From positions 1,798,001 through 1,862,000 of the forward strand of contig NZ_JAHXKI010000002.1 of assembly GCF_019392195.1 (NCBI RefSeq): 64,000 nt of DNA, read 5' to 3'. The notes under the pieces are model-generated. The model was not told the DNA's origin and did no database searches. It was given only the letters and a program-made list of their open reading frames with translations. The position numbers and the translations under genes are program-made. Within the stretch, counting starts at the first letter, position 1; every line of letters starts with the position of its first letter. Source of the DNA: Marinobacter sp. F4206. Its GTDB lineage: Bacteria; Pseudomonadota; Gammaproteobacteria; Pseudomonadales; Oleiphilaceae. Positions 1 to 64,000 of this stretch are shown one piece after another.

Positions 1-1
1 G

Positions 2-508
2 CCCATGACTTTCCTGCCCCTGCTGGCGACCTTGGAGCTGCCCCGGAATCACTGGATGATCGATGGTGCCTGGCTCATCGTGGCTTTGTTTACCATGCCT
101 GCGCCATGGATCTGGAACAAACTTGGCGCGAAGATCGGCGATCTCCCGGCGCTCAAGCTGAATTTCGTGATTCAGTTGTTGGGTGTCCTGGCCGCTGTGC
201 TCTGGCCCGGGGCTGTCGGCCTTTTACTCTGTGCGGCCCTGGTGGGCAGCACGTTCCTGGGCACGGTGCTGCTGACCCAGCGCATTGGCCGGGCGCTCCA
301 TCCGCACCAGGGCCCGCGGTTATCCGCGGCCATGGTGGCGCTCTACGGCTTCACCCAGATGGTCGGGCCCTGGTTGACGAAACAGTGGCTGGATATGGGC
401 GGTACTCTGGGGTCGGCGTTCGGTATTGGGGTGGTGGCTCTGGCGTTTGGCTTGGTATTCGTGTTTTTAGTGCCTCAGGCTGAGGATTGGCATGGGCGGT
501 CTTTGTAG
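2..508 (+). CDS. MFS permease, C-terminal part only
   Basis: The frame is open at the left edge, so only about the last 168 residues are present. They are strongly hydrophobic, with roughly four or five membrane helices, including a long apolar run around residues 50-85 and a last helix near residues 135-157, followed by a short polar tail. A conserved-looking segment with PxxxKxxG pattern (WIWNKLGAKIG) between helices resembles the short cytoplasmic loops of the major facilitator superfamily. I infer an inner-membrane permease, perhaps of the YbfB/YjiJ type; the substrate cannot be read from this fragment. Confidence 0.7.
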   Translation, partial: PMTFLPLLATLELPRNHWMIDGAWLIVALFTMPAPWIWNKLGAKIGDLPALKLNFVIQLLGVLAAVLWPGAVGLLLCAALVGSTFLGTVLLTQRIGRALHPHQGPRLSAAMVALYGFTQMVGPWLTKQWLDMGGTLGSAFGIGVVALAFGLVFVFLVPQAEDWHGRSL

Positions 509-533
509 GACTGCTGGGGTTGGGTGATTGATC

Positions 534-616
534 GGGGTGGTGGGGTATTTTACCTTGGAAATGGAACTCGCTGCGCTCAGACATCCATTTCTGGCGGAAA
601 AATACTCCACCACCCC
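534..616. repeat. Structured intergenic repeat, copy A
   Basis: An imperfect inverted repeat: an outer arm at 534-551 pairs with 599-616 (one mismatch), an internal loop follows, then an inner arm at 557-565 pairs with 584-592, leaving a terminal loop with AACTCGCTGCGCTCAGACA. A second element at 7939-8032 has the same layout and nearly the same loop but different stem sequences. It lies downstream of the MFS gene and upstream of hrpB. It may end transcription or be a REP/BIME-like element; there is no U tract. Confidence 0.75.
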
Positions 617-711
617 GCTCTAGCTGACAATACCGATATCTTAAAAGATGAAAGGAAGAGATTGGTTTCGTCCGTGATAACCTGTAGCGACAACTGGAGT
701 TCAATAAGGGT

Positions 712-3267
712 ATGGGGGTAATTCAAATTACCCCGTGCCCCTCCCCCAAACCCGGCAATCCTGAACGAAGCCAGACCAACGTGCTCCCAATAGACCAAAT
801 ACTCCCCGAGCTAAAACAAACTCTGGAACAAACCACCACGGCACTCCTACAGGCGCCTCCGGGTGCCGGCAAGACCACCCGGGTTCCCTTGGCTCTGCTC
901 GATGCACCCTGGCGGGACGAACGCAAGATTCTGATGCTCGAGCCGAGACGACTGGCGGCGCGGTCCGCGGCCCGGTTCATGGCCGGGCAGTTGGGAGAGA
1001 AACCGGGGCAGACTGTGGGGTATCGAACCCGGCTGGACACCAAAATCTCCGCCGCCACGCGCATCGAGGTCGTGACCGAGGGTATTCTGACCCGGTTAAT
1101 CCAGTCCGACCCGACGCTTGAGGATTACGCCGCGGTGTTGTTTGACGAATTCCATGAGCGATCCTTGCAGGCCGACCTGGGTCTGGCACTGGTGCGGGAG
1201 TCGCAGGAGGCGCTGCGGCAAGATTTGCGGCTTCTGGTAATGTCGGCGACCCTCGATACCGGGCCAATTGCCAGAGTGCTAGGGGATGTGCCGATCATTC
1301 GCAGCGAAGGCCGGGCGTTTCCGGTGGAGGTCCTGTATCGGCCGGCACCGTCTCAGGAGCGCCATACCCGGATTGTCGATCGGGTGGCGGCTGTGGTGCA
1401 GGAGGCGCTTCAGGACCAGTCCGGCTCGGTGCTGGTGTTCCTGCCCGGCGCCGGGGAAATCCGGAAAGTCGAGCAGCGGTTACGGGGCCAATTAGCAGGC
1501 GATGTGCTCGTGACGCCCCTCTACGGCAACCTTAAATCAGACGAGCAGGATCGGGCCATCGCCCCGGCTCCGGAGGCCCAGCGCAAGGTGGTGCTGGCCA
1601 CCGCCATTGCCGAGACCAGTCTGACCATCGAGGGTGTGCGGGTCGTGATCGACAGTGGTCAGCAGCGGCGCGCGGTGTTCGATCCGAACAGCGGCATGAC
1701 CCGACTGGTGACCGGGCGGGTCTCGAAAGCCTCGGCAGAGCAACGTAAGGGCCGGGCCGGTCGTGTGGAGCCAGGATTATGTTACCGGTTGTGGAGCGAG
1801 TCCGAGCAGTTTGGACTGGCGGACTATACGCCACCGGAGATACGGGAAGCGGATCTTGCGCCGGTAGTGCTGGAGCTGGCCCAGTGGGGGGCCCGGACCC
1901 CGGACCAGGTGGCGTGGGTTGATGCGCCACCGGAGGCCCACTGGCAGCAGGCTGTCGCGTTGCTGAAATGGCTGGATATGCTGGATGCGGACGGTGCCAT
2001 TACCGACCATGGCAAGGCTACGCGGGAGGTGGGCGTGCACCCTCGCCTGGCGCACATGGTGCTGCGGGGACAACAGCTCGGCCTGCCTGTGTTGGCGGCG
2101 GAACTGGCGGCGCTGCTCGGTGACCGGGATCTGCTGGGGCCGGGCGCGGGCGCCGATCTGCACGAGCGGGTTCGGGTGCTCAGGGGCGAAGGCCGCCATC
2201 GGAATCTGGACCCTGCCCGCCTGAAGTCGATCCGTCAGGTCGCAAAAAGACTCATGAACGGGTCGAATCATTCGGGACCAGAGCCGACCGAGACCGAGGT
2301 TGGCCGACTGCTGGCCCAGGCCTACCCGGACCGGATTGGCCGGCGTCGGTCGGGCTACGGCCCCCGGTATCAGCTCAGCAACGGCAAGGGCGCAACTCTG
2401 AGGGACGACGATGCCCTGGCCCGTCATGATTGGCTGGTGGCCGCGGATCTGGACGGTAGATCCCGGGAGGCGACCATCTATCTGGCGGCTCCAGTGGAGG
2501 TTCGGGACCTGGAGCAGGATCTGGCAACCCATATCAAGACGTGTGAGGAAGCGGTTTGGGACGACCGGCGGGGCACCGTGATTGCCCGTCGAGTTCGCAA
2601 GCTGGGGGAGCTCGTGCTGACGGAAACGGCACTGCCCCAACCCGCCCCGGAGCTGATTCAGCAGGGCCTGTTGAACGCGGTCCGAAGCAAGGGTCTGGAC
2701 AGCCTGCCCTGGACCGCGGCGGCCCGGCAGTGGCAGGCCCGCGTCCAGTTGCTTGCCCAGGGCGCTCCGGAGGACTGGCCGGATGTCAGCAACGTTGCGT
2801 TGCTGGCCAGCCTCGAGAGCTGGCTTGGGCCTTTTCTGGCGGGGTTGCAGCGTTGGGCGGATCTCCAGCGGCTGGATTTGCTCCCGGCATTGCAGAGCTT
2901 GCTGGATTATCCGCAACAGCAGCGGCTGGAGGAGCTGGCCCCGAAAACGCTGACCATCCCTACGGGCCAGAAGGTCACACTGGATTACACCGCCGACAAC
3001 GGACCGGTTCTGGCGGCGAAACTGCAGGCGATGTTCGGCTGGACCGAAACCCCGAGACTGGCCGGCGGCCGGGTTCCCGTGGTGATTCACCTGCTCTCCC
3101 CGGCCAAGAGACCGCTGGCGGTTACGGCGGATCTGGCCAGCTTCTGGCGTAATGCCTACCCCGACGTGCGCAAGGATATGCGCGGGCGATACCCGAAACA
3201 TCCGTGGCCGGAAGACCCGTTCACCGCCGAAGCTCAGCAGGGGACGAAAAAACGCCCAGTTCGCTGA
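712..3267 (+). CDS. hrpB: ATP-dependent DEAH-box helicase HrpB
   Basis: An 851-residue DEAH-family RNA helicase of cytoplasmic location whose exact substrate is unsettled in the family. Walker A GAGKTT is at residues 51-56, the DEFH Walker B box at 145-148, the SATL motif near 178 and the GRAGR motif VI in the second RecA domain. The long C-terminal part, with GRRRSGYGPRYQL and the terminal region ending PEDPFTAEA, is typical of HrpB. The length fits the family (about 800-850). The ATG at 712 has only a weak ribosome site; a GTG at 781, just before LPIDQILPEL, would match the usual N-terminus of HrpB and could be the true start. Its 3' end overlaps the convergent next gene by 47 bp. Confidence 0.93.
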   Translation: MGVIQITPCPSPKPGNPERSQTNVLPIDQILPELKQTLEQTTTALLQAPPGAGKTTRVPLALLDAPWRDERKILMLEPRRLAARSAARFMAGQLGEKPGQTVGYRTRLDTKISAATRIEVVTEGILTRLIQSDPTLEDYAAVLFDEFHERSLQADLGLALVRESQEALRQDLRLLVMSATLDTGPIARVLGDVPIIRSEGRAFPVEVLYRPAPSQERHTRIVDRVAAVVQEALQDQSGSVLVFLPGAGEIRKVEQRLRGQLAGDVLVTPLYGNLKSDEQDRAIAPAPEAQRKVVLATAIAETSLTIEGVRVVIDSGQQRRAVFDPNSGMTRLVTGRVSKASAEQRKGRAGRVEPGLCYRLWSESEQFGLADYTPPEIREADLAPVVLELAQWGARTPDQVAWVDAPPEAHWQQAVALLKWLDMLDADGAITDHGKATREVGVHPRLAHMVLRGQQLGLPVLAAELAALLGDRDLLGPGAGADLHERVRVLRGEGRHRNLDPARLKSIRQVAKRLMNGSNHSGPEPTETEVGRLLAQAYPDRIGRRRSGYGPRYQLSNGKGATLRDDDALARHDWLVAADLDGRSREATIYLAAPVEVRDLEQDLATHIKTCEEAVWDDRRGTVIARRVRKLGELVLTETALPQPAPELIQQGLLNAVRSKGLDSLPWTAAARQWQARVQLLAQGAPEDWPDVSNVALLASLESWLGPFLAGLQRWADLQRLDLLPALQSLLDYPQQQRLEELAPKTLTIPTGQKVTLDYTADNGPVLAAKLQAMFGWTETPRLAGGRVPVVIHLLSPAKRPLAVTADLASFWRNAYPDVRKDMRGRYPKHPWPEDPFTAEAQQGTKKRPVR

Positions 3268-4069
3268 TCCGTCCGCTGACCAGCTGCTCTGGTACGGGTT
3301 CGAAATAGATATTGCGAGCGGTGATCCACCTGCCTTCCGGCGCCTGCAGTTCGGTTGCCGGCAACTCTTCCAGTTGTGCGGACTCTCGCGTGGCCTGACT
3401 GTCCCGGAAGGTGTCGGCCAATACCCAGAACGGGATGTTTTGGACGTACGCGGCCAGCGCCAGCAGGTGGGTACCACTCTTGTTCACAAAATGACCGTCG
3501 GTCAGCCAGCTGTCGCACCCGGTAATGACCAGATCTGCCTGATCCGTGAACAGCGCCATTTGGGCGTCGGTAATCAGGGTGACCGGCACTTCCAGCTCAT
3601 TCAGTGTGGATGCCAGAAGATGGCCTTCCTGTCCGGGACTGCTCTGGGTGCAGATCACCGAGAACGCTACCCCCCGTTCCACCAGTGTCCGGAACAGGCG
3701 GATAACAACGGAGCTGGCACTGTGGGTCATGATCACCGCCCCCTCGCTGATCTGGCCGAGTGCGTGCCCGACCATTCGGTTTGCCGCCGATTCCAGATCC
3801 CGCCGTACCGATTCGACCAGATTCCACGGTTCGTCACTGGTGACGCTGAGGCGATGCTCCACACGATCAATGGCGTTACCGATCACCACCATACTTGGCC
3901 GCGCCCGCCTCAGCTCGGCCAGTAAATTGGCGAGCACATCGGGGGCCGGCCGGGCGTGGTACACATAATCCGCCAGATCGTGCAGGGTTTGCAGCGCCAG
4001 CTGGGTGGCGCCCGATCGGTAATCGTGTTTGAGGTTCAACAGCACCGGGTTGGTTGAATGGTCGGGCAT
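3221..4069 (-). CDS. eIF-2B alpha/beta/delta-like protein
   Basis: A 282-residue protein resembling the eIF-2B subunit / sugar-phosphate isomerase superfamily. It has a helical N-terminal part (to about residue 110), then a Rossmann-like part with MTHSASSVVIRLF, VICTQSSPGQEG and a TGCDSW segment matching the superfamily's G-A/C-D signature, followed by NKSGTHLLALAA. In bacteria such proteins act on ribose- or methylthioribose-1-phosphates or are of unknown role; they do not do translation initiation. The final residues run antisense into the 3' end of hrpB (47 bp shared). It lies downstream of cti on the same strand, across 114 bp with hairpins. Substrate is not predictable here. Confidence 0.75.
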   Translation of the reverse strand: MPDHSTNPVLLNLKHDYRSGATQLALQTLHDLADYVYHARPAPDVLANLLAELRRARPSMVVIGNAIDRVEHRLSVTSDEPWNLVESVRRDLESAANRMVGHALGQISEGAVIMTHSASSVVIRLFRTLVERGVAFSVICTQSSPGQEGHLLASTLNELEVPVTLITDAQMALFTDQADLVITGCDSWLTDGHFVNKSGTHLLALAAYVQNIPFWVLADTFRDSQATRESAQLEELPATELQAPEGRWITARNIYFEPVPEQLVSGRISELGVFSSPAELRR

Positions 4070-4116
4070 GGCATTTCCAGTGGTTTGCGTCTGGTGTCTA
4101 AAAAGACTAGCAGATT

Positions 4117-4145
4117 GCCCGATGATCGGGCCCTTTGAAGGCCCG
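4117..4145 (-). terminator. Overlapping hairpins between cti and the eIF-2B-like gene
   Basis: Two hairpins that cannot form together: GCCCGA (4117-4122) with TCGGGC (4126-4131), and CGGGCC (4127-4132) with GGCCCG (4140-4145). On the minus strand a run of five T follows about 11 nt later. This could weakly end cti transcripts; the distance to the T run makes it a poor intrinsic terminator. Confidence 0.35.
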
Positions 4146-4183
4146 CGAGAAACAACCCGCCATTACCTGGAACCCAACCCGGG

Positions 4184-6535
4184 CTAGAGATTGTTGAAGC
4201 GATTGATGTCGAAGATGCCGGCCTGAAGCGGCTGATGTTCCCGCTGCCAGCGGGTGATGTCGTGCAGGGTGTCCCAGAACTCTGGATGGGTGCGGCGCAC
4301 CCCCCAGAGGCTCACAATCCGGTCGAACCTCTCCTGCTCCTCCGCCTTCAGCGCCTGCAGTTGGCTGGTAAACAGCTCAAGTTGCGAGGCGGGGACATCG
4401 AACATGAAATTCGGGTAGCTGCCGATAATGCCGGGGTACACCGTCAGGCGGTCCTTGTCCGGCTGGTAACGGAGGTCCTCCCCGAACATGAAGGCGACAT
4501 TACTGTGAGCGCGATCCCGGATCAGGGTGTAGACCGTGCGGTCACCCTGTTCATTCCATACCCTGAGAAAGGTGACGTCCGGTAGGTACCGGATTGCGGG
4601 CAGGAATTCCGCGCGCGTGGCTGCCAGGACCGAGAGATGCTGGTCCGCCTGCTGGATCCACTCGGGCTGGTCCTTGCGACCACAATCACTGCCACCGCAA
4701 CGGTTGATGGGATCGTCTCGTTCGGCATTCAGCTGGTGGAACTCAAGCAACAGCCGGGCCCCCAGTTCTTCGTTATGGGCGCTGGTCGCATAAGGGACCT
4801 GAGAGGGGGCAGTGTTCTCCATGCTGGCGTAGCTGAAGTCCAGTTTCAGGTTGCCTGTCCCCTGGTACCATCGTTGCAGCACCCGGTTGCGTTCGCCGGG
4901 CGGAATCAGTCGCAGGTAATTCTGCTCCCCGCCGTTGCGGATCAGGTCGAAGTAAAGCCGGGTCTGGGCCTGGTGCGCCACCGTGCCGAAGACATCAAAA
5001 TTGACTACCAGCTGGTAATAGGTACGTTCGAACAACGGGTAATCCATCCACCAGCTGGTCAATGGCACCTGTCCGATCAGCCCACGCTGCACCGAGGCAT
5101 TGTCGTGGTGTCGGAAAATGGTTAGCAGGGCATTGGTGTTGTTGCCGTCACCGTCCCAGATCTGTCCCAGTGACGCGCCCTCGGGGTAGGCGTTGCGGTA
5201 GGCCTCGTTGCGCAGCTTGGTATAGCGGTTGCGCTTGTCCTTGTAGCGGAACCAGTTCTCGCCCAGATCCAGCAGATCGGTGCCCTGCCCGGGCAGGGCA
5301 AGCAGCGATGTCACCGACTGGCGATAGTCCTGGTCGGTGATGAACAGGTCGTCTTCGGGATCGTGGAACACGGCCCAGAAATGATCCCGGATAACGTCGG
5401 TGGCGATCTGGCCCCGGCACACGGGGCCGCGGATGAAGGTGCGGGTGAAGTATTCCGCATTATCCAGCATGAACTGATAGCGGGCTTTGGCCGGGATGGC
5501 TGCGAACGTGGCGAATGGGTTGGCGCGGCTTGCCGGGCTGTAGTCGGGCAGACTCTGCGCCTGCCAGTCGGTAGCCTCGAACAGGTTTCGCGTTCGCTCA
5601 AATTGCTCGGGACCAAAGGCGAAGGTGATGTGCCGTTTGTGTACAATGCTGCCGGTGACGGGCCGCAACCGGTAATACAGCGGGCCATCCGGGGCGTCAT
5701 TGGGTCGTCGGGTCGCGATAATTTCAACTGGTTGCCCCGGCGCGGTGTGCGATCGCACGAGTTCGAAGAATCGGGTATCGGCGCCGGCATCCCGGAAATA
5801 CAGATGCGCGAGGTACAGGTGTTCGTACAGCCAGCGGCTGAGCAGCTTCTGACGCCTGGAATCGCCGTTGAGCCAGCTCTCCCAGCGGTCGATGTCGGCC
5901 TGCTCGCGGGCGCTTGTCTCAATCACCAGTGGACTGATGGCTGCGCCCTGGTTCAGCCAGCCGGTCAGTGTCGCGTACTCGTCGTCGGTCAGGTCAGCGA
6001 CTGCCAGTGGCATGCCTTCGTACGGATGATCGGCGGCGTAGTCGGAAAAGTTTTCATTGCTGACACACTGATTGCTTCGGGCCAGGCCAAGCTCAATGTC
6101 TTCGGGCAGTTTGCTGTTGGGGGCAAAAGCGTGGCGCTTGCCGAGCCGGATCATGTTTTCAAACAGGCTGCGGGCCTGGTCGCCGCGGGCGAGTACGGAA
6201 TAGAAGCCCAGACTTCGCCATTCCTGTTCGGTGTCGGCATCAATCCCCAGACGGGTGGTGGCCTGGTTTTCCAGTCGCCCGCCGTCGTAGACCGCTTTGG
6301 GGTGGGCGCCGCGAATCAGTCCGTCGGCGTATTCCATTTTCAGCTGGCACGGCGCGTCGTAGCAGCCGTGGCAGGCCAGGCATTTGGCCTCCAGTATCGG
6401 TCGCACGTCTTCGTTGAAACGGACGGGTGCCTGAGCCGGGGTTGGCAGTGCCTGGGTCTGGGGCGGAGAGACACTCTCGGCACAACCACTGAGCAAAACC
6501 AGGGTACAGAAAACCATCGCCAGTGCTCTTGCCAT
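4184..6535 (-). CDS. cti: Fatty acid cis/trans isomerase (periplasmic, heme motif)
   Basis: Converts cis-unsaturated acyl chains of membrane lipids to trans, a rapid rigidifying answer to solvents, heat or osmotic stress. The protein (about 783 residues, usual for Cti) begins with a signal sequence ending LLSGC, which also fits a lipobox, so it is exported. A CxxCH heme-binding motif (CLACH) follows about 55 residues in, as in Pseudomonas Cti. I chose the ATG at 6535 because AAGGGA lies 9 nt before it and the signal peptide starts there; an in-frame ATG exists at 6559 and 6601. It is divergent from the decarboxylase gene and shares the 6536-6752 region with it. Confidence 0.93.
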   Translation of the reverse strand: MARALAMVFCTLVLLSGCAESVSPPQTQALPTPAQAPVRFNEDVRPILEAKCLACHGCYDAPCQLKMEYADGLIRGAHPKAVYDGGRLENQATTRLGIDADTEQEWRSLGFYSVLARGDQARSLFENMIRLGKRHAFAPNSKLPEDIELGLARSNQCVSNENFSDYAADHPYEGMPLAVADLTDDEYATLTGWLNQGAAISPLVIETSAREQADIDRWESWLNGDSRRQKLLSRWLYEHLYLAHLYFRDAGADTRFFELVRSHTAPGQPVEIIATRRPNDAPDGPLYYRLRPVTGSIVHKRHITFAFGPEQFERTRNLFEATDWQAQSLPDYSPASRANPFATFAAIPAKARYQFMLDNAEYFTRTFIRGPVCRGQIATDVIRDHFWAVFHDPEDDLFITDQDYRQSVTSLLALPGQGTDLLDLGENWFRYKDKRNRYTKLRNEAYRNAYPEGASLGQIWDGDGNNTNALLTIFRHHDNASVQRGLIGQVPLTSWWMDYPLFERTYYQLVVNFDVFGTVAHQAQTRLYFDLIRNGGEQNYLRLIPPGERNRVLQRWYQGTGNLKLDFSYASMENTAPSQVPYATSAHNEELGARLLLEFHQLNAERDDPINRCGGSDCGRKDQPEWIQQADQHLSVLAATRAEFLPAIRYLPDVTFLRVWNEQGDRTVYTLIRDRAHSNVAFMFGEDLRYQPDKDRLTVYPGIIGSYPNFMFDVPASQLELFTSQLQALKAEEQERFDRIVSLWGVRRTHPEFWDTLHDITRWQREHQPLQAGIFDINRFNNL

Positions 6536-6628
6536 GCAGCTACTTCCCTTATGAATCATCCAGTTGAGTCCCTGATTTCCCCGGGTTAATTGGCGGCTCA
6601 AGCCAGTTTGCCGGATCCTCTCCGTTAT

Positions 6629-6653
6629 GGGTAGATATGCTCATATCCGACCC
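6629..6653. promoter_or_regulatory. Inverted repeat in the cti/decarboxylase divergent region
   Basis: GATATG (6634-6639) and CATATC (6642-6647) form a tight inverted repeat, extended outside by GGGT (6629-6632) and ACCC (6650-6653). Followed by seven A. It could be an operator for either divergent gene or the first hairpin of the decarboxylase leader RNA. No protein is assigned. Confidence 0.5.
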
Positions 6654-6685
6654 TGAAAAAAAGCCCGATGATCGCGCCAATTCCG

Positions 6686-6718
6686 GGGGGCTGCAGCCAG
6701 GCTGTAGCGCCCTTTTTT
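6686..6718 (+). terminator. Intrinsic terminator hairpin in the decarboxylase leader
   Basis: An 11-bp stem (6686-6696 with 6702-6712, one mismatch and one G-U pair) with a five-base loop is followed directly by six T (6713-6718). It points toward the decarboxylase, 34 nt before its ATG. The nearest plus-strand gene upstream is hrpB, 3.4 kb away, so the hairpin does not serve an upstream gene. It may be an attenuator within the 5' leader. Confidence 0.6.
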
Positions 6719-6752
6719 ACGCCTGTTTGCCCCATGGAGGGAAACACCATTC

Positions 6753-7928
6753 ATGACCGAGTCAGCCAACGCCAACGTCGCCGATTACTACGATGCCGAG
6801 ACCTTCAACCGGATCAAAGCCTTTGCTGATGGCAAGGAAACGCCGTTTGTGGTGATCGACACCGCCACCATCGATCGCCAGTACAACGAGCTGGTGGAAG
6901 GATTCCCGTACGCCAACGTCTACTACGCGGTGAAAGCCAATCCGGCCCAACCGATTCTGACCATGCTGCGGGACAAGGGCGCAAGCTTCGACATCGCGTC
7001 GGTGTACGAACTGGACAAGGTACTGGCCCTGGGTGTGACCGGTGACCGCATCAGCTACGGCAACACCATCAAGAAGGCCAAGGACATTCGCACCTTTTAC
7101 GAGAAGGGGGTGCGAATGTTTGCCACCGATTCGGAAGCAGATCTGCGCAACATTGCCAAGGCGGCCCCGGGCTCGAAGGTTTACGTCCGTATCCTGACCG
7201 AAGGCACGCTCACGGCGGACTGGCCGCTGTCTCGCAAGTTTGGCTGCCAGACCGACATGGCCATGGACCTGCTGATCCTGGCCCGTGATCTCGGCCTGGT
7301 GCCCTACGGTGTGTCGTTCCACGTGGGTTCCCAGCAACGTGAGATCGGTGCCTGGGATGCGGCGCTGAGCAAGGTGAAGGTGATTTTCGAACGTCTCAAG
7401 GAAGAAGATGGGATCGAGCTGAAGATGATCAATATGGGGGGCGGTTTTCCGGCCAACTACATCACCCGCACCAATGAGCTGAAGGTGTACGCTGAGGAGA
7501 TTGCCCGGTTCCTGCATGAGGATTTCGGTGCGGATCTGCCGGAGATCATCATTGAGCCGGGGCGCTCGCTGATCTCCAATGCGGGCGTGCTGGTGAGTGA
7601 GGTGGTGCTGATCTCGCGGAAGTCGCGCACGGCGCTGCACCGTTGGGTGTTCACCGATGTGGGCAAGTTTTCCGGGTTGATCGAGACTCTGGACGAGGCC
7701 ATCAAGTTTCCGATCTGGACGGACAAGGTGGGTGAAGGCGAGGACTGTGTGATTGCGGGGCCGACCTGTGACAGCGCGGACATCATGTACGAGCATCACA
7801 AGTATCCGTTGCCGCTGAATCTGGCGATCGGGGATCGGATGTACTGGCTGTCCACCGGGGCTTATACCACGACTTACAGTGCGGTGGAGTTTAACGGGTT
7901 TCCTCCGTTGAAGGACTACTACATCTAA
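6753..7928 (+). CDS. Fold III PLP ornithine/lysine decarboxylase
   Basis: A 391-residue cytoplasmic decarboxylase of the alanine-racemase (fold III) type that makes putrescine or cadaverine from ornithine or lysine. The PLP lysine is K61 in YYAVKANP; HVGSQQ, the glycine loop MGGGFPANY, the phosphate-binding EPGRSL and the catalytic cysteine (C339, in GPTCDSAD) are all present, so it should be active. Length matches bacterial ODC (about 390). GGAGGG lies 11 nt before the ATG. The leader carries an inverted repeat and an intrinsic terminator, suggesting control by attenuation. Ornithine versus lysine preference cannot be settled by eye. Confidence 0.92.
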   Translation: MTESANANVADYYDAETFNRIKAFADGKETPFVVIDTATIDRQYNELVEGFPYANVYYAVKANPAQPILTMLRDKGASFDIASVYELDKVLALGVTGDRISYGNTIKKAKDIRTFYEKGVRMFATDSEADLRNIAKAAPGSKVYVRILTEGTLTADWPLSRKFGCQTDMAMDLLILARDLGLVPYGVSFHVGSQQREIGAWDAALSKVKVIFERLKEEDGIELKMINMGGGFPANYITRTNELKVYAEEIARFLHEDFGADLPEIIIEPGRSLISNAGVLVSEVVLISRKSRTALHRWVFTDVGKFSGLIETLDEAIKFPIWTDKVGEGEDCVIAGPTCDSADIMYEHHKYPLPLNLAIGDRMYWLSTGAYTTTYSAVEFNGFPPLKDYYI

Positions 7929-7938
7929 AACCTGAGGT

Positions 7939-8032
7939 GGCCGCGGGGCGGGGATGCTTTTCCTCTGGGGAAAACAACTCGCTTCGCTCAGACATCTTTT
8001 CCCCGGCGGAAAAGCATCCCCACCCCACGGCC
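7939..8032. repeat. Structured intergenic repeat, copy B
   Basis: The outer arm 7939-7961 pairs with 8010-8032 (23 bp with two G-T type mismatches); the inner arm GGGGAAAA (7967-7974) pairs with TTTTCCCC (7997-8004). The terminal loop has AACTCGCTTCGCTCAGACA, matching copy A (534-616) at 18 of 19 bases while the stems differ. It sits between two convergent genes and could serve as a two-way terminator. Confidence 0.8.
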
Positions 8033-8066
8033 TTCTGGCTTGGGAGCAGGATTCCCTAAACAAGGT

Positions 8067-9269
8067 TCAGCTTTCGGGTTGGGCCTTTTTTCGTTCCAGG
8101 TCCAGGGTGAACGCCAGGGGTAACACCAGCAGGGCGTAGGCGATCATCATCATCAGGGCGTGGCGGGCGTCACCGGTCCAGTCGGCGAGGACGCCGCCGA
8201 GCATGGGCACGGAGAAGGCGACGGTGTAGCCGACCAGGAAGGTGCCGGCGGAGAGGCGGCCGGTTTCGGCGGACGAGACGACCAGCGGGGGGATGGCCAC
8301 GAGGAGGATCAGCAGCATGCCGGCGACCAGGCTCATCAGGGTGGCGCTGACGATGGACCACCAGCCGGTCAATATGACCGCACCAATCGCACCGAGGATG
8401 GCGAGGCTGGCGAGGCTGGCGATAACGCTTCGGCGGCCGACCCAGTAGCGGGCCATTTTCAGCATGGTCAGGGAGGCGAAGACCTGGGCGAGGTTGTACC
8501 AGAACAGGGCATCCGGAAGTTTGTCGAACTGGCCCTGGTACTGTAACAGGCTGCCCATGTAGGCGTTGAGGCCGAAGAACAGAGAGCCGGACAGTCCGAG
8601 CAACAGGCCGATGCGCAGGGTGAGGGGATTTTTCCAGTCAGGTAGCCAGGCGACGTTGCGCACGGGTCTTGCCCGGTCCCGCTTGGGCAGGAACAGTGCG
8701 GCGGCCACCAGCAGCGCCGGTAACGACCAGGCCAGCAGTGTCGCGCGCCAGCTGTTGTCCAGCAGCGGCATGAGCACCGGCAGGGTAATCCCGGCGCCGA
8801 TGAACTCGCCCATCAGCATGCCGTTCATGTAGATCGCCGTACCCAGTGCCAGGTGGTGGGGCTCCAGCCACCTGGGCAGCAATGCCGGCAACGCCGGTTG
8901 CATCATGGAGACACCCAACCCCATGACGGCACTGGCAATCATCAGGGTCAGGGTATCGGGAACCAGGCCGCGGCCTGCTGATCCGATGACCATGATGACC
9001 ATGGCGAGGGCCAGGGTATTGCGTGGTCCGAGTCGAGCAATTGACAGGGAACCGGGCATGGAGCCCACGGCGAGCATCAGGATCGGGAGGGTGGTCAGAG
9101 CGCCGGTCAGGGCCTGGGACAGGGCCAGTTCGTCGCTGATAAAGGGGGCCAGTGGCGGCGCCACCAGGACCGGTATCCGGAGGTACACTCCGGCCAGCCA
9201 AAGCAACACCGCCACCGGCAGCAATCGGGCTGGCGGTGGCGGTGCGGGTGCGGCTCCGGTTTCAGCCAC
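8067..9269 (-). CDS. MFS permease (CynX/NimT-like)
   Basis: A 400-residue inner-membrane permease with about 12 hydrophobic helices. It has the short N-terminal tail, a first loop ending LPILMLAVGSMPGSLSIARLGPRNTL and a central loop (FLPKRDRARPVRN) as in the CynX/NimT branch of the major facilitator superfamily. It starts 9 nt after the stop of ectC on the same strand, so the two are almost certainly cotranscribed. That suggests it moves ectoine, 5-hydroxyectoine, a precursor or a related osmolyte, but this is inference from position. The family also includes cyanate and nitroimidazole transporters. Confidence 0.8.
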   Translation of the reverse strand: MAETGAAPAPPPPARLLPVAVLLWLAGVYLRIPVLVAPPLAPFISDELALSQALTGALTTLPILMLAVGSMPGSLSIARLGPRNTLALAMVIMVIGSAGRGLVPDTLTLMIASAVMGLGVSMMQPALPALLPRWLEPHHLALGTAIYMNGMLMGEFIGAGITLPVLMPLLDNSWRATLLAWSLPALLVAAALFLPKRDRARPVRNVAWLPDWKNPLTLRIGLLLGLSGSLFFGLNAYMGSLLQYQGQFDKLPDALFWYNLAQVFASLTMLKMARYWVGRRSVIASLASLAILGAIGAVILTGWWSIVSATLMSLVAGMLLILLVAIPPLVVSSAETGRLSAGTFLVGYTVAFSVPMLGGVLADWTGDARHALMMMIAYALLVLPLAFTLDLERKKAQPES

Positions 9270-9278
9270 AGGCGAGAA

Positions 9279-9674
9279 TCAGTCTTCGCCGGTATCCGGA
9301 AGGTAAGCGCCGTCTTCGTCGTGGACCTCACGGCCGGTGACCGGTGGGTTGAAGGCACAGATCAGGCGCATGTCTTCGGTGCCGCCGTACAAGGTGTGCT
9401 GATCGTGCTTGTCGAGTGCGTACAGGGTGCCGTCGGTGATCTCGTGGGTTTCACCGGTGGCCTTATCCAGGATTTTGCCGTTGCCCGCCACGCAATAGAC
9501 GGCTTCCAGGTGATGCTTGTACCAGAGGTTCAGCTCGGCGCCCGCCGGGATGATGGTCTCGTGAAACGAGAATCCCATGCCGTCCTTCTTCAGCAGCATC
9601 CGGCGACTGGTCCAGCCCGGACCGGTCACTTCCCGCTCGGTACCGATGATGTCTTGCACTCGTACAATCTTCAT
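9279..9674 (-). CDS. ectC: L-ectoine synthase EctC
   Basis: Closes N-gamma-acetyl-diaminobutyrate to ectoine, a compatible solute. The 131-residue cupin has the usual EctC order: [21 protein letters not shown], then [14 protein letters not shown], then [16 protein letters not shown], with the conserved Glu, Tyr and His of the iron site and active pocket present. I use the ATG at 9674 because GAGGA lies 7 nt before it; the upstream ATG at 9680 sits right against that site. No ectA or ectB is beside it. It is followed by an MFS permease gene. It is either a second, solitary copy or the only ectC of the genome. Confidence 0.93.
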
Positions 9675-9724
9675 TAGCATTCCTCATTTCGTGATGGAAT
9701 AGCCCTACAGTATAAACATCCCTC

Positions 9725-11155
9725 TCAGGTCCGGTTCAACCGCCAATCGTCGTAAGCGGCCATGCTCTGCTCAATGGCAGCGATGAATTTCTGACGCTGA
9801 CGGTCATCGAGCGGCCGGCGCTTTCGGCGCTTGTCGAAGGCCTGCTGGATATCCTGTCGGCACTTTCTGTCGAGGCTTTCGAGCCAGTGGTGATCGGCCG
9901 GTTCCAGGTCCAGAAGGTCCCGTCCGGCGTGGTTGCGTTGGCTGATATGCCACCAGTGATCCACGGCTCGCCCTAATACAACATAGCCGAACTGGCTGTC
10001 CTGTACAGGGCCGAAGGTGGCGGTTTTCAGTCCGTCCTGGAGGACCCCGATGTTCAGCGCCGGCAGTGTCAGCCGGTCTCCGTACAGGTAGCTGCCGGCG
10101 GCGCCGATCAGGCCGCCCACCAGGGCACCGGCGCCCAGGGAGTGGCCCAGGGTGATCGCATCGATGCCGGCGCCACTGACCGCGCCGGCACCGAATCCGG
10201 CAGTGGCAAGGTAGCGCTTGCCGACGGACCAGGTCTTGCGGCTGTCCTCGGAAAACAGGTCATGGTCGCTGGCCCACTGCAGCTCCGCCTCCTGGCGCTG
10301 AATGCGTTGGTGCTGGTAAAGATGCTCGACGTCGATGCGCAGGGTCTGTTCCCGTTGCCGCTGGTGCCGGTACCAGCGCTGGCGTAGCTGTCCGGCGAGG
10401 TCCGCGTCGCTGGTGCCGGCAGCCTGGCCGGCAGTCAGGGTGCGGTTCTCCCGGTACGCCATCATGTCCTCAAGGGCCCTGGCAATCAGTGCCGCGGACT
10501 GATGCCGTCGTTTCCGGCGCTGATCGGACAGAAAGTCCGTGGCTTGCGCCAGGGGCTGTTCCCAGTCCGGTTCCAGCTGACCAAAAGCCCGCAAAAGGCT
10601 GAGATGTTGCTCAAACGGGGCGCGAACCGCGTCGAATTTGCGGACAACCTGGAAAAACTGACCGAGCGCAGCCTGCCAGGTGTCGCTGTGGTCATCGGTA
10701 CCGATGCTGTTGATCAGGGCAAGGCTGGGTCGACCGGTCCACCGCAGGATGGTCATCTCGGCCTCGTGCTCGGCGCTGTAGGGGACCGAACCGTCCACCA
10801 CGTAGATGATGCCGGCGCCTTCAATCAATGGCGCCAGAAGCTCGCATTCATCGGTAAACCGGCCGTCGCCCTGGTGCTGGGTGACAAAGGCCCCGACCGT
10901 TTCGGCGTGATCGGAGGCGGAAATGCTGTGGGCCTGAAGCCACTCCAGTACCCGGCGCGGCCGTTGGAAACCGGGGGTGTCCACCAGGGTGTACAGCGTG
11001 TGACCGTCGACGCTCAGCGGGTAGGCCTGGCGCTGGCGGGTGGTGCCCGGCTCCAGGGCGATGGCGATGGCATCGTTTTGGGACAGGGTGGCGACGACGC
11101 TGGATTTGCCCTTGTTGGGATGGCCGACGACGGCAAAAACAGGGGCAGAGTTCAT
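9725..11155 (-). CDS. Era/dynamin-like GTPase with DUF3482
   Basis: A 476-residue P-loop GTPase. The G1 motif GHPNKGKS lies at about residues 9-16, with TTRQRQ and VDTPGF (G3) following. The N-terminal G domain is followed by a charged helical stretch (about 220-310), then a glycine-zipper hydrophobic segment (AGFGAGAVSGAGID... GAGALVGGLIGAAGSYLYG) that should insert into or sit on the membrane, and a charged tail. Start is the ATG at 11155, overlapping the stop of the DUF2868 gene as ATGA, so the two are translationally coupled. Function is unknown; a role in membrane remodelling or an ion-channel-like complex is speculation. Confidence 0.82.
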   Translation of the reverse strand: MNSAPVFAVVGHPNKGKSSVVATLSQNDAIAIALEPGTTRQRQAYPLSVDGHTLYTLVDTPGFQRPRRVLEWLQAHSISASDHAETVGAFVTQHQGDGRFTDECELLAPLIEGAGIIYVVDGSVPYSAEHEAEMTILRWTGRPSLALINSIGTDDHSDTWQAALGQFFQVVRKFDAVRAPFEQHLSLLRAFGQLEPDWEQPLAQATDFLSDQRRKRRHQSAALIARALEDMMAYRENRTLTAGQAAGTSDADLAGQLRQRWYRHQRQREQTLRIDVEHLYQHQRIQRQEAELQWASDHDLFSEDSRKTWSVGKRYLATAGFGAGAVSGAGIDAITLGHSLGAGALVGGLIGAAGSYLYGDRLTLPALNIGVLQDGLKTATFGPVQDSQFGYVVLGRAVDHWWHISQRNHAGRDLLDLEPADHHWLESLDRKCRQDIQQAFDKRRKRRPLDDRQRQKFIAAIEQSMAAYDDWRLNRT

Positions 11156-12567
11156 GCCAGGTCTCCCTGTTCGGTGAAGGGATCCCGCCATTCCAGGCGG
11201 GGGGCGCTGACACCGACAAAGTCCTCGCCCACACGGTCGGCGAACCGCAGCCATTGCCTCAGCTGGTGCGCTTCCGGCTCTCGCCGGGTGTCCAGACTTA
11301 GGGGCACCAGGGCTACCCGGGTGCCTGAAGGCCAGCTCTGGCGGGCGGCGTTGAGGAAATCCTGCAGCTCGCCGGTGGGCGGCTCCCAGCTGCGGGTGAC
11401 GACAATGACCGCTCGGGCCGGGTCCTCCTGTTCCAGCCAGTCGGCAATCTGCACTAACGCCGCCCGGTCCTCGGCCAGGCTCGCCCGACCCCCGGCCCGA
11501 AGCTTTCGCGTGGCCTCTCCGGTCAGGGTGTCCGGCAGCTCGGGCTCACCGGCGCCGGCCCAGCACAGCAGGATGTTGCTGTCCGGCAGGGGTTGCACGG
11601 TCGTCCGGGTCCCGGTGTCCGGCATATCCTGGGCATCGTTGTGCTGGCTGCCGGTGTCCAGGGTCGGCGTCTCCATTCGATACATCAAGGCGTGCATACC
11701 TGGATGGCCGGCCAGCAGTTGCCGCGCGCGGCGACGCAGGAGTGCCATCGACACCAGGGTCAGCAGGCACCGCGGCAGCAGGACCCAGGTTAACCAGAGC
11801 ATCGTGACGAAGCGCCACCACTGACCCCAGCGTTGAGGGTCAATGGTGCTGGCGCCGGAACCTGCCCGGAAAAAACGGGTGGCCTCGACCAGCGCCAGAT
11901 CGGGTACCGCGGCCGGCCACAACCAGCTCCAGGGGGCCGCGAGCGCCAGCACAAGCTGATGGTAGCCGGGGGCGCTGGTCTCCAGGGTGGTGCTCCAGCC
12001 GAACGCCAGGTCCTGAACCACCACCATGACCAGCAGCGTCAACAGTCCAGACAGCGCGAAGCCAAGTCCGCCGAGGTGCGCGGCGCGGGCCATCAAAACC
12101 GGATTCAGTCGATTCGCCACCCCGGTGCTGCCTCGTGGTGTCACCCGGCGCACCAGCCACCGCCAGGGCTGCCAGCCCGCCATTGACTGAACGGTGGTGA
12201 ACAGCGCCAGCAGCAGCTGGAGCAGCACAAAGGCCAGAAAAACGGTGATGTTGATGCGCTGGCCACCGTCGTAGAACAGCAGGCCGAGCATGGTGAGAAC
12301 GCCCAAAAGTACGCCAGCGATGGTAAAACCCGTGTTGATCCGTCGCCAGAGCCGCCGGGTTGTCTCGGCGACGGACGGTTGGCTGCCGGGACCGCTCAGC
12401 CGCGCCATGTGATCGAGCCAGAGCCGGGCGTCCGGAGTCTGGCCCTGCTGCTCGCAACTCAGCGCAAACTTGCGGTCGCGGCGGTGGAGAAAGGCCGCTG
12501 GCTGGTCGTGGTCCCGCTGGCTGCGGGCGTCGAATTCCAGCAGCACTTGGAGGGGGCTGTCGGTCAT
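11152..12567 (-). CDS. DUF2868 membrane protein
   Basis: A 471-residue protein I recognise as DUF2868 by its pairing and pattern: a charged N-terminus with DARSQRDHDQPAAFLHRRDR, a first pair of helices (about 105-160), a second pair around 200-245 and another near 320-345, then a soluble C-terminal domain. The C-terminal part (SNILLCWAGAGEPELP) looks like an alpha/beta nucleotide-binding-like fold. Start is the ATG at 12567; the frame runs on upstream but that part lacks a plausible start and ribosome site. Coupled by ATGA to the DUF3482 GTPase, with which it probably forms one complex at the inner membrane. No known function. Confidence 0.78.
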   Translation of the reverse strand: MTDSPLQVLLEFDARSQRDHDQPAAFLHRRDRKFALSCEQQGQTPDARLWLDHMARLSGPGSQPSVAETTRRLWRRINTGFTIAGVLLGVLTMLGLLFYDGGQRINITVFLAFVLLQLLLALFTTVQSMAGWQPWRWLVRRVTPRGSTGVANRLNPVLMARAAHLGGLGFALSGLLTLLVMVVVQDLAFGWSTTLETSAPGYHQLVLALAAPWSWLWPAAVPDLALVEATRFFRAGSGASTIDPQRWGQWWRFVTMLWLTWVLLPRCLLTLVSMALLRRRARQLLAGHPGMHALMYRMETPTLDTGSQHNDAQDMPDTGTRTTVQPLPDSNILLCWAGAGEPELPDTLTGEATRKLRAGGRASLAEDRAALVQIADWLEQEDPARAVIVVTRSWEPPTGELQDFLNAARQSWPSGTRVALVPLSLDTRREPEAHQLRQWLRFADRVGEDFVGVSAPRLEWRDPFTEQGDLA

Positions 12568-12654
12568 GCAGTGTCCCGGTGGTGAATTCGGTGCGTCATC
12601 CTTTGATGCTAGGATATAGGGATTCCGGCCACCGATACCAGATAACGAGCTGTC

Positions 12655-13017
12655 ATGCCCCACCACCTGATGAACCTGCGCCATGTACCCGATGACGAGG
12701 CGGACGAGATCCGTAGCCTGTTCGAGGCCCATGAGGTGCGCTACTACGAGACGCCGCCGAGCAAGTGGGGCATCAGCATGGGCGGGTTCTGGGTCCACGA
12801 CGATGACGAGGCCGCGCGGGCCCGGGCCCTGCTCAACGAATATCAGCAGCAGCGCCTGGAAACCCAGCGCCAGGCCTTCCGTGACCGCCTGGCCGCCGGT
12901 GAAGGCACCGGAATCTGGTCAATGATCCGCCGGCGTCCGGTGCGGACCCTGGCGGCGGTGCTGGCCATGGTTGTGATAGCGGGTATCAGCCTCCTGCCCT
13001 TTCTCCGACTCGGCTAG
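12655..13017 (+). CDS. Small DUF6164-like protein
   Basis: A 120-residue protein. Residues 1-60 form a small alpha/beta domain with VPDDEADEIRSLFEAHEV and ETPPSKWGISMGGFWV, resembling the DUF2007/DUF6164 type of domain once thought to bind PII-like signals. A charged helix rich in Q and R follows (about 61-85), then a single C-terminal membrane helix (about 96-116). The C-terminus overlaps the convergent esterase gene by 32 bp. It is divergent from the DUF2868 gene. Either the ATG at 12655 or that at 12670 could start it. Function unknown. Confidence 0.72.
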   Translation: MPHHLMNLRHVPDDEADEIRSLFEAHEVRYYETPPSKWGISMGGFWVHDDDEAARARALLNEYQQQRLETQRQAFRDRLAAGEGTGIWSMIRRRPVRTLAAVLAMVVIAGISLLPFLRLG

Positions 13018-13915
13018 CGTCAGCTCCCTGCCTTGCCAGAAACTGGATGGCCGCGTCCACCGCGTCACCGGCGGTCAGGAAACTGGTGATGTGGCCTCTC
13101 AGGTGCATCTTGAACAGTTCATTGTCGACAGCGTGGTCGGCCAGGGCTGCCCGGAACCGCTCCGCCTGGCTGAAAGGCACGAGTGCATCCATGGTGCCGT
13201 GAAACAGGAAGAATGGCGGGGTCTGGCGGGTGACGTGGGTGATGGGCGACGCGTCCCGGTACACCTCGGGAATGTCCTGTTGTTCGCCCCCGAGAAACTG
13301 GTGCAGCAACCGCCCTGAACCGAACGCCGTCAGGTCGGAGGGCAGGCCGCCGGCAACGACGGCGCTGAGCCCGGTATCCGGTCCGCCATAGGGCCGGTTC
13401 AGGTCACTGTCGGTGCTGGCAACGACTGCCAGTAAAGCCACCAGATGGGCCCCGGACGAGAACCCGAAGCCACTCACCGCCGAGGTGTCTAGTTGGTAAC
13501 GGTCGGCATTCCGGTTCAGCCATGTCCGGGCGATCTGGAGGTCGTGGAGCTGGGCCGGAAAGGTATAGTCGGGTGCAAACCGGTAATCGATATTCAACAC
13601 TGCGAAACCATGGCTGGCCAGAGCCTCCGCGATCCAGGCCATGTCATCGCGGGCGCGCCGCTCCCAGCCACCCCCGTGAACCAGAAGCACCACCGGCGCT
13701 GACGCGGTTCCATTTGGCAGGTACAGGTCCGCGAACAGAGGCTGGGGCCAGTCGACCGGGGAGAATCGCAGGTTACGTTCCACGGAAAACGGGGTTGGGT
13801 CAACGCTGACCGGTTTGGCAGGCGCGTTTTTGTGGCTGGCACACCCGGTCAGCGCCACGACGCCACTGAGCAGCAACGCTGCCACCGGCAGCACCCATCT
13901 GAATCGGTTTGTCAC
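12986..13915 (-). CDS. Lipoprotein alpha/beta hydrolase (esterase)
   Basis: A 309-residue HSL/carboxylesterase-like hydrolase anchored to a membrane. The N-terminal hydrophobic stretch ends LTGC, a good lipobox. HGGGW supplies the oxyanion hole, GFSSG is the nucleophile elbow, D in GTMDALVPF and H in LRGHIT complete the triad. I start at the GTG at 13915, with GAGGGAG just upstream; no ATG precedes the signal sequence in a sensible place. It is divergent from the 3-hydroxybutyrate-oligomer hydrolase, and the TGTCCGGA elements at 14016-14115 lie between them, so it may belong to the same regulon. Substrate is not known. Confidence 0.82.
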   Translation of the reverse strand: MTNRFRWVLPVAALLLSGVVALTGCASHKNAPAKPVSVDPTPFSVERNLRFSPVDWPQPLFADLYLPNGTASAPVVLLVHGGGWERRARDDMAWIAEALASHGFAVLNIDYRFAPDYTFPAQLHDLQIARTWLNRNADRYQLDTSAVSGFGFSSGAHLVALLAVVASTDSDLNRPYGGPDTGLSAVVAGGLPSDLTAFGSGRLLHQFLGGEQQDIPEVYRDASPITHVTRQTPPFFLFHGTMDALVPFSQAERFRAALADHAVDNELFKMHLRGHITSFLTAGDAVDAAIQFLARQGADASRVGERAGG

Positions 13916-14015
13916 CTCACTCCCTCTCGTTATCGTTTGCCATCGTGAACCGGTTGACTGGATGTACGAACACAGGCGACTTGCGGATGCGGCCGGGGAG
14001 CGGCCGTGGTCGGAA

Positions 14016-14115
14016 TTGTCCGGATTTCGAGACGATGTCCGGATGTCAGGACGTGCTGGTTGAAAATCCAGCTGATGGCGGTTCCCGGGTTTTCCGTGCC
14101 CGAGGGGTGTCCGGA
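14016..14115. promoter_or_regulatory. Candidate activator-binding sites upstream of the oligomer hydrolase
   Basis: Three copies of TGTCCGGA (14017-14024, 14036-14043, 14108-14115), the second followed by TGTCAGGACG (14044-14053). They are 72-170 bp before the sigma-54 element at 14187, the normal place for an enhancer. Similar TGTCC/GGACA palindromes precede the TRAP operon (17932-18016). The likely binder is the sigma-54 activator encoded at 16494-17942. The rest of 13916-14270 shows no gene. Confidence 0.6.
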
Positions 14116-14186
14116 AACCCGGATTATTTCTCCCGGTTTTCCCTGGGCGCTTCTGGTTCTCTAATAAAAACAGCGCCTTGGATAAT

Positions 14187-14202
14187 TGGCACAGGATCCG
14201 CA
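14187..14202 (+). promoter_or_regulatory. Sigma-54 promoter of the oligomer hydrolase gene
   Basis: TGGCACAGGATCCGCA has GG (14188-14189) and GC (14200-14201) at the exact 12-base phase of -24/-12 promoters and a full TGGCAC. Transcription would start near 14213, giving a leader of roughly 58 nt before the ATG at 14271. A sigma-54 activator gene lies directly downstream. Confidence 0.72.
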
Positions 14203-14270
14203 TGGGGTTCCGCAGGGCTCGGCCCGGAGGTCCGTGCCTGTTCGTCAACAACAACAAACAAGGAACGACC

Positions 14271-16376
14271 ATGAAACGAATCATACTGGGCGCCGCTCTC
14301 GGTGTCTCCGTGTTCGCCTCGAGTGCCTGGGCGATAGATAATCCTGCCTTCAACGCGCTGCCCGGGTTCATCCAGGGCGACATCGCACACATTGCATACG
14401 ATGGCATCACCGACGATCTGCTGACGGCAGGCCTCGGCGCCTCCGGCCTGGCCGGTGCCGCCCCGGTGTTCAACGAACCGCTTGCGCCCACGCCCGCTGA
14501 ACTCCGACGCCTGGCGATCTACAACAATTACCGGGCGCTGGTCGATACTGTGCCCGGCGGTGGCTACGGCTCCTTTTTCGGGCCCGGTGTGGGCGCTGCC
14601 GGCGAGGGCCTGATCGCCGGTGAGGAATACCTGGCGTTCATGACGGTGCCGGGCAGCGACGTTCTGGTGACCGTGATGGCCCAGGTGCCGGACCGCTTCG
14701 ATCCTGCCAACGCCTGCATCGTGACCGCGCCCTCGTCCGGCTCCCGGGGTATCTACGGGGCCATTGGCACGGCCGGTGAGTGGGGCCTGAAAAAAGGCTG
14801 CGCCGTGGTGTATACCGACAAGGGAACCGGCACGGGCTCCCATAACCTGGAAACCGACTCGGCCCAGAGGCGGGATGGCACACTGACCAATGGGGAGGAG
14901 GTCGTGCAGTTCCGGGCGGATCTGTCCGATACCGCCCGCGGTGATTTCAGTGCGCTCTGGCCGGACCGCTTTGCTTTCAAGCACGCTCATTCCAAAGTGA
15001 ACCCGGAAGCCGATTGGGGCCAGCACGTGTTGCAGTCCATCGAATTCGGCTTTTACGTGCTGAACGAGAAGTTCGGGCGTCAGCTGCCGAACGACGAGAC
15101 GCTGATCACGCTCAAACCCAACAACACGCTGGTGATTGCGTCCAGCGTTTCCAACGGGGGTGGTTCCTCGGTCCGGGCTGCGGAACAGGATCACCAGGGC
15201 CTGATTGACGGGGTGGCAGTGTCTGAGCCAAACGTGAATCCCCGGGTGGATACCGGCTTTACGATTCGCCAGGGCGACGGGCCGGTGATCACCGAGCACA
15301 GTCGGAGCCTGCTGGATTACACCACCGCCCTGGCGGTGTACCAGGGCTGTGCCAACCTGGCACCGGCAATACGGGATACCGCGCCTCTGAATGCAGTGTT
15401 CAATTCACCGGTTGTCGGCGAGAACATCTGTAACTCTCTGGCGAACAAGGGCCTGGTAACCGGGGCCACCCTGGACGAGCGCGCGACCGATGCGCTGCGC
15501 ATTCTCAACGAGGATTTCGGTATCCAGCCGGAGCAGAATCTGTTGGCGCCGGTGCACTTCGGCCTGGCCGTCGCGCAGAGCATTTCCATGACGTACGCCA
15601 ACGCCTACGGTCGTGCCGGCGTCGAGGATCGGGTTTGTGACCTCAGCCTGGCGGCAACCGATGCCGCTGGCGCCGTCACGCCCCTGGCGCCGACAACCGA
15701 AGCAGCACTGTTCTCGGCCAGCAACGGGATTCCGCCAACGGCGGGCGTCAACCTGGTTTACGACGGCGCTCTTGGCCAGCCCACCAACCTGGCGGCCAGC
15801 GCCTCGCCGAGTTCCAGCCAGCTGGATTACGGTCTGGATGCGCTGCTTTGCCTGAGAAGCCTGGCCCAGGGCAGTGATGCGGTGACCGGCGGCGCCCTCA
15901 GCGGCAATGCCGCAGCCCAGGCGGACGCCATTGCCACGGGTATTTCTGAGGTGCGGGCGTCGGGTGACCTGCGGGGCAAACCGACGGTGTTTGTGACCGG
16001 TCGCGCGGACGCGATCCTGCCCATCAACCACACGTCTCGGCCCTATTACGGGTTGAACCAGCGGGTTGAGGGCAAGGCCAGCAACCTGCGCTACTACGAA
16101 ATCCTCAACGCCCACCATCTGGATGTGTTGAACGGTTTCCCCGGATTGGCGGATCGCTATGTTCCGCTGCATCACTACTACTTCCAGGCCCTGGATCTGG
16201 TGTGGGCGACGCTGAAAAACCGGCAGCCCCTGCCGCCGAGTCAGGTGGTCCGGACAGTGCCCCGGGGAGCCATCACCTCGCCGCTGACGGAGGCCAACCT
16301 GCCTGCGATCAGCCCTGATCCCGCAGCGTCGGACCGCATCCGGTTCGTCGACAACCAGCTGCGTATCCCGGAGTAA
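14271..16376 (+). CDS. D-(-)-3-hydroxybutyrate oligomer hydrolase
   Basis: Cleaves short 3-hydroxybutyrate oligomers, released from polyhydroxybutyrate, to monomers. The protein is 701 residues, the normal size of this family, with a clear signal peptide (first 22 residues, ending SAWA), so it acts in the periplasm or outside. The likely nucleophile is S294 in [10 protein letters not shown], the family's serine motif. Long conserved-type blocks ([53 protein letters not shown]) support the call. The ATG at 14271 has AAGGA 6 nt upstream. It has its own sigma-54 promoter and is followed by the activator gene and then the import and oxidation genes for its product. Confidence 0.93.
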
Positions 16377-16390
16377 GACGCCGGCCAATC

Positions 16391-16416
16391 GCCGCCCCGG
16401 ATTGTTTCGGGGCGGC
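16391..16416 (+). terminator. Hairpin after the oligomer hydrolase gene
   Basis: GCCGCCCCG (16391-16399) pairs with CGGGGCGGC (16408-16416), 14 nt after the stop codon. The T run is poor (TCCGTTTG), so termination may be partial or the hairpin may stabilise the 3' end. Confidence 0.5.
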
Positions 16417-16493
16417 TCCGTTTGCCCCCGCCACAGGGGGCCCATATACTTCCGTGACTGCATCCGGGGCTACCGGATGTTGGGGATCTCATC

Positions 16494-17942
16494 ATGAACG
16501 ATATCCAAGCCGGTGGTGGTGCGGGGTACATGACACAGCTGTTTACCGAAAATAACAAGAGCGGACTCACGCGGGATCTGATCGAAGCCCTGTTCCCGAT
16601 GTTCGAGGCAGCGAGCGCCGGTGCCATCGCGGTCGATCGGGACAGCCGTATTACCTGGATCAACAGCAGCTATTCGCATCTGCTGGGGCTGGGCGATCCT
16701 TCCAGGGTGGTTGGCAAGCCGGTGCGCCAGGTCATCCCCCAGACCCGGATGCCGGAAGTGGTGGAGAGCGGCAAGCCGCTGTTGCTCGACATCATGGAAC
16801 ACAACCAGCAGCAGCTGGTGGTAACCCGCCTGCCGTTTTACGACGAGGATGGCCGGATTGTGGGCGCCGTGGCTTTTGTGCTGTACGACGATCTGCAACC
16901 GTTAACGCCCCTGGTCGCGAAATACCGGCGCCTGCACCAGGACCTCGCCGCCGCCCGCAAGGCACTGGCGAAGAAGGCCCGCGGGACACGATACAGTCTC
17001 GGGGACTTTGTCGGGGCCAGCCCGGCAGCGCTGGAAGTAAAGCGCCGTGCCCGCCTGGCGGCCGGTCGCGAAATGCCGGTCCTGTTGCTGGGTGAAACCG
17101 GCACCGGCAAGGAGGTTCTGGCCCAGGCCATCCACACCGTGTCCACCCGGGCTGAGAAACCCTTCGTCGGGGTCAACGTCGCAGCTATCCCGGACAACCT
17201 CCTCGAAGCGGAATTTTTTGGTGTGGCACCGGGCGCCTACACCGGTGCTGACCGCCGGACCCGGGAGGGAAAGTTCCAGCTTGCCAATGGCGGCACCCTG
17301 TTCCTGGATGAGGTCGGTGACATGCCGCTGCCGTTGCAGGCGAAATTGTTGCGGGCCCTGCAGGAGGGCGAAATCGAGCCGCTGGGCTCGAACAAGGTCG
17401 AACAGGTCGATGTACGGGTCATCGCCGCAACCAGCCGTAACCTGGAAGCGATGATCGCCGATGGCACGTTCCGTTCGGATCTGTATTACCGGCTCAACGT
17501 GTTGGAGATTCCCATTCCGCCGTTGAGGGACCGGCTGGCGGATCTGGGCGTGCTGTGTGAGGCCTTGCTGGGCGAGATCTGTGAGGGACTGGAACTGCGC
17601 GGTGAGATCACCGATGCGGGGGTGTCCGCTCTGGGCAGCTACGACTGGCCGGGAAATATCCGGGAGCTGCGGAACGTTCTGGAACGGGCCCTGACCATGG
17701 GTGAAGAAGGCGGCTTGCTGGATGCCGACGCCGTCTTCAAGGTATTGCCCCGCAGTGGCAAGCGTCCGGTATCCTCGTTGACGCCGCAACCGGTACGCCC
17801 TCTGGCCCGAACCCTGGCCGAGGCCGAGGCCCAGGCCATTGAAGAAGCGCTGGTCGCCAGCCGTGGCAACCGGACGCGCGCCGCCAAATTACTGGGTATT
17901 TCCCGGTCCGTACTGTACGAGAAGCTGGCGAAGCTGTCCTGA
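16494..17942 (+). CDS. Sigma-54-dependent activator with PAS sensor
   Basis: A 482-residue enhancer-binding protein. Residues about 28-140 form a PAS domain (MFEAASAGAIAVDRDSRITWINSSY), then a linker and the AAA+ domain: Walker A GETGTGKE at 200-207, the sigma-54-contacting loop GAYTGA at 247-252 (a usual variant of GAFTGA), Walker B TLFLDEVGDM, and the arginine-finger region. A Fis-type helix-turn-helix is at the C-terminus (GNRTRAAKLLGISRSVLYEKL). It lies between the oligomer hydrolase and the TRAP operon, both of which have sigma-54 promoters. I infer it switches on both when 3-hydroxybutyrate or a related acid is sensed by PAS. A short hairpin (16461-16479) precedes its start. Confidence 0.93.
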   Translation: MNDIQAGGGAGYMTQLFTENNKSGLTRDLIEALFPMFEAASAGAIAVDRDSRITWINSSYSHLLGLGDPSRVVGKPVRQVIPQTRMPEVVESGKPLLLDIMEHNQQQLVVTRLPFYDEDGRIVGAVAFVLYDDLQPLTPLVAKYRRLHQDLAAARKALAKKARGTRYSLGDFVGASPAALEVKRRARLAAGREMPVLLLGETGTGKEVLAQAIHTVSTRAEKPFVGVNVAAIPDNLLEAEFFGVAPGAYTGADRRTREGKFQLANGGTLFLDEVGDMPLPLQAKLLRALQEGEIEPLGSNKVEQVDVRVIAATSRNLEAMIADGTFRSDLYYRLNVLEIPIPPLRDRLADLGVLCEALLGEICEGLELRGEITDAGVSALGSYDWPGNIRELRNVLERALTMGEEGGLLDADAVFKVLPRSGKRPVSSLTPQPVRPLARTLAEAEAQAIEEALVASRGNRTRAAKLLGISRSVLYEKLAKLS

Positions 17943-18016
17943 AATCAGGACAGCTGTCCTGGTATCCGTACAAACCCCTACGACTGATGTCTAAAGACGT
18001 CCGGTAGTCCGGACAA
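17932..18016. promoter_or_regulatory. Candidate activator-binding sites upstream of the TRAP operon
   Basis: AGCTGTCCTGA (17932-17942) and TCAGGACAGCT (17945-17955) form a perfect 11-bp inverted repeat, overlapping a second perfect palindrome AGGACAGCTGTCCT (17947-17960). Further on are GTCCGG (17999-18004) and GTCCGGACAA (18007-18016). The first repeat includes the last codons and stop of the activator gene. All are 65-150 bp before the sigma-54 element at 18081. Confidence 0.65.
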
Positions 18017-18080
18017 TTTTTCCTTTCGCTGAGTTTGGCGAAATCCTCTATCTATATGAAAAAACAAACAAAAATGTGGT

Positions 18081-18096
18081 TGGCACGTTGTCTGCA
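18081..18096 (+). promoter_or_regulatory. Sigma-54 promoter of the TRAP operon
   Basis: TGGCACGTTGTCTGCA matches the -24/-12 consensus at all key bases, GG at 18082-18083 and GC at 18094-18095 in correct phase, with one departure (C for T) in the TTGC block. The start would be near 18107, leaving a leader of about 165 nt. No gene is visible in 17943-18273 beyond these signals. Confidence 0.8.
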
Positions 18097-18273
18097 AATG
18101 CCGGCGTGCAAGACGTCAGAACAACGCAGAAAACAAGACTGGCGCTTATTGTTGGACCCCCCAAGTTACCCATGTCGGTCTGTTTTCTGCGATGTCTGAC
18201 TATACTCAGACGAGGCCTGTCAGAAATTGCGTCCGCCAGGCCGGATAAAACAACAATGCTAGGAGACTTGCCA

Positions 18274-19326
18274 ATGAAACTCTTGAAGGCCATCACCGGT
18301 ATCGCCGGTGCGATTGCCCTGACGACGGGTTCCGCTTTCGCAGACGACCTGCGCTGGAAAATGCCCGTCGCCTTCGCAACCAACCTTCCGGGCCTCGGTT
18401 CTCCCGCTGCCTGGGTTGCAGACAACCTTACGACCGCTTCGGATGGCAGCATCCAGGTCCGTGTCTATGAACCCGGCAAGCTGGTTCCGCCGTTCGACAT
18501 CCTGCAGTCTGTCTCAGACGGCAAGGTCTCTGCCGGCTACACCTGGATCGGCTACGACCAGGGCAAGGTGCCCGCGATTCCCCTGTTTGCCGCTGTTCCA
18601 TTCGGCATGAAGCCCCCGGCCTACATCGGTTGGTATTACTACGGTGGCGGTCATGAAATGCTGCAGGAAACTTATGCCAACAAGGGATTTAACGTGCACG
18701 CGCAGCTGTGCGGCATCATTGGGCCTGAAACAGCGGGTTGGTATTCCGAGCCCATCGAAACACTGGAAGACTACAAGGGCCTGAAGATCCGCTTCGCTGG
18801 TCTCGGTGGTAAGGTTCTCGAAAAACTGGGCGCCTCTGTCACCATGATGCCCGGCGGCGAGCTATACCAGGCACTGGAAAAGGGCACCATTGATGCCACC
18901 GAGTTTTCCATGCCCGCCATCGACCAGATCCTCGGCTTCAACCAGGTGGTCAAGTACAACCTGTTCCCGGGCTGGCACCAGCAATTCACAGCCCAGTACA
19001 TGCTGATCAACAAGGATGAGTGGGCACGCGCCACTGAGGCTCAGAAGGCGCTGGTTGAGGCTTCCTGTACTGCGGCTACCACCCGTGGTCTGGCTGAGGG
19101 CGAGTACAAGAACGGCAAGGTTCTGGCCGAGTTCCAGGAAAAGGGCGTTCAGGCTGATCAGATCCCCCGCGACGTTCTGCTCAAGCTTAGGGAAGTCACT
19201 CAGGAAGTGCTTGAGGAAGAAGCGTCCAAGGATGCCGACTTCAAGCGTGTTTACGAGAGTCAGCAGGAGTTCATGGAATCCTACAAGGTGTGGGACACCC
19301 GCGCCTATGTTCCAGCGGACCTCTAA
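18274..19326 (+). CDS. dctP: TRAP substrate-binding protein (DctP-type)
   Basis: Periplasmic receptor of a tripartite TRAP transporter, 350 residues. The signal peptide ends AFA at about residue 23. The fold's landmark helix is seen in LEDYKGLKIRFAGLGGKVLEKLGASVTMMPGGELYQALEKGTIDA, with the arginine that binds a carboxylate (in KIRF). AGGAG lies 8 nt before the ATG at 18274. The genes for the two membrane subunits follow, after a gap with two hairpins. Given that 3-hydroxybutyrate dehydrogenase is in the same operon, the likely substrate is 3-hydroxybutyrate or a close hydroxyacid; this is inference from context. Confidence 0.93.
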   Translation: MKLLKAITGIAGAIALTTGSAFADDLRWKMPVAFATNLPGLGSPAAWVADNLTTASDGSIQVRVYEPGKLVPPFDILQSVSDGKVSAGYTWIGYDQGKVPAIPLFAAVPFGMKPPAYIGWYYYGGGHEMLQETYANKGFNVHAQLCGIIGPETAGWYSEPIETLEDYKGLKIRFAGLGGKVLEKLGASVTMMPGGELYQALEKGTIDATEFSMPAIDQILGFNQVVKYNLFPGWHQQFTAQYMLINKDEWARATEAQKALVEASCTAATTRGLAEGEYKNGKVLAEFQEKGVQADQIPRDVLLKLREVTQEVLEEEASKDADFKRVYESQQEFMESYKVWDTRAYVPADL

Positions 19327-19346
19327 GGTTCGGGGCTGACCAAAAG

Positions 19347-19413
19347 GGGCACCGGAGCTTATGCCGGTGCCCTCTGATTTAGTCTGGATGGCCCTGCGGG
19401 GCCATCCTTGTTT
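19347..19413 (+). terminator. Two hairpins between dctP and dctQ
   Basis: GGGCACCGG (19347-19355) pairs with CCGGTGCCC (19364-19372), a 9-bp stem. GGATGGCC (19386-19393) pairs with GGCCATCC (19400-19407) and is followed by TTGTTT. Such structures after a binding-protein gene usually cut downstream expression partly or protect the upstream mRNA, so that the receptor is made in excess over the membrane subunits. Confidence 0.6.
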
Positions 19414-19445
19414 CACGGCAGGCTTTCTGAACGAGGAACTGTTGT

Positions 19446-20084
19446 ATGACAGTGTCTGATAAGGGCTCTTCGTCCGATGTCCATGCATCGGCGTCGGATG
19501 CCGGTCAATTTATTCATCATCACACCGAGTTTCCGACCACCCGGCTGAGCGAGGTCCTGGACGGTGTGATTTCTGCGATAGGGAAGAGTGCCTCCTGGCT
19601 CTGGATTGTGGTTACCGGCGTGATCATCTACGCGGTAGTGGGGCGCTATGCCTTTGGCCAGGGTTCGGTAACGCTTGAAGAAGTCCAGTGGCATCTGGCC
19701 GGCGCCGGCTGGTTGTTGGGGTTGGGCTATACCCTGGTGACCGATGACCATGTCAGGGTGGACGTCATCCATGAACGCCTTTCGCTCAAAGGCCAGGCGT
19801 GGATTGAACTGTTGGGTTTGGTGTTTCTGCTGTTGCCGTTTCTGGTGCTGGCGGTCTACGAAATGATTCCCTATGCCGTGAGCTCCTGGGAACAGGGTGA
19901 GACCAGCCAGGCGCCGGCGGGCCTGCCTTACCGCTGGATCCTCAAGGGCGTTCTGGCACTGTCTTTTGTGCTCCTGATAATCGCTGCCCTGTCCCGTCTG
20001 ATGAAAGTCACTGCCCTGCTTTTCGGCTTCCCGAAGCCAATCCGGGTCGAGTCCGGTGACAACAAGAAAGAGGATGCGTCCTGA
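19446..20084 (+). CDS. dctQ: TRAP small permease subunit (DctQ-type)
   Basis: A 212-residue inner-membrane protein with four predicted helices: about 49-70, 85-102, 118-138 and 166-186. It has the DctQ pattern of a buried first helix (SASWLWIVVTGVIIYAVVGRYAFG), the VTLEEVQWHLAGAGWLLGLGYTLVTDDHVRVDV block and a final polar tail. Its N-terminal extension of about 45 polar residues with HHH is longer than usual. The stop overlaps the start of dctM by one base (TGATG), so translation is coupled. It pairs with DctM to carry the substrate delivered by the receptor, driven by a sodium gradient in known members. Confidence 0.92.
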   Translation: MTVSDKGSSSDVHASASDAGQFIHHHTEFPTTRLSEVLDGVISAIGKSASWLWIVVTGVIIYAVVGRYAFGQGSVTLEEVQWHLAGAGWLLGLGYTLVTDDHVRVDVIHERLSLKGQAWIELLGLVFLLLPFLVLAVYEMIPYAVSSWEQGETSQAPAGLPYRWILKGVLALSFVLLIIAALSRLMKVTALLFGFPKPIRVESGDNKKEDAS

Positions 20085-21448
20085 TGGAGCTTGAAACCCT
20101 TTTCGTAATTGGCATGTTCCTCACGTTCGGGGCGCTGCTGATGACCGGTTATCCGGTTGCGTGGGTGTTGGGTGGCACCGCGGTCATCTGGACCGTTGTT
20201 GGTGTCATCGCCGTCGAGAATTTTGGTGCCAATCTGTGGTTCGACTACTCCTCCTCCATGGGGCTGGTCCCCGAACGAATCTGGAAGGTGGTCAGTAGCG
20301 AGACCCTTGTTGCCCTGCCCATGTTTATCTTCATGGGGATTATGCTTGATCAGTCCGGTGTTGCCGAACGCCTGATGAACAGTATGGTCAAACTCTTTGG
20401 CGCCGTCCGTGGTGGCTATGCGGTTACCGTGATCGTCATCGGCGTACTGCTGGCCGCGACCACGGGTATCATCGGTGCTTCTGTCGTGCTGCTCGGCATG
20501 TTGTCCCTGCCGGTGATGATGGAGAACAAGTACGACAAGGGCTTTGCGGTGGGTACGGCCTGTGCCACCGGGACCCTGGGGATCCTGATCCCCCCGTCCA
20601 TCATGCTCGTGCTGATGGCAGACCGGCTGGCCGTGCCTGAGGCATCGGTCGGCGACCTGTTCATGGGCGCCTTCTTCCCGGGCCTGATGTTGGGTGCCAT
20701 GTACGTGGCCTACGCCATCATCCGACCCATGCTGCAACCCCACATTGCACCGGTACCGGCGGGCACAGAGAAAGTGAGCTGGGCCATCGTCTGGGAAGTG
20801 GCGAAAGCCGTTGTTCCGACGGCCGCGCTCATCCTGGGCGTGCTCGGTTCCATCTTTGCCGGCATTGCAACCCCAACGGAGGCTTCCGGTGTAGGCGCTT
20901 TGGGTGCTCTGCTGTTGGCCCTGATGTCGGGTCGACTGAATCTGAAAGTCCTCAACTCCTCCATGCAGCAGACCACCCGAACGGCTGCGTTCATCTTTGC
21001 CATCTTCCTGGGTGCGACCGCGTTCTCCGTGGTGCTGCGGGGTCTCGGTGGTGATCAGGTCATCGAAGACGCCCTGCTGGGCCTGCCTTTCGGTCCCTAC
21101 GGAGTAGTGCTGACCATCCTGTTCGGTGTTTTCCTGCTGGGCTTCTTCCTGGACTGGGTAGAGATCACTCTGATCATCCTGCCGCTGGTCGCGCCGGTTG
21201 TGCAAAGTCTCGGGTTTGATCTGGTCTGGTTCACTATTCTGTTCGCCATGTGCCTGCAGACCTCTTTCCTGACGCCGCCGGTTGGGTTTGCCCTGTTTTA
21301 CATCAAGGGTGTGGCGCCGCCGGAGATCGCAGTCACCGACATCTACCGGGGTGTTATTCCGTTCATTCTTATTCAGCTGGCAGCACTGGCTATTGTGTTC
21401 GTGGTACCGGAAATCGCGACCTGGCTGCCCAGCGTGGCTTACGATTAA
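20084..21448 (+). CDS. dctM: TRAP large permease subunit (DctM-type)
   Basis: A 454-residue inner-membrane transport channel of the TRAP family, about 12 helices and two hairpin loops. Characteristic parts are [13 protein letters not shown] near the N-terminus, [49 protein letters not shown] in the middle and [20 protein letters not shown] near residue 265. A further helix pair lies at the C-terminus with [19 protein letters not shown]. The length agrees with the family. It starts on the last base of dctQ and is followed 13 nt later by the dehydrogenase gene. Confidence 0.93.
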
Positions 21449-21461
21449 GGAGAAAATAACC

Positions 21462-22241
21462 ATGCGTCTGGAAAACCGGATTGCTCTGATTACCGGTGCC
21501 GGCCGTGGCATCGGCCGGGCCATTGCCGAGGCGTACGGCCGCGAAGGGGCGAAGGTCGCTGTGGCTGACCTGACACTCGAGGCGGCACAGGACACCGTAG
21601 CTGCCATCGAGCAGGCCGGCGGCACGGCCATCGCCCTTGAGATGGATGTGACCGATGAAGATGCAGTTGACGTAAACGTCAACTTTGTGGTTAAACAGTG
21701 GGGTGGCCTGGATATCGCCATCGCGAACGCTGGAATCCAGCATATTGATCCGGTGCACAAGCTGGCTTACTCCGATTGGAGCAAAGTAATGAACGTGCAT
21801 CTTGATGGCGCATTCCTGGTGACCCGCGCGGCACTCAAGCATATGTACGAGAGCGGCGGGGGCACCATGCTCTACATGGGCTCGGTGCATTCTCTGGAGG
21901 CCTCGCCCCTGAAAGCCCCTTACGTGGCGGCCAAACACGGCATGCTGGGGCTGTGCAGGGCGGTGGCGAAGGAAGGTGCGGAATACGGGGTGCGAAGCAA
22001 CATCATCTGCCCCGGATTTGTGCGCACGCCCCTGGTGGACAAGCAGATTCCGGAACAGGCCAAGGAACTGGGCATTTCCGAAGAGGAAGTGATCAGTAAA
22101 GTGATGCTCAAGAACACTGTGGACGGGGAATTCACCACCCTTGAAGACGTGGCAGAGTTGGCTGTTCATCTGGCCGCATTCCCCTCTGCGGCTTTGACTG
22201 GCCAGTCCATCGTGGTCAGTCACGGCTGGCATATGCAGTAA
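21462..22241 (+). CDS. bdhA: 3-hydroxybutyrate dehydrogenase
   Basis: Oxidises D-3-hydroxybutyrate to acetoacetate with NAD in the cytoplasm. A 259-residue short-chain dehydrogenase: NAD-binding TGAGRGIG at about residues 11-18, NAG near 88-90, the catalytic Ser in YMGSVHS, Tyr and Lys in PYVAAKH, and the C-terminus SHGWHMQ that is typical of this enzyme in gammaproteobacteria. AAGGAG lies 10 nt before the ATG at 21462. It follows dctM closely and precedes acetoacetate-CoA ligase by 16 nt, which is the next step of the route. Confidence 0.9.
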
Positions 22242-22257
22242 TATTCAGGAGATATGG

Positions 22258-24249
<1,992 letters not shown>

Positions 24250-24277
24250 TGTCGAATCCTTCAGCCAGAAGTCTGTG

Positions 24278-24297
24278 GGCCCCATCACCGGGGCCCT
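24278..24297 (+). terminator. GC hairpin after the acetoacetate-CoA ligase gene
   Basis: GGGCCCC (24278-24284) pairs with GGGGCCC (24291-24297) across a six-base loop. No T tract follows, so it is a weak candidate for the operon's 3' end. Confidence 0.4.
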
Positions 24298-24321
24298 ACC
24301 GCTTGCGAATCCCGTCAGCGG

Positions 24322-24428
24322 GAATGTACGAAAGTTTCGTAAATTCATGGTTTTTCATCGTCCTGTAACGGGAATTAGCGAACTTTTAGTCCGTTCTTAT
24401 ACTAAGATCGTAACCAGAATTTACGAAA
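24322..24428. promoter_or_regulatory. Large palindromic operator and promoter upstream of icd
   Basis: GAATGTACGAAA (24322-24333), one G, then TTTCGTAAATTC (24335-24346) form a 12-1-12 inverted repeat with a single mismatch. A third copy, GAATTTACGAAA, is at 24417-24428, and a degraded one (GAATTAGCGAA) at 24372-24382. TATACT (24398-24403) could be a -10 box lying between them. The spacing suggests an operator for an unknown regulator of isocitrate dehydrogenase. Apart from these and the hairpin at 24278, 24250-24549 has no gene. Confidence 0.6.
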
Positions 24429-24549
24429 AAATGGTATCTTAGTAGGTCTATCAAAAGTTCCTAATCAGTCATTGCCCGGGTCGGACGTTCACAAGACGCC
24501 TGACCCCGCCATGACCGTCCTGAACCCACCCATTAGCCTGAGGACGAAA

Positions 24550-26793
<2,244 letters not shown>

Positions 26794-26835
26794 GCCTCAG
26801 GGATCAGGGCCGGGTTTGTAACCTGGCCCGCGAAA

Positions 26836-26869
26836 AACCCGGACAGCCCTTTGGCTCTCCGGGTTTTTT
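26836..26869 (+). terminator. Intrinsic terminator after icd
   Basis: AACCCGGA (26836-26843) pairs with TCCGGGTT (26858-26865), with an inner AGCC/GGCT stem, followed by TTTT to 26869. The A run before the stem could make it work for the convergent antiporter gene as well. Confidence 0.85.
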
Positions 26870-26880
26870 ATTGGCGGATG

Positions 26881-28074
26881 TCAGTTCTCTTCTGGTTCTT
26901 CCTCATAGCCCTTGCCCGACTCTCCGGCCCTGCGGAACTGATACATGGTGACTGGCGGCCCGATCAACTCGAATACCACGGTGGAGCCGATAATCAGGGG
27001 CAGGATAAACGTAATCTCCGGCATCCGCTGAGTGGCCACGAGGGCCAGGCCCATAGCCACCCCCGCCTGAGGTAGCAGGCAGGCACCATTGCGGGTCCTC
27101 ACGGTGTGGCTGGACCCTGCCAGCACTCCTCCGGTGTAGCCGCCCAGGATCCTGCCGGCGATCCGGGCCAGAATGTACACGGCTCCGAGAGCACCGAGAG
27201 TCGGCAGGATTTCCCATTCCAGACCAAATCCCGCCAGGAAGAAGAATGTCGCCAGAAACGGCTCCACGATGCCTTCAATAGAGCGAAATGGCCGGATATG
27301 ATGATGAGCCCTGTTTGCGACCGTGATTCCCAGGGTCATACAGGTGAGGAGGTAGGACACTTCGAGAACGCCAGCGATGCCGGCGGCCAGGAAGATAAAA
27401 CCGGCGGACTCGAGCAACATCGGTTCCCCCGGTTTCAGTCGACCAGTCATCCAGGCCATGGGTAGCCCCAGCAACACACCCAGCACCATGGCGCCGAGCA
27501 CCTCGTAGATCCCGTACCCGACGGTTTCGAACAAGTTCACGCCATTGCCGGAAACCAGCTCGGCCACCACCAGCAGGATACTGAACAGAATGGCGCCCCA
27601 GGCGTCGTCGATGGCGACAACCTGCCCGACCAGTCTGGTCAGTGGTCCACGGGAGGCGGTTTCCCGCATCACGTCCAGGGTGGCCGCCGGGTCAGTCGCG
27701 GTCGCGATGGCGGCGAGCAGCAACGAGGCAGGCAGGTTTTGCGTGACGGCCCAGGTCGTGAGGAAGATCACCAGGGCCGTCACGATAGTCACGGCCAGGC
27801 TTACGATGATCGCCTCCCGGCCCCTTCTGAGGTCACGGAACGAGATGCGCTCCCCAAGCAGAAAGCCGACCATGGCCAGGGTGAGCTCGGTCACCAGAGG
27901 AAAACTTTCGCTTACTCTGGTGGGGATCAGGTCAAGCATCTCAGGGCCGGCAACAGCACCCAACAGCAATAACAGGGTCACTCTTGGAACATGCAGGCGC
28001 TGGCCTACGGTGTGAGCGGCCAGAGCCAGCAACATGATCCCGCCAATCAAAAGAAGATCCAGGGCGTGGGACAA
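26881..28074 (-). CDS. Cation/proton antiporter (CPA family)
   Basis: A 397-residue inner-membrane exchanger with about 12 helices. It has the CPA fold signs: a charged loop after the first pair of helices (LIPTRVSESFPLVTELTLAMVGFLLGERI) and a central helix ATATDPAATLDVMRETASRGPLTRLVGQVVAIDDAWGAILF, whose Asp residues probably carry the ions. No RCK/TrkA domain is attached and the tail is short and acidic (YEEEPEEN). It starts 3 nt after the stop of ybaK, so the pair is an operon. It probably exchanges Na+ or K+ for protons; which one is uncertain. Confidence 0.82.
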   Translation of the reverse strand: MSHALDLLLIGGIMLLALAAHTVGQRLHVPRVTLLLLLGAVAGPEMLDLIPTRVSESFPLVTELTLAMVGFLLGERISFRDLRRGREAIIVSLAVTIVTALVIFLTTWAVTQNLPASLLLAAIATATDPAATLDVMRETASRGPLTRLVGQVVAIDDAWGAILFSILLVVAELVSGNGVNLFETVGYGIYEVLGAMVLGVLLGLPMAWMTGRLKPGEPMLLESAGFIFLAAGIAGVLEVSYLLTCMTLGITVANRAHHHIRPFRSIEGIVEPFLATFFFLAGFGLEWEILPTLGALGAVYILARIAGRILGGYTGGVLAGSSHTVRTRNGACLLPQAGVAMGLALVATQRMPEITFILPLIIGSTVVFELIGPPVTMYQFRRAGESGKGYEEEPEEN

Positions 28075-28077
28075 AGC

Positions 28078-28548
28078 TTACTCCTGCTGAAGTACCGCCA
28101 GCTGTCCGCTGGTCAGTTTCAGCAGGTCCTGTGGTGAGAGTTCAATCTCGAGACCGCGTCGCCCGGCACTGACGTAAACGGTATCGAAGCCTTCTGCCGA
28201 GCGGTCCAGGAAGGTTTTTAGACGCCTTTTCTGTCCAAGGGGACTAACGCCGCCAAGCACGTATCCTGTGCTGCGCTGGACCACTTGGGGATTGGCCATG
28301 GTGGCTTTTTTCCCTCCCGCCGCCCGGGCAATGAGTTTCATGCTGAGCATGGCGCTGACCGGCACCACTCCGACGGCCAGTTCCCTGCCATCAATATCCA
28401 CCACCAGCGTTTTGAACACGCGGCGAGGGTCGGCATCGATCTTCTCGGCGGCTTCGGTGCCATAGCTCTCGCTGGCCGGGTCATGGTCGTATTCGTGAAG
28501 GGTATGGCTGATCCTGGCTTTCCTGGCGGCGTTGATCCCCGGGGTCAT
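28078..28548 (-). CDS. ybaK: Cys-tRNA(Pro) deacylase, YbaK/EbsC type
   Basis: A 156-residue trans-editing enzyme that hydrolyses mischarged Cys-tRNA(Pro). The fold's conserved lysine lies in VFKTLVVDIDG, and VPVSAMLSMKLIARAAGGKKATMANP with GYVLGGVSPLGQKRRLKTFLD forms the central catalytic face, including the GxxSPxG motif. Length and order match YbaK. It is immediately followed by the antiporter gene on the same strand, an association without an obvious functional link. Confidence 0.93.
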   Translation of the reverse strand: MTPGINAARKARISHTLHEYDHDPASESYGTEAAEKIDADPRRVFKTLVVDIDGRELAVGVVPVSAMLSMKLIARAAGGKKATMANPQVVQRSTGYVLGGVSPLGQKRRLKTFLDRSAEGFDTVYVSAGRRGLEIELSPQDLLKLTSGQLAVLQQE

Positions 28549-28620
28549 GGCGTCTCCTGCCTCGTCCTCTGACCTGAAAAATGTAACACAGTCCGATTAG
28601 AGAATAGCGTGTTCGACCGC

Positions 28621-28640
28621 GACATAACTCGACTTATGTC
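28621..28640. promoter_or_regulatory. Inverted repeat upstream of the diguanylate cyclase
   Basis: GACATAA (28621-28627) and TTATGTC (28634-28640) form a perfect 7-bp inverted repeat with a six-base spacer, about 85 bp before the cyclase start and within the ybaK/cyclase divergent region. Candidate operator. Confidence 0.4.
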
Positions 28641-28725
28641 AGTAGAATGACTATTTTCTGGGCATGATACATTGCCAAACCGGCTGGTTAACGCTGAGGC
28701 CACCACGCAAATACGCGGTAATGGA

Positions 28726-29931
28726 ATGAGGCAGTCCAACGAGCGCCAGCTCTCCGATCAGTTGCTCCCCCTGCGCCGGACTCTCTGGGTGGTCCTGACC
28801 TACCTGGTTGTCGGTTTTGCCTGGATCGCGTTTTCAGACCGCCTGGTCGAATCCTGGTTTCAGGATCCGGAGGCCCTGTCCCGGGTCCAGACCTGGAAGG
28901 GCTTCTTCTTCGTTCTGGTCACCGGCCTGGTCCTGTTCTCCGTGCTCCTGCGTCAGCTATACAAGGACCGTTCCCTGTTGAAGCTTCAACACGGTCAGCG
29001 CCAGGCGCTCCGCGCCCGCGAACGACAGTTGACCGTGCTCATGGATAACCTGCCGGGGATGGCCTATCGCTGTCGCTACGACAGCCAGTGGACGATGCTG
29101 TTTGTCTCCGACGGCTGTATTGAGCTTACCGGTTATGAGCCGGCCGCGCTGGTTAACAACCGGCAGGTCAGTTTTGCCGACCTGATGGATGACGCCACCA
29201 ACAAACGATTGCAGCAGGACGTGAAAGCGGCGCTGAATCAGGGCAAGCCCTTCTCCGTTGAGTACGCGTTGAAGCGGAAAAACGGGGCCAGAATCTGGGT
29301 CTGGGAGCGGGGCCGAGGAGTCGTAGAGGATAGCGGCGAAACGGTGCTGGAGGGTATTGTGTTGGACATCTCCGACCGCAAGGCACTGGAAAACGAACTG
29401 TCGGAGCTGGCGACCCGCGATCCGCTTACCGGCTTACTCAACCGCCGTGAGCTGACACGGCTCATGGAGGAGGAGCTCGAGCGTGCCAAGCGTTACCAGC
29501 GTACCATGGCCCTCCTGTGGATCGACTTCGACCATTTCAAGGATGTGAACGATACCTATGGCCATGCGGCCGGTGATTCGGTCTTGAAGGCGGTCAGCCG
29601 CCTGCTACTCGACAGCGTGCGCGCGGTCGATTCGGTAGGCCGGTTCGGCGGTGAGGAATTTGTGATTGTGTTGCCGGAAATGGAGGTGGCCGAGGCCCGC
29701 GAAACCGCCGACCGGCTGAGGCGTCAGGTCGGATCCCTGCCGCAACCCCTGGGTGATGGCAGGACGGTGCCCTTGACCATCAGTGTCGGCGTGGCGGTCT
29801 ACCCCAGTCACGGCCTGACCGCCGCAGCCTTGTGTGCGGCGGCCGATAAGGCCATGTATCGGGCCAAGGAGCGGGGCCGGAACTGTGTTTCGATGGCACA
29901 CCTTTCCGAGCATGTTCATAATGACGCCTGA
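28726..29931 (+). CDS. PAS-domain diguanylate cyclase, membrane-bound
   Basis: Makes cyclic di-GMP. The protein is about 401 residues. Two N-terminal helices (about 19-41 and 63-83) frame a short periplasmic loop; then a PAS domain (LMDNLPGMAYRCRYDSQWTMLFVSDG... VLDISDRKALE) and a GGDEF domain with the active-site sequence GGEEF. RAVD, the product-inhibition I-site, lies five residues before it and is intact, so feedback control is expected. I start at ATG 28726, as the upstream frame has only a TTG at 28672. It may be followed by the serine hydrolase gene in one transcript. Confidence 0.9.
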   Translation: MRQSNERQLSDQLLPLRRTLWVVLTYLVVGFAWIAFSDRLVESWFQDPEALSRVQTWKGFFFVLVTGLVLFSVLLRQLYKDRSLLKLQHGQRQALRARERQLTVLMDNLPGMAYRCRYDSQWTMLFVSDGCIELTGYEPAALVNNRQVSFADLMDDATNKRLQQDVKAALNQGKPFSVEYALKRKNGARIWVWERGRGVVEDSGETVLEGIVLDISDRKALENELSELATRDPLTGLLNRRELTRLMEEELERAKRYQRTMALLWIDFDHFKDVNDTYGHAAGDSVLKAVSRLLLDSVRAVDSVGRFGGEEFVIVLPEMEVAEARETADRLRRQVGSLPQPLGDGRTVPLTISVGVAVYPSHGLTAAALCAAADKAMYRAKERGRNCVSMAHLSEHVHNDA

Positions 29932-29970
29932 AACGACGATAACAAGAACACTGAATAAGGTTGTACCCGA

Positions 29971-31257
29971 ATGAATCGAATCGCCCGCCGTGCCCTGCAC
30001 ACCTGCATTGTGCCCAAAGACCTGTCCGCCGTTACCTGCCGTGATGCGGCTGGTGAGCGTCCGGATGCCGCCGGCGTCAGTCCGGAGGCGATCGACGCCA
30101 TCTGGGAGAGTGTTGAGGCCCTGTACCGGACCGGCGTGCATCCCGGCTTGCAGTTGTCGCTGCGCCATCGGGGTGAGCAGGTCCTGCATCGGGCCATCGG
30201 GCACGCCACCGGTAACGGTCCCCGGGACGGCGCCAGTGTCCTGAAGACCCCGATGACGACCGAGACCCCCGTCTGTTATTTCTCGGCATCAAAGGCGGTC
30301 ACCGCCTTGCTGATTCATATGCTGGCGGAACAGGGGCTGGTGAACCTGACTGATCCGGTGTCCTACTACTGCCCGGAATTTGCCCAGGGTGGAAAGCGGA
30401 CGATCACCGTGCACCAGGTGCTCTCCCACCGCGGCGGTATTCCTGCGATCCCGCGGGAAACGCCCATCGAGGTCCTTTGGCAGAAGGACGAAATCTGGCG
30501 CCTGCTGTGTGAGGCCAGGCCGGTGGAAGTGGACGGCGCCAAAGTGGCCTACCACGCCATCACTGGAGGCTTCGTGTTGCAGCGTGTGCTGGAAAAAGTC
30601 ACCGGCAACAGCATTGAGCATTACCTCGATACCCACCTGCGCCAGCCCATGGGCATGAAGTGGTTCACCTATGGGATCGCGCCGGATCACCTGCACGAGT
30701 TGGCCAGTAATTACGCCACCGGCCCGACCCCGAGGTTTCCCGTGTCGTGGATCGTTAACCGGGCCCTGGGCAGTGATATCCGGACGGTCGAGAAGGTCAC
30801 CAACGATCCCCGCTTCCAGGAAGCGGTCATTCCCGCCGGTAACCTGTGTGGCACCGCCGAGGAAATGGGCCGGTTCTTCCAGATGATGCTCAATGGCGGG
30901 GTCTGGAACGGGAAGCGCATCTGCAGCGAAATGACGGTTCGGCGAGCCATTCAGCAGTTCGGGTCGCTACAGATCGACCGGACCATGATGATTCCGATGC
31001 GCTTCAGCGCCGGCATGATGCTGGGCGGCAACCCGGTGGGTCTGTGGGGCCCGCAAAGCCGCTACGCCTTTGGCCACATCGGGCTGATTAACAAGCTGTG
31101 CTGGGCCGACCCGGCCCGGGATATTTCGGTCAGCCTGCTCAATACCGGCTTTCCCATTGTCGGTCACCACATGCCGGCGTTGGCAAAATTTGTCTACACG
31201 GTCTGCAAGCGCTTTCCCCTGATCCCGGAGAACCAGAGGCCGCTGGTCGCGGCCTGA
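29971..31257 (+). CDS. Serine hydrolase, class C beta-lactamase fold
   Basis: A 428-residue member of the penicillin-binding/beta-lactamase fold used mostly by esterases. The SxxK motif is SASK (about residue 97-100) after TPVCYF, the YxN equivalent is in VAYHAITGGFVLQRVLE, and a late FGHIGLINKLCWADP block stands where the HxG/KTG motif is usual. There is no signal peptide, so it is probably cytoplasmic, unlike true beta-lactamases. It is 40 nt downstream of the cyclase and ends 2 nt before a convergent gene. Substrate unknown; EstB-type esterase is the best guess. Confidence 0.85.
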   Translation: MNRIARRALHTCIVPKDLSAVTCRDAAGERPDAAGVSPEAIDAIWESVEALYRTGVHPGLQLSLRHRGEQVLHRAIGHATGNGPRDGASVLKTPMTTETPVCYFSASKAVTALLIHMLAEQGLVNLTDPVSYYCPEFAQGGKRTITVHQVLSHRGGIPAIPRETPIEVLWQKDEIWRLLCEARPVEVDGAKVAYHAITGGFVLQRVLEKVTGNSIEHYLDTHLRQPMGMKWFTYGIAPDHLHELASNYATGPTPRFPVSWIVNRALGSDIRTVEKVTNDPRFQEAVIPAGNLCGTAEEMGRFFQMMLNGGVWNGKRICSEMTVRRAIQQFGSLQIDRTMMIPMRFSAGMMLGGNPVGLWGPQSRYAFGHIGLINKLCWADPARDISVSLLNTGFPIVGHHMPALAKFVYTVCKRFPLIPENQRPLVAA

Positions 31258-31259
31258 GC

Positions 31260-31604
31260 TCAGAGGGTCCGCAACTGCTCTTCGAGAATGCCCAGCACTG
31301 ATGACAGGATGTCCCGGAAATCGGTCAGTGTCTGGGTCCGCTGAATCACGTCTTCCCGATTCTCATCCAGCCGCTCCAGTTTTGGGACGACCCGGCGAAT
31401 GCCCTCGGTGATCACCTCATAGGGGTAGTGGTGGTCCTGGATGCTCAATTTGTTAATCTCGGCCACTTCCTGACTGAAAATGCTGATGATGTCGTACAGC
31501 ATATCCTTGTGGTGAATGCTGCTGGCTTCCCAATAGGCGTCGTCCAGCAGTTCCAGCAGTGACAGGTATTCTCGGAGGGTATCGGCGACGGAGGTCTGGG
31601 TCAT
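31260..31604 (-). CDS. Small acidic helical protein of unknown function
   Basis: A 114-residue soluble protein, nearly all helix with many Glu, Asp, Leu and Ile (EYLSLLELLDDAYWEASSIHHKDMLYDIISIFSQEV). It has no membrane segment and no motif I recognise. Start is the ATG at 31604; the frame reaches farther upstream but that part is out of character in composition and lies beyond the plausible start. It converges with the serine hydrolase gene with a 2-base gap. Divergent from the small gene at 31818 with a perfect inverted repeat between. Coding is judged by codon pattern and position. Confidence 0.65.
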   Translation of the reverse strand: MTQTSVADTLREYLSLLELLDDAYWEASSIHHKDMLYDIISIFSQEVAEINKLSIQDHHYPYEVITEGIRRVVPKLERLDENREDVIQRTQTLTDFRDILSSVLGILEEQLRTL

Positions 31605-31708
31605 GGCAACTCTCGGGCGGTGATCGGAACTGTCTTGAAAAAACGTGATGTTACAGGGAACTATAGCAGGGCTTTCTGCGTCAGGTGAGCAGGTTCCGGA
31701 GCTGGATC

Positions 31709-31746
31709 GTGCAATAAAAATGAAACTAAGTTCATTTTTATTGCAC
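31709..31746. repeat. Perfect 16-bp inverted repeat, AT-rich
   Basis: GTGCAATAAAAATGAA (31709-31724) and TTCATTTTTATTGCAC (31731-31746) are perfect complements around the loop ACTAAG. It is markedly AT-rich for this genome and lies between two divergent small genes (31604 and 31818). It could be an operator or a cruciform or bidirectional terminator. No gene is seen in the rest of 31605-31817. Confidence 0.75.
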
Positions 31747-31817
31747 TTTGTCCGACAGATGGGCAGACTTCCAGAATGGGATAAGGATCTATCACGACTC
31801 ACTGGACGAGAAGCCGA

Positions 31818-32069
31818 ATGGATAAGCCCCCTCACATCTGCGCCGAGCGATCCGAGCGAACGGTCAAGCTTGATCACCACGACAGCGTTCGTGACCACGT
31901 GCACCAGCAGGTGAGCTCCGAAGTGGAGCGTCTTGAACGGCGCATTGAAACCCTGCGCCTGACCAAAGCCCCCCACGCTGCCATCATGATCTCCACCTAT
32001 GAGCGGATGATTGACCGCAAGAAAGGCTTCCTCCAGACCTGGAACCTGAAAGAAGACCGGTTCTACTGA
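31818..32069 (+). CDS. Small charged protein of unknown function
   Basis: An 83-residue soluble protein. It opens with an acidic/basic mixed segment (MDKPPHICAERSERTVKLDHHDSVRDHVHQ) and continues as a probable helix with VERLERRIETLRLTKAPHAAIMISTYERMIDRKKGFLQ, possibly a coiled coil. I do not recognise a family. Its stop overlaps the end of the convergent lipoprotein gene by 7 bp. The start at 31818 is chosen as the first ATG with a coherent product; the ribosome site is weak. Confidence 0.6.
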   Translation: MDKPPHICAERSERTVKLDHHDSVRDHVHQQVSSEVERLERRIETLRLTKAPHAAIMISTYERMIDRKKGFLQTWNLKEDRFY

Positions 32070-33139
32070 CGCTCTGGAATGGCCTCCGTTGACCAGGTTG
32101 CCTTGGCCTCGGCCGGCTCCTGGTAACTGCAGTAATCCGGGTTGTTTTCGGTGTTGGATGGGTCTTCTTCCGTCGGCGCCGGGACGGTCGCCGGTTCGCC
32201 ATCCGAACTGAAAATTCTCAGAACCTGCATGGCATAGTCGAGTTCCACCCGCAAGCAATCCGGAGTGGCCTCGGGTGACTGGGAACTGTCGTGCCGGCTG
32301 AGATCAATGACCTGTTGGTCCGGGCTCTTGATAAACAGCGTATCCGTTTTGTCTGCAATGAAGTCCTGTCGGAGTTCGAGACTGCCGAAGGACCGGCTCA
32401 GATAGTCGGCCGTCGCGTATTCCGGCTGATTGTAACCAGCTGCGGTAAAACTCGTGCCACTGAACCGGCTACCGGTGAGTGCGCTGATGAGTTCCGGCTG
32501 GGCGTCCCGGTCCTCCGGGTCGACACTGCGGCTGACGTACTGAATCGAGCGATAGACCTTGCCTTCGGCGTCACTGTCGTTCGTCGCGCTGGGCACATAG
32601 CGCCAGTCGAGCGTTGGGTATATCCATACGCGGTCGTTCAAGGCAAGACCGGCAAGAACGGCTTCCTGATCGGTGAAGCGGATATCGGCCTGGTTCTCCC
32701 GGGTGTTGTAGGTGCCGGCAGCGCCGTCGGTCGCCCGTTGCACCATGTATCTCCGACCTTCCTGGAAGTTGGCGACCTGGCCCGAGGCAATCACCTGATT
32801 CATCAGGTCGGCCGGGTTTCGTACCCGGATATAGCTTTTGCCGTCGTCTGCCGCCGTTGCCTGGATGAACACGTCAATGTGGGCCCGTATTTCCGCAGCC
32901 GATTCGGCACTCTCCGAGCCGTCGCTGTCCGTGGGTTCAAGCCCCCGATAGATGTCGTCAAACCGGGTGTGGTCAATGTTGTCCGGCGCCTGCTCGCTGT
33001 CCTCCAGATCGAACGTCGAGAAGGTCAGATCGACATCGGTTGCCGGGTTAAACGCGGTCGGTCCGGAATCCTCGGGGCCGCAGCCAACCAGTGTCACGGT
33101 GGCGAAGGCAATGGCGGTGAACGTGCAGAAATGTCTCAT
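32063..33139 (-). CDS. Hypothetical lipoprotein
   Basis: A 358-residue exported protein. The N-terminus MRHFCTFTAIAFATVTLVGCG is a textbook lipoprotein signal with the lipobox LVGC. The mature part is acidic, with many D, E, S and T, a low-complexity linker near the N-terminus, and a Pro/Thr/Glu-rich stretch close to the C-terminus. No enzyme motif stands out. It is divergent from the hybrid kinase gene, sharing a short intergenic region with a GGGGCC/GGCCCC hairpin (about 33195-33209). Its role is not predictable; an outer-membrane or cell-surface location is likely. Confidence 0.75.
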   Translation of the reverse strand: MRHFCTFTAIAFATVTLVGCGPEDSGPTAFNPATDVDLTFSTFDLEDSEQAPDNIDHTRFDDIYRGLEPTDSDGSESAESAAEIRAHIDVFIQATAADDGKSYIRVRNPADLMNQVIASGQVANFQEGRRYMVQRATDGAAGTYNTRENQADIRFTDQEAVLAGLALNDRVWIYPTLDWRYVPSATNDSDAEGKVYRSIQYVSRSVDPEDRDAQPELISALTGSRFSGTSFTAAGYNQPEYATADYLSRSFGSLELRQDFIADKTDTLFIKSPDQQVIDLSRHDSSQSPEATPDCLRVELDYAMQVLRIFSSDGEPATVPAPTEEDPSNTENNPDYCSYQEPAEAKATWSTEAIPERQ

Positions 33140-33267
33140 TTAGAACGGCTCTGGGGTGCGCGACGGTTGGTAAAGGGCTAAAGTGATTACCCGCGGGGCC
33201 GTTGGCCCCGGTTCGAATGCTGACAATAAACGATAATATAGGCATCTACCCTCGCGGAGATCACATT

Positions 33268-36200
33268 TTGCGGCAACGGAATCATCCGGCATCTACCGCA
33301 GTGGCTCGCTCCCTGCTTGCCCTGCTGCTTGTTCTGACGGCTTTGGTGCCGGCGGCGGCCGGAGCCCAGGAAGCCTGTCGCGAGGGCGACCTGGTCCTCA
33401 GTAGTGGCATCGGCAGTGTCCGGGATCTGGGCAATTGCATCTGGTACCTGGAAGACCCGGATCAGCAGCTGACCTTCAATGAGGTCAAGGATCGCGGGCT
33501 CAACGCCTTTACCCGCCATGAGGGCGGTGTGCTCAATTTTGGTTACACCGAGTCAGCCTACTGGACCCGGTTTGATATACGCACGCGCGGAACCGCAAGC
33601 GATACCGACTGGATCCTAGAACTGGCACTGCCGCTGGTGGACGACGTACGGCTGTATCTGGTCCGCGGCGGAGAGCTGGTCCAGCAAAGCCGCACCGGCT
33701 ACCTGGACAACTGGGCCGATCGGGACCTTGCGGTTCCGAACCCGACCTTTCGGCTGTCGCTGGCACCAGAGGCCGTGAATACGGTGTATCTGCGGATCAC
33801 CAACACCAACACCTTCCGCCTGCCGATCAGCCTTTGGCACCCCGACAGTTACATTGAAAAAGTATCCGTTGACGAGGTGGTGCGAGGCATTCTGCTCGGG
33901 GCCGTCGTGGCGATACTCGCCTACAACCTGTTCGTTGCGGTGTCGGTCCGTGAGCGGAGTAACATCTACTACGTGCTTTATCTGGTCTGTGCGGCCATCT
34001 TTATCGTCACCGAGCAGGTGCACGGCATCCAGTTGCTGGACAGCCGGCCGGCCCTGTTCAACAAGGAATACCTTCATTTCCAGATCATCATGACCTGGTT
34101 CTGGGGCTTGCTGATGGCCCGCCACCTGCTCGAAACCCGGGAGCGTTCGGCGGACCTTGACCAGGTACTCCGGCTTTGCCTGTACGCGGTGGTGACAACC
34201 TTTGTGTTGTCCCTGTTCCTGCCGTACCACGTTGCCATGGAGTGGATTGTCATCGGCTCGGTGGTGCTCAGCCTGGTGCTGATTGTGGTCAGTTATCTGT
34301 CCTGGCGCTATTACAACCCGGCCGCCCGGGCTTACTTCTTCGCCTGGACTCTGGCACTGGTTGGATTCGGGGTGTATGCCCTGACGGTGATGGGCTTCCT
34401 GCCGCTGAATACACTGACCAACTATTCGCCGCAAATCGGACTGACCTTGCAGATCATCCTGTTCTCCTTTGCCCTGGCGGACCGGATCAAGCAGGTCCAG
34501 GGTGAGGCGCTGGGCTGGAGCCAGCGGGCACTGTCAAACCTGCAGCGCTACCAGTCCCTGTTCGATAACGCCATCGAGGGGGTGTTCCAGATGTCACCGG
34601 ACCGTCGTTTTATCACCGCCAACCCGGCGATGGCAGAGCTGATGGGCTATAACAGCAGCCGGGAGCTGCTGCAACGCAATCCGGATGTCCTGGAGACCTG
34701 CATTGCCGATGACCGACTTCGGCGCCTGGTGGTCCAGCAGCTGGAGGCGCGGGGGACGGTCAAGGGCATTGAAGCCCGCTACCGAACCCGCGACGGCGAG
34801 GATCGCTGGGCCAACATCTCGCTGCACACCGTGTACGATGCCGACGGCGAGCCGGCCCACCTGGAAGGCACCTGCATCGACGCTACCGAAAGCCACCAGC
34901 GCCAGCGCATTGAGCGTGAACGGGAGCAGGAACGGCTGGAAAAGGAGTTGGCCCGCAACTCGGCCGAGGCCAAGAGCCAGTTCCTGGCGAACATGAGCCA
35001 CGAGATCCGGACGCCGCTGGCGGCCATTATCGGCTATGGCGAGACCCTGCTGGATCCGGATCTGAACGAACAGGAAAAACACAGCAGCGCCGAAACGGTG
35101 GTCCGGAGCGGGCGCCACCTGCTGGATCTGGTCAACGACATACTCGATCACTCCAAGATCGACGCCAACAAGCTCGACGTGGATGTGGTGTCGGTCAATC
35201 TGCCGGAACTGCTGGACGAGATTCGGGCCTTCTTCGCCCCTCGGGCCCGGGAAAAAGGGCTGGATTTCAGCATCATCTGTGAATACCCGCTGCCCGAACA
35301 GGTGCTCACCGATCCGACCCGGTTCCGGCAGATCATCATTAATCTTTGTGGAAACGCGCTTAAATTCACCGAAAAGGGCTCGATCTCCCTGGTGATTCGC
35401 TGTGACCGTGAGCAGGAAAAGCTGATCGCCCGGGTCGTCGACACCGGCATCGGCATGAAGCCGGAGCAGCTGGGGCGGCTGTTTGATCCGTTTGCCCAGG
35501 GCAGTGCCGCCATCTCCCGCCAGTACGGTGGCACCGGCCTGGGGCTGAGTATCTCTCGCCGGCTCGCCGAAATGCTGGGTGGCAGCATCCACGTTAACAG
35601 CACCTATGGCGAAGGCAGTGAATTCGAGCTGTCGATCCGCACCGGGTCACTGGCGAATGTCCATTTTCTGCGGGATGCCTCCGAACTGAGTCAGCGCCGG
35701 CGCGCCATTCCGATGGTGGTGGCGCCGCGTCTGAGCGGGCGTATCCTGTGTGCGGAAGACAACGAGACCAACCGACGCCTGGTGTCGCTGCTGGTGTCCC
35801 GGACGGGCGCCGAACTGATCCACGTTGGCAACGGTGCGGAAGCTCTGGATCTGGCGCTGCGCGATACCTTTGATCTGATCCTGATGGATATCCAGATGCC
35901 GGTCATGAACGGCCGGGATGCGACCGCGGCACTGCGGGAAGCCGGCGTTAACACCCCGGTGATCGCACTGACCGCCAACGTCATGTCCGAGGACATTGCC
36001 GACTACCGGCTGGCGGGCTGCAACGAGCACCTGGCCAAGCCCATCGACAAGCAGCGATTTTACGAGATGCTTGCGCGTTACCTGACGGTTGAGGCCGACC
36101 AGGGCAATGGCCCGGACCGGTCGTTCAGTGGCCGGATTCTGGTGGCGGAGGACAATGACGACAACCGCCGTCTGGTGGAGCGGATGCTGGGCCGACAGGG

Positions 36201-36801
36201 GCTGGAGGTGCTGTCCGTTGCCAGTGGCGAGGATGCGGTGCGCCGCGCTCTGTCCGAAACCGTCCAGCTGGTGCTGATGGACAGTCACATGCCCGGCATG
36301 GACGGGGTCGACGCTACCCGCTTGCTGCGCCAGACCGGTTTTCGGCGGCCGATCATCGCCTTTACCGCCGGCGATCAGAAGGAAACCGATGCCCTCCTCG
36401 AGGCCGGCTGTGACGGTGTGCTGGACAAACCAATCGACCAGCCCCACCTGCAGGCGTTGCTGGATCGTTTTCTGCCGCGACGGGCCGGTAGCCGGCCGGA
36501 CGATGACGAGGATGACGAAATTGAACGCCTGGTGCCGCAGTTCCTGGACAGCCTTGAGGGGCGCCGGGAACGAATGGCGGTGGCCTGGTCGGAAAGAGAT
36601 ACCGAATCCCTGAAATCCGAGGCGCATCAGATCAAGGGCACCGCGGGCGCCATGGGATACCCGGCGATGACCCGGCAGGCGGGCTCGCTGGAGGCGCTGC
36701 TGAAGACCGATAGCCCGGACTGGGATCGGGTTCGCGGCGAACTCGATACCCTCAATGACATGATAGATCGCGCGCGCACCGCGGCAGCGACCTCGACATG
36801 A
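33268..36801 (+). CDS. 7TMR-DISM hybrid histidine kinase with PAS, two receivers and Hpt
   Basis: A very large sensor (about 1177 residues). Order: signal peptide (VARSLLALLLVLTALVPAAAGA), extracellular 7TMR-DISM type beta domain to about residue 190, seven helices (about 200-400), PAS (about 430-545), HisKA with phospho-His H578 in NMSHEIRTPL, HATPase (GTGLGLSISRRL), REC1 with DLILMDIQMP, REC2 with QLVLMDSHMP and an Hpt domain with AHQIKGTAGAMGY. All phosphorelay residues look intact. I choose the TTG at 33268, with GGAG 9 nt before and the signal peptide directly after; ATG at 33217 is the alternative. It is followed by a membrane protein gene and a stand-alone receiver. Confidence 0.92.
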   Translation: MRQRNHPASTAVARSLLALLLVLTALVPAAAGAQEACREGDLVLSSGIGSVRDLGNCIWYLEDPDQQLTFNEVKDRGLNAFTRHEGGVLNFGYTESAYWTRFDIRTRGTASDTDWILELALPLVDDVRLYLVRGGELVQQSRTGYLDNWADRDLAVPNPTFRLSLAPEAVNTVYLRITNTNTFRLPISLWHPDSYIEKVSVDEVVRGILLGAVVAILAYNLFVAVSVRERSNIYYVLYLVCAAIFIVTEQVHGIQLLDSRPALFNKEYLHFQIIMTWFWGLLMARHLLETRERSADLDQVLRLCLYAVVTTFVLSLFLPYHVAMEWIVIGSVVLSLVLIVVSYLSWRYYNPAARAYFFAWTLALVGFGVYALTVMGFLPLNTLTNYSPQIGLTLQIILFSFALADRIKQVQGEALGWSQRALSNLQRYQSLFDNAIEGVFQMSPDRRFITANPAMAELMGYNSSRELLQRNPDVLETCIADDRLRRLVVQQLEARGTVKGIEARYRTRDGEDRWANISLHTVYDADGEPAHLEGTCIDATESHQRQRIEREREQERLEKELARNSAEAKSQFLANMSHEIRTPLAAIIGYGETLLDPDLNEQEKHSSAETVVRSGRHLLDLVNDILDHSKIDANKLDVDVVSVNLPELLDEIRAFFAPRAREKGLDFSIICEYPLPEQVLTDPTRFRQIIINLCGNALKFTEKGSISLVIRCDREQEKLIARVVDTGIGMKPEQLGRLFDPFAQGSAAISRQYGGTGLGLSISRRLAEMLGGSIHVNSTYGEGSEFELSIRTGSLANVHFLRDASELSQRRRAIPMVVAPRLSGRILCAEDNETNRRLVSLLVSRTGAELIHVGNGAEALDLALRDTFDLILMDIQMPVMNGRDATAALREAGVNTPVIALTANVMSEDIADYRLAGCNEHLAKPIDKQRFYEMLARYLTVEADQGNGPDRSFSGRILVAEDNDDNRRLVERMLGRQGLEVLSVASGEDAVRRALSETVQLVLMDSHMPGMDGVDATRLLRQTGFRRPIIAFTAGDQKETDALLEAGCDGVLDKPIDQPHLQALLDRFLPRRAGSRPDDDEDDEIERLVPQFLDSLEGRRERMAVAWSERDTESLKSEAHQIKGTAGAMGYPAMTRQAGSLEALLKTDSPDWDRVRGELDTLNDMIDRARTAAATST

Positions 36802-36835
36802 TCGTGACCATAAGAATAACGACAGGAACAGGCCA

Positions 36836-37390
36836 ATGACTGACAGCCAACCCCGCAATGAGCAGTACACCCTCAGCATGATGTACGGGACTTACGCCGA
36901 TATCCTGTTCGTGCTGTTCCCGTTTCTGGTGATTGGTATGCAGCGGCTCTGGGAGGGCCGGCTCTATGAAACCCTGATGCGTCCGGATCTGAGCATTGCC
37001 GCGGCCATTCTCGCCGGTCTGGCGATCGGCAAGTTCGTACTGGGGCTGGTGACCAATCGGGATCTGGGTCGTTACAAGGAGCGGATTGTTTTTTTCATTG
37101 CCCTGACCCTGTTCCTGGTGCTGGGGCCGTCGATTATCCTCATGCTGAGCATCATGGGGAGTGCCGAGGTTCCCGGGTTTGTGGCCTTCGTTCAGCCGAT
37201 TCTGCTGATCATTGCCATTTCCCTGTATTCGACGGCGGTGAGCATCAGCAACATCCTGGTTCGGGCCGGTGCTGAAGAGCCGACATCCGAAGCTGGCTCC
37301 GGCGACAGCACGTCTGACGCTGAACGGCCTAAGGCGCCGCGTCCGGCGCCATTGGATCTGCCCAGGCGAACCGGTAATGATTCCCTGTGA
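36836..37390 (+). CDS. Four-helix inner-membrane protein of unknown function
   Basis: A 184-residue membrane protein with about four helices (near residues 22-36, 53-71, 82-103 and 115-140) and a cytoplasmic tail rich in Pro, Ser, Glu and Arg. I recognise no family. It lies 34 nt after the hybrid kinase gene and 48 nt before the receiver gene, all on one strand, so I infer that it works with this signalling system, perhaps as an accessory membrane subunit or target. ACAGGA is 5-10 nt before the ATG. Confidence 0.75.
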   Translation: MTDSQPRNEQYTLSMMYGTYADILFVLFPFLVIGMQRLWEGRLYETLMRPDLSIAAAILAGLAIGKFVLGLVTNRDLGRYKERIVFFIALTLFLVLGPSIILMLSIMGSAEVPGFVAFVQPILLIIAISLYSTAVSISNILVRAGAEEPTSEAGSGDSTSDAERPKAPRPAPLDLPRRTGNDSL

Positions 37391-37438
37391 GGGTACTGCG
37401 ATAATGACCGGAGACACGAGCATGACAGGAGACAATCA

Positions 37439-37852
37439 ATGAGTGACCTCAGGGTTCTGGTGGTGGAAGACGAGCCGGTCATGAGGGAGAGACTGGTCGA
37501 GATGCTTTACCGGGCCGGTGCGACTCAGGTGTTCGAATGTGTGGATGCGGCGTCAGCGCGGGCTGCGTTTGCGGATCAGGAGTACCAGATTATCCTGCTG
37601 GACCTGGGGCTGCCGGATGGTGATGGTCATGAACTGATGCAGGCGTTCAAGAAGGTCCGTGCGGAGCAGCACATTGTTCTGGTGACGGCGGACGACTCCA
37701 TCGACAGCATTCAGCGGGCGATCAGTACCGGTGCCAACGGCTATGTCGTCAAACCCTATTCCCAGGAAAAGATCCACGACGTGGTGAACAACTATGCCAT
37801 GGTCCATGGTGGTGATATGGCCATGATGCAGGGCCTGAACCGGCGCCATTGA
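37439..37852 (+). CDS. Stand-alone response regulator receiver
   Basis: A 137-residue CheY-like protein. The acidic pocket is VVEDEP, the phospho-acceptor Asp is in IILLDLGLPDGDGHE, the Thr switch in VLVTADD and the Lys in VVKPYS, all of which are intact. No output domain is fused; after the receiver there is only a short tail. It ends the operon of the hybrid kinase, so the Hpt domain of the kinase probably passes phosphate to it. GGAGACAATC immediately before ATG gives a good ribosome site. Confidence 0.92.
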   Translation: MSDLRVLVVEDEPVMRERLVEMLYRAGATQVFECVDAASARAAFADQEYQIILLDLGLPDGDGHELMQAFKKVRAEQHIVLVTADDSIDSIQRAISTGANGYVVKPYSQEKIHDVVNNYAMVHGGDMAMMQGLNRRH

Positions 37853-37896
37853 CCGGTTGAGGCCCTGTCCGGCAGTGCCGGAATCAAGGAGGGGCG

Positions 37897-38169
37897 TCAG
37901 GCAACCTGGCGCGCGATCCAGGAGTTGTAACGGGTTGCCAGGGCACGGACATAGCGGGCCTCGGCGCCATCCAGGTTGCCCAATACACCTTTGAAGATCC
38001 AGCCACGCTCGTAGAGGCCAAGCACCCGCTGCTCGTCATCCAGATTGACGCGCTGATTCAGTTTTTTGCAGATTGCATCCAGCAGCGGCAGCTTTTCGGG
38101 GCGCTTGAGAGGGCCCTGGCGACCGGCTAGGGGCTGGTTCGCTGCGCGTGTAGTCGGATGTCTTTTCAT
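37897..38169 (-). CDS. Small conserved-looking basic protein, unknown
   Basis: A 90-residue soluble, basic protein. The N-terminal third is Arg/Lys/Pro-rich; the rest is LDAICKKLNQRVNLDDEQRVLGLYERGWIFKGVLGNLDGAEARYVRALATRY, a helical domain I do not recognise. AAGGAG lies 7 nt before the ATG at 38169, a strong site, so I regard the gene as real. An intrinsic terminator (38206-38234) on the same strand lies within its leader, which may mean attenuation. It converges with the receiver gene. Confidence 0.7.
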   Translation of the reverse strand: MKRHPTTRAANQPLAGRQGPLKRPEKLPLLDAICKKLNQRVNLDDEQRVLGLYERGWIFKGVLGNLDGAEARYVRALATRYNSWIARQVA

Positions 38170-38205
38170 GATGTTCTCCTTGTCGTTTTGCGGCTGCAAA
38201 AACAA

Positions 38206-38234
38206 AAACCCCGGAGCCTAGGCAACCGGGGTTT
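38206..38234 (-). terminator. Terminator hairpin in the leader of the small basic protein gene
   Basis: On the minus strand AAACCCCGG (38226-38234 region) pairs with CCGGGGTTT (38206-38214) and is followed by a T-rich tract TTTTTGTTTTTG. It is 37 nt before the ATG at 38169 and would stop transcripts coming from the right. No confident minus gene lies upstream within 700 bp, so attenuation or an unseen small RNA is possible. Confidence 0.65.
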
Positions 38235-38499
38235 GGCGGAGAAGCTGACCCGGTCGCTGCAATGGCTCCCGGGACTGACCGAAAGCCGTTAGATATCTTT
38301 CACCATGGCGCGCGCAGATTGCGTAACTCGGCAATCTTGGGCGGTGCTCAATCGGGACTGTGAAATTATTCCGGTCATAACGGCTCTTTCTTGGTTCGGT
38401 TCCGGCATCAGTGTATCGGTTGGCTGGCGCTTTGCAAGCGCAGGAGCGCTTCGGCAAACCCGTACAGACGGCTCTGTCTGGAATGCGCATAATTTCTCT

Positions 38500-38598
38500 T
38501 GTCACGTGTTTTTACGTTGTGCAATCCATGGCTTCTGCCGCGCCAGAAGCCTCATGGATCTCTCCTTTCTACGCAGCCCCTTGGGCTGCGTTTTTTTT
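38500..38598 (+). ncRNA. Candidate trans-acting small RNA
   Basis: A possible -10 box CATAAT (38488-38493) would start a transcript near 38500. It holds a strong hairpin (ATCCATG+GCTTCTG, 38524-38537, with CAGAAGC and CATGGAT, 38544-38559), then a single-stranded linker CTCTCCTTTCT (38560-38570), then the terminator at 38571-38598. The linker is the complement of a Shine-Dalgarno region (AGAAAGGAGAG). No -35 is obvious and no protein is encoded. The rest of 38235-38716 shows nothing else I can support. Confidence 0.5.
38571..38598 (+). terminator. Strong intrinsic terminator
   Basis: CGCAGCCC (38572-38579) pairs perfectly with GGGCTGCG (38583-38590) across CTT, followed by eight T (38591-38598). 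The nearest plus-strand gene upstream ends at 37852, about 720 bp away, so this terminator probably serves the candidate small RNA. Confidence 0.9.
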
Positions 38599-38716
38599 GC
38601 GGTAGTGGAAAGCTCGTAGCCACTACTTCGTACAGATCTCCGGCGGCATTTTGACGATAATTTGCACACTAACTTATCGTTGATGTCACCAGACACAGAG
38701 GTTGAAACCCAAGCAA

Positions 38717-38956
38717 ATGGCCGACAAAGCCGGATCTGTACGCAACAAATTCCGTTTCCACATTTTCGTTGAAGCCGCCCTGATTGCCGTTCTGGCCTTC
38801 TACATGCTGATCGCGCAGAACCAGGCGGTGGGCGAAAATCTCGTCTTTACTGTCGCCGGCGCAGGCCTGATGGCCCTGGTCACTTACTGGACGCTGAATA
38901 CCTTGCGGGACGGGCTGGAAGTGATTGCTATGCGGTCTCGCCGCTCCGGGGCCTGA
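38717..38956 (+). CDS. Small two-helix membrane protein, unknown
   Basis: A 79-residue protein starting at ATG 38717. Two membrane helices: about residues 17-34 (VEAALIAVLAFYMLIAQN) and 42-62 (VFTVAGAGLMALVTYW). The N-terminus is basic and the C-terminus carries RSRRSGA, so the ends are probably cytoplasmic. I recognise no family. It converges with and overlaps the exonuclease gene by 29 bp. An upstream TTG (38702) is possible but sits right on the ribosome site. Confidence 0.65.
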   Translation: MADKAGSVRNKFRFHIFVEAALIAVLAFYMLIAQNQAVGENLVFTVAGAGLMALVTYWTLNTLRDGLEVIAMRSRRSGA

Positions 38957-39437
38957 TCTTTTCCCAGGTTTTATGAAGGATAAGGGCATCGTTGGCGGCC
39001 CTGTGCACCGGTAATCCCAGTTCAGTGATCACCTGCTGACGAACACCCGACCATTCCCGGACCTGGGGCGTGTCGAGCAGCACCGAAATGGATTCCAGCT
39101 GAAAGTCCGGGCGCACCCTGGCCGCGCGGAACAGCCGGTGGAGCCAGAAGCTGTCGAAGGTCCAGGCATCGCAGAAAACCTGCCCCGGCAGTAACTCGTT
39201 CAGATGGAGCGCCACTTCCCGCACGGAAGAGCCTTCTGCTTCCAGTGTCGTGCGTGAAATCCCGTGGATGCGCTCGGCGCTCTCGGACCAGTCCTGCCAC
39301 AGAACATGGGGTGCAATGAGCCAGCTGTGCAGCGTACCATCCGGCATGCAGATGCCTACCTCGATCGGGTAGCTCGCAATCAGGTCGAGGCTCGAGGCTT
39401 CAAAATCGATGAATGCCGGGCGGATGTCAGTGGTCAT
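38928..39437 (-). CDS. DEDDh 3'-5' exonuclease
   Basis: A 169-residue nuclease domain of the DnaQ/RNase T type. Exo I is FIDFEASSL (Asp and Glu), Exo II is in DAWTFDSFWLHRLF and Exo III is HRAANDALIL, with His and Asp of the DEDDh variant. It stands alone without a polymerase or helicase domain. I start at ATG 39437; the frame extends to 39506 but the extra N-terminus is not conserved-looking. It degrades single-stranded RNA or DNA ends, precise substrate unknown. It is divergent from queC. Confidence 0.85.
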   Translation of the reverse strand: MTTDIRPAFIDFEASSLDLIASYPIEVGICMPDGTLHSWLIAPHVLWQDWSESAERIHGISRTTLEAEGSSVREVALHLNELLPGQVFCDAWTFDSFWLHRLFRAARVRPDFQLESISVLLDTPQVREWSGVRQQVITELGLPVHRAANDALILHKTWEKIRPRSGETA

Positions 39438-39622
39438 TGGCTCAGTGTAGTCGATGTGTTGTTTTTCGCTGAGTTTACCCGCCCCGGTCCCGGGACGCGA
39501 ACCCAACCTGTGCGTGCACTGTTACAATATGTCCATTCATTGTAAAAGCCCGATGACAGCCATCTGTCACGGGGGCGCGAGTAAACCAGCCCGGGCCGCA
39601 AGACACCATATGGGGATTCCGA

Positions 39623-40288
39623 ATGACTGATACCGTGGTTGTAATCTATTCCGGAGGCATGGACTCCTACACCCTGCTGCACCTGGCTCGCGAACGCGGC
39701 TATCAGGTTCATGCACTGTCCTTCAATTATGGCCAGCGTCATGTCCGGGAGCTGGAGTGCGCGGCTTCCGTCTGCCAGTCTCTGGGTATTCCCCACAAGG
39801 TGATTGATATCCGGGCCATGAGCGAGGTGATGTCCGGCTCGGCCCTGACCTCCGGAATTGAAGTGCCCGAAGGCCACTACGAAGAGGACAGCATGAAGGC
39901 CACGGTGGTGCCTAACCGCAACATGATCTTGTTGTCCCTCGCTACCGGTTATGCGGTGACGGTGGGCGCCGGCGCCGTCTGGTATGGCGCGCACGGAGGT
40001 GACCACGCCATCTATCCGGATTGCCGACCGGAATTCGTGGAGAAGATGGACGCGGTGTGCCGGGTCGCGAATTACGAGCCGGTGGGGATCGAGGCGCCAT
40101 TCATGTCCATGGACAAGGGCCGTATTCTGGCCGAGGGCCTGCAACTCGGGCTGGATTACAGTCAGACCTGGACCTGCTACAACGGCCGGGACCGGGCCTG
40201 CGGTCGTTGCGGTTCCTGCGTCGAGCGCCTTGAAGCGTTTGCCGCCAACGGCGTGACGGATCCGCTGGAATACGAGGTGCGTGCCTGA
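39623..40288 (+). CDS. queC: 7-cyano-7-deazaguanine synthase QueC
   Basis: Converts 7-carboxy-7-deazaguanine to preQ0 with ATP and ammonia in queuosine biosynthesis. A 221-residue protein of the family size with the PP-loop SGGMDS near the N-terminus, the stretch [12 protein letters not shown]-like [15 protein letters not shown] and a C-terminal zinc site [10 protein letters not shown] plus an earlier Cys ([15 protein letters not shown]). GGGGA is 6 nt before the ATG. The stop overlaps the queE start by one base (TGATG). A small hairpin TGACAG/CTGTCA (39554-39569) lies in the leader; I see no preQ1 riboswitch. Confidence 0.95.
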
Positions 40289-40944
40289 TGTACCGGGTAA
40301 AGGAAGCCTTTTACACGCTTCAGGGCGAAGGCGCCCAGGCCGGGCGGGCGGCGGTGTTCTGTCGGTTCAGCAAATGCAACCTGTGGACCGGCCGGGAAAA
40401 GGACCGGGCGACCGCAGTCTGTAATTTCTGTGACACCGATTTCGTCGGTACCGATGGCCAGAACGGCGGCCGTTTTGAAACGCCGGAGGCTCTGGCCGAG
40501 CACATCCGCCGTCTGTGGCCGGATGCGCCAGGACGACCCTACGTCGTTTGTACCGGGGGCGAACCACTGCTGCAGCTGGACGGACCTTTGATTGAGGCCT
40601 TTCACCGTACGGGATTCGAGGTGGGGGTAGAGACCAACGGCACGCTTCCGGCCCCGGCGGGGATTGACTGGTTGTGTGTCAGCCCCAAGGCCGATGCGCC
40701 CGTCGTGGTGGAAACCTGCGACGAACTCAAGCTGGTGTATCCGCAACCGTTGGCGATGCCCGAGCGTTTCCGACACATCCGTGCCGACCATTATTTTCTC
40801 TCACCGATGGCGTCCCCGGCGGCCCCCGAGAACGGACAAGATCCGGTCAAGCAGAGCAACACCCGCAAGGCCACCGACTACTGTCTTGCTCACCCCGAGT
40901 GGCGTCTGACCCTGCAGATGCACAAAATCATCGGAATCGACTGA
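40288..40944 (+). CDS. queE: 7-carboxy-7-deazaguanine synthase QueE
   Basis: A radical SAM enzyme that turns carboxytetrahydropterin into 7-carboxy-7-deazaguanine, the step before QueC. 218 residues. The N-terminus [33 protein letters not shown] is standard for QueE. The cluster-binding cysteines appear as CNLW... with CNFCDTDF about 15 residues on, that is the expanded motif seen in gammaproteobacterial QueE rather than classical CxxxCxxC. VCTGGEPLLQ holds the SAM-binding GGEP. It is coupled to queC and ends flush with the convergent AraC gene. Confidence 0.94.
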   Translation: MYRVKEAFYTLQGEGAQAGRAAVFCRFSKCNLWTGREKDRATAVCNFCDTDFVGTDGQNGGRFETPEALAEHIRRLWPDAPGRPYVVCTGGEPLLQLDGPLIEAFHRTGFEVGVETNGTLPAPAGIDWLCVSPKADAPVVVETCDELKLVYPQPLAMPERFRHIRADHYFLSPMASPAAPENGQDPVKQSNTRKATDYCLAHPEWRLTLQMHKIIGID

Positions 40945-42015
40945 TCATACCGTGGCGGTCAGCACGGCTGTCACCGATGTCCCCGGTGGACGCCGTGCAT
41001 TGTTGCGATACTGGCTTGGGCTGGTTCCGGTCCAGCGTTTGAAGGCACGGGTGAAGTTGGCCGCATCGGCGTAGCCGAGAGCGTCGGCAATCTGACTCAG
41101 ATTCATCCCGGTGTTGGTCAAGAGTTCCCCGGCCCGTTCCAGCCGCACCCGGTCCACCAGGGCCTGGAAACTGGCATTTTCCTCCTGCAGTCGGCGTTTG
41201 AGCGTGCGTTCGGACACGAACAGGGTGGCTGCCACCCGTGCCAGTTTCGGTGGGAACGGGTGACTGGTTTCGATTACCCGGCGGACCCGGCAGGCAAACC
41301 CCGCATCTTCCGTCAATTGCCGCAGGGCCTCCTCACACTGGCTCCGGGAGGACGCCGCGAGCTGGTCATCGCTGAAGCGGATCGGCAGATCCAGCTGTGA
41401 GACCGGAATCACCAGTGCATCTTCCGTTGCGCCGTACTCCACCGGTACCGGCAGCAGCTGCCGGAAGCGGTGGAAGTAAGCGGGCTCGGGACCCCGGCGC
41501 AGGACTCGGGAGCCTTCCACAATGGCGCCGGTCAGTTGCGCCCCCATGAAAATGCAACCGAACAGCATGGCATCCATGATGAAGCCCTGCAGTGGACCCA
41601 GATCCATATCGCAGGTGACCGTGTACCAGGCGTTGCTGCCGCCACGTCGTTTGGTGACGTGCAGGTGCGGCGCACGCAGGGTCAGGTAGCGGGTCATCAG
41701 CTCCAGGGCTTCTTCCAGCGTACGACTGCTCATAACGGCGGTGCCCAGGGCCCCATGCAGCGGCATTTTCAGCTCCCGAGCCAGCATGATACCCAGCCCC
41801 GGTTCGCCGCTTTCGATGATGGCCCGGGTCACGAATTCGCTGGCCTGGGCTTGACTCACCCGGAGGTCGGTGGCATTCAGCCGGTGCGGGTCCAGGCCGA
41901 CCCGGAGCAGAAGGCCCCGTTCATCGACACCAATGGTATGCAGCAGTTCGGCCAGCAGGTGCAGATAGATGGCCGGCATGCCCAGGTCCTGTGCAGTTGA
42001 GACTGAGGCGCGCAT
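40945..42015 (-). CDS. AraC-family regulator (OruR/arabinose-binding type)
   Basis: A 356-residue regulator. The N-terminal about 200 residues form the ligand-binding half (ARELKMPLHGALGTAVMSSRTLEEALELMTRYLTLRAPHL) typical of the OruR/ArgR-like branch; the C-terminal 100 hold two helix-turn-helix motifs, ARVAATLFVSERTLKRRLQEE and LSQIADALGYADAANFTRAFKRWTGTSPSQYR. AAGGA is 7 nt before the ATG. A palindrome ATCAAATTTGAT lies just upstream (42061-42072). The alpha/beta hydrolase gene lies upstream on the same strand, so that gene or a lipid-metabolism target may be controlled. Confidence 0.92.
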   Translation of the reverse strand: MRASVSTAQDLGMPAIYLHLLAELLHTIGVDERGLLLRVGLDPHRLNATDLRVSQAQASEFVTRAIIESGEPGLGIMLARELKMPLHGALGTAVMSSRTLEEALELMTRYLTLRAPHLHVTKRRGGSNAWYTVTCDMDLGPLQGFIMDAMLFGCIFMGAQLTGAIVEGSRVLRRGPEPAYFHRFRQLLPVPVEYGATEDALVIPVSQLDLPIRFSDDQLAASSRSQCEEALRQLTEDAGFACRVRRVIETSHPFPPKLARVAATLFVSERTLKRRLQEENASFQALVDRVRLERAGELLTNTGMNLSQIADALGYADAANFTRAFKRWTGTSPSQYRNNARRPPGTSVTAVLTATV

Positions 42016-42060
42016 GGGGTTTCCTTGTTTGCTTCTGTTCTTGTTATGTAAGGGATACTG

Positions 42061-42072
42061 ATCAAATTTGAT
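42061..42072. promoter_or_regulatory. Palindrome before the AraC-type gene
   Basis: ATCAAATTTGAT is a perfect 12-bp palindrome about 45 bp from the start of the AraC-type gene. It could be an operator or simply part of an AT-rich promoter. Confidence 0.35.
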
Positions 42073-42118
42073 TATGACCGGTCAGCGAGTCTGCCCCCAT
42101 GACTCGAATGACGGGTGC

Positions 42119-42154
42119 AATGGCCAGATGGGCCAATTGGCCCATCTGGCCATT
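42119..42154. repeat. Perfect 36-bp palindrome without spacer
   Basis: Left arm 42119-42136 (AATGGCCAGATGGGCCAA) is the exact reverse complement of the right arm 42137-42154. It lies between the stop of the alpha/beta hydrolase (42194) and the start of the AraC-type gene (42015), both on the minus strand. No T tract follows on either side, so it is unlike a normal intrinsic terminator. Confidence 0.85.
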
Positions 42155-42193
42155 ATGCTCCCACTCCCGGTAAAAGAGCCTCGAGCCCTGGCA

Positions 42194-43081
42194 TTACTGG
42201 TTGTGGCGCTGGACAAAGTCCTGCAGAACCGCCGCTGAACGTCCCGGGTTTTCCAGCATGGGCAGGTGGCCGACGCCTCGGAAAATGTGAACTTCAGCAT
42301 GCGGTGTCGCGGTCGCAAACCAGTTCACGCAACGGGTGGGTGTGATGACGTCCCGGTCGCCCCACTGCACTTGCAGGGGGGGCGTCGATTCGCCCAGGTA
42401 GCGCACGGGTGCGAGGGCGTCCGCCAGCATGTCACCGAAAATATGGTGCAGGGCGTCTGTACGTTGCAGCAGATCGGGTCCCAGCAGGCCGGTCATGGCC
42501 ATGCCGGATACCGTGGGCCGGCCACTGCCGATGCTGTTGAACATGCGGTATACGCCTTTCCAGTCCCGGGGAATCAGCAGGCTGTCCCGATCCGATTCGA
42601 AGGGGGCATCCGGATCAACGTCGGGATGTTCCGGGATACCGGCGCTGTTGAGCAAGGTTACGGACCGCGGTGCCGGCTCCAGTTTGTGGGCGAGGATCGC
42701 GGCAATGGCGCCGCCCATGGAGCTGCCGGCCAGATGAATATTGCGGGTCGGAAAGCCGTCCAGCCAGTCGCGCAGGCGCCGTGCCTGGGACTCGTAGCTG
42801 TAACTGGCCTCTGTCCGATACTCGCTTTCGCCCAGACCGGGCAGGTCTGGGACCAGCAGGTGCCAGTGCCGGGGCAGGCGTTGCAGCCAGAACCCCCAGT
42901 TCTCTTTCATGGCGGCGAAGCCGTGGATCAGTACCACGGTGGGCTGGTCGGGACCGGGCCTGCCACGTTCCAGATACACCAGCCGGTGGTTGTCCAGCCG
43001 GGTTTCACGGCGCCGGGCCTGCAACAGCAGGCGCTGTCCGGTTCGGGCTGCAGGCCATAGGTTTGGGGTAGGGATTCTCAT
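42194..43081 (-). CDS. Alpha/beta hydrolase
   Basis: A 295-residue hydrolase of the monoglyceride-lipase / meta-cleavage hydrolase type. HGFAAMKENW supplies the oxyanion loop, GSSMGG the nucleophile Ser, D in WGDRDVITP and H in VGHLPM the rest of the triad. The N-terminus is basic and somewhat hydrophobic (WPAARTGQRLLLQARRR) but not a clear signal. I use ATG 43081; a GTG at 43096 extends it by five residues. An AraC-type regulator gene follows on the same strand, so regulation by it is plausible. Substrate is unknown, perhaps a fatty-acid ester. Confidence 0.85.
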   Translation of the reverse strand: MRIPTPNLWPAARTGQRLLLQARRRETRLDNHRLVYLERGRPGPDQPTVVLIHGFAAMKENWGFWLQRLPRHWHLLVPDLPGLGESEYRTEASYSYESQARRLRDWLDGFPTRNIHLAGSSMGGAIAAILAHKLEPAPRSVTLLNSAGIPEHPDVDPDAPFESDRDSLLIPRDWKGVYRMFNSIGSGRPTVSGMAMTGLLGPDLLQRTDALHHIFGDMLADALAPVRYLGESTPPLQVQWGDRDVITPTRCVNWFATATPHAEVHIFRGVGHLPMLENPGRSAAVLQDFVQRHNQ

Positions 43082-43188
43082 GGGGGTACTGACCACGCTG
43101 GCTGAAAGATGTCAGCTCAGTTTACCGCCACCGGACGCCAGCGCGTTGGCCTGCAAGCCGGGGGCTGGCGGCGGCGAGGCAAAACCGG

Positions 43189-44952
43189 TCAGTGCCGGAT
43201 GTCGGTAATCACCGGGTTGTGGTCCGATGAGCGCCAGGGCGAGGTTTGCGCCGCTTCCACTGGTCCCCGGTAGTCCAGTGCCCGGGGCTCGTCCGCATTG
43301 AGCAGCCAGGTTGCGGCGGTCAGGATACGAGGCTTGAGCGAATCGGACGCCAGAGCGTAGTCGAGCGAGCCTTTCTCACCCTTGTAACGGTAGGTGTAGT
43401 GGCGGCAGGACTCGGGTGTGCAGGGCTGGAGGTGATGCACCATGCTGGTGAAGCCGGCCTCACGAAAGACGTCCAGGGGCGTCTCCCGGGCATAGGCATT
43501 CAGGTCGCCGGTAATCACTGTCCCCGCCAGATCCGGTGGCGCGGACAGCGAAGGCAGCCAGTCGAGAACTGCCTCGGCGGCGTGGACCCGGCGGCGGGTG
43601 TAGCAGCCCTCGCCATCGTTCTGGGCCCGATCGGCCCCGACGGCATTCCGGCAGGACTTGGATTTCAGGTGCACGGTTACGATCCGGACCGCCGCGCCGC
43701 CCTGCCGGGGCCGGAAGGTCTGGCTGAGGGGCGGCCTGCCACGGTGCTGGAACGGGCCGCTGGTCAGGCGGGTCGGGATGCCGACGGTGTCGATACGGTC
43801 CTCCCGGTAGAGCAGCGTGGTTCGGATCTCGTCCGAGCCATCGGCGTCGGGGGTTGCGACCACTCGCCAGGCCGGTCCCAGGGCACGGGCCAGGTCGGCC
43901 ACCGAACTCTCCGGTCCGTAGCCGTCGTTTTCCATCTCGGAGAGGGCCAGGATGTCCGGATCCGGCGCCTGCAGGGCCGCCACCAGCCGTTCGTGCTGGT
44001 CCCGGTACTGGAGCTGGGTCCTGGCACCGCGGGTCGTTGGGAAGTCCAGTCCCTGGCCATTGCCATTGAAGTAGTTGGCCAGGTTCATGGTCAGCAGGCG
44101 GATGTGGGGTTCGGTTGGTCGCGAGGGCGGCGGCTGCCTTGGGTTGGCAGGCGCAAACACCGGAGTCGATTCCGGCTGGAGTCGCCAGTCACCGAAGCGA
44201 AAATCCAGGGTGCCGATGAGTCCGCTCACCCGGTCTCCGGCGCGCACCGTCTGTGCCGGGGACAAGCCCCCCGGCGGCCAGGGCAGCGGGCGTGGATCCC
44301 TTTGCCGGCGGCCATCATCCAGCACTATGCGCCGGTTCCGGTTTCGCTCGGAAGCCTTCAGGGCGGCGGTTCCCGGTGCCAGGTACTCCGTGGCCCTGAT
44401 CTGGTCGGTCGGCGCCAGGGTCAGTTCGCCATAAAGGCTGAGATTGTAGCTGTCGATGACCGTCAGTGGCTGTTCAAACCGCACCCGCATGTTTTCCAGC
44501 GATTCGGGCGGTGCCGACCATGGCAGCCAGACAGGGGCGGGTTCCGGCAGTGCTTCCCGGCCGCAGACGGTCATCGTCTGGATACCAACCAGCTCGGTCA
44601 GCCCGTGGTACTCCTTGACCTGGCCGGTTACCCGCAGGCGCTCGCCCGGTGTGCCGGCTGAGCGCTGGGTATAGACGAACAGCGCCTCGGAGGTACGTGG
44701 ATCGTTATCGGTCTGGTGGTCGGCCTGCTGCAGGTAGATGCCTTGAAAGCCGCCCGGCCCGCGGGCGTCCCGGGTGACAATGCCTTCGACAGTGACGGTC
44801 TGTCCGGCCATCGGCGATTGATGGCCGCTGCCCTGGATCCTGGCAATGGGTGTAGCGGACTGGCCACAGGACGAGGCCGCCGCTCCTGCCATGGGCAGGG
44901 CCAGCAGCGTCAGCAGTGAACAGGAGAGAAGGTTGCGGGTGCTGTCGATCAC
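43189..44952 (-). CDS. ExeM/NucH-type extracellular endonuclease
   Basis: A 587-residue secreted nuclease. Signal peptide of about 25 residues, then an OB-fold-like domain (VTVEGIVTRDARGPGGFQGIYLQ), a middle region, and a C-terminal endonuclease/exonuclease/phosphatase domain. In this last domain LTMNLANYFNG, ILALSEMENDG (metal Glu), VTGDLNAYARETP (Asp/Asn pair) and SSDHNPVITDI (catalytic Asp-His) match the family. It degrades extracellular DNA, useful for biofilm dispersal or as a phosphorus source. Its stop lies 108 bp from the hydrolase gene start on the same strand; the WYL regulator gene is immediately upstream. Confidence 0.92.
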   Translation of the reverse strand: MIDSTRNLLSCSLLTLLALPMAGAAASSCGQSATPIARIQGSGHQSPMAGQTVTVEGIVTRDARGPGGFQGIYLQQADHQTDNDPRTSEALFVYTQRSAGTPGERLRVTGQVKEYHGLTELVGIQTMTVCGREALPEPAPVWLPWSAPPESLENMRVRFEQPLTVIDSYNLSLYGELTLAPTDQIRATEYLAPGTAALKASERNRNRRIVLDDGRRQRDPRPLPWPPGGLSPAQTVRAGDRVSGLIGTLDFRFGDWRLQPESTPVFAPANPRQPPPSRPTEPHIRLLTMNLANYFNGNGQGLDFPTTRGARTQLQYRDQHERLVAALQAPDPDILALSEMENDGYGPESSVADLARALGPAWRVVATPDADGSDEIRTTLLYREDRIDTVGIPTRLTSGPFQHRGRPPLSQTFRPRQGGAAVRIVTVHLKSKSCRNAVGADRAQNDGEGCYTRRRVHAAEAVLDWLPSLSAPPDLAGTVITGDLNAYARETPLDVFREAGFTSMVHHLQPCTPESCRHYTYRYKGEKGSLDYALASDSLKPRILTAATWLLNADEPRALDYRGPVEAAQTSPWRSSDHNPVITDIRH

Positions 44953-44961
44953 TCCGGCAGT

Positions 44962-45864
44962 CTAGCAGAGCCCGGCCACGGCTTTCAGTGCCCGTTCCCG
45001 TTTGCTGCCAAAACCGAGCTGGTCCGGGTTGGCCAATTCCAGCTGCTGAACGAGCGGGTCCGGGTGCTGGTTGTCGAGGGTGATGCCGAGACGGGACAGC
45101 ATATATGGCGCCAGGGCGGCCCGGGTCTCTATCTCGAGCCGGCCATGGTCCATGCCGTAATCCTGGGCAATGATCCGTTGCTGGGCCTCGGTAAGACGCC
45201 GGTCGGGAGTCAGCACCATGGTCACTTCCCGGTTCCAGTCGCTGTCCTGTTGCCGGCCGTGCTTGGCCCGCTGGCGCAGTGCCTCCGGCGGCCGGTGGAA
45301 ACGGCTAAGGGCGAAATCCCGGAATTCCCGGTTGGACTCGCACCAGGCCCTCAGATGCCAGCTGTTGCCGGTGCAAACCAGAGTGTGGGGCTCGAGAATG
45401 CTCTCTACCGCTTCCGGCCGGCTCAGGGATACGTAGCTGGCCCGCAGCTGGCGTCCATGACGGGTGGCAAGCACCACGGCCCGCATGGTTTCCGGCGAAA
45501 TGACCCGGTTGGGTCCCTGCACCACAGTACTCTCGGGCAGGTTGATGTTGAGTGACTCGAAAGTGCTGCTCAGATTCTGCTGGCGCGCCAGCAGATCCAG
45601 GTATTCGCTGACCTGCCCGCGAGTCACCACCGGACGAAAGACTTTCGACGGAACATAGCCCTTGAGGTGGCGATCGTACACCAGGTTGCCCGGCGCCAGT
45701 TCCCGCAGATAGGTGTTGATGTCCTTGGACGCCTGCTGTCGACCGATGCCAAAGCTGTAACAGATGTGGTTGGTGGTCAGGCGACCTTCCCACAGGGCAA
45801 TGGTTTCGATCAGTCGATAGCGAAGCAGCAAATCCCAGCGGATGGGCCAGTCCGTTTTTTTCAT
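44962..45864 (-). CDS. WYL-domain regulator of the CapW/BrxR type
   Basis: A 300-residue DNA-binding protein. It has an N-terminal winged helix (RLIETIALWEGRLTTNHICYSFGIGRQQASKDINTYLRELA), a WYL domain where the signature is SWHLRAWCESNREFRDFALSRF, and a C-terminal WCX-like extension with MVLTPDRRLTEAQQRIIAQDYGM. That order and the WHLRAWCE pattern are those of the CapW/BrxR repressors that guard CBASS and BREX phage-defence operons and sense single-stranded nucleic acid. No defence genes are next to it; downstream on its strand comes the ExeM-type nuclease. Start is ATG 45864, with a weak ribosome site. Target unknown. Confidence 0.82.
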   Translation of the reverse strand: MKKTDWPIRWDLLLRYRLIETIALWEGRLTTNHICYSFGIGRQQASKDINTYLRELAPGNLVYDRHLKGYVPSKVFRPVVTRGQVSEYLDLLARQQNLSSTFESLNINLPESTVVQGPNRVISPETMRAVVLATRHGRQLRASYVSLSRPEAVESILEPHTLVCTGNSWHLRAWCESNREFRDFALSRFHRPPEALRQRAKHGRQQDSDWNREVTMVLTPDRRLTEAQQRIIAQDYGMDHGRLEIETRAALAPYMLSRLGITLDNQHPDPLVQQLELANPDQLGFGSKRERALKAVAGLC

Positions 45865-46141
45865 AACCAGTCGCTCACGGGTCCAATGAATAGCTGGCGT
45901 CCATGTTACCTGCTCTGACAACTGTGGTCTGTTACGACCCATTAATGTACAACGCTGTCAAACCGCGCGGTGACGGCCTTACAGCCATCATCGACAGGTC
46001 ATTCGGCAGGTTTCGGGAAGTGCCTAGTGGTTACCAGGGTTCCCTGCTGATCTAATACGTCGCCGGCCAATTCCGGATCTTGATGCTACCTTTTCCCCCA
46101 CCCCTTGCGAACGTTTCTCGTCACACCCGGAGTCCGCTGTA

Positions 46142-47428
46142 ATGACCCGTATGGTTGCTTCCCTGTCTGCCTTGATCCTGAGCATCGTGCTGCTGGTCAG
46201 CGGCAATGCGTTCCTGATGACCTTGCTGGGTATCCGCCTGAGTATCGAGGCGATATCACCGGATATCATCGGCTGGATTCTGGTGTGCTACTCCATCGGG
46301 TTTGTCCTGGGTACCCTGTACGTTCACAAAGTCATTGGCCGGGTTGGCCATATCCGTGCCTTTGCGGTGTTTGCTGCGGTGTCGGCGGTTGCAGCCCTGC
46401 TGTATCCCATGGCCGTGTCCGAACTGTTCTGGGCCGTGCTCCGCGTCATTTCCGGCTTCAGCATCGCCGGCGTCCTGGTGGTGATCGAAAGCTGGTTCTC
46501 CAGTCGGGCCACCAATGCCAATCGCGGCGCCCTGTTCGCGGTCTACCAGATCGTATTCTACCTGTCGGCCGCGGGCGGCCAGCTGATCGTCAATGTCGGC
46601 GATCCGGCCAACTTCATGCCGTTTTCTCTGGCGGCCATTCTGCTGACCCTGGCTTTGTTGCCCCTGTTGCTGACCAAGATGGAAGCACCCGTTATTGAGC
46701 AGGTGCACCGAATCTCGATTTTCACCCTGGGCCGGGAATCCTTCACCGGAGTCGCCGGTGCCCTGATCTGTGGCGTGATGATTGGTGGTTTTTACGCCCT
46801 GGGTCCGGTGTACGCGACCCTGGTGGGACTGGATGTGGCCAGAACCTCGACCTTCATGGCCAGTGCCATCGTCGCTGCGATGGTCATGGCATGGCCGCTG
46901 GGGCGCCTGTGTGACCACTTTGACCGGCGCCGGGTGATGTTCTGGATTGCGCTGATGGCCGCGGGCTCCGCGGGTGCCGTGGCCGTCCTCGGGGCAACCA
47001 ATCCCTGGCTGCTGACCCTGTTCGTGGGCCTGTTCACCGGCCTGTCCGCCACCCTGTATCCGGTGGCGGTGGCGATCACCAATGACCGTATGGAAAGCAG
47101 CCGGCTTGTGGCTGCCAGCGCTACCCTGCTGCTTAGCTACGGTGTTGGCAGCGTGATTGGCCCGATTGCCATGGCCGAACTGATCAACCTGCTGGGCCCG
47201 GCGGGTCTGTTCTTCGGTAACGCCGGTTTCCTGATGGTGCTGGCCCTGATCACCAGCTATCGAATCAGCCATACCGTCGACATTCCGGTCCAGGAGCAGG
47301 AGCACTATGTGCCCGCAATGCCGGAAACCTCGCCGGTCATGGCCGAACTGGATCCGCGCAACTCGGAGTTTCATGAGTCTCCGGAGGTTGAGGAGATGGT
47401 GTTCGAGGACCAGCGTCAGGCTGGCTGA
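46142..47428 (+). CDS. MFS permease (YcaD-like)
   Basis: A 428-residue inner-membrane permease with 12 helices. The loops GRVGHIRAF after helix 2 and GRLCDHFDRRRVMF after helix 8 are typical of the superfamily, and the N-terminus resembles the YcaD/YfkF-type branch. The cytoplasmic tail is long and acidic (about residues 385-428), with EQEHYVPAMPETSPVMAELDPRNSEFHESPEVEEMVFEDQ. Substrate unknown. The 45865-46141 region upstream has no other gene that I can support. Confidence 0.85.
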   Translation: MTRMVASLSALILSIVLLVSGNAFLMTLLGIRLSIEAISPDIIGWILVCYSIGFVLGTLYVHKVIGRVGHIRAFAVFAAVSAVAALLYPMAVSELFWAVLRVISGFSIAGVLVVIESWFSSRATNANRGALFAVYQIVFYLSAAGGQLIVNVGDPANFMPFSLAAILLTLALLPLLLTKMEAPVIEQVHRISIFTLGRESFTGVAGALICGVMIGGFYALGPVYATLVGLDVARTSTFMASAIVAAMVMAWPLGRLCDHFDRRRVMFWIALMAAGSAGAVAVLGATNPWLLTLFVGLFTGLSATLYPVAVAITNDRMESSRLVAASATLLLSYGVGSVIGPIAMAELINLLGPAGLFFGNAGFLMVLALITSYRISHTVDIPVQEQEHYVPAMPETSPVMAELDPRNSEFHESPEVEEMVFEDQRQAG

Positions 47429-47594
47429 CGCTACTCTCGGTTTTCCCCGAGGCTGATTTTGTTTTCACATCTGTATTTATCGCAATGGTTAGCATACTAT
47501 TGTTACCTATCCGATAATGTAAGCATGAAGTCGGTTTGCCGGTCCTGTGGATTTGGTCCAGCACCGGCGAGTCCTTTTGAACGGAGTTTGAGGC

Positions 47595-48020
47595 ATGAGA
47601 GATCAGTTCCCCTTTGCGGTGGCCCGCGTTACCCGTCGCTGGAGAAAAATGCTCGACGAGCGCCTGAAGGATCTGGGCGTAACCCAGGCCCGTTGGAGCA
47701 CCATGGTGTATCTGGACAAGGGCGGTGAAGGATTGACCCAGCGGGAGCTCGCCAGCTTGATGGCGATTGAAAATCCGACCCTGGTCCGGCTGCTGGACAG
47801 CCTGGAGCAACAGGGGCTGATTGAACGCCGGCCCTGCCCCAACGATCGCCGGGCCCGCCGACTGCACCTGACCAGTGCTGGCCGCGCCTTCATGGACGAC
47901 TTGTCGGAGCGGGCGGAGAAGCTGCGGGAGCAGATGCTGGAGGGCATCAGCGATGACGATATCGAATGCACCGTCCGGGTATTCCACAAGATCCTGGAAA
48001 ACGCCGAAAAGCAGAAGTAA
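47595..48020 (+). CDS. MarR-family regulator
   Basis: A 141-residue winged-helix regulator. The recognition helix lies in LTQRELASLMAIENPTLVRLLDSLEQQGLIERRPCPNDRRARRLHLT, the classic MarR wing (DRRARRLHLT). MarR dimers repress the efflux or resistance genes beside them until a ligand binds. It is followed after 3 bases by a DHA2 drug-efflux permease gene, so it probably controls its own operon. A TAGCATACTA motif about 105 bp upstream (within 47490-47512) could be its operator. TTGAGGC is just before the ATG. Confidence 0.93.
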   Translation: MRDQFPFAVARVTRRWRKMLDERLKDLGVTQARWSTMVYLDKGGEGLTQRELASLMAIENPTLVRLLDSLEQQGLIERRPCPNDRRARRLHLTSAGRAFMDDLSERAEKLREQMLEGISDDDIECTVRVFHKILENAEKQK

Positions 48021-48023
48021 GCC

Positions 48024-49415
48024 TTGAGCGACAACACTGTCGAGGGCCTGAGGGCCCGTTACGGGGAACGCTGGCGCTGGCTGGCCGTGGCCACGGTGAT
48101 GCTTGGCACCATGGCCACGGTGCTCAGTGCCACGGTGGTGAACGTCGCCCTGCACGACATCATGCTGGAGTTCGGTATCCGGCAGGGCCAGGTGCACTGG
48201 CTGGCGACGGGGTTCATCGCTGCCATGACCACCACCATGCTGGCGTCGTCCTGGCTGCTGGATCATTTCGGGGTGCGCAAGACCCTGGCCGGTGCCATGT
48301 TCATGTTCACCGTGATCTCCATTGCCGGTGGCTTTGCAGTGTCTCCGGACCAGCTGATTGCCGCCCGGGTCGGCCAGGGCGCCATGGCCGGATTGATGCA
48401 GCCGATGGGGATGTATCTGGTGTTCCGGATCTTTCCCCGTGAGAAACGGGGTCAGGCCATGGGTATCTATGGCATGGGTGTCATTCTCGCCCCAGCCTTG
48501 GGCCCGGTGCTCGGCGGATTTCTCGTCGACCAGTTGAGCTGGCGCTACGTCATGTTTGCACCGGCACCGGTCACCCTGATCGGCGTCTTCATGGCCTGGC
48601 GTTTCCTGCCCCTGCCGCCATCGCGGCCTGCACCCTATCGCTTCGACCTGCCCGGTCTGGTGCTGCTGGGCACAACCCTGGCGTTGTCGCTGGACACCTT
48701 GAACCGGTTGCAGGAGCTTTCGGGTCAGGAATCCCGGGTGGTCATCGGTGGCCTGCTGGCCGTGTTGGCGCTTGGCCTGTTCGTGATGCGCGAGCGCCGC
48801 ACCCGGCACCCGCTGGTGAACGTGGCGTTGCTGCGCAAGCCGGTGTTCCTGTTCGCCAATCTTGGGGCCATGGCGCTGGGTTTGGCCTTGTTCGGGTCGA
48901 CCTACCTGGTGCCCTTGTTCGTCCAGACCGCTCTCAACTTTACCGCCACCGAAGCGGGTCTGCTGATGTTGCCGGCCGGTGTGGTGCTCGGGCTGACCTT
49001 TCCACTGGCCGGGCGGCTGGCGGACAAACAGAGTGCCCGCAAGCTGGTGATCTTCGGTATCACCCTGTTCGCCTGTTCCGCAGCGTTATTTGCGCTCTCG
49101 GATCTGTCACTGGGGTTCGGCTGGCTGGCGCTGTGGACGATTCTCGGTCGCATTGGTATCGGGTTCATGCTGCCGGCGCTGTCCACCGGTGCCCTGAATC
49201 CCCTGGCTCCCGAGGAGCTCGGAGCCGGCTCCAGCACCATCAATTTTACCCGCCAGCTTGGCGGTGCCTTCGGCGTTAACATGGTTGCCCTGACGATCGA
49301 ATTCGGGGAACACAGTGGCGGCATGCCCACGATTGCAGCGTTTCATTCCGCCTGGTGGCTGGTCGCCGCGTTTGTCGCGGTGGCGGCCATTCCGGTCTGG
49401 AAAATGCGGGCCTAG
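48024..49415 (+). CDS. DHA2-type multidrug efflux permease (EmrB/QacA)
   Basis: A 463-residue inner-membrane drug/proton antiporter of the DHA2 branch, about 14 helices. Hallmarks are VNVALHDIMLEFG (helix 1 motif of the family), the signature WRYVMFAPAP after helix 5 and GRLADKQSARKLV between later helices. Translation starts at the TTG at 48024, three bases after the MarR stop; no ATG or GTG fits. The family works with a periplasmic adaptor (EmrA), which is not present here. Controlled by the MarR gene in front of it. Confidence 0.9.
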   Translation: MSDNTVEGLRARYGERWRWLAVATVMLGTMATVLSATVVNVALHDIMLEFGIRQGQVHWLATGFIAAMTTTMLASSWLLDHFGVRKTLAGAMFMFTVISIAGGFAVSPDQLIAARVGQGAMAGLMQPMGMYLVFRIFPREKRGQAMGIYGMGVILAPALGPVLGGFLVDQLSWRYVMFAPAPVTLIGVFMAWRFLPLPPSRPAPYRFDLPGLVLLGTTLALSLDTLNRLQELSGQESRVVIGGLLAVLALGLFVMRERRTRHPLVNVALLRKPVFLFANLGAMALGLALFGSTYLVPLFVQTALNFTATEAGLLMLPAGVVLGLTFPLAGRLADKQSARKLVIFGITLFACSAALFALSDLSLGFGWLALWTILGRIGIGFMLPALSTGALNPLAPEELGAGSSTINFTRQLGGAFGVNMVALTIEFGEHSGGMPTIAAFHSAWWLVAAFVAVAAIPVWKMRA

Positions 49416-49454
49416 TTGCCCAGGCCGCGATGATTGACTAAGATACGGCTTCCT

Positions 49455-49577
49455 TCAGGGGAGTAGCCTCCGGGCCGGTCACACAGTGCCGGTCGGACGG
49501 TAGTCAACATACTTGGAGCTCAATCTCCGTGGCTATCGTGTTTCACCCGGGTACCGGTGGAATTGGCAAGACCTGGG
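49455..49577 (+). promoter_or_regulatory. yybP-ykoY manganese riboswitch
   Basis: The leader before the GDT1-type gene has the conserved pieces of this class in order: GGGGAGTAGC (49458-49467), GTCAACATACTT (49503-49514) and GGCAAGACCT (49565-49574), with pairing arms between. This aptamer binds Mn2+ and raises expression of Mn exporters. A following stem CCACCT/AGGTGG (about 49583-49606) may be the expression platform, as the coding start is at 49645. Confidence 0.88.
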
Positions 49578-49644
49578 GCAGACCACCTCCGTAGGGCGGA
49601 AGGTGGGCTGTCTCATGTCTGATGATCCGCCCTGGAGTTGTTTT

Positions 49645-50214
49645 ATGGAAGCCTTTCTTGCCTCGACTGCGGCGGTCGCCATTGCTGAAATTGGTGACAA
49701 GACCCAGTTACTGTCTCTGTTCCTCGTTGTCCGCTACGGTCAACGTCTGCCGATCATTCTCGGCATTTTCGTTGCGACCGTCCTCAATCATGCCCTGTCG
49801 GCCTGGCTTGGCGCGTGGATTGCCGGATTTATTCCCGAGGCCTGGTTGCCCTGGATTCTGGCGGTGAGCTTTGTCGCCATTGCCGCCTGGCTTCTGATAC
49901 CGGACAAGGACGACAGCGAAGACTCCCGATTTCTGGGCATGGGGGCCTTCCTGGCCACCACCGTCATGTTTTTCCTCGCCGAGATCGGTGACAAGACTCA
50001 GATAGCCACGGTAGTCCTGGCGGCGCGATTCACCGAGACCCTCTGGGTTATCCTGGGGACGACGGTGGGGATGTTGATTGCCAACATACCGGTTATCATG
50101 GCAGGGCGCTGGCTGATGGAGAGGCTTCCCCTGGCCACGGCGAGGATCGGCGCGAGCATCCTGTTTGTGGTGCTGGCCATTGTGACCGTGACAGCCACCT
50201 TCATGAACTCCTGA
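49645..50214 (+). CDS. GDT1/TMEM165 (UPF0016) manganese exporter
   Basis: A 189-residue membrane transporter with six helices in two repeats. The two signature motifs, AEIGDKTQLLS near residue 14 and AEIGDKTQIAT near residue 115, hold the acidic residues that bind the metal. It removes Mn2+, and in some bacteria other divalent ions, from the cell. Start is ATG 49645 with GGAG 8 nt upstream; a frame extension to 49513 overlaps the riboswitch and is not translated. The manganese riboswitch immediately upstream gives direct support to the substrate. Confidence 0.93.
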   Translation: MEAFLASTAAVAIAEIGDKTQLLSLFLVVRYGQRLPIILGIFVATVLNHALSAWLGAWIAGFIPEAWLPWILAVSFVAIAAWLLIPDKDDSEDSRFLGMGAFLATTVMFFLAEIGDKTQIATVVLAARFTETLWVILGTTVGMLIANIPVIMAGRWLMERLPLATARIGASILFVVLAIVTVTATFMNS

Positions 50215-50269
50215 AGCTGGCGGCTGTCACTGTACGCGGATAGATAAGACTTTTTTGGATAGAAACTCT

Positions 50270-51337
50270 ATGTCGTTCAGACTTGTAAGCTTTTTTCTGC
50301 TGGCCGCTGTGATGGTCACGTCGCCTTTGTGGGCCGCGGAGGACAGCAAAACCGGCCAGGATGCCAAGGCTCAGGCCAGTGGTTCCGAAGTCGAAGGGAC
50401 ACCGGATCGCACACCGCGGGTGCCCACGTTCCCGTTAAAGGGCGATCTGGCCGGCGAGCTGGATGTGTTCACGACCCGTTACGAGGACACCTTTGCCGCC
50501 ATTGGTAACCGGATTGCCATGGGCCATCTGGAACTGGTCAAGGCCAACCCCGGTGTCGATCCCTGGTTGCCCGGTGAGGGCACCACGATTACCTTGCCCC
50601 GACAGTATGTGATGCCGGACGCCCGGCGTGAGGGTATCGTGATCAATCTGGCCGAGTACCGTCTGTACTACTTCACCGACAATGGCGTGCAGGTATACCC
50701 GGTTGGTGTGGGAACCGAGGAAAATCCGTCGCCACTGACCGATGCCAAGGTCACCATGCCGCTGGAGTCACCGGCCTGGTACCCACCGGCGAGCATTCGC
50801 GCCGAGTATGAGCGCAGCGGTGATTTTCTGCCCCGGATGATTCCGCCCGGTCCGTCCAACCCCCTGGGCACCCACGCCCTGCTGTTGAGCGAGAAGGGCT
50901 ACCTGATTCACGGCACCAACAAGAAGTTCGGTGTCGGTATGGCCGTCAGCCACGGTTGCTTCCGCATGTATAACGAGGACATCTCCCGTTTTGTCTATCA
51001 GGTGGAGAAGGGCACTCCGGTTCAGGTTGTCCGGGATCCAGTGAAAATCGGGCTGTCTGGGGGCGAAGTATGGCTGGAAGTGCATCGCCCGGATGATGAC
51101 TATCCGCAAGAAGACCGGGAGAAGCTGTGGCAGCAGGTGTTCGCGGAGGTCGAGGCCTTCCAGAAAAAGCACCCGGGCGTCGAGATGCAGCGCCGTGCCA
51201 TTGAAATTGCGGTGGATCAGGCGGATGGCATTCCTACCATGATCGGCGAGCGGATTACCCGCATGGCCGCAGACGAAACCGTTGAGGATAAAACACCGGA
51301 AACGGGCGGTGAGCAGGAACAGAAACTCTACTTCTGA
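50270..51337 (+). CDS. L,D-transpeptidase (ErfK/YbiS type)
   Basis: A 355-residue periplasmic enzyme that cross-links peptidoglycan or attaches proteins to it. Signal peptide (MSFRLVSFFLLAAVMVTSPLWAA), then a LysM-like stretch (NPGVDPWLPGEGTTITLPRQ) and the YkuD domain with YLIHGTNKKFGVG and the catalytic SHGCFRM (Cys about residue 236). Length matches ErfK/YbiS. ATG 50270 is preferred over the TTG at 50255. Another L,D-transpeptidase and an Lpp-like lipoprotein lie 4 kb downstream. It may anchor that lipoprotein to peptidoglycan. Confidence 0.92.
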   Translation: MSFRLVSFFLLAAVMVTSPLWAAEDSKTGQDAKAQASGSEVEGTPDRTPRVPTFPLKGDLAGELDVFTTRYEDTFAAIGNRIAMGHLELVKANPGVDPWLPGEGTTITLPRQYVMPDARREGIVINLAEYRLYYFTDNGVQVYPVGVGTEENPSPLTDAKVTMPLESPAWYPPASIRAEYERSGDFLPRMIPPGPSNPLGTHALLLSEKGYLIHGTNKKFGVGMAVSHGCFRMYNEDISRFVYQVEKGTPVQVVRDPVKIGLSGGEVWLEVHRPDDDYPQEDREKLWQQVFAEVEAFQKKHPGVEMQRRAIEIAVDQADGIPTMIGERITRMAADETVEDKTPETGGEQEQKLYF

Positions 51338-51387
51338 TCCGGCCAAAGACCGGCTCACCTGATAATAACCATAACCAAGGAGAGTCC

Positions 51388-52140
51388 ATGAGTCGCACCA
51401 TTCTGATTACCGGTGCCAGTTCCGGTCTGGGTGAAGGCATGGCCCGGGAATTTGCCGCCCGGGGCTACCAGCTCGCCCTGTGCGCGCGGCGCACCGAAAG
51501 GCTGGAAGCCCTGAGAGCGGAGCTCCAGCGACAGATCCCCGCCGTTCGTGTCAGTATCCGGGCATTGGACGTCGACAATCACGAGCAGGTGTTCGAGGTG
51601 TTCCGCGCTTTCCAGGAGGAGTTCGGCACGCTGGACCGGATTATCGTCAACGCCGGTATCGGCAAGGGGCAGGCACTGGGTACCGGTAACTTCGAGGCCA
51701 ACCGGCAGACCGCCGAAACCAACTTTGTCTCCGCGTTGGCGCAGATGGAAGCGGCCATGGCGATCTTTCGCGAGCAGAATCATGGTCACCTGGTCACTGT
51801 ATCGTCCGTGTCAGCCGTGCGCGGCATGCCCTCCAGTATCACCACCTACGCGGCGACCAAGGTAGGCCTTGCGGCACTTTCGGAGGGCTTGCGTGTCGAA
51901 CTGGCAAAGGCGAAATCTCCGATTCGTGTGACTACACTGTATCCAGGGTACATTCGCACCGCCATTAACGAGAGCGTGAAGAACGCACCCTTCCGTGTGG
52001 ATGCCGAGACCGGCTGCAAGGCGATGGTGAAAGCCATTGAGTCCGGCAAAAACGAGTGTTACGTGCCGCGCTGGCCCTGGACTCCGATTGGATTCCTGCT
52101 ACGGCGTTTGCCGGTGTCGGTACTGGCCAAAATGTTCTGA
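51388..52140 (+). CDS. SDR-family oxidoreductase
   Basis: A 250-residue short-chain dehydrogenase. NAD(P)-binding TGASSGLGEG is at about residues 8-17, NAG near 88, Ser in VSSVSAVRG and YAATK with Tyr-Lys at about 154-158, so the enzyme should be active. Arg after the first strand (CARRTERL) suggests NADP. The C-terminus has MFxx-like basic/hydrophobic end (RWPWTPIGFLLRRLPVSVLAKMF) that may touch the membrane. Cytoplasmic, substrate unknown. It precedes the NfeD gene by 27 nt. Confidence 0.88.
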   Translation: MSRTILITGASSGLGEGMAREFAARGYQLALCARRTERLEALRAELQRQIPAVRVSIRALDVDNHEQVFEVFRAFQEEFGTLDRIIVNAGIGKGQALGTGNFEANRQTAETNFVSALAQMEAAMAIFREQNHGHLVTVSSVSAVRGMPSSITTYAATKVGLAALSEGLRVELAKAKSPIRVTTLYPGYIRTAINESVKNAPFRVDAETGCKAMVKAIESGKNECYVPRWPWTPIGFLLRRLPVSVLAKMF

Positions 52141-52167
52141 ACCTTCGTCAGGATCCGGGGAGGCGTA

Positions 52168-53619
52168 ATGCAGGCAGACCAACCCGCGAACTCAGTCCGC
52201 GCCCACCGGATCAGGGTCTGGGGGGGTGTTTTTCTGGCCGGAGTCCTGCTGGCGCTGGGGTCTTTGGCCCACCAGGTTCTGGCTCAGCCGAAACCGTCGG
52301 ATACTGCGCTGGTGCTGACGATTGAAGGCGCAATCGGCCCTGCCACCATGGACTACGTCACCCGGGGCATCCGGAGGGCGGAGTCGGAGGGTGCCGGTCT
52401 GGTGGTGCTGGAGATGGATACCCCCGGCGGCCTGATGGACTCGATGCGGGACATCATCAAGGTGATCCTTGCCTCCGATGTACCGGTAGTAACCTACGTC
52501 TCGCCCCACGGTGCGCGCGCCGCCAGTGCGGGCACCTATATCCTTTACGCCAGTCATATTGCCGCCATGGCCCCGGCTACCAACCTGGGGTCGGCAACCC
52601 CGGTCCAGATGGGCGGGCTGCCCGGATCTGAGCCGGAACAGGCGCCACCGGACAGTGAGGACGCGGGGGATGAGCCCGACGCTGGCGATCAGGGTGGTGA
52701 CGGGAAGCGTCGTGGCAATACCGCCATGGAGCGGAAAGTCCTGGAGGATGCAGTCAGCTACATCCGGGGTCTGGCGGACCGCCATGGTCGCAACGCCGAC
52801 TGGGCCGAGGAGGCGGTGCGCGAAGCTGTGAATCTTGGTGCCAAGGAAGCCCTTGAGAAAAACGTGATCGATGTGGTCGCGCCCAATCTTGGCGACCTGC
52901 TCCGCCAGATTGATGGCCGCACCGTACGCATGGCGGGCGCAGACAAGACCCTGAAAACGGCGCCATTGGAGCTGGTTCGCTCCCAACCGGACTGGCGCAC
53001 CCGGCTGCTTTCCGTCATCACCGACCCCAACGTGGCCTATTTCCTGATGATCATTGGGTTCTACGGCATCATCTTCGAGTTGGCCAATCCGGGGGCGGTG
53101 GTTCCTGGCGTTATCGGTGCCATCAGTCTGATTCTTGCCCTGTTTGCCTTCCAGGTGCTGTCCGTCAATTACGCCGGGCTGGCTCTCATCCTGCTCGGCC
53201 TGGCGTTTATCGTCGGGGAGGCGTTCATGCCCAGTTTCGGCATCCTGGGTGTGGGAGGGATCGTGGCGTTTGTCACCGGCTCGGTGATCCTGATGGACGG
53301 TAGTCATCGTGACATCTCCCTGCCGACCATTGGCGGAACCGCCATCGTTGCCGCGGGATTCATTCTGTGGACGGTCACCCGATTTATTGGTCTCAGGCGT
53401 AAAGGGCCGGTCAGTGGTAGCGAACAGATGGCCCACGAAGAGGGGCCTGCGCTGGACGATTTTATCGAGGAGCACGACCATTTCCGGGGCCATGTGCGCC
53501 TCAATGGTGAGCGTTGGAACGCCGTCTGTGCGCAACCGGTCAGCGAAGGTGATCAGGTGCGCGTGACGGCGATGGAAGGATTGACGGTAACCGTCGAGGT
53601 CACTAGCCAGAACAGCTGA
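52168..53619 (+). CDS. NfeD-type membrane serine protease
   Basis: A 483-residue membrane protein. After a signal/anchor near residues 12-33, a ClpP-class serine protease domain occupies to about 260: DTPGGLMDSMRDII, then the catalytic Ser region ARAASAGTYILYASHIAAMAPATNLGSATPV, with an acidic linker DSEDAGDEPDAGDQGGDGKRR inside. Four or five helices (about 285-405) follow and an OB-fold domain at the C-terminus (RGHVRLNGERWNAVC... VTVEVTSQNS). It is the usual partner of slipin, next door, with which it is thought to act in membrane quality control. Confidence 0.92.
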   Translation: MQADQPANSVRAHRIRVWGGVFLAGVLLALGSLAHQVLAQPKPSDTALVLTIEGAIGPATMDYVTRGIRRAESEGAGLVVLEMDTPGGLMDSMRDIIKVILASDVPVVTYVSPHGARAASAGTYILYASHIAAMAPATNLGSATPVQMGGLPGSEPEQAPPDSEDAGDEPDAGDQGGDGKRRGNTAMERKVLEDAVSYIRGLADRHGRNADWAEEAVREAVNLGAKEALEKNVIDVVAPNLGDLLRQIDGRTVRMAGADKTLKTAPLELVRSQPDWRTRLLSVITDPNVAYFLMIIGFYGIIFELANPGAVVPGVIGAISLILALFAFQVLSVNYAGLALILLGLAFIVGEAFMPSFGILGVGGIVAFVTGSVILMDGSHRDISLPTIGGTAIVAAGFILWTVTRFIGLRRKGPVSGSEQMAHEEGPALDDFIEEHDHFRGHVRLNGERWNAVCAQPVSEGDQVRVTAMEGLTVTVEVTSQNS

Positions 53620-53658
53620 CCCGGCGCAGACAAGGCAACGGCAAAACAAGGAGGCCGT

Positions 53659-54444
53659 ATGATTGGCGAACTGATTCCCTACCTTGCACCCACGGTAGTC
53701 CTGCTGCTGATTCTCGGCTCGGCGATCAAGATTCTGCCCGAATACCAGCGCGGGGTCGTGTTTTTCCTGGGCCGTTTCCAGGGCGTGAAAGGCCCGGGCC
53801 TGATCATCGTCATCCCCGGTATCCAGCAGATCGTTCGGGTGGACCTGCGGGTCGTTGTTCTGGACGTCCCCAGCCAGGACGTGATTTCGAAAGACAACGT
53901 TACGGTCCGGGTCAACGCGGTACTCTACTTCCGGGTGGTGGACCCGGAACGGGCCATCATCCGGGTCGAGGATTTCAACTCGGCCACCAGCCAACTGGCA
54001 CAGACCACACTGCGCTCGGTGCTTGGTAAGCACGATCTGGATGAGATGCTCTCGGAGCGGGACAAGCTGAATTCGGACATTCAGGAAATCATTGATGCCC
54101 AGACCGAAGAGTGGGGCATCAAGGTGGCCAACGTGGAGATCAAGCACGTGGACCTGAATGAATCGATGATACGCGCAATTGCCCGTCAGGCCGAAGCGGA
54201 GCGCGAGCGGCGGGCCAAAGTCATCCACGCCGAAGGGGAATTGCAGGCGTCGAAAAAACTGGTGGAGGCGGCCAATGTGATGTCGGCCAACTCTGGCGCC
54301 ATGCAGCTTCGGTACTTGCAAACCCTGGCGGATATGAGCAGCACCAACTCGTCGACGGTGGTCTTTCCCTTGCCGCTGGATCTGGTCAAAACGTTCATGG
54401 AAAAGCCGGCGGGGAAACCCGAGGGCGGAAACGCCAGCGAGTAA
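53659..54444 (+). CDS. Slipin (stomatin/SPFH-family protein)
   Basis: A 261-residue SPFH/Band 7 protein. One membrane-inserted N-terminal helix ([18 protein letters not shown]), then the Band 7 fold with [38 protein letters not shown], then a long helix ([24 protein letters not shown]) that mediates oligomers. It forms microdomain-like assemblies at the inner membrane. It lies 39 nt after the NfeD gene, in the usual operon order, and is probably the target or partner of that protease. A terminator follows. Confidence 0.94.
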
Positions 54445-54457
54445 CAGTCAGGCACAA

Positions 54458-54482
54458 AAAAGGCCGGGTTTCCCGGCCTTTT
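54458..54482. terminator. Bidirectional intrinsic terminator
   Basis: AAAAGGCCGGG (54458-54468) pairs with CCCGGCCTTTT (54472-54482) across TTT. T tracts on both strands let it end the slipin operon and the convergent lpp-like gene. Confidence 0.92.
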
Positions 54483-54504
54483 CAGCGTCAGCGTAAGCTG
54501 AGCC

Positions 54505-54783
54505 TTATTTCATGCTGGAACGCTCAAGCATACGCTTGGCACGCTCGTTTGCCTCGTCAGCAGACTTCTGAGCAGCCTTGGCAGCGGCCAGAGCTTCTTC
54601 GGCGGTCTGCTGGGCAGTGCGTGCAGAGCTTGCAGCACTGTTAGCGGTGTTCAGTGCATTTTCTGCAGTCTGCTCTGCAGAATTGGCAGTTGCATTCGCC
54701 TCATCCACGGCGGCTTGGTTAGAAGCACAACCTGCGGTCATGGCAGTAGCAAGTGCAAACCCAGCGATCGTCAGTTTACGCAT
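54505..54783 (-). CDS. lpp: Lpp/OprI-like major outer-membrane lipoprotein
   Basis: A 92-residue lipoprotein. Signal peptide with lipobox TAGC; the mature part is an alanine-zipper coiled coil with heptads such as AVDEANATANSAEQTAENALNTANSAASSARTAQQ. The C-terminus ADEANERAKRMLERSSMK ends in Lys, as in Lpp and OprI where that Lys is linked to peptidoglycan. AAGGGGA is 7 nt before the ATG. A TTGACA is at about 54853-54858 on this strand as a possible -35. Two L,D-transpeptidases nearby could form the link. Confidence 0.88.
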   Translation of the reverse strand: MRKLTIAGFALATAMTAGCASNQAAVDEANATANSAEQTAENALNTANSAASSARTAQQTAEEALAAAKAAQKSADEANERAKRMLERSSMK

Positions 54784-54987
54784 TGTAAATCCCCTTATTG
54801 GTCGAGTTTTTTCCTGTGATCCGGAAGTCAGTTCAGTACATGGACGACTTCCTGTCAAACCGGCCCGATAGGCGTTGACTACCGGAGTCGTTAAACAGTG
54901 TAAAACACTCTGAGACAAAATGTTAACTACGGATACGTATATTTTCCCGGCTTATGACAACAACTTAATGCGTCTGTCAGGGGATGT

Positions 54988-55545
54988 TCAGGGAACGATT
55001 CGAATGGGCGTTCCGTTTGAGACCAATTGCCAGATTTCGTCCATTTCCTCGTTGGTCACGGCAATACAGCCGTCGGTCCAGTCGAGTCCCTGGTAGGCAA
55101 AAGCCATATCAGCGGCGTCATTGGGCAGCCCGTGAATCATGATGCTGCCACCGGGATTGAGTCCCCAGGCGCGGGCAAGTTCACGGTCCCGGTCGCTGGG
55201 ATACGAGATGTGAATGGATTTGTAGAAGTCGCTGCCGGCGTTGCGCCAGTCGAGGGTGTACTCCCCTTCCGGTGTGCGTTCGTCACCTTCGTAAAGCTTG
55301 TGCCCGGTGGGGTTGTCGCCCAGGGAAATTCGGTAGCTTTTCACGACCTGTTCATCGTTCATCAGGTAGAGTCGGCGCTCGCTCTTGCGCACCAGAACCT
55401 TGTCGATGCTCAGAGCGTCGGCCTGAAACGGTTCGGCTTCAGGCATGCGGGTGTCGGCCCGGGCCAACAGCTCGCTGGCGGTTCCGGAAACCGGAGTCAA
55501 TATGAACCCTGCCAGCAGTACGGCAATGAGATAGCGGGTGAACAT
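54988..55545 (-). CDS. L,D-transpeptidase-family (YafK/DpaA-like) protein
   Basis: A 185-residue YkuD-fold protein with signal peptide (MFTRYLIAVLLAGFILTPVSG). The domain starts with IDKVLVRKSERRLYLMNDEQVVKSYRISLG; the conserved His is in IMIHGLPND and the catalytic Cys in TDGCIAVT, not the SHGC(I/V)R of classical L,D-transpeptidases. This DGC variant is seen in the YafK/DpaA group, which in E. coli cuts Lpp from peptidoglycan. The gene lies 205 bp upstream of the lpp-like gene on the same strand. Whether it attaches or releases lipoprotein cannot be told here. Confidence 0.82.
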   Translation of the reverse strand: MFTRYLIAVLLAGFILTPVSGTASELLARADTRMPEAEPFQADALSIDKVLVRKSERRLYLMNDEQVVKSYRISLGDNPTGHKLYEGDERTPEGEYTLDWRNAGSDFYKSIHISYPSDRDRELARAWGLNPGGSIMIHGLPNDAADMAFAYQGLDWTDGCIAVTNEEMDEIWQLVSNGTPIRIVP

Positions 55546-55653
55546 GATCTTATCTTACCAATGGTTAATCTTCATTCAGGCACGTTTATAGCATAGCCTG
55601 CCGATTCAGTGTTGAGGGCTTTTGTTAACTTTTTTGGTTATCTCTTTTCCTGA

Positions 55654-57378
55654 TCAACCATTTTGTGAACTGTCCATCTTCAGGCCGACCTTGGTGACCT
55701 GATCGGAGCTGGTTGCTCGGGCGACCAGCGTGACCGGACCAAGAATCACCGTATCGCCAACCACCGGGTGGCCCTTGGTGCGTTTGGCAAAGCACTCGGC
55801 CAGGGACAGCTCCGGCGGGAGGTCGTCGAATTCAATGCCGTAAACCTGCTCGACATCGCCCAGAAGGGCATCGCCGTTAAGCACAAAGTCGCCGAAAAAG
55901 GCCCGTTCTGCAAGGTACTTGGGCGCATGGCGCCCACTGAGTGCCTTGCTCAGCTCGGGCAGAACATTGGGGGTGGCAAACATGGCGACGGTGTCGCCGC
56001 TGGCCACTTCCAGGTCGCCTTTCGGTTGCAGGCATACCCGGTTTCGGAACACCCCGGCCACCGCGGTATTTTCCGGAAACCGGAGCTGACTCAGCCGGCG
56101 CGGGGTTTCCCAGGTTTCGCCCCGCAGCGGGAACAGCATGAGTTCATGGTCGCCGGCACCGGGGGCGTCCAGGGGCAGTCGGCGATAGGGATCTTCGCCT
56201 GCCGGCACCTCCAGCCGGAGCTTGCGGGCCAGAGGTGCCATAGTGGTGCCCTGCACCAGCAGTGATACCAGCACGATGAAGAAGGCGGCATGAAAGACCA
56301 GCTGGGCTTGCGGCAGGTTGGCCATGATCGGGAACAGGGCGAGCACAATCGGTACCGCGCCGCGCAAACCGACCCAGCTGATGAATCCCAGTTCCCGCCG
56401 GTTGAAGGCGAAGGGCCAGAGGGTGAGCACGACGGTCAGTGGCCGGATAACGAAGATCAGCGCCAGTGCCAGGATCAGACCACTGCCCAGCAGAGGCAAC
56501 AGGTCGGAGGGGGTTACCAGCAGGCCGAGCATCAGGAACAGGCACAGTTGGGCCAGCCAGGCGAGGCCATCGTGGACCTGCAGGATCATCGGCATCATCC
56601 GGACGTGCCGGTTGCCTATGACCACCCCGGTCAGGTAAATCGCCAGAAACCCGCTGCCGCCCAAGGCATTGGTGGCCGCAAACACGGAAATCCCGGCGGC
56701 GGCCACCAGCAGGGGGTAAAGCGAGGGCGTGAGCCGTATCCGGTTGGCCAGTTCGACCACGGCGTAGCCGCCCAGCACACCGGCCAGTCCGCCGATTCCG
56801 AATTGTTTGATCAGCATCAGCAGGGCTGCCCCGATGCCGTCCGCGCCGCCGCTGTCGATCAGGGTGACCAGCATCAGGGTCAGAAAGATCGCCATCGGAT
56901 CGTTGCTGCCGGATTCAATCTCCAGGGTGGCACTGACCCGCTCGTTCAGGTGCAGGCCCCGGCCCTGAAGCAGGGAAAACACCGCGGCGGCGTCGGTGGA
57001 GGAGATGATCGCGCCGACCAGCAGGGCCGTCAGCCATTCCAGGTCAAAGACCCAGCGGGCAACCACGGCAGCTCCCGCGGCGGTCATGAACACCCCCAGG
57101 GTGGCCAGCACCAGGGCCGGTCGCAGCCCGACCCGGAACGTTTCGGCCCGGGTACGCATGCCGCCATCCAGCAGGATGACGCCAAGGGCCAGGTTGGCGA
57201 TGAGGAAGGCCAGTTCAAAATTGTCGAACTCAATGCCGCCGGGCCCGTCCTCACCCATCATCATGCCGACCACCAGGAAAATCAGCAGTACCGGCATGCC
57301 CACCCGGCTCGACAAGGGGCTGAGCAGGATGCTGATCACCAGCATCAGGGCTCCAAGCAGGGTGAGGATGGGATCCAT
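55654..57378 (-). CDS. cvrA: Potassium/proton antiporter, CvrA/NhaP2 type
   Basis: A 574-residue antiporter. Helices occupy about residues 5-390 with the CPA1 sequence ATLEIESGSNDPMAIFLTLM and TALLVGAIISSTDAAAVFSLLQGRGL, where the Asp residues carry the ion exchange. The C-terminal cytoplasmic half holds a TrkA-C-like domain (VCLQPKGDLEVASGDTVAMFATPNVL) and a CorC/HlyC-like transporter-associated domain at the end (GDTVILGPVTLVARATS). I start at ATG 57378 with TGGAGC 6 nt upstream. It helps control K+ and volume at low osmolarity; which cation prevails is inferred. Confidence 0.9.
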   Translation of the reverse strand: MDPILTLLGALMLVISILLSPLSSRVGMPVLLIFLVVGMMMGEDGPGGIEFDNFELAFLIANLALGVILLDGGMRTRAETFRVGLRPALVLATLGVFMTAAGAAVVARWVFDLEWLTALLVGAIISSTDAAAVFSLLQGRGLHLNERVSATLEIESGSNDPMAIFLTLMLVTLIDSGGADGIGAALLMLIKQFGIGGLAGVLGGYAVVELANRIRLTPSLYPLLVAAAGISVFAATNALGGSGFLAIYLTGVVIGNRHVRMMPMILQVHDGLAWLAQLCLFLMLGLLVTPSDLLPLLGSGLILALALIFVIRPLTVVLTLWPFAFNRRELGFISWVGLRGAVPIVLALFPIMANLPQAQLVFHAAFFIVLVSLLVQGTTMAPLARKLRLEVPAGEDPYRRLPLDAPGAGDHELMLFPLRGETWETPRRLSQLRFPENTAVAGVFRNRVCLQPKGDLEVASGDTVAMFATPNVLPELSKALSGRHAPKYLAERAFFGDFVLNGDALLGDVEQVYGIEFDDLPPELSLAECFAKRTKGHPVVGDTVILGPVTLVARATSSDQVTKVGLKMDSSQNG

Positions 57379-57398
57379 TATTGCTCCAGACAGAAGGC

Positions 57399-57428
57399 TT
57401 GCCCTTAAGCGCGCTGACCGCTTATATT
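57399..57428 (+). promoter_or_regulatory. Probable tRNA-Gly promoter
   Basis: TTGCCC (57399-57404) and TATATT (57423-57428) with an 18-base spacer lie 22 bases before the tRNA. The -10 is near consensus, the -35 moderate. Confidence 0.5.
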
Positions 57429-57449
57429 GCTTTCGCGTCCACCGCCAAT

Positions 57450-57523
57450 GCGGGTGTAGTTCAATGGTAGAACGGCAGCTTCCCAAGCTGCATACGAGGG
57501 TTCGATTCCCTTCACCCGCTCCA
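57450..57523 (+). tRNA. tRNA-Gly (anticodon CCC)
   Basis: A full cloverleaf with encoded CCA: acceptor GCGGGTG (57450-57456) pairs with CACCCGC (57513-57519), anticodon stem GCAGC/GCTGC holds the loop TTCCCAA, and GTTCGATTC is the T loop region. Anticodon CCC reads GGG. It stands alone between the antiporter and NDH-2 genes; no integrase or repeat is beside it. Confidence 0.95.
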
Positions 57524-57554
57524 GTGCTTTCCGGGCACAGCTCCCGGTTCCCTC

Positions 57555-58862
57555 CTAGTGTAGTTTGAGACGCGGGTGCATCGCACGGCTGATTTTGTCC
57601 ATCAGCCAGATAATGCCGGTTCGTACGAAGCCGTGAAGGGCGACCTGATGCATGCGGTACAGGGACACGTAGAACAGTCTCGCGACTTTGCCCTCGATGT
57701 ACATGCTCCGGCCCGACAGGTTGCCCATCAGGTTACCGACGGTGGTGTAGCGGCTGAAATTGATCAGGGAGCCGTGATCGTTGTAGACGAAGGGGACGGC
57801 CTCGCCGCCCTTGATGCGGCTACACAGGGTCTTGAACAACGCGTCTGCCTGTTGATGCGCCGCCTGGGCCCGTGGCGGCACGGGCCGGTCTGAGCCCGGC
57901 TGGGGGCAGGCGGCGCAGTCGCCGAAGGCGTAGATATCGTCGTCCTGGGTGGTCTGCAGTGTCTGGTTGACCACCAACTGGTTCCCCTTGTTGGCTTCCA
58001 GCCCGAGTTCGGCCAGGAACGCCGGAGCCTTGATACCGGCGGCCCAGATGGTCATTTCCGACGGCAGCTCAGTGCCGTCTTTCATGACGATTGCGCCGTT
58101 GCGGACTTCGCTCACCGGCTGGCCGGTGAGCACCTTGATATGCTGGTTTTCCAGTTCCCGACTGGCAGCAGCGGAGAGCCGGGAGGGCAGCGCAGGCAGG
58201 ATACGGTCCGCCGCCTCAATCACCGTTATTGACACATCCGAGTCCTTCAGGTGATTCATGCCATAGACCGGCAATTCACGGGACGCCAGGCGCAGTTCGG
58301 CGGCCAGCTCCACGCCCGTGGCCCCGGCTCCGATAATGCTGATGTTCAGGGTGTGTTCCTGGCCCTGTCGTGCCTCATGGTTCTTCCGCAGGAAGGCATT
58401 GAGCATCAGGTTGTGGAAGCGGCGAGCCTGCTTCAGGCTGTCCAGGAACAGGCAGTGCTCCTGTGCCCCGGGCGTGCCGAAGTCGTTGGCCGTGCTGCCC
58501 ACAGCAATCACCAGGGTGTCGTACTGGATGCGGCGCTCGGGCACCACTTCCCGGCCGTCCTCGTCGAGGAAAGGCGCAACCACCAACTGCTTGGAGGAGC
58601 GATCCAGGCCGCTCATCCGGCCCAGCTGAAACTCGTAATGGTGCTTGCGGGCATGGGCCCGGTAGTTGATTTCGTTGGCATTGGCATCCAGTGAGCCAGA
58701 CGCCACCTCGTGCAGCAGTGGTTTCCAGACATGGGTCAGGCCGGCGTCCAGCAGCGTGATCCGTGCCTTGCCCTTTCTACCCAGTTTGTCGCCGAGACTG
58801 GTGACCAGCTCAAGTCCGCCGGCGCCACCGCCAACCACCACAATATGATGAAGGTTATCCAT
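57555..58862 (-). CDS. ndh: Type II NADH dehydrogenase (NDH-2)
   Basis: A 435-residue membrane-associated flavoprotein passing electrons from NADH to quinone without pumping protons. The FAD motif GGGAGGLEL is at about residues 11-19, the NADH motif IGAGATGVELAAEL at about 182-195 (GxGxxG), and GDCAACPQP carries the second FAD contact. A C-terminal amphipathic/hydrophobic tail (YVSLYRMHQVALHGFVRTGIIWLMDKI) probably binds the membrane. Length and motif order match the family. No control signal is evident in 58863-59032, which has no gene. Confidence 0.94.
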   Translation of the reverse strand: MDNLHHIVVVGGGAGGLELVTSLGDKLGRKGKARITLLDAGLTHVWKPLLHEVASGSLDANANEINYRAHARKHHYEFQLGRMSGLDRSSKQLVVAPFLDEDGREVVPERRIQYDTLVIAVGSTANDFGTPGAQEHCLFLDSLKQARRFHNLMLNAFLRKNHEARQGQEHTLNISIIGAGATGVELAAELRLASRELPVYGMNHLKDSDVSITVIEAADRILPALPSRLSAAASRELENQHIKVLTGQPVSEVRNGAIVMKDGTELPSEMTIWAAGIKAPAFLAELGLEANKGNQLVVNQTLQTTQDDDIYAFGDCAACPQPGSDRPVPPRAQAAHQQADALFKTLCSRIKGGEAVPFVYNDHGSLINFSRYTTVGNLMGNLSGRSMYIEGKVARLFYVSLYRMHQVALHGFVRTGIIWLMDKISRAMHPRLKLH

Positions 58863-59032
58863 AACAGTCAGCCCTTAAAGTGAAGAGAGCCAAGCACTCT
58901 TCGGGTCAAAGCGCTTGGCTGTCGTCACTGGGCATGACGAAAGGTAGGGTGCTAATACTGAAGGAATTATAGTAGCGCGATGAGCACCGCGGGCACAATT
59001 CTACGGAAGTGCAATGGCTGCCTATAGTAGCC

Positions 59033-59632
59033 TCAGTGCCGGGTCCGGTAGGCGTCGAGAATGCCTGCCACATCATCGCCCAGATCGGATAGCTCATCCG
59101 GCGCCAGGTCGCGCTCGGCCATCGACCGAAGCGCCACTATCTGGGCCTGCAGCAGCCGCGCCAGCCGCTGGCAATCTGTGGCCTCGACCAGCTCCCCCTG
59201 GGCTTTGGCCTGCTCAAGCGCGTCACAGATTGCCCGCTGGATGGACGCCAGGATGTGGTTGGCCTGTTCGGCCAGTGCCGGGTGGGTGTTGCTGGACTCC
59301 AGCAGAGTTTTGACGATCATGCACGCACGCGACGGCTGGGCTGTGCTGCTGGCCCGGGCAATGGCGCGTAGATAGGCCTGCAGGCCGTCCACAATCGAGG
59401 GATAGCGCTGAAGAAACCCGTACAGTTCCCGGCTGCCCTGGTCCGCATAGGCAGCCAGTGCCTCGGAAAACAACCCGTCCTTGCTGCCAAAGGTCGCATA
59501 GATGCTACCCGGGCGCATATCCAGAGCCTGTTCAATCTGCTTCATGGAGCTGCCGTGGTAGCCCCGTTCCCAGAACAGGGCGATGGCTTTCTGCAAAGCC
59601 GTTTTTCGGTCGTATCGGGCGTGTCTGGCCAT
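59033..59632 (-). CDS. TetR/AcrR-family repressor
   Basis: A 199-residue regulator. The helix-turn-helix is in the first 50 residues (ALQKAIALFWERGYHGSSMKQIEQALDMRPGSIYATFGSKDGLF), typical TetR; the rest is a helical ligand domain. It is divergent from the AhpD-like gene, and three similar 16-bp palindromes between them (59660-59737) are the likely operators, so it probably represses both itself and that gene until a small molecule, perhaps an oxidative or aldehyde stressor, binds. ATG at 59632. Confidence 0.93.
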   Translation of the reverse strand: MARHARYDRKTALQKAIALFWERGYHGSSMKQIEQALDMRPGSIYATFGSKDGLFSEALAAYADQGSRELYGFLQRYPSIVDGLQAYLRAIARASSTAQPSRACMIVKTLLESSNTHPALAEQANHILASIQRAICDALEQAKAQGELVEATDCQRLARLLQAQIVALRSMAERDLAPDELSDLGDDVAGILDAYRTRH

Positions 59633-59659
59633 GTCGGTGATCTGTCAGAGATTGCAATG

Positions 59660-59737
59660 TTGAGTGACTGTTCAATTATAACTTGAGTGATCGCTCAATA
59701 ACAGTTAGTCTGCCGGTGTTGTTGAACGATCACTCAA
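59660..59737. promoter_or_regulatory. Three TetR-type operators
   Basis: TTGAGTGACTGTTCAA (59660-59675), TTGAGTGATCGCTCAA (59683-59698) and TTGAACGATCACTCAA (59722-59737) are near-perfect palindromes on the theme TTGARYGATCRCTCAA. They fill the space between the TetR gene and the AhpD-like gene; the last ends 3 bases before the GGAGG ribosome site of the latter. Confidence 0.85.
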
Positions 59738-59750
59738 ATAGGAGGTTGTT

Positions 59751-60305
59751 ATGACCGATTTTAAACTGCACGACACCGATTCTGCTCCGGAACAAGCCAA
59801 GCCTCTGCTGGAGAACTCCCTGAAGGGCTTCGGCATGATCCCGGGCCTGCACGCCGTGATGGCCGAGGCACCGACGGTGCTCGACGGCTACCAGAAACTG
59901 CATCAACTGGTGCTGGACAGCAGTTTTGATAACGATGAAACCACCGTGGTCTGGCAGACCATCAACGTTGAGCATGCCTGCCATTACTGCGTTCCGGCGC
60001 ACACCGGCATCGCCAAGAGCATGAAGGTGTCGGACGTGATTATCGACGCGCTGCGGGACGAGACGCCCCTGCCCAATGAAAAACTGGAGGCCCTGAGAAC
60101 CTTCACGCTGGCGGTCACCCGCAAGCGGGGCAACGTCAATTCCGAGGACCTGAATGCCTTTTACCAGGCGGGCTACGAGCACCGGCACGTACTTGAGGTG
60201 ATTCTGGTGCTGTCGCAGAAGGTGATGAGCAATTACATTAACCACATTGCCGAGACGCCGGTGGACGAACCTTTCCAGAAGTTCGCCTGGCAGAAGGCCA
60301 AGTAA
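59751..60305 (+). CDS. Carboxymuconolactone decarboxylase-family (AhpD-like) protein
   Basis: A 184-residue all-helical protein. The redox motif CHYC, with a following HT (EHACHYCVPAHTGIA, about residues 75-89), matches the AhpD type that acts as a peroxidase or reductase of thiols, rather than true carboxymuconolactone decarboxylases. GGAGG lies 5 nt before the ATG. Divergent TetR repressor gene and three operators indicate inducible expression. The exact reaction is unknown; peroxide or electrophile defence is the inference. Confidence 0.88.
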   Translation: MTDFKLHDTDSAPEQAKPLLENSLKGFGMIPGLHAVMAEAPTVLDGYQKLHQLVLDSSFDNDETTVVWQTINVEHACHYCVPAHTGIAKSMKVSDVIIDALRDETPLPNEKLEALRTFTLAVTRKRGNVNSEDLNAFYQAGYEHRHVLEVILVLSQKVMSNYINHIAETPVDEPFQKFAWQKAK

Positions 60306-60315
60306 GCGAGCCCGA

Positions 60316-60352
60316 TGGCGACGGGTGCGGGATCAGCCCGCATCCGTCGCCA
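60316..60352. terminator. Long hairpin between convergent genes
   Basis: A 16-bp stem with one G-U pair: 60316-60331 pairs with 60337-60352 across a five-base loop. It covers the last codons of the NosR-like gene and may end both transcripts. No T tract follows, so it may not be an intrinsic terminator in the strict sense. Confidence 0.5.
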
Positions 60353-62441
60353 GAATATTGGCCTGTCTTTCCCGCTTCCGGTTGAGGAGGCGCTTGTCGA
60401 TACACTGGTCTTCCGCGTTCAGAATGACCACGCATTCCAGACACTGGATGCACTCGTCGTAATCCACCCGGCCGTCCTTGCGGATGGCGTTGATACCACA
60501 CTCATTTTTGCAGTGTTGGCAGGGGTTGCCGCAAAGCTCTACGCGGTCCAGCCAGCTGAACAGCCGAAGCCGGCCGAGTACGGCCAGCCCGGCGCCCAGC
60601 GGGCACAGATAGCGGCAGTAGAATTTGTGGATGAACATCCCCGCCACCAGCAACCCCACCGCGTAGACGACAAACGGCCAGTACCGGACGAATAGCAGCG
60701 TGATACTGGTTTTGAACGGTTCCACTTCCGCCAGTTGCTCGGCCAGCGTCAACGAGTAGAACGCCGTGCCCACCAGCCCGAGCAGAATCGGGTACTTGAG
60801 CAGGATCAGCCAACGGTGCCACCGTTCCGGTACCTTGATCTGGGGGAATTTCAGTTTCTCGCCGAGCCACGCCGCCACCTCCTGCAGTGCTCCGAATGGA
60901 CACAGCCAGCCGCAAAACAGACCCCGACCCCAGATGAACAGGGTGATAAAGGTGTACGTCCAGAGGATGAACAGGATGGGATCAAGCAGGAACACATCCA
61001 GCGAAAAGCCATCCCGGACTGCCAGCAACAGAGTGTAGATGTTGACCACCGAGAGCTGGCCCTGGGCATAGAAACCGATGAAGAACAGGGTGAAGAACAG
61101 GAAGCCCCAGCGGAAGCGCCGCACCAGGGCCGGATGCCGGCTCAGGAGCCGCTGTTTTGCGAAGAACACCGTCAGCGCAACAAGCCCGCTGATCAGCAAC
61201 GAAATCTGCCACCAGCGTTCTTTCCAGAGGCCAATCCAGACCGGGGGCCGGGTCTGTTCCGGCAGTGGCGCCACCGCGACCGTTTCAAACAGTTCGTCGG
61301 GGAAGGCCACCGGCACATCCAGGGCCGCCCGGTCGACCATCAGATGATTGCGCGCCAGTTCCACGTTGAGCCGGAGGGTCGCGTCGGCGCCCGGATTGAA
61401 GCCGGCGTTGCCGCCGACCCGGAACAGGGTTTGTTGGGCAAAGTCCGGTATCGAATCGGCTTGTAGCCGGATGCTGCCGCCGAACATGTTCAGGTCGCGC
61501 AGTTCCAGTGCCAGGTTGTTCTGGATCATGCCCAGCCGGTCGGGGGCGCTGGCGGGCACAAAGTCTTCCGACAGGTGGCCAAAGGGGCCTCGGGACATTA
61601 CCGCCAGAATCCTGGCGTTATCCCCGGCCTTCTCCAGCAGCTGCGCATAGCCCTCCGGGCCCAGCAGGTTGCGCCCCACCATCGGCGAATTCACGTAGCC
61701 GTAGAACAGCTCGATGAACGGCTTGCCGGGCAAGGGCTCCGGGGCGTCCGGGTAATCGGAAAGAGGCCGGCCAAGGACCTGTTCCAGCTTCTCCGGTGTC
61801 AGCTGCCAATGGCCGAGGTACCCGCGATCAACCAGTTGCTGCCAGGACAGTGGCTCGAAGAAATCCGGTCGGGCCCGGGTGGGGGTGGCCTGGCTGAAAC
61901 CCTCGAGTTTTGCTCGGGCAACTTTCAGGGCGGATGACAGCACGGTGTCGTTGATGATCAAAACTGACACCGTGGCCTTGCTGACGCCGTCGAAATGCAC
62001 CACGTTGCCTTCCGGATCCTTGCCGGTACGCTTGGAGTTGGAGGTGTCGACGAGGATCTGTTCGCGCAGAGAGCGGCCGACGTACTGATCGACGAAGTCG
62101 AACAGGGGCTGTTCGCCCAGGCCATGCAGGAACACCGGTTCATGGTGCTCCAGTACCCGGACCCCGGTAAAACGCCCGCGGGTATCCAGTCCGATCAGCA
62201 TCTGGATGGGCTTGCCCGCAAAGCCCTGCAATCGACTCAGGTCCGCTGACTCGTAAGCATAGCCGAGTAGCTCCTGGAGCTGATACACCGGGTACACGGG
62301 AAAGCCCGACAGCTTCTCGTCGATCACTGTCGCTTTCGGAAACAGCTCCTGGATCATCACCCGCTTGCTTTCCGACAGTTCCGCGTGGGCGGTGGGCAGC
62401 AAGAACAGACAGGCCAGTAGGAACGCGATGCGCCCTGCCAT
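60333..62441 (-). CDS. NosR/NirI-like membrane iron-sulfur flavoprotein
   Basis: A 702-residue inner-membrane protein. Signal sequence, then a periplasmic FMN-binding domain (to about 400) with DGVSKATVSVL, where the Thr may hold covalent FMN. Several helices follow, with CGWLCPFGALQE and CRYLCPLGAG (CxxxCP motifs), and a C-terminal ferredoxin-like part with CGNPCQHCKNEC and CIQCLEC for two [4Fe-4S] clusters. It should pass electrons from quinol across the membrane to a periplasmic acceptor. No nosZ, nirS or apbE is in the window, so its partner is unknown. ATG 62441 has GGGAG 6 nt upstream. Confidence 0.88.
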   Translation of the reverse strand: MAGRIAFLLACLFLLPTAHAELSESKRVMIQELFPKATVIDEKLSGFPVYPVYQLQELLGYAYESADLSRLQGFAGKPIQMLIGLDTRGRFTGVRVLEHHEPVFLHGLGEQPLFDFVDQYVGRSLREQILVDTSNSKRTGKDPEGNVVHFDGVSKATVSVLIINDTVLSSALKVARAKLEGFSQATPTRARPDFFEPLSWQQLVDRGYLGHWQLTPEKLEQVLGRPLSDYPDAPEPLPGKPFIELFYGYVNSPMVGRNLLGPEGYAQLLEKAGDNARILAVMSRGPFGHLSEDFVPASAPDRLGMIQNNLALELRDLNMFGGSIRLQADSIPDFAQQTLFRVGGNAGFNPGADATLRLNVELARNHLMVDRAALDVPVAFPDELFETVAVAPLPEQTRPPVWIGLWKERWWQISLLISGLVALTVFFAKQRLLSRHPALVRRFRWGFLFFTLFFIGFYAQGQLSVVNIYTLLLAVRDGFSLDVFLLDPILFILWTYTFITLFIWGRGLFCGWLCPFGALQEVAAWLGEKLKFPQIKVPERWHRWLILLKYPILLGLVGTAFYSLTLAEQLAEVEPFKTSITLLFVRYWPFVVYAVGLLVAGMFIHKFYCRYLCPLGAGLAVLGRLRLFSWLDRVELCGNPCQHCKNECGINAIRKDGRVDYDECIQCLECVVILNAEDQCIDKRLLNRKRERQANILATDAG

Positions 62442-62586
62442 GACAGACTCCCGCGGTTTCTTGTTGTTTGACACTTCATGCTAGAGCTTTTGTGAGCCGG
62501 CTCAATGCGACCTCGGAGCCAGCTCTCTGCTACTTTGTGAGGAGGTTGAATGAGATTCTGGTGCCGGACCAACGAGTGAGGAATGC

Positions 62587-63147
62587 ATGAAAGTTGCTGT
62601 CTATTGCGGTTCCCGATCGGGAACTGACCCCCAGTACGCCCGCAAGGTCAGGGAGCTGGGTGAATTCCTTGGCGCCAATGGCGTGGATCTGGTGTTTGGG
62701 GGCGGTCACGTGGGGCTGATGGGCATTGTTGCCGATGCGGTACTGGAGAGTGGTGGCCAGGTTTATGGCGTGATCCCGGAGCACCTTCGGGACCGGGAGC
62801 TGGCGCATGCCGGCCTGACCGAGCTGTTTGTGGTCAGGGACATGCATGAGCGCAAGTCGAAGATGGCCGAGCTGGCCGATGGCTTCGTTGCCCTGCCCGG
62901 CGGCATCGGGACCCTGGAGGAAATTTTCGAGGCCTGGACCTGGGGCCAGCTCGGGTTCCACCAGAAACCCTGCGCGCTATACAACATTGACGGTTTCTAC
63001 GACCCGCTGCTGGCGATGGTCGAGGCCATGAAAACGGCGGGATTCCTGAAACAGGAGTACATCGATATGCTGGTGGTGACCGATACGCCCGCGCAACTGC
63101 TGGAGGGGTTCCGGACCTATCGGCCACCCCACGAGAAGTGGGCCTGA
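62587..63147 (+). CDS. LOG-family (TIGR00730) nucleotide phosphoribohydrolase
   Basis: A 186-residue Rossmann-fold protein of the LONELY GUY family, once miscalled lysine decarboxylase. The substrate motif PGGIGTLEEIFEAWTW (about residues 103-118) matches PGGxGTxxE, with the Arg/Glu of the catalytic pair in MHERKSKMAELAD. The family removes ribose-5-phosphate from nucleotides such as AMP or cytokinin nucleotides. GGAATGC sits just upstream of ATG 62587; the ribosome site is moderate. Cytoplasmic; in bacteria its target is mostly AMP-like. Confidence 0.92.
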   Translation: MKVAVYCGSRSGTDPQYARKVRELGEFLGANGVDLVFGGGHVGLMGIVADAVLESGGQVYGVIPEHLRDRELAHAGLTELFVVRDMHERKSKMAELADGFVALPGGIGTLEEIFEAWTWGQLGFHQKPCALYNIDGFYDPLLAMVEAMKTAGFLKQEYIDMLVVTDTPAQLLEGFRTYRPPHEKWA

Positions 63148-63184
63148 GGAGAGCCCGGTATACCGCCAAAAGGGATGATCTGGC

Positions 63185-64000
63185 ATGCAGGGACTGGTGG
63201 AGGGCGTCGGAGAAGTAATCTGGGGGCCACTGACGATCGTGTTGCTGGTCGGGACCGGGCTGTTTCTGAGCGTTCGACTGCGTTTTATCCAGCTGCTCCG
63301 CCTCGGCCTGTCCCTTCGCATCGTGAGTGGCCGGGATGCGGAAAGTTCGCGCACTGGTGAACTCAGCCATTTCAGCGCTCTCACCGTGGCCCTGTCGGCG
63401 GCCATTGGAAACGGCAATATTGCCGGCGTGGCGACCGCCATTGCCCTGGGCGGGCCTGGTGCCATTTTCTGGATGTGGGTCACCGCCATTGTCGGCATGG
63501 CAACGGTTTTCGCCAGTACCACCCTCGCGCTCCGGTTCCGGGTTTTCGATCCCGAGACGGGCTACGCCGGCGGCCCCATGTACTACATCGAGCGTGGCCT
63601 CGGGCCAAAATGGAAGCCCCTGGCCCAGTTCTTCGCCCTCTGCGCCATCATAGCCGCCTTTGGCACAGGCAACATGGTGGAGGCGAACTCGGTGGCCGAT
63701 ACCCTGGAGTTTTCGTTACGCGACATCCTCGCCTATGAGCCCCTCGAGCGTACGGTTTTCGGGGTGAAACTCGGCATCGGCATCCTCTATGGCGCATTGA
63801 TCTGGCTGGTGATTGTCGGTGGCATCCGCCGGATCGGCAGAGTGGTGTCCCGGCTGGTGCCGCTGATGTTCGTGATCTATGTCGGCAGCGCGCTGGTGGT
63901 GCTTGGGCTGAACGCGGACGCGGTTCCGGCGGCGCTGGTCCGGATTGTTTCCGACGCCTTTACCGGTACCGCGGCGACCGGCGGCTTTGCCGGCGCGGCG
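63185..64000 (+). CDS. Alanine/glycine:cation symporter (AGCS), 5' part
   Basis: The reading frame runs off the right edge with no stop, so only 272 residues are seen of about 450-540. Helices with SVRLRFIQLLRLGLSLR and the family signature ALSAAIGNGNIAGVATAIALGGPGAIFWMWVTAIVGMAT near residue 70 (GxGNIxGV-type, consensus for AGCS), then YAGGPMYYIERGLG, identify a sodium-coupled alanine/glycine symporter. AGGGATGATC is 10 nt before ATG 63185. It may be cotranscribed with the LOG-family gene, 38 nt upstream. Confidence 0.92.
   Translation, partial: MQGLVEGVGEVIWGPLTIVLLVGTGLFLSVRLRFIQLLRLGLSLRIVSGRDAESSRTGELSHFSALTVALSAAIGNGNIAGVATAIALGGPGAIFWMWVTAIVGMATVFASTTLALRFRVFDPETGYAGGPMYYIERGLGPKWKPLAQFFALCAIIAAFGTGNMVEANSVADTLEFSLRDILAYEPLERTVFGVKLGIGILYGALIWLVIVGGIRRIGRVVSRLVPLMFVIYVGSALVVLGLNADAVPAALVRIVSDAFTGTAATGGFAGAA

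Follow-up and report, generated by a model that had tools for sequence, protein, structure and literature searches.

In the excerpts of PMC5362039 available to us, NmsRA and NmsRB of Neisseria meningitidis are described as carrying a conserved UC-rich single-stranded region between stem-loops, which is complementary to Shine-Dalgarno sequences and represses several mRNAs at the level of translation. Likewise, the available excerpts of PMC12559287 describe SisA-D of Caulobacter (alphaR8 family) as Hfq-bound RNAs that repress mRNAs and expose a single-stranded UC-rich 10-mer, UUUCCUCCCU, past a weak hairpin. The Marinobacter RNA reported here looks closest in layout to NmsRA/B and SisA-D, as far as those excerpts go, and we regard this as a likeness of layout. 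As in NmsRA/NmsRB, compared by mechanism alone, a UC-rich unpaired anti-Shine-Dalgarno patch lies between stem-loops and the molecule ends in U residues; however, the excerpted text presents the Neisseria RNAs as a sibling pair with two anti-Shine-Dalgarno regions and three stem-loops, whereas the Marinobacter RNA has one linker plus a conserved 5' block. With SisA-D it shares an internal single-stranded UC-rich patch downstream of a weak hairpin. Unlike that group, which in the excerpts comprises four siblings and a sponge RNA, it is single copy in the source genome, and its conserved core is CUCUCCUU rather than the alphaR8 core UUUCCUCCCU.

Marinobacter is a widespread marine genus whose members often degrade oil. 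The window, that is, the whole stretch of 64,000 nt analysed here, comes from Marinobacter sp. F4206, whose genome (4.0 Mb, 9 contigs) contains a single copy of the RNA. The features of the locus are as follows, in window coordinates.

38453–38469, + strand: conserved promoter element GGCAAACCCGTACAGAC, including TACAGA at 38463–38468
38488–38493, + strand: -10 element CATAAT
38501–38523, + strand: GTCACGTGTTTTTACGTTGTGCA, the conserved block at the 5' end
38524–38559, + strand: central hairpin (14 pairs, 2-nt bulge, 6-nt loop); its sequence differs between species
38560–38570, + strand: unpaired anti-Shine-Dalgarno linker CTCTCCTTTCT, the complement of AAAGGAGAG
38571–38598, + strand: intrinsic terminator with a 9-bp stem (38571–38591) and eight T (38591–38598)
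38631–38661, + strand: promoter-like stretch of the next gene, TACAGA-N19-GATAAT, outside the RNA
38717–38956, + strand: small protein gene, 79 aa from ATG or 84 aa from a TTG at 38702, with hydrophobic stretches by eye

The RNA would be about 98 nt long, from approximately 38501, the predicted 5' end, to 38598. The first-pass annotation had built its small RNA on a -10-like CATAAT, a 14-bp hairpin, an unpaired linker and a terminator ending in eight T, and we found all four in place, with CATAAT lying 7 nt ahead of the start it gave (38500). The gene-free stretch of some 500 bp that it described corresponds to a gap in likely protein genes from about 38169 to 38702 or 38717 in the mechanical list of open reading frames. 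It had also claimed that no protein gene lies within 700 bp of the terminator on the same strand; in that list, the closest likely + strand gene upstream has its end at 37852, which leaves 719 bp to the terminator. Two elements were absent from that account: an equally conserved 5' block (GUCACGUGUUUUACGUUGUG) and a promoter element common to the RNA and the next gene. The 101-nt stretch 38500–38600 folds at -39.7 kcal/mol, as compared with a mean of -23.3 (s.d. 3.1) for shuffled sequences (z = -5.3), none of 200 being as low.

The predicted RNA is found across most of the genus Marinobacter. A covariance model detected 114 copies among the 163 family genomes, of which 113 were hit: 105 of 124 within the genus and 8 of 39 outside it. 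The model was trained on 41 RNA sequences out of 92 distinct ones, and these 41 match by construction; its E-values are rough, and strict filters may drop weak matches. The 19 congeners with no model match count against the main reading given below. DNA BLAST alone gave 111 of 124 genomes in the genus, but some of these matches cover flanking sequence only. Conservation among relatives had been named from the start as a test of the small RNA, which the figure of 105 congeneric genomes answers in its favour. One genome (G037; L089 and L090) has two RNA copies on two contigs, the sole such case among the 113.

An order-wide model search of 293 genomes yielded 12 matches: ten were congeners, another belonged to the family and the last was a weak match (G305), which on reading lacked GTCACGTG, ACGTTGTG and CTCTCC and was taken as chance. 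A two-block pattern search of named genomes returned 81 stretches; among the 80 listed, 76 are labelled Marinobacter, one Halomonas, and three lie in unrelated organisms. The last three (L171, L196 and L243) fail the model, scoring nothing, nothing and 13 bits, respectively, and were likewise put down to chance. The stretch labelled Halomonas (L238, PAKW01000104.1), from a metagenome bin, does carry the RNA, and its label is probably wrong. Distant BLAST against phage records gave no match.

Two blocks of the RNA are nearly invariant across the 114 model matches. CTCTCC in the linker is present in 114/114 and the longer CTCTCCTTT in 109/114; in the 5' block, ACGTTGTG is present in 111/114 and the initial GTCA in 113/114. 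The hairpin between them is variable, a pattern that would be expected of exposed pairing sites spaced by a structural stem. We rejected a small peptide encoded within the RNA, because the position of the first ATG is scattered among copies, an ATG being absent altogether from 15 of the 104 unique ones, so that no reading frame is conserved from an ATG. CACGTG was also considered as a DNA operator and judged unlikely, since the adjoining U-run varies in length.

The variation in the stems preserves pairing. In a MAFFT alignment of 41 sequences, scored against an RNAalifold consensus with a manually added 5' hairpin, 95.6% of cells over the whole structure were paired, 84 cells were changed on both sides and the covariation score was 0.298, as compared with 88.2%, 24.0 and 0.156, respectively, in shuffles; none of 500 shuffles, which ignore relatedness, reached the observed values. 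When the structure was slid along the alignment as a control, 30–44% of cells paired and 18–31 were doubly changed, although the number of pairs with any both-side change was as high or higher at one offset (11 versus 10). Of the seven core pairs of the central hairpin, six changed on both sides with pairing kept, as did four of six pairs in the main helix of the terminator in relatives. Six genomes from a different genus in the family have a new sequence at the base of the central stem, UUCAUC/GAUGAA, which still pairs. The predicted weak 5' hairpin hardly varies, so covariation says little for or against it. In each of the 100 unique sequences that were folded, the mean unpaired probability of the linker was 0.76 or more, and in 95 it exceeded 0.8; three truncated extracts were left out of this set, and L085, one of the 114 model matches, is not part of it. 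Comparison among relatives thus supports the RNA gene, its predicted structure, the exposure of the linker and the putative promoter, and we consider this almost certainly a real sRNA gene. The small RNA reading of the first-pass annotation gains from conservation, from compensatory change in the hairpin, from the universal CTCTCC and from an Hfq encoded in the genome (PF17209, E = 3.2e-29).

Our main reading, to which we assign a probability of roughly 0.7, is that this is an Hfq-type trans-acting sRNA whose linker, CUCUCCUUU, would repress translation at Shine-Dalgarno sequences; transcription, the binding of Hfq, the repression and the targets are predictions. That it acts in trans by base pairing is, as a broader claim, very probable. 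Its own promoter, with TACAGA near -35 and CATAAT at -10, would produce a free-standing noncoding RNA of about 98 nt ending at the intrinsic terminator. Hfq would most likely be bound via the 3' U tract and the U-rich linker. The exposed CUCUCCUUU would then pair with the AAAGGAGAG-type Shine-Dalgarno sequences of several mRNAs and block 30S binding, and the other conserved block, ACGUUGUG, which lies towards the 5' end, is probably a second pairing site that lends target specificity.

Sites suited to such pairing abound in the genome. AAGGAGA-N3-10-ATG occurs at 90 sites, one of them the sRNA locus and one counted twice, as compared with 18 in the reversed control; Shine-Dalgarno pairing is therefore possible at many genes. 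Being the complement of a generic Shine-Dalgarno sequence gives the linker little specificity, which counts against our main reading. The complement of the linker (a 13-mer with up to two mismatches) has 70 genome matches versus 24 in the control, an excess expected from ribosome sites and purine-rich codons. We read 30 of these 70 in context, among them the sRNA and every one of the six with a single mismatch; one of the six falls on a start site, that of an ATP-grasp protein gene downstream of an mqo-like gene (both named by eye from the translation), which is the best candidate at a start site. By eye, other genes with a 9-nt match are flgC, a peroxiredoxin gene and gatB. RNAduplex, run on whole start regions, told little about targets, as it ignores internal folding.

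We compared the ATP-grasp start site across 69 genomes, out of 71 with a BLAST match (one was not fetched and one had no recognised start). A 10-nt match was present in 21 of 59 RNA-bearing and in none of 10 RNA-less genomes, the species being related; a 9-nt match was present in two of the 10 RNA-less genomes. In the 59 RNA-bearing genomes the longest exact match was 8.1 nt on average, as compared with 6.6 nt in the 10 without the RNA; start assignments look doubtful in at least two genomes (G043 and G011). Since 25 of the 59 RNA-bearing genomes keep a match of 7 nt or less, these comparisons argue against the ATP-grasp gene as a core target, and as a target of any kind it is suggestive at most.

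Of the alternatives, the one that survives best also holds the RNA to be trans-acting, but reverses the roles of its two blocks: CUCUCCUUU would mainly bind Hfq or pair with another RNA, as sponge or sponged, and the 5' ACGUUGUG would be the real seed. The 5' block is indeed nearly as conserved as the linker, a U-rich stretch ahead of a terminator is a usual Hfq contact and, in the available excerpts of PMC12559287, SisA of Caulobacter has a similar UC-rich core, itself sponged by CrfA. Nevertheless, an exact CUCUCC in every one of the 114 copies is not needed for Hfq binding alone, and sequences complementary to the 5' block are hardly enriched in the genome (49 near matches versus 44 in the control). 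We consider the reversed roles unlikely and retain repression through the linker. The near-lack of enrichment also counts against our main reading, as does the context of 30 of the 49 near matches, none of which lies convincingly on a start codon.

The promoter is conserved along with the RNA. TACAGA lies upstream of it in 113/113 copies, at -38 to -33 if the start is 38501, and an ATAAT-like motif, allowing a few variants, is found in 110/113 promoters, 20 nt past TACAGA in 102 of the 110; the sequence of the spacer between them is not conserved. Most copies, in the other genus too, have the longer core GGCAA(A/T)CCC(G/C/T)TACAGA, though L111 and L151 are among the exceptions. No sigma-70 promoter emerged at the RNA start from a generic scan, and the -35 region is not TTGACA-like. 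Upstream of 38453 there is a conserved TTTGCAA...TTCGGCAAAC, an imperfect inverted repeat that overlaps the promoter element in many congeners and is a possible operator.

The same promoter layout precedes the next gene. CGTACAG-N17-21-ATAAT occurs twice in the genome (none in the reversed control), and TACAGA-N18-20-ATAAT occurs only at these same two sites, ahead of the RNA and ahead of the next gene (two in the reversed control). The two TACAGA sites are 168 bp apart, and, the count of the shorter form being no higher than chance, their adjacency is the telling part. The 79- to 84-residue product of this gene matched no Pfam family. Among the 114 RNA copies in this count, for which three genomes were fetched twice, TACAG-N17-21-ATAAT follows in 74, every one of them with the gene; another 11 have the gene without the exact pattern.

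This arrangement raises a second alternative, that the RNA is a cis-acting leader or attenuator of the downstream small protein gene, given that both lie on the same strand, that the terminator ends about 105–120 bp ahead of the possible starts of the gene and that the promoter layout is common to both. The gene has its own promoter-like stretch past the terminator, however. A cis-acting leader would also always lie upstream of the gene and be inherited with it, whereas a homologue of the gene was present at 90 of 121 loci and missing at the other 31 (29 genomes, two of them fetched twice; contig ends truncate some loci), all of which bear the RNA, and four loci keep the gene without the RNA. 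We therefore regard this alternative as highly improbable. At congener loci L112, L115, L117 and L118, which are among the BLAST matches confined to flanking sequence, the RNA is missing, and the downstream promoter-like stretch and the gene are kept in all four; by eye, a decayed terminator seems to be left in L112 and L115. Because each occurs without the other, the RNA and its neighbour are separate units, and they may have a common regulator. Control of the MerR, FliA, Fur or GacA type was considered on general grounds and yielded no candidate regulator. The last alternative, that there is no RNA gene but a leftover terminator beside a chance hairpin, draws on the readiness with which terminator-like scans yield chance matches (6 versus 2.3 expected over 2 kb), yet it is scarcely credible in view of the conservation and covariation seen in relatives and of the promoter geometry.

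Rfam 15 contained no family above its gathering cut-off at this locus or in 15 loci searched (that of the window and 14 from relatives). The near misses Hrs1, asX2 and GadY scored 15–20 bits against gathering scores of 45–70, the first two on the opposite strand, and were taken as chance; they resemble the RNA in having a terminator hairpin and in general layout. Among the open-licence papers found to mention both Marinobacter and small RNA, none is about a Marinobacter sRNA, judged by title and the beginning of the abstract. The RNA represents a new family within a known class of regulators.

A wider interpretation, which we offer tentatively and consider possible rather than probable, is that the RNA belongs together with its small-protein neighbour to one dedicated regulatory unit of Marinobacter. 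Their TACAGA-N19-ATAAT promoters would be under one activator or sigma factor, and the anti-Shine-Dalgarno patch together with the fixed 5' block would make the RNA a broad brake on translation under that signal. The promoter layout common to the RNA and a single neighbour provides a handle on the inducing signal. Genus-wide and carrying two near-invariant blocks, of which one is simply an anti-Shine-Dalgarno sequence, the sRNA offers a clean case for how a non-specific patch chooses its targets.
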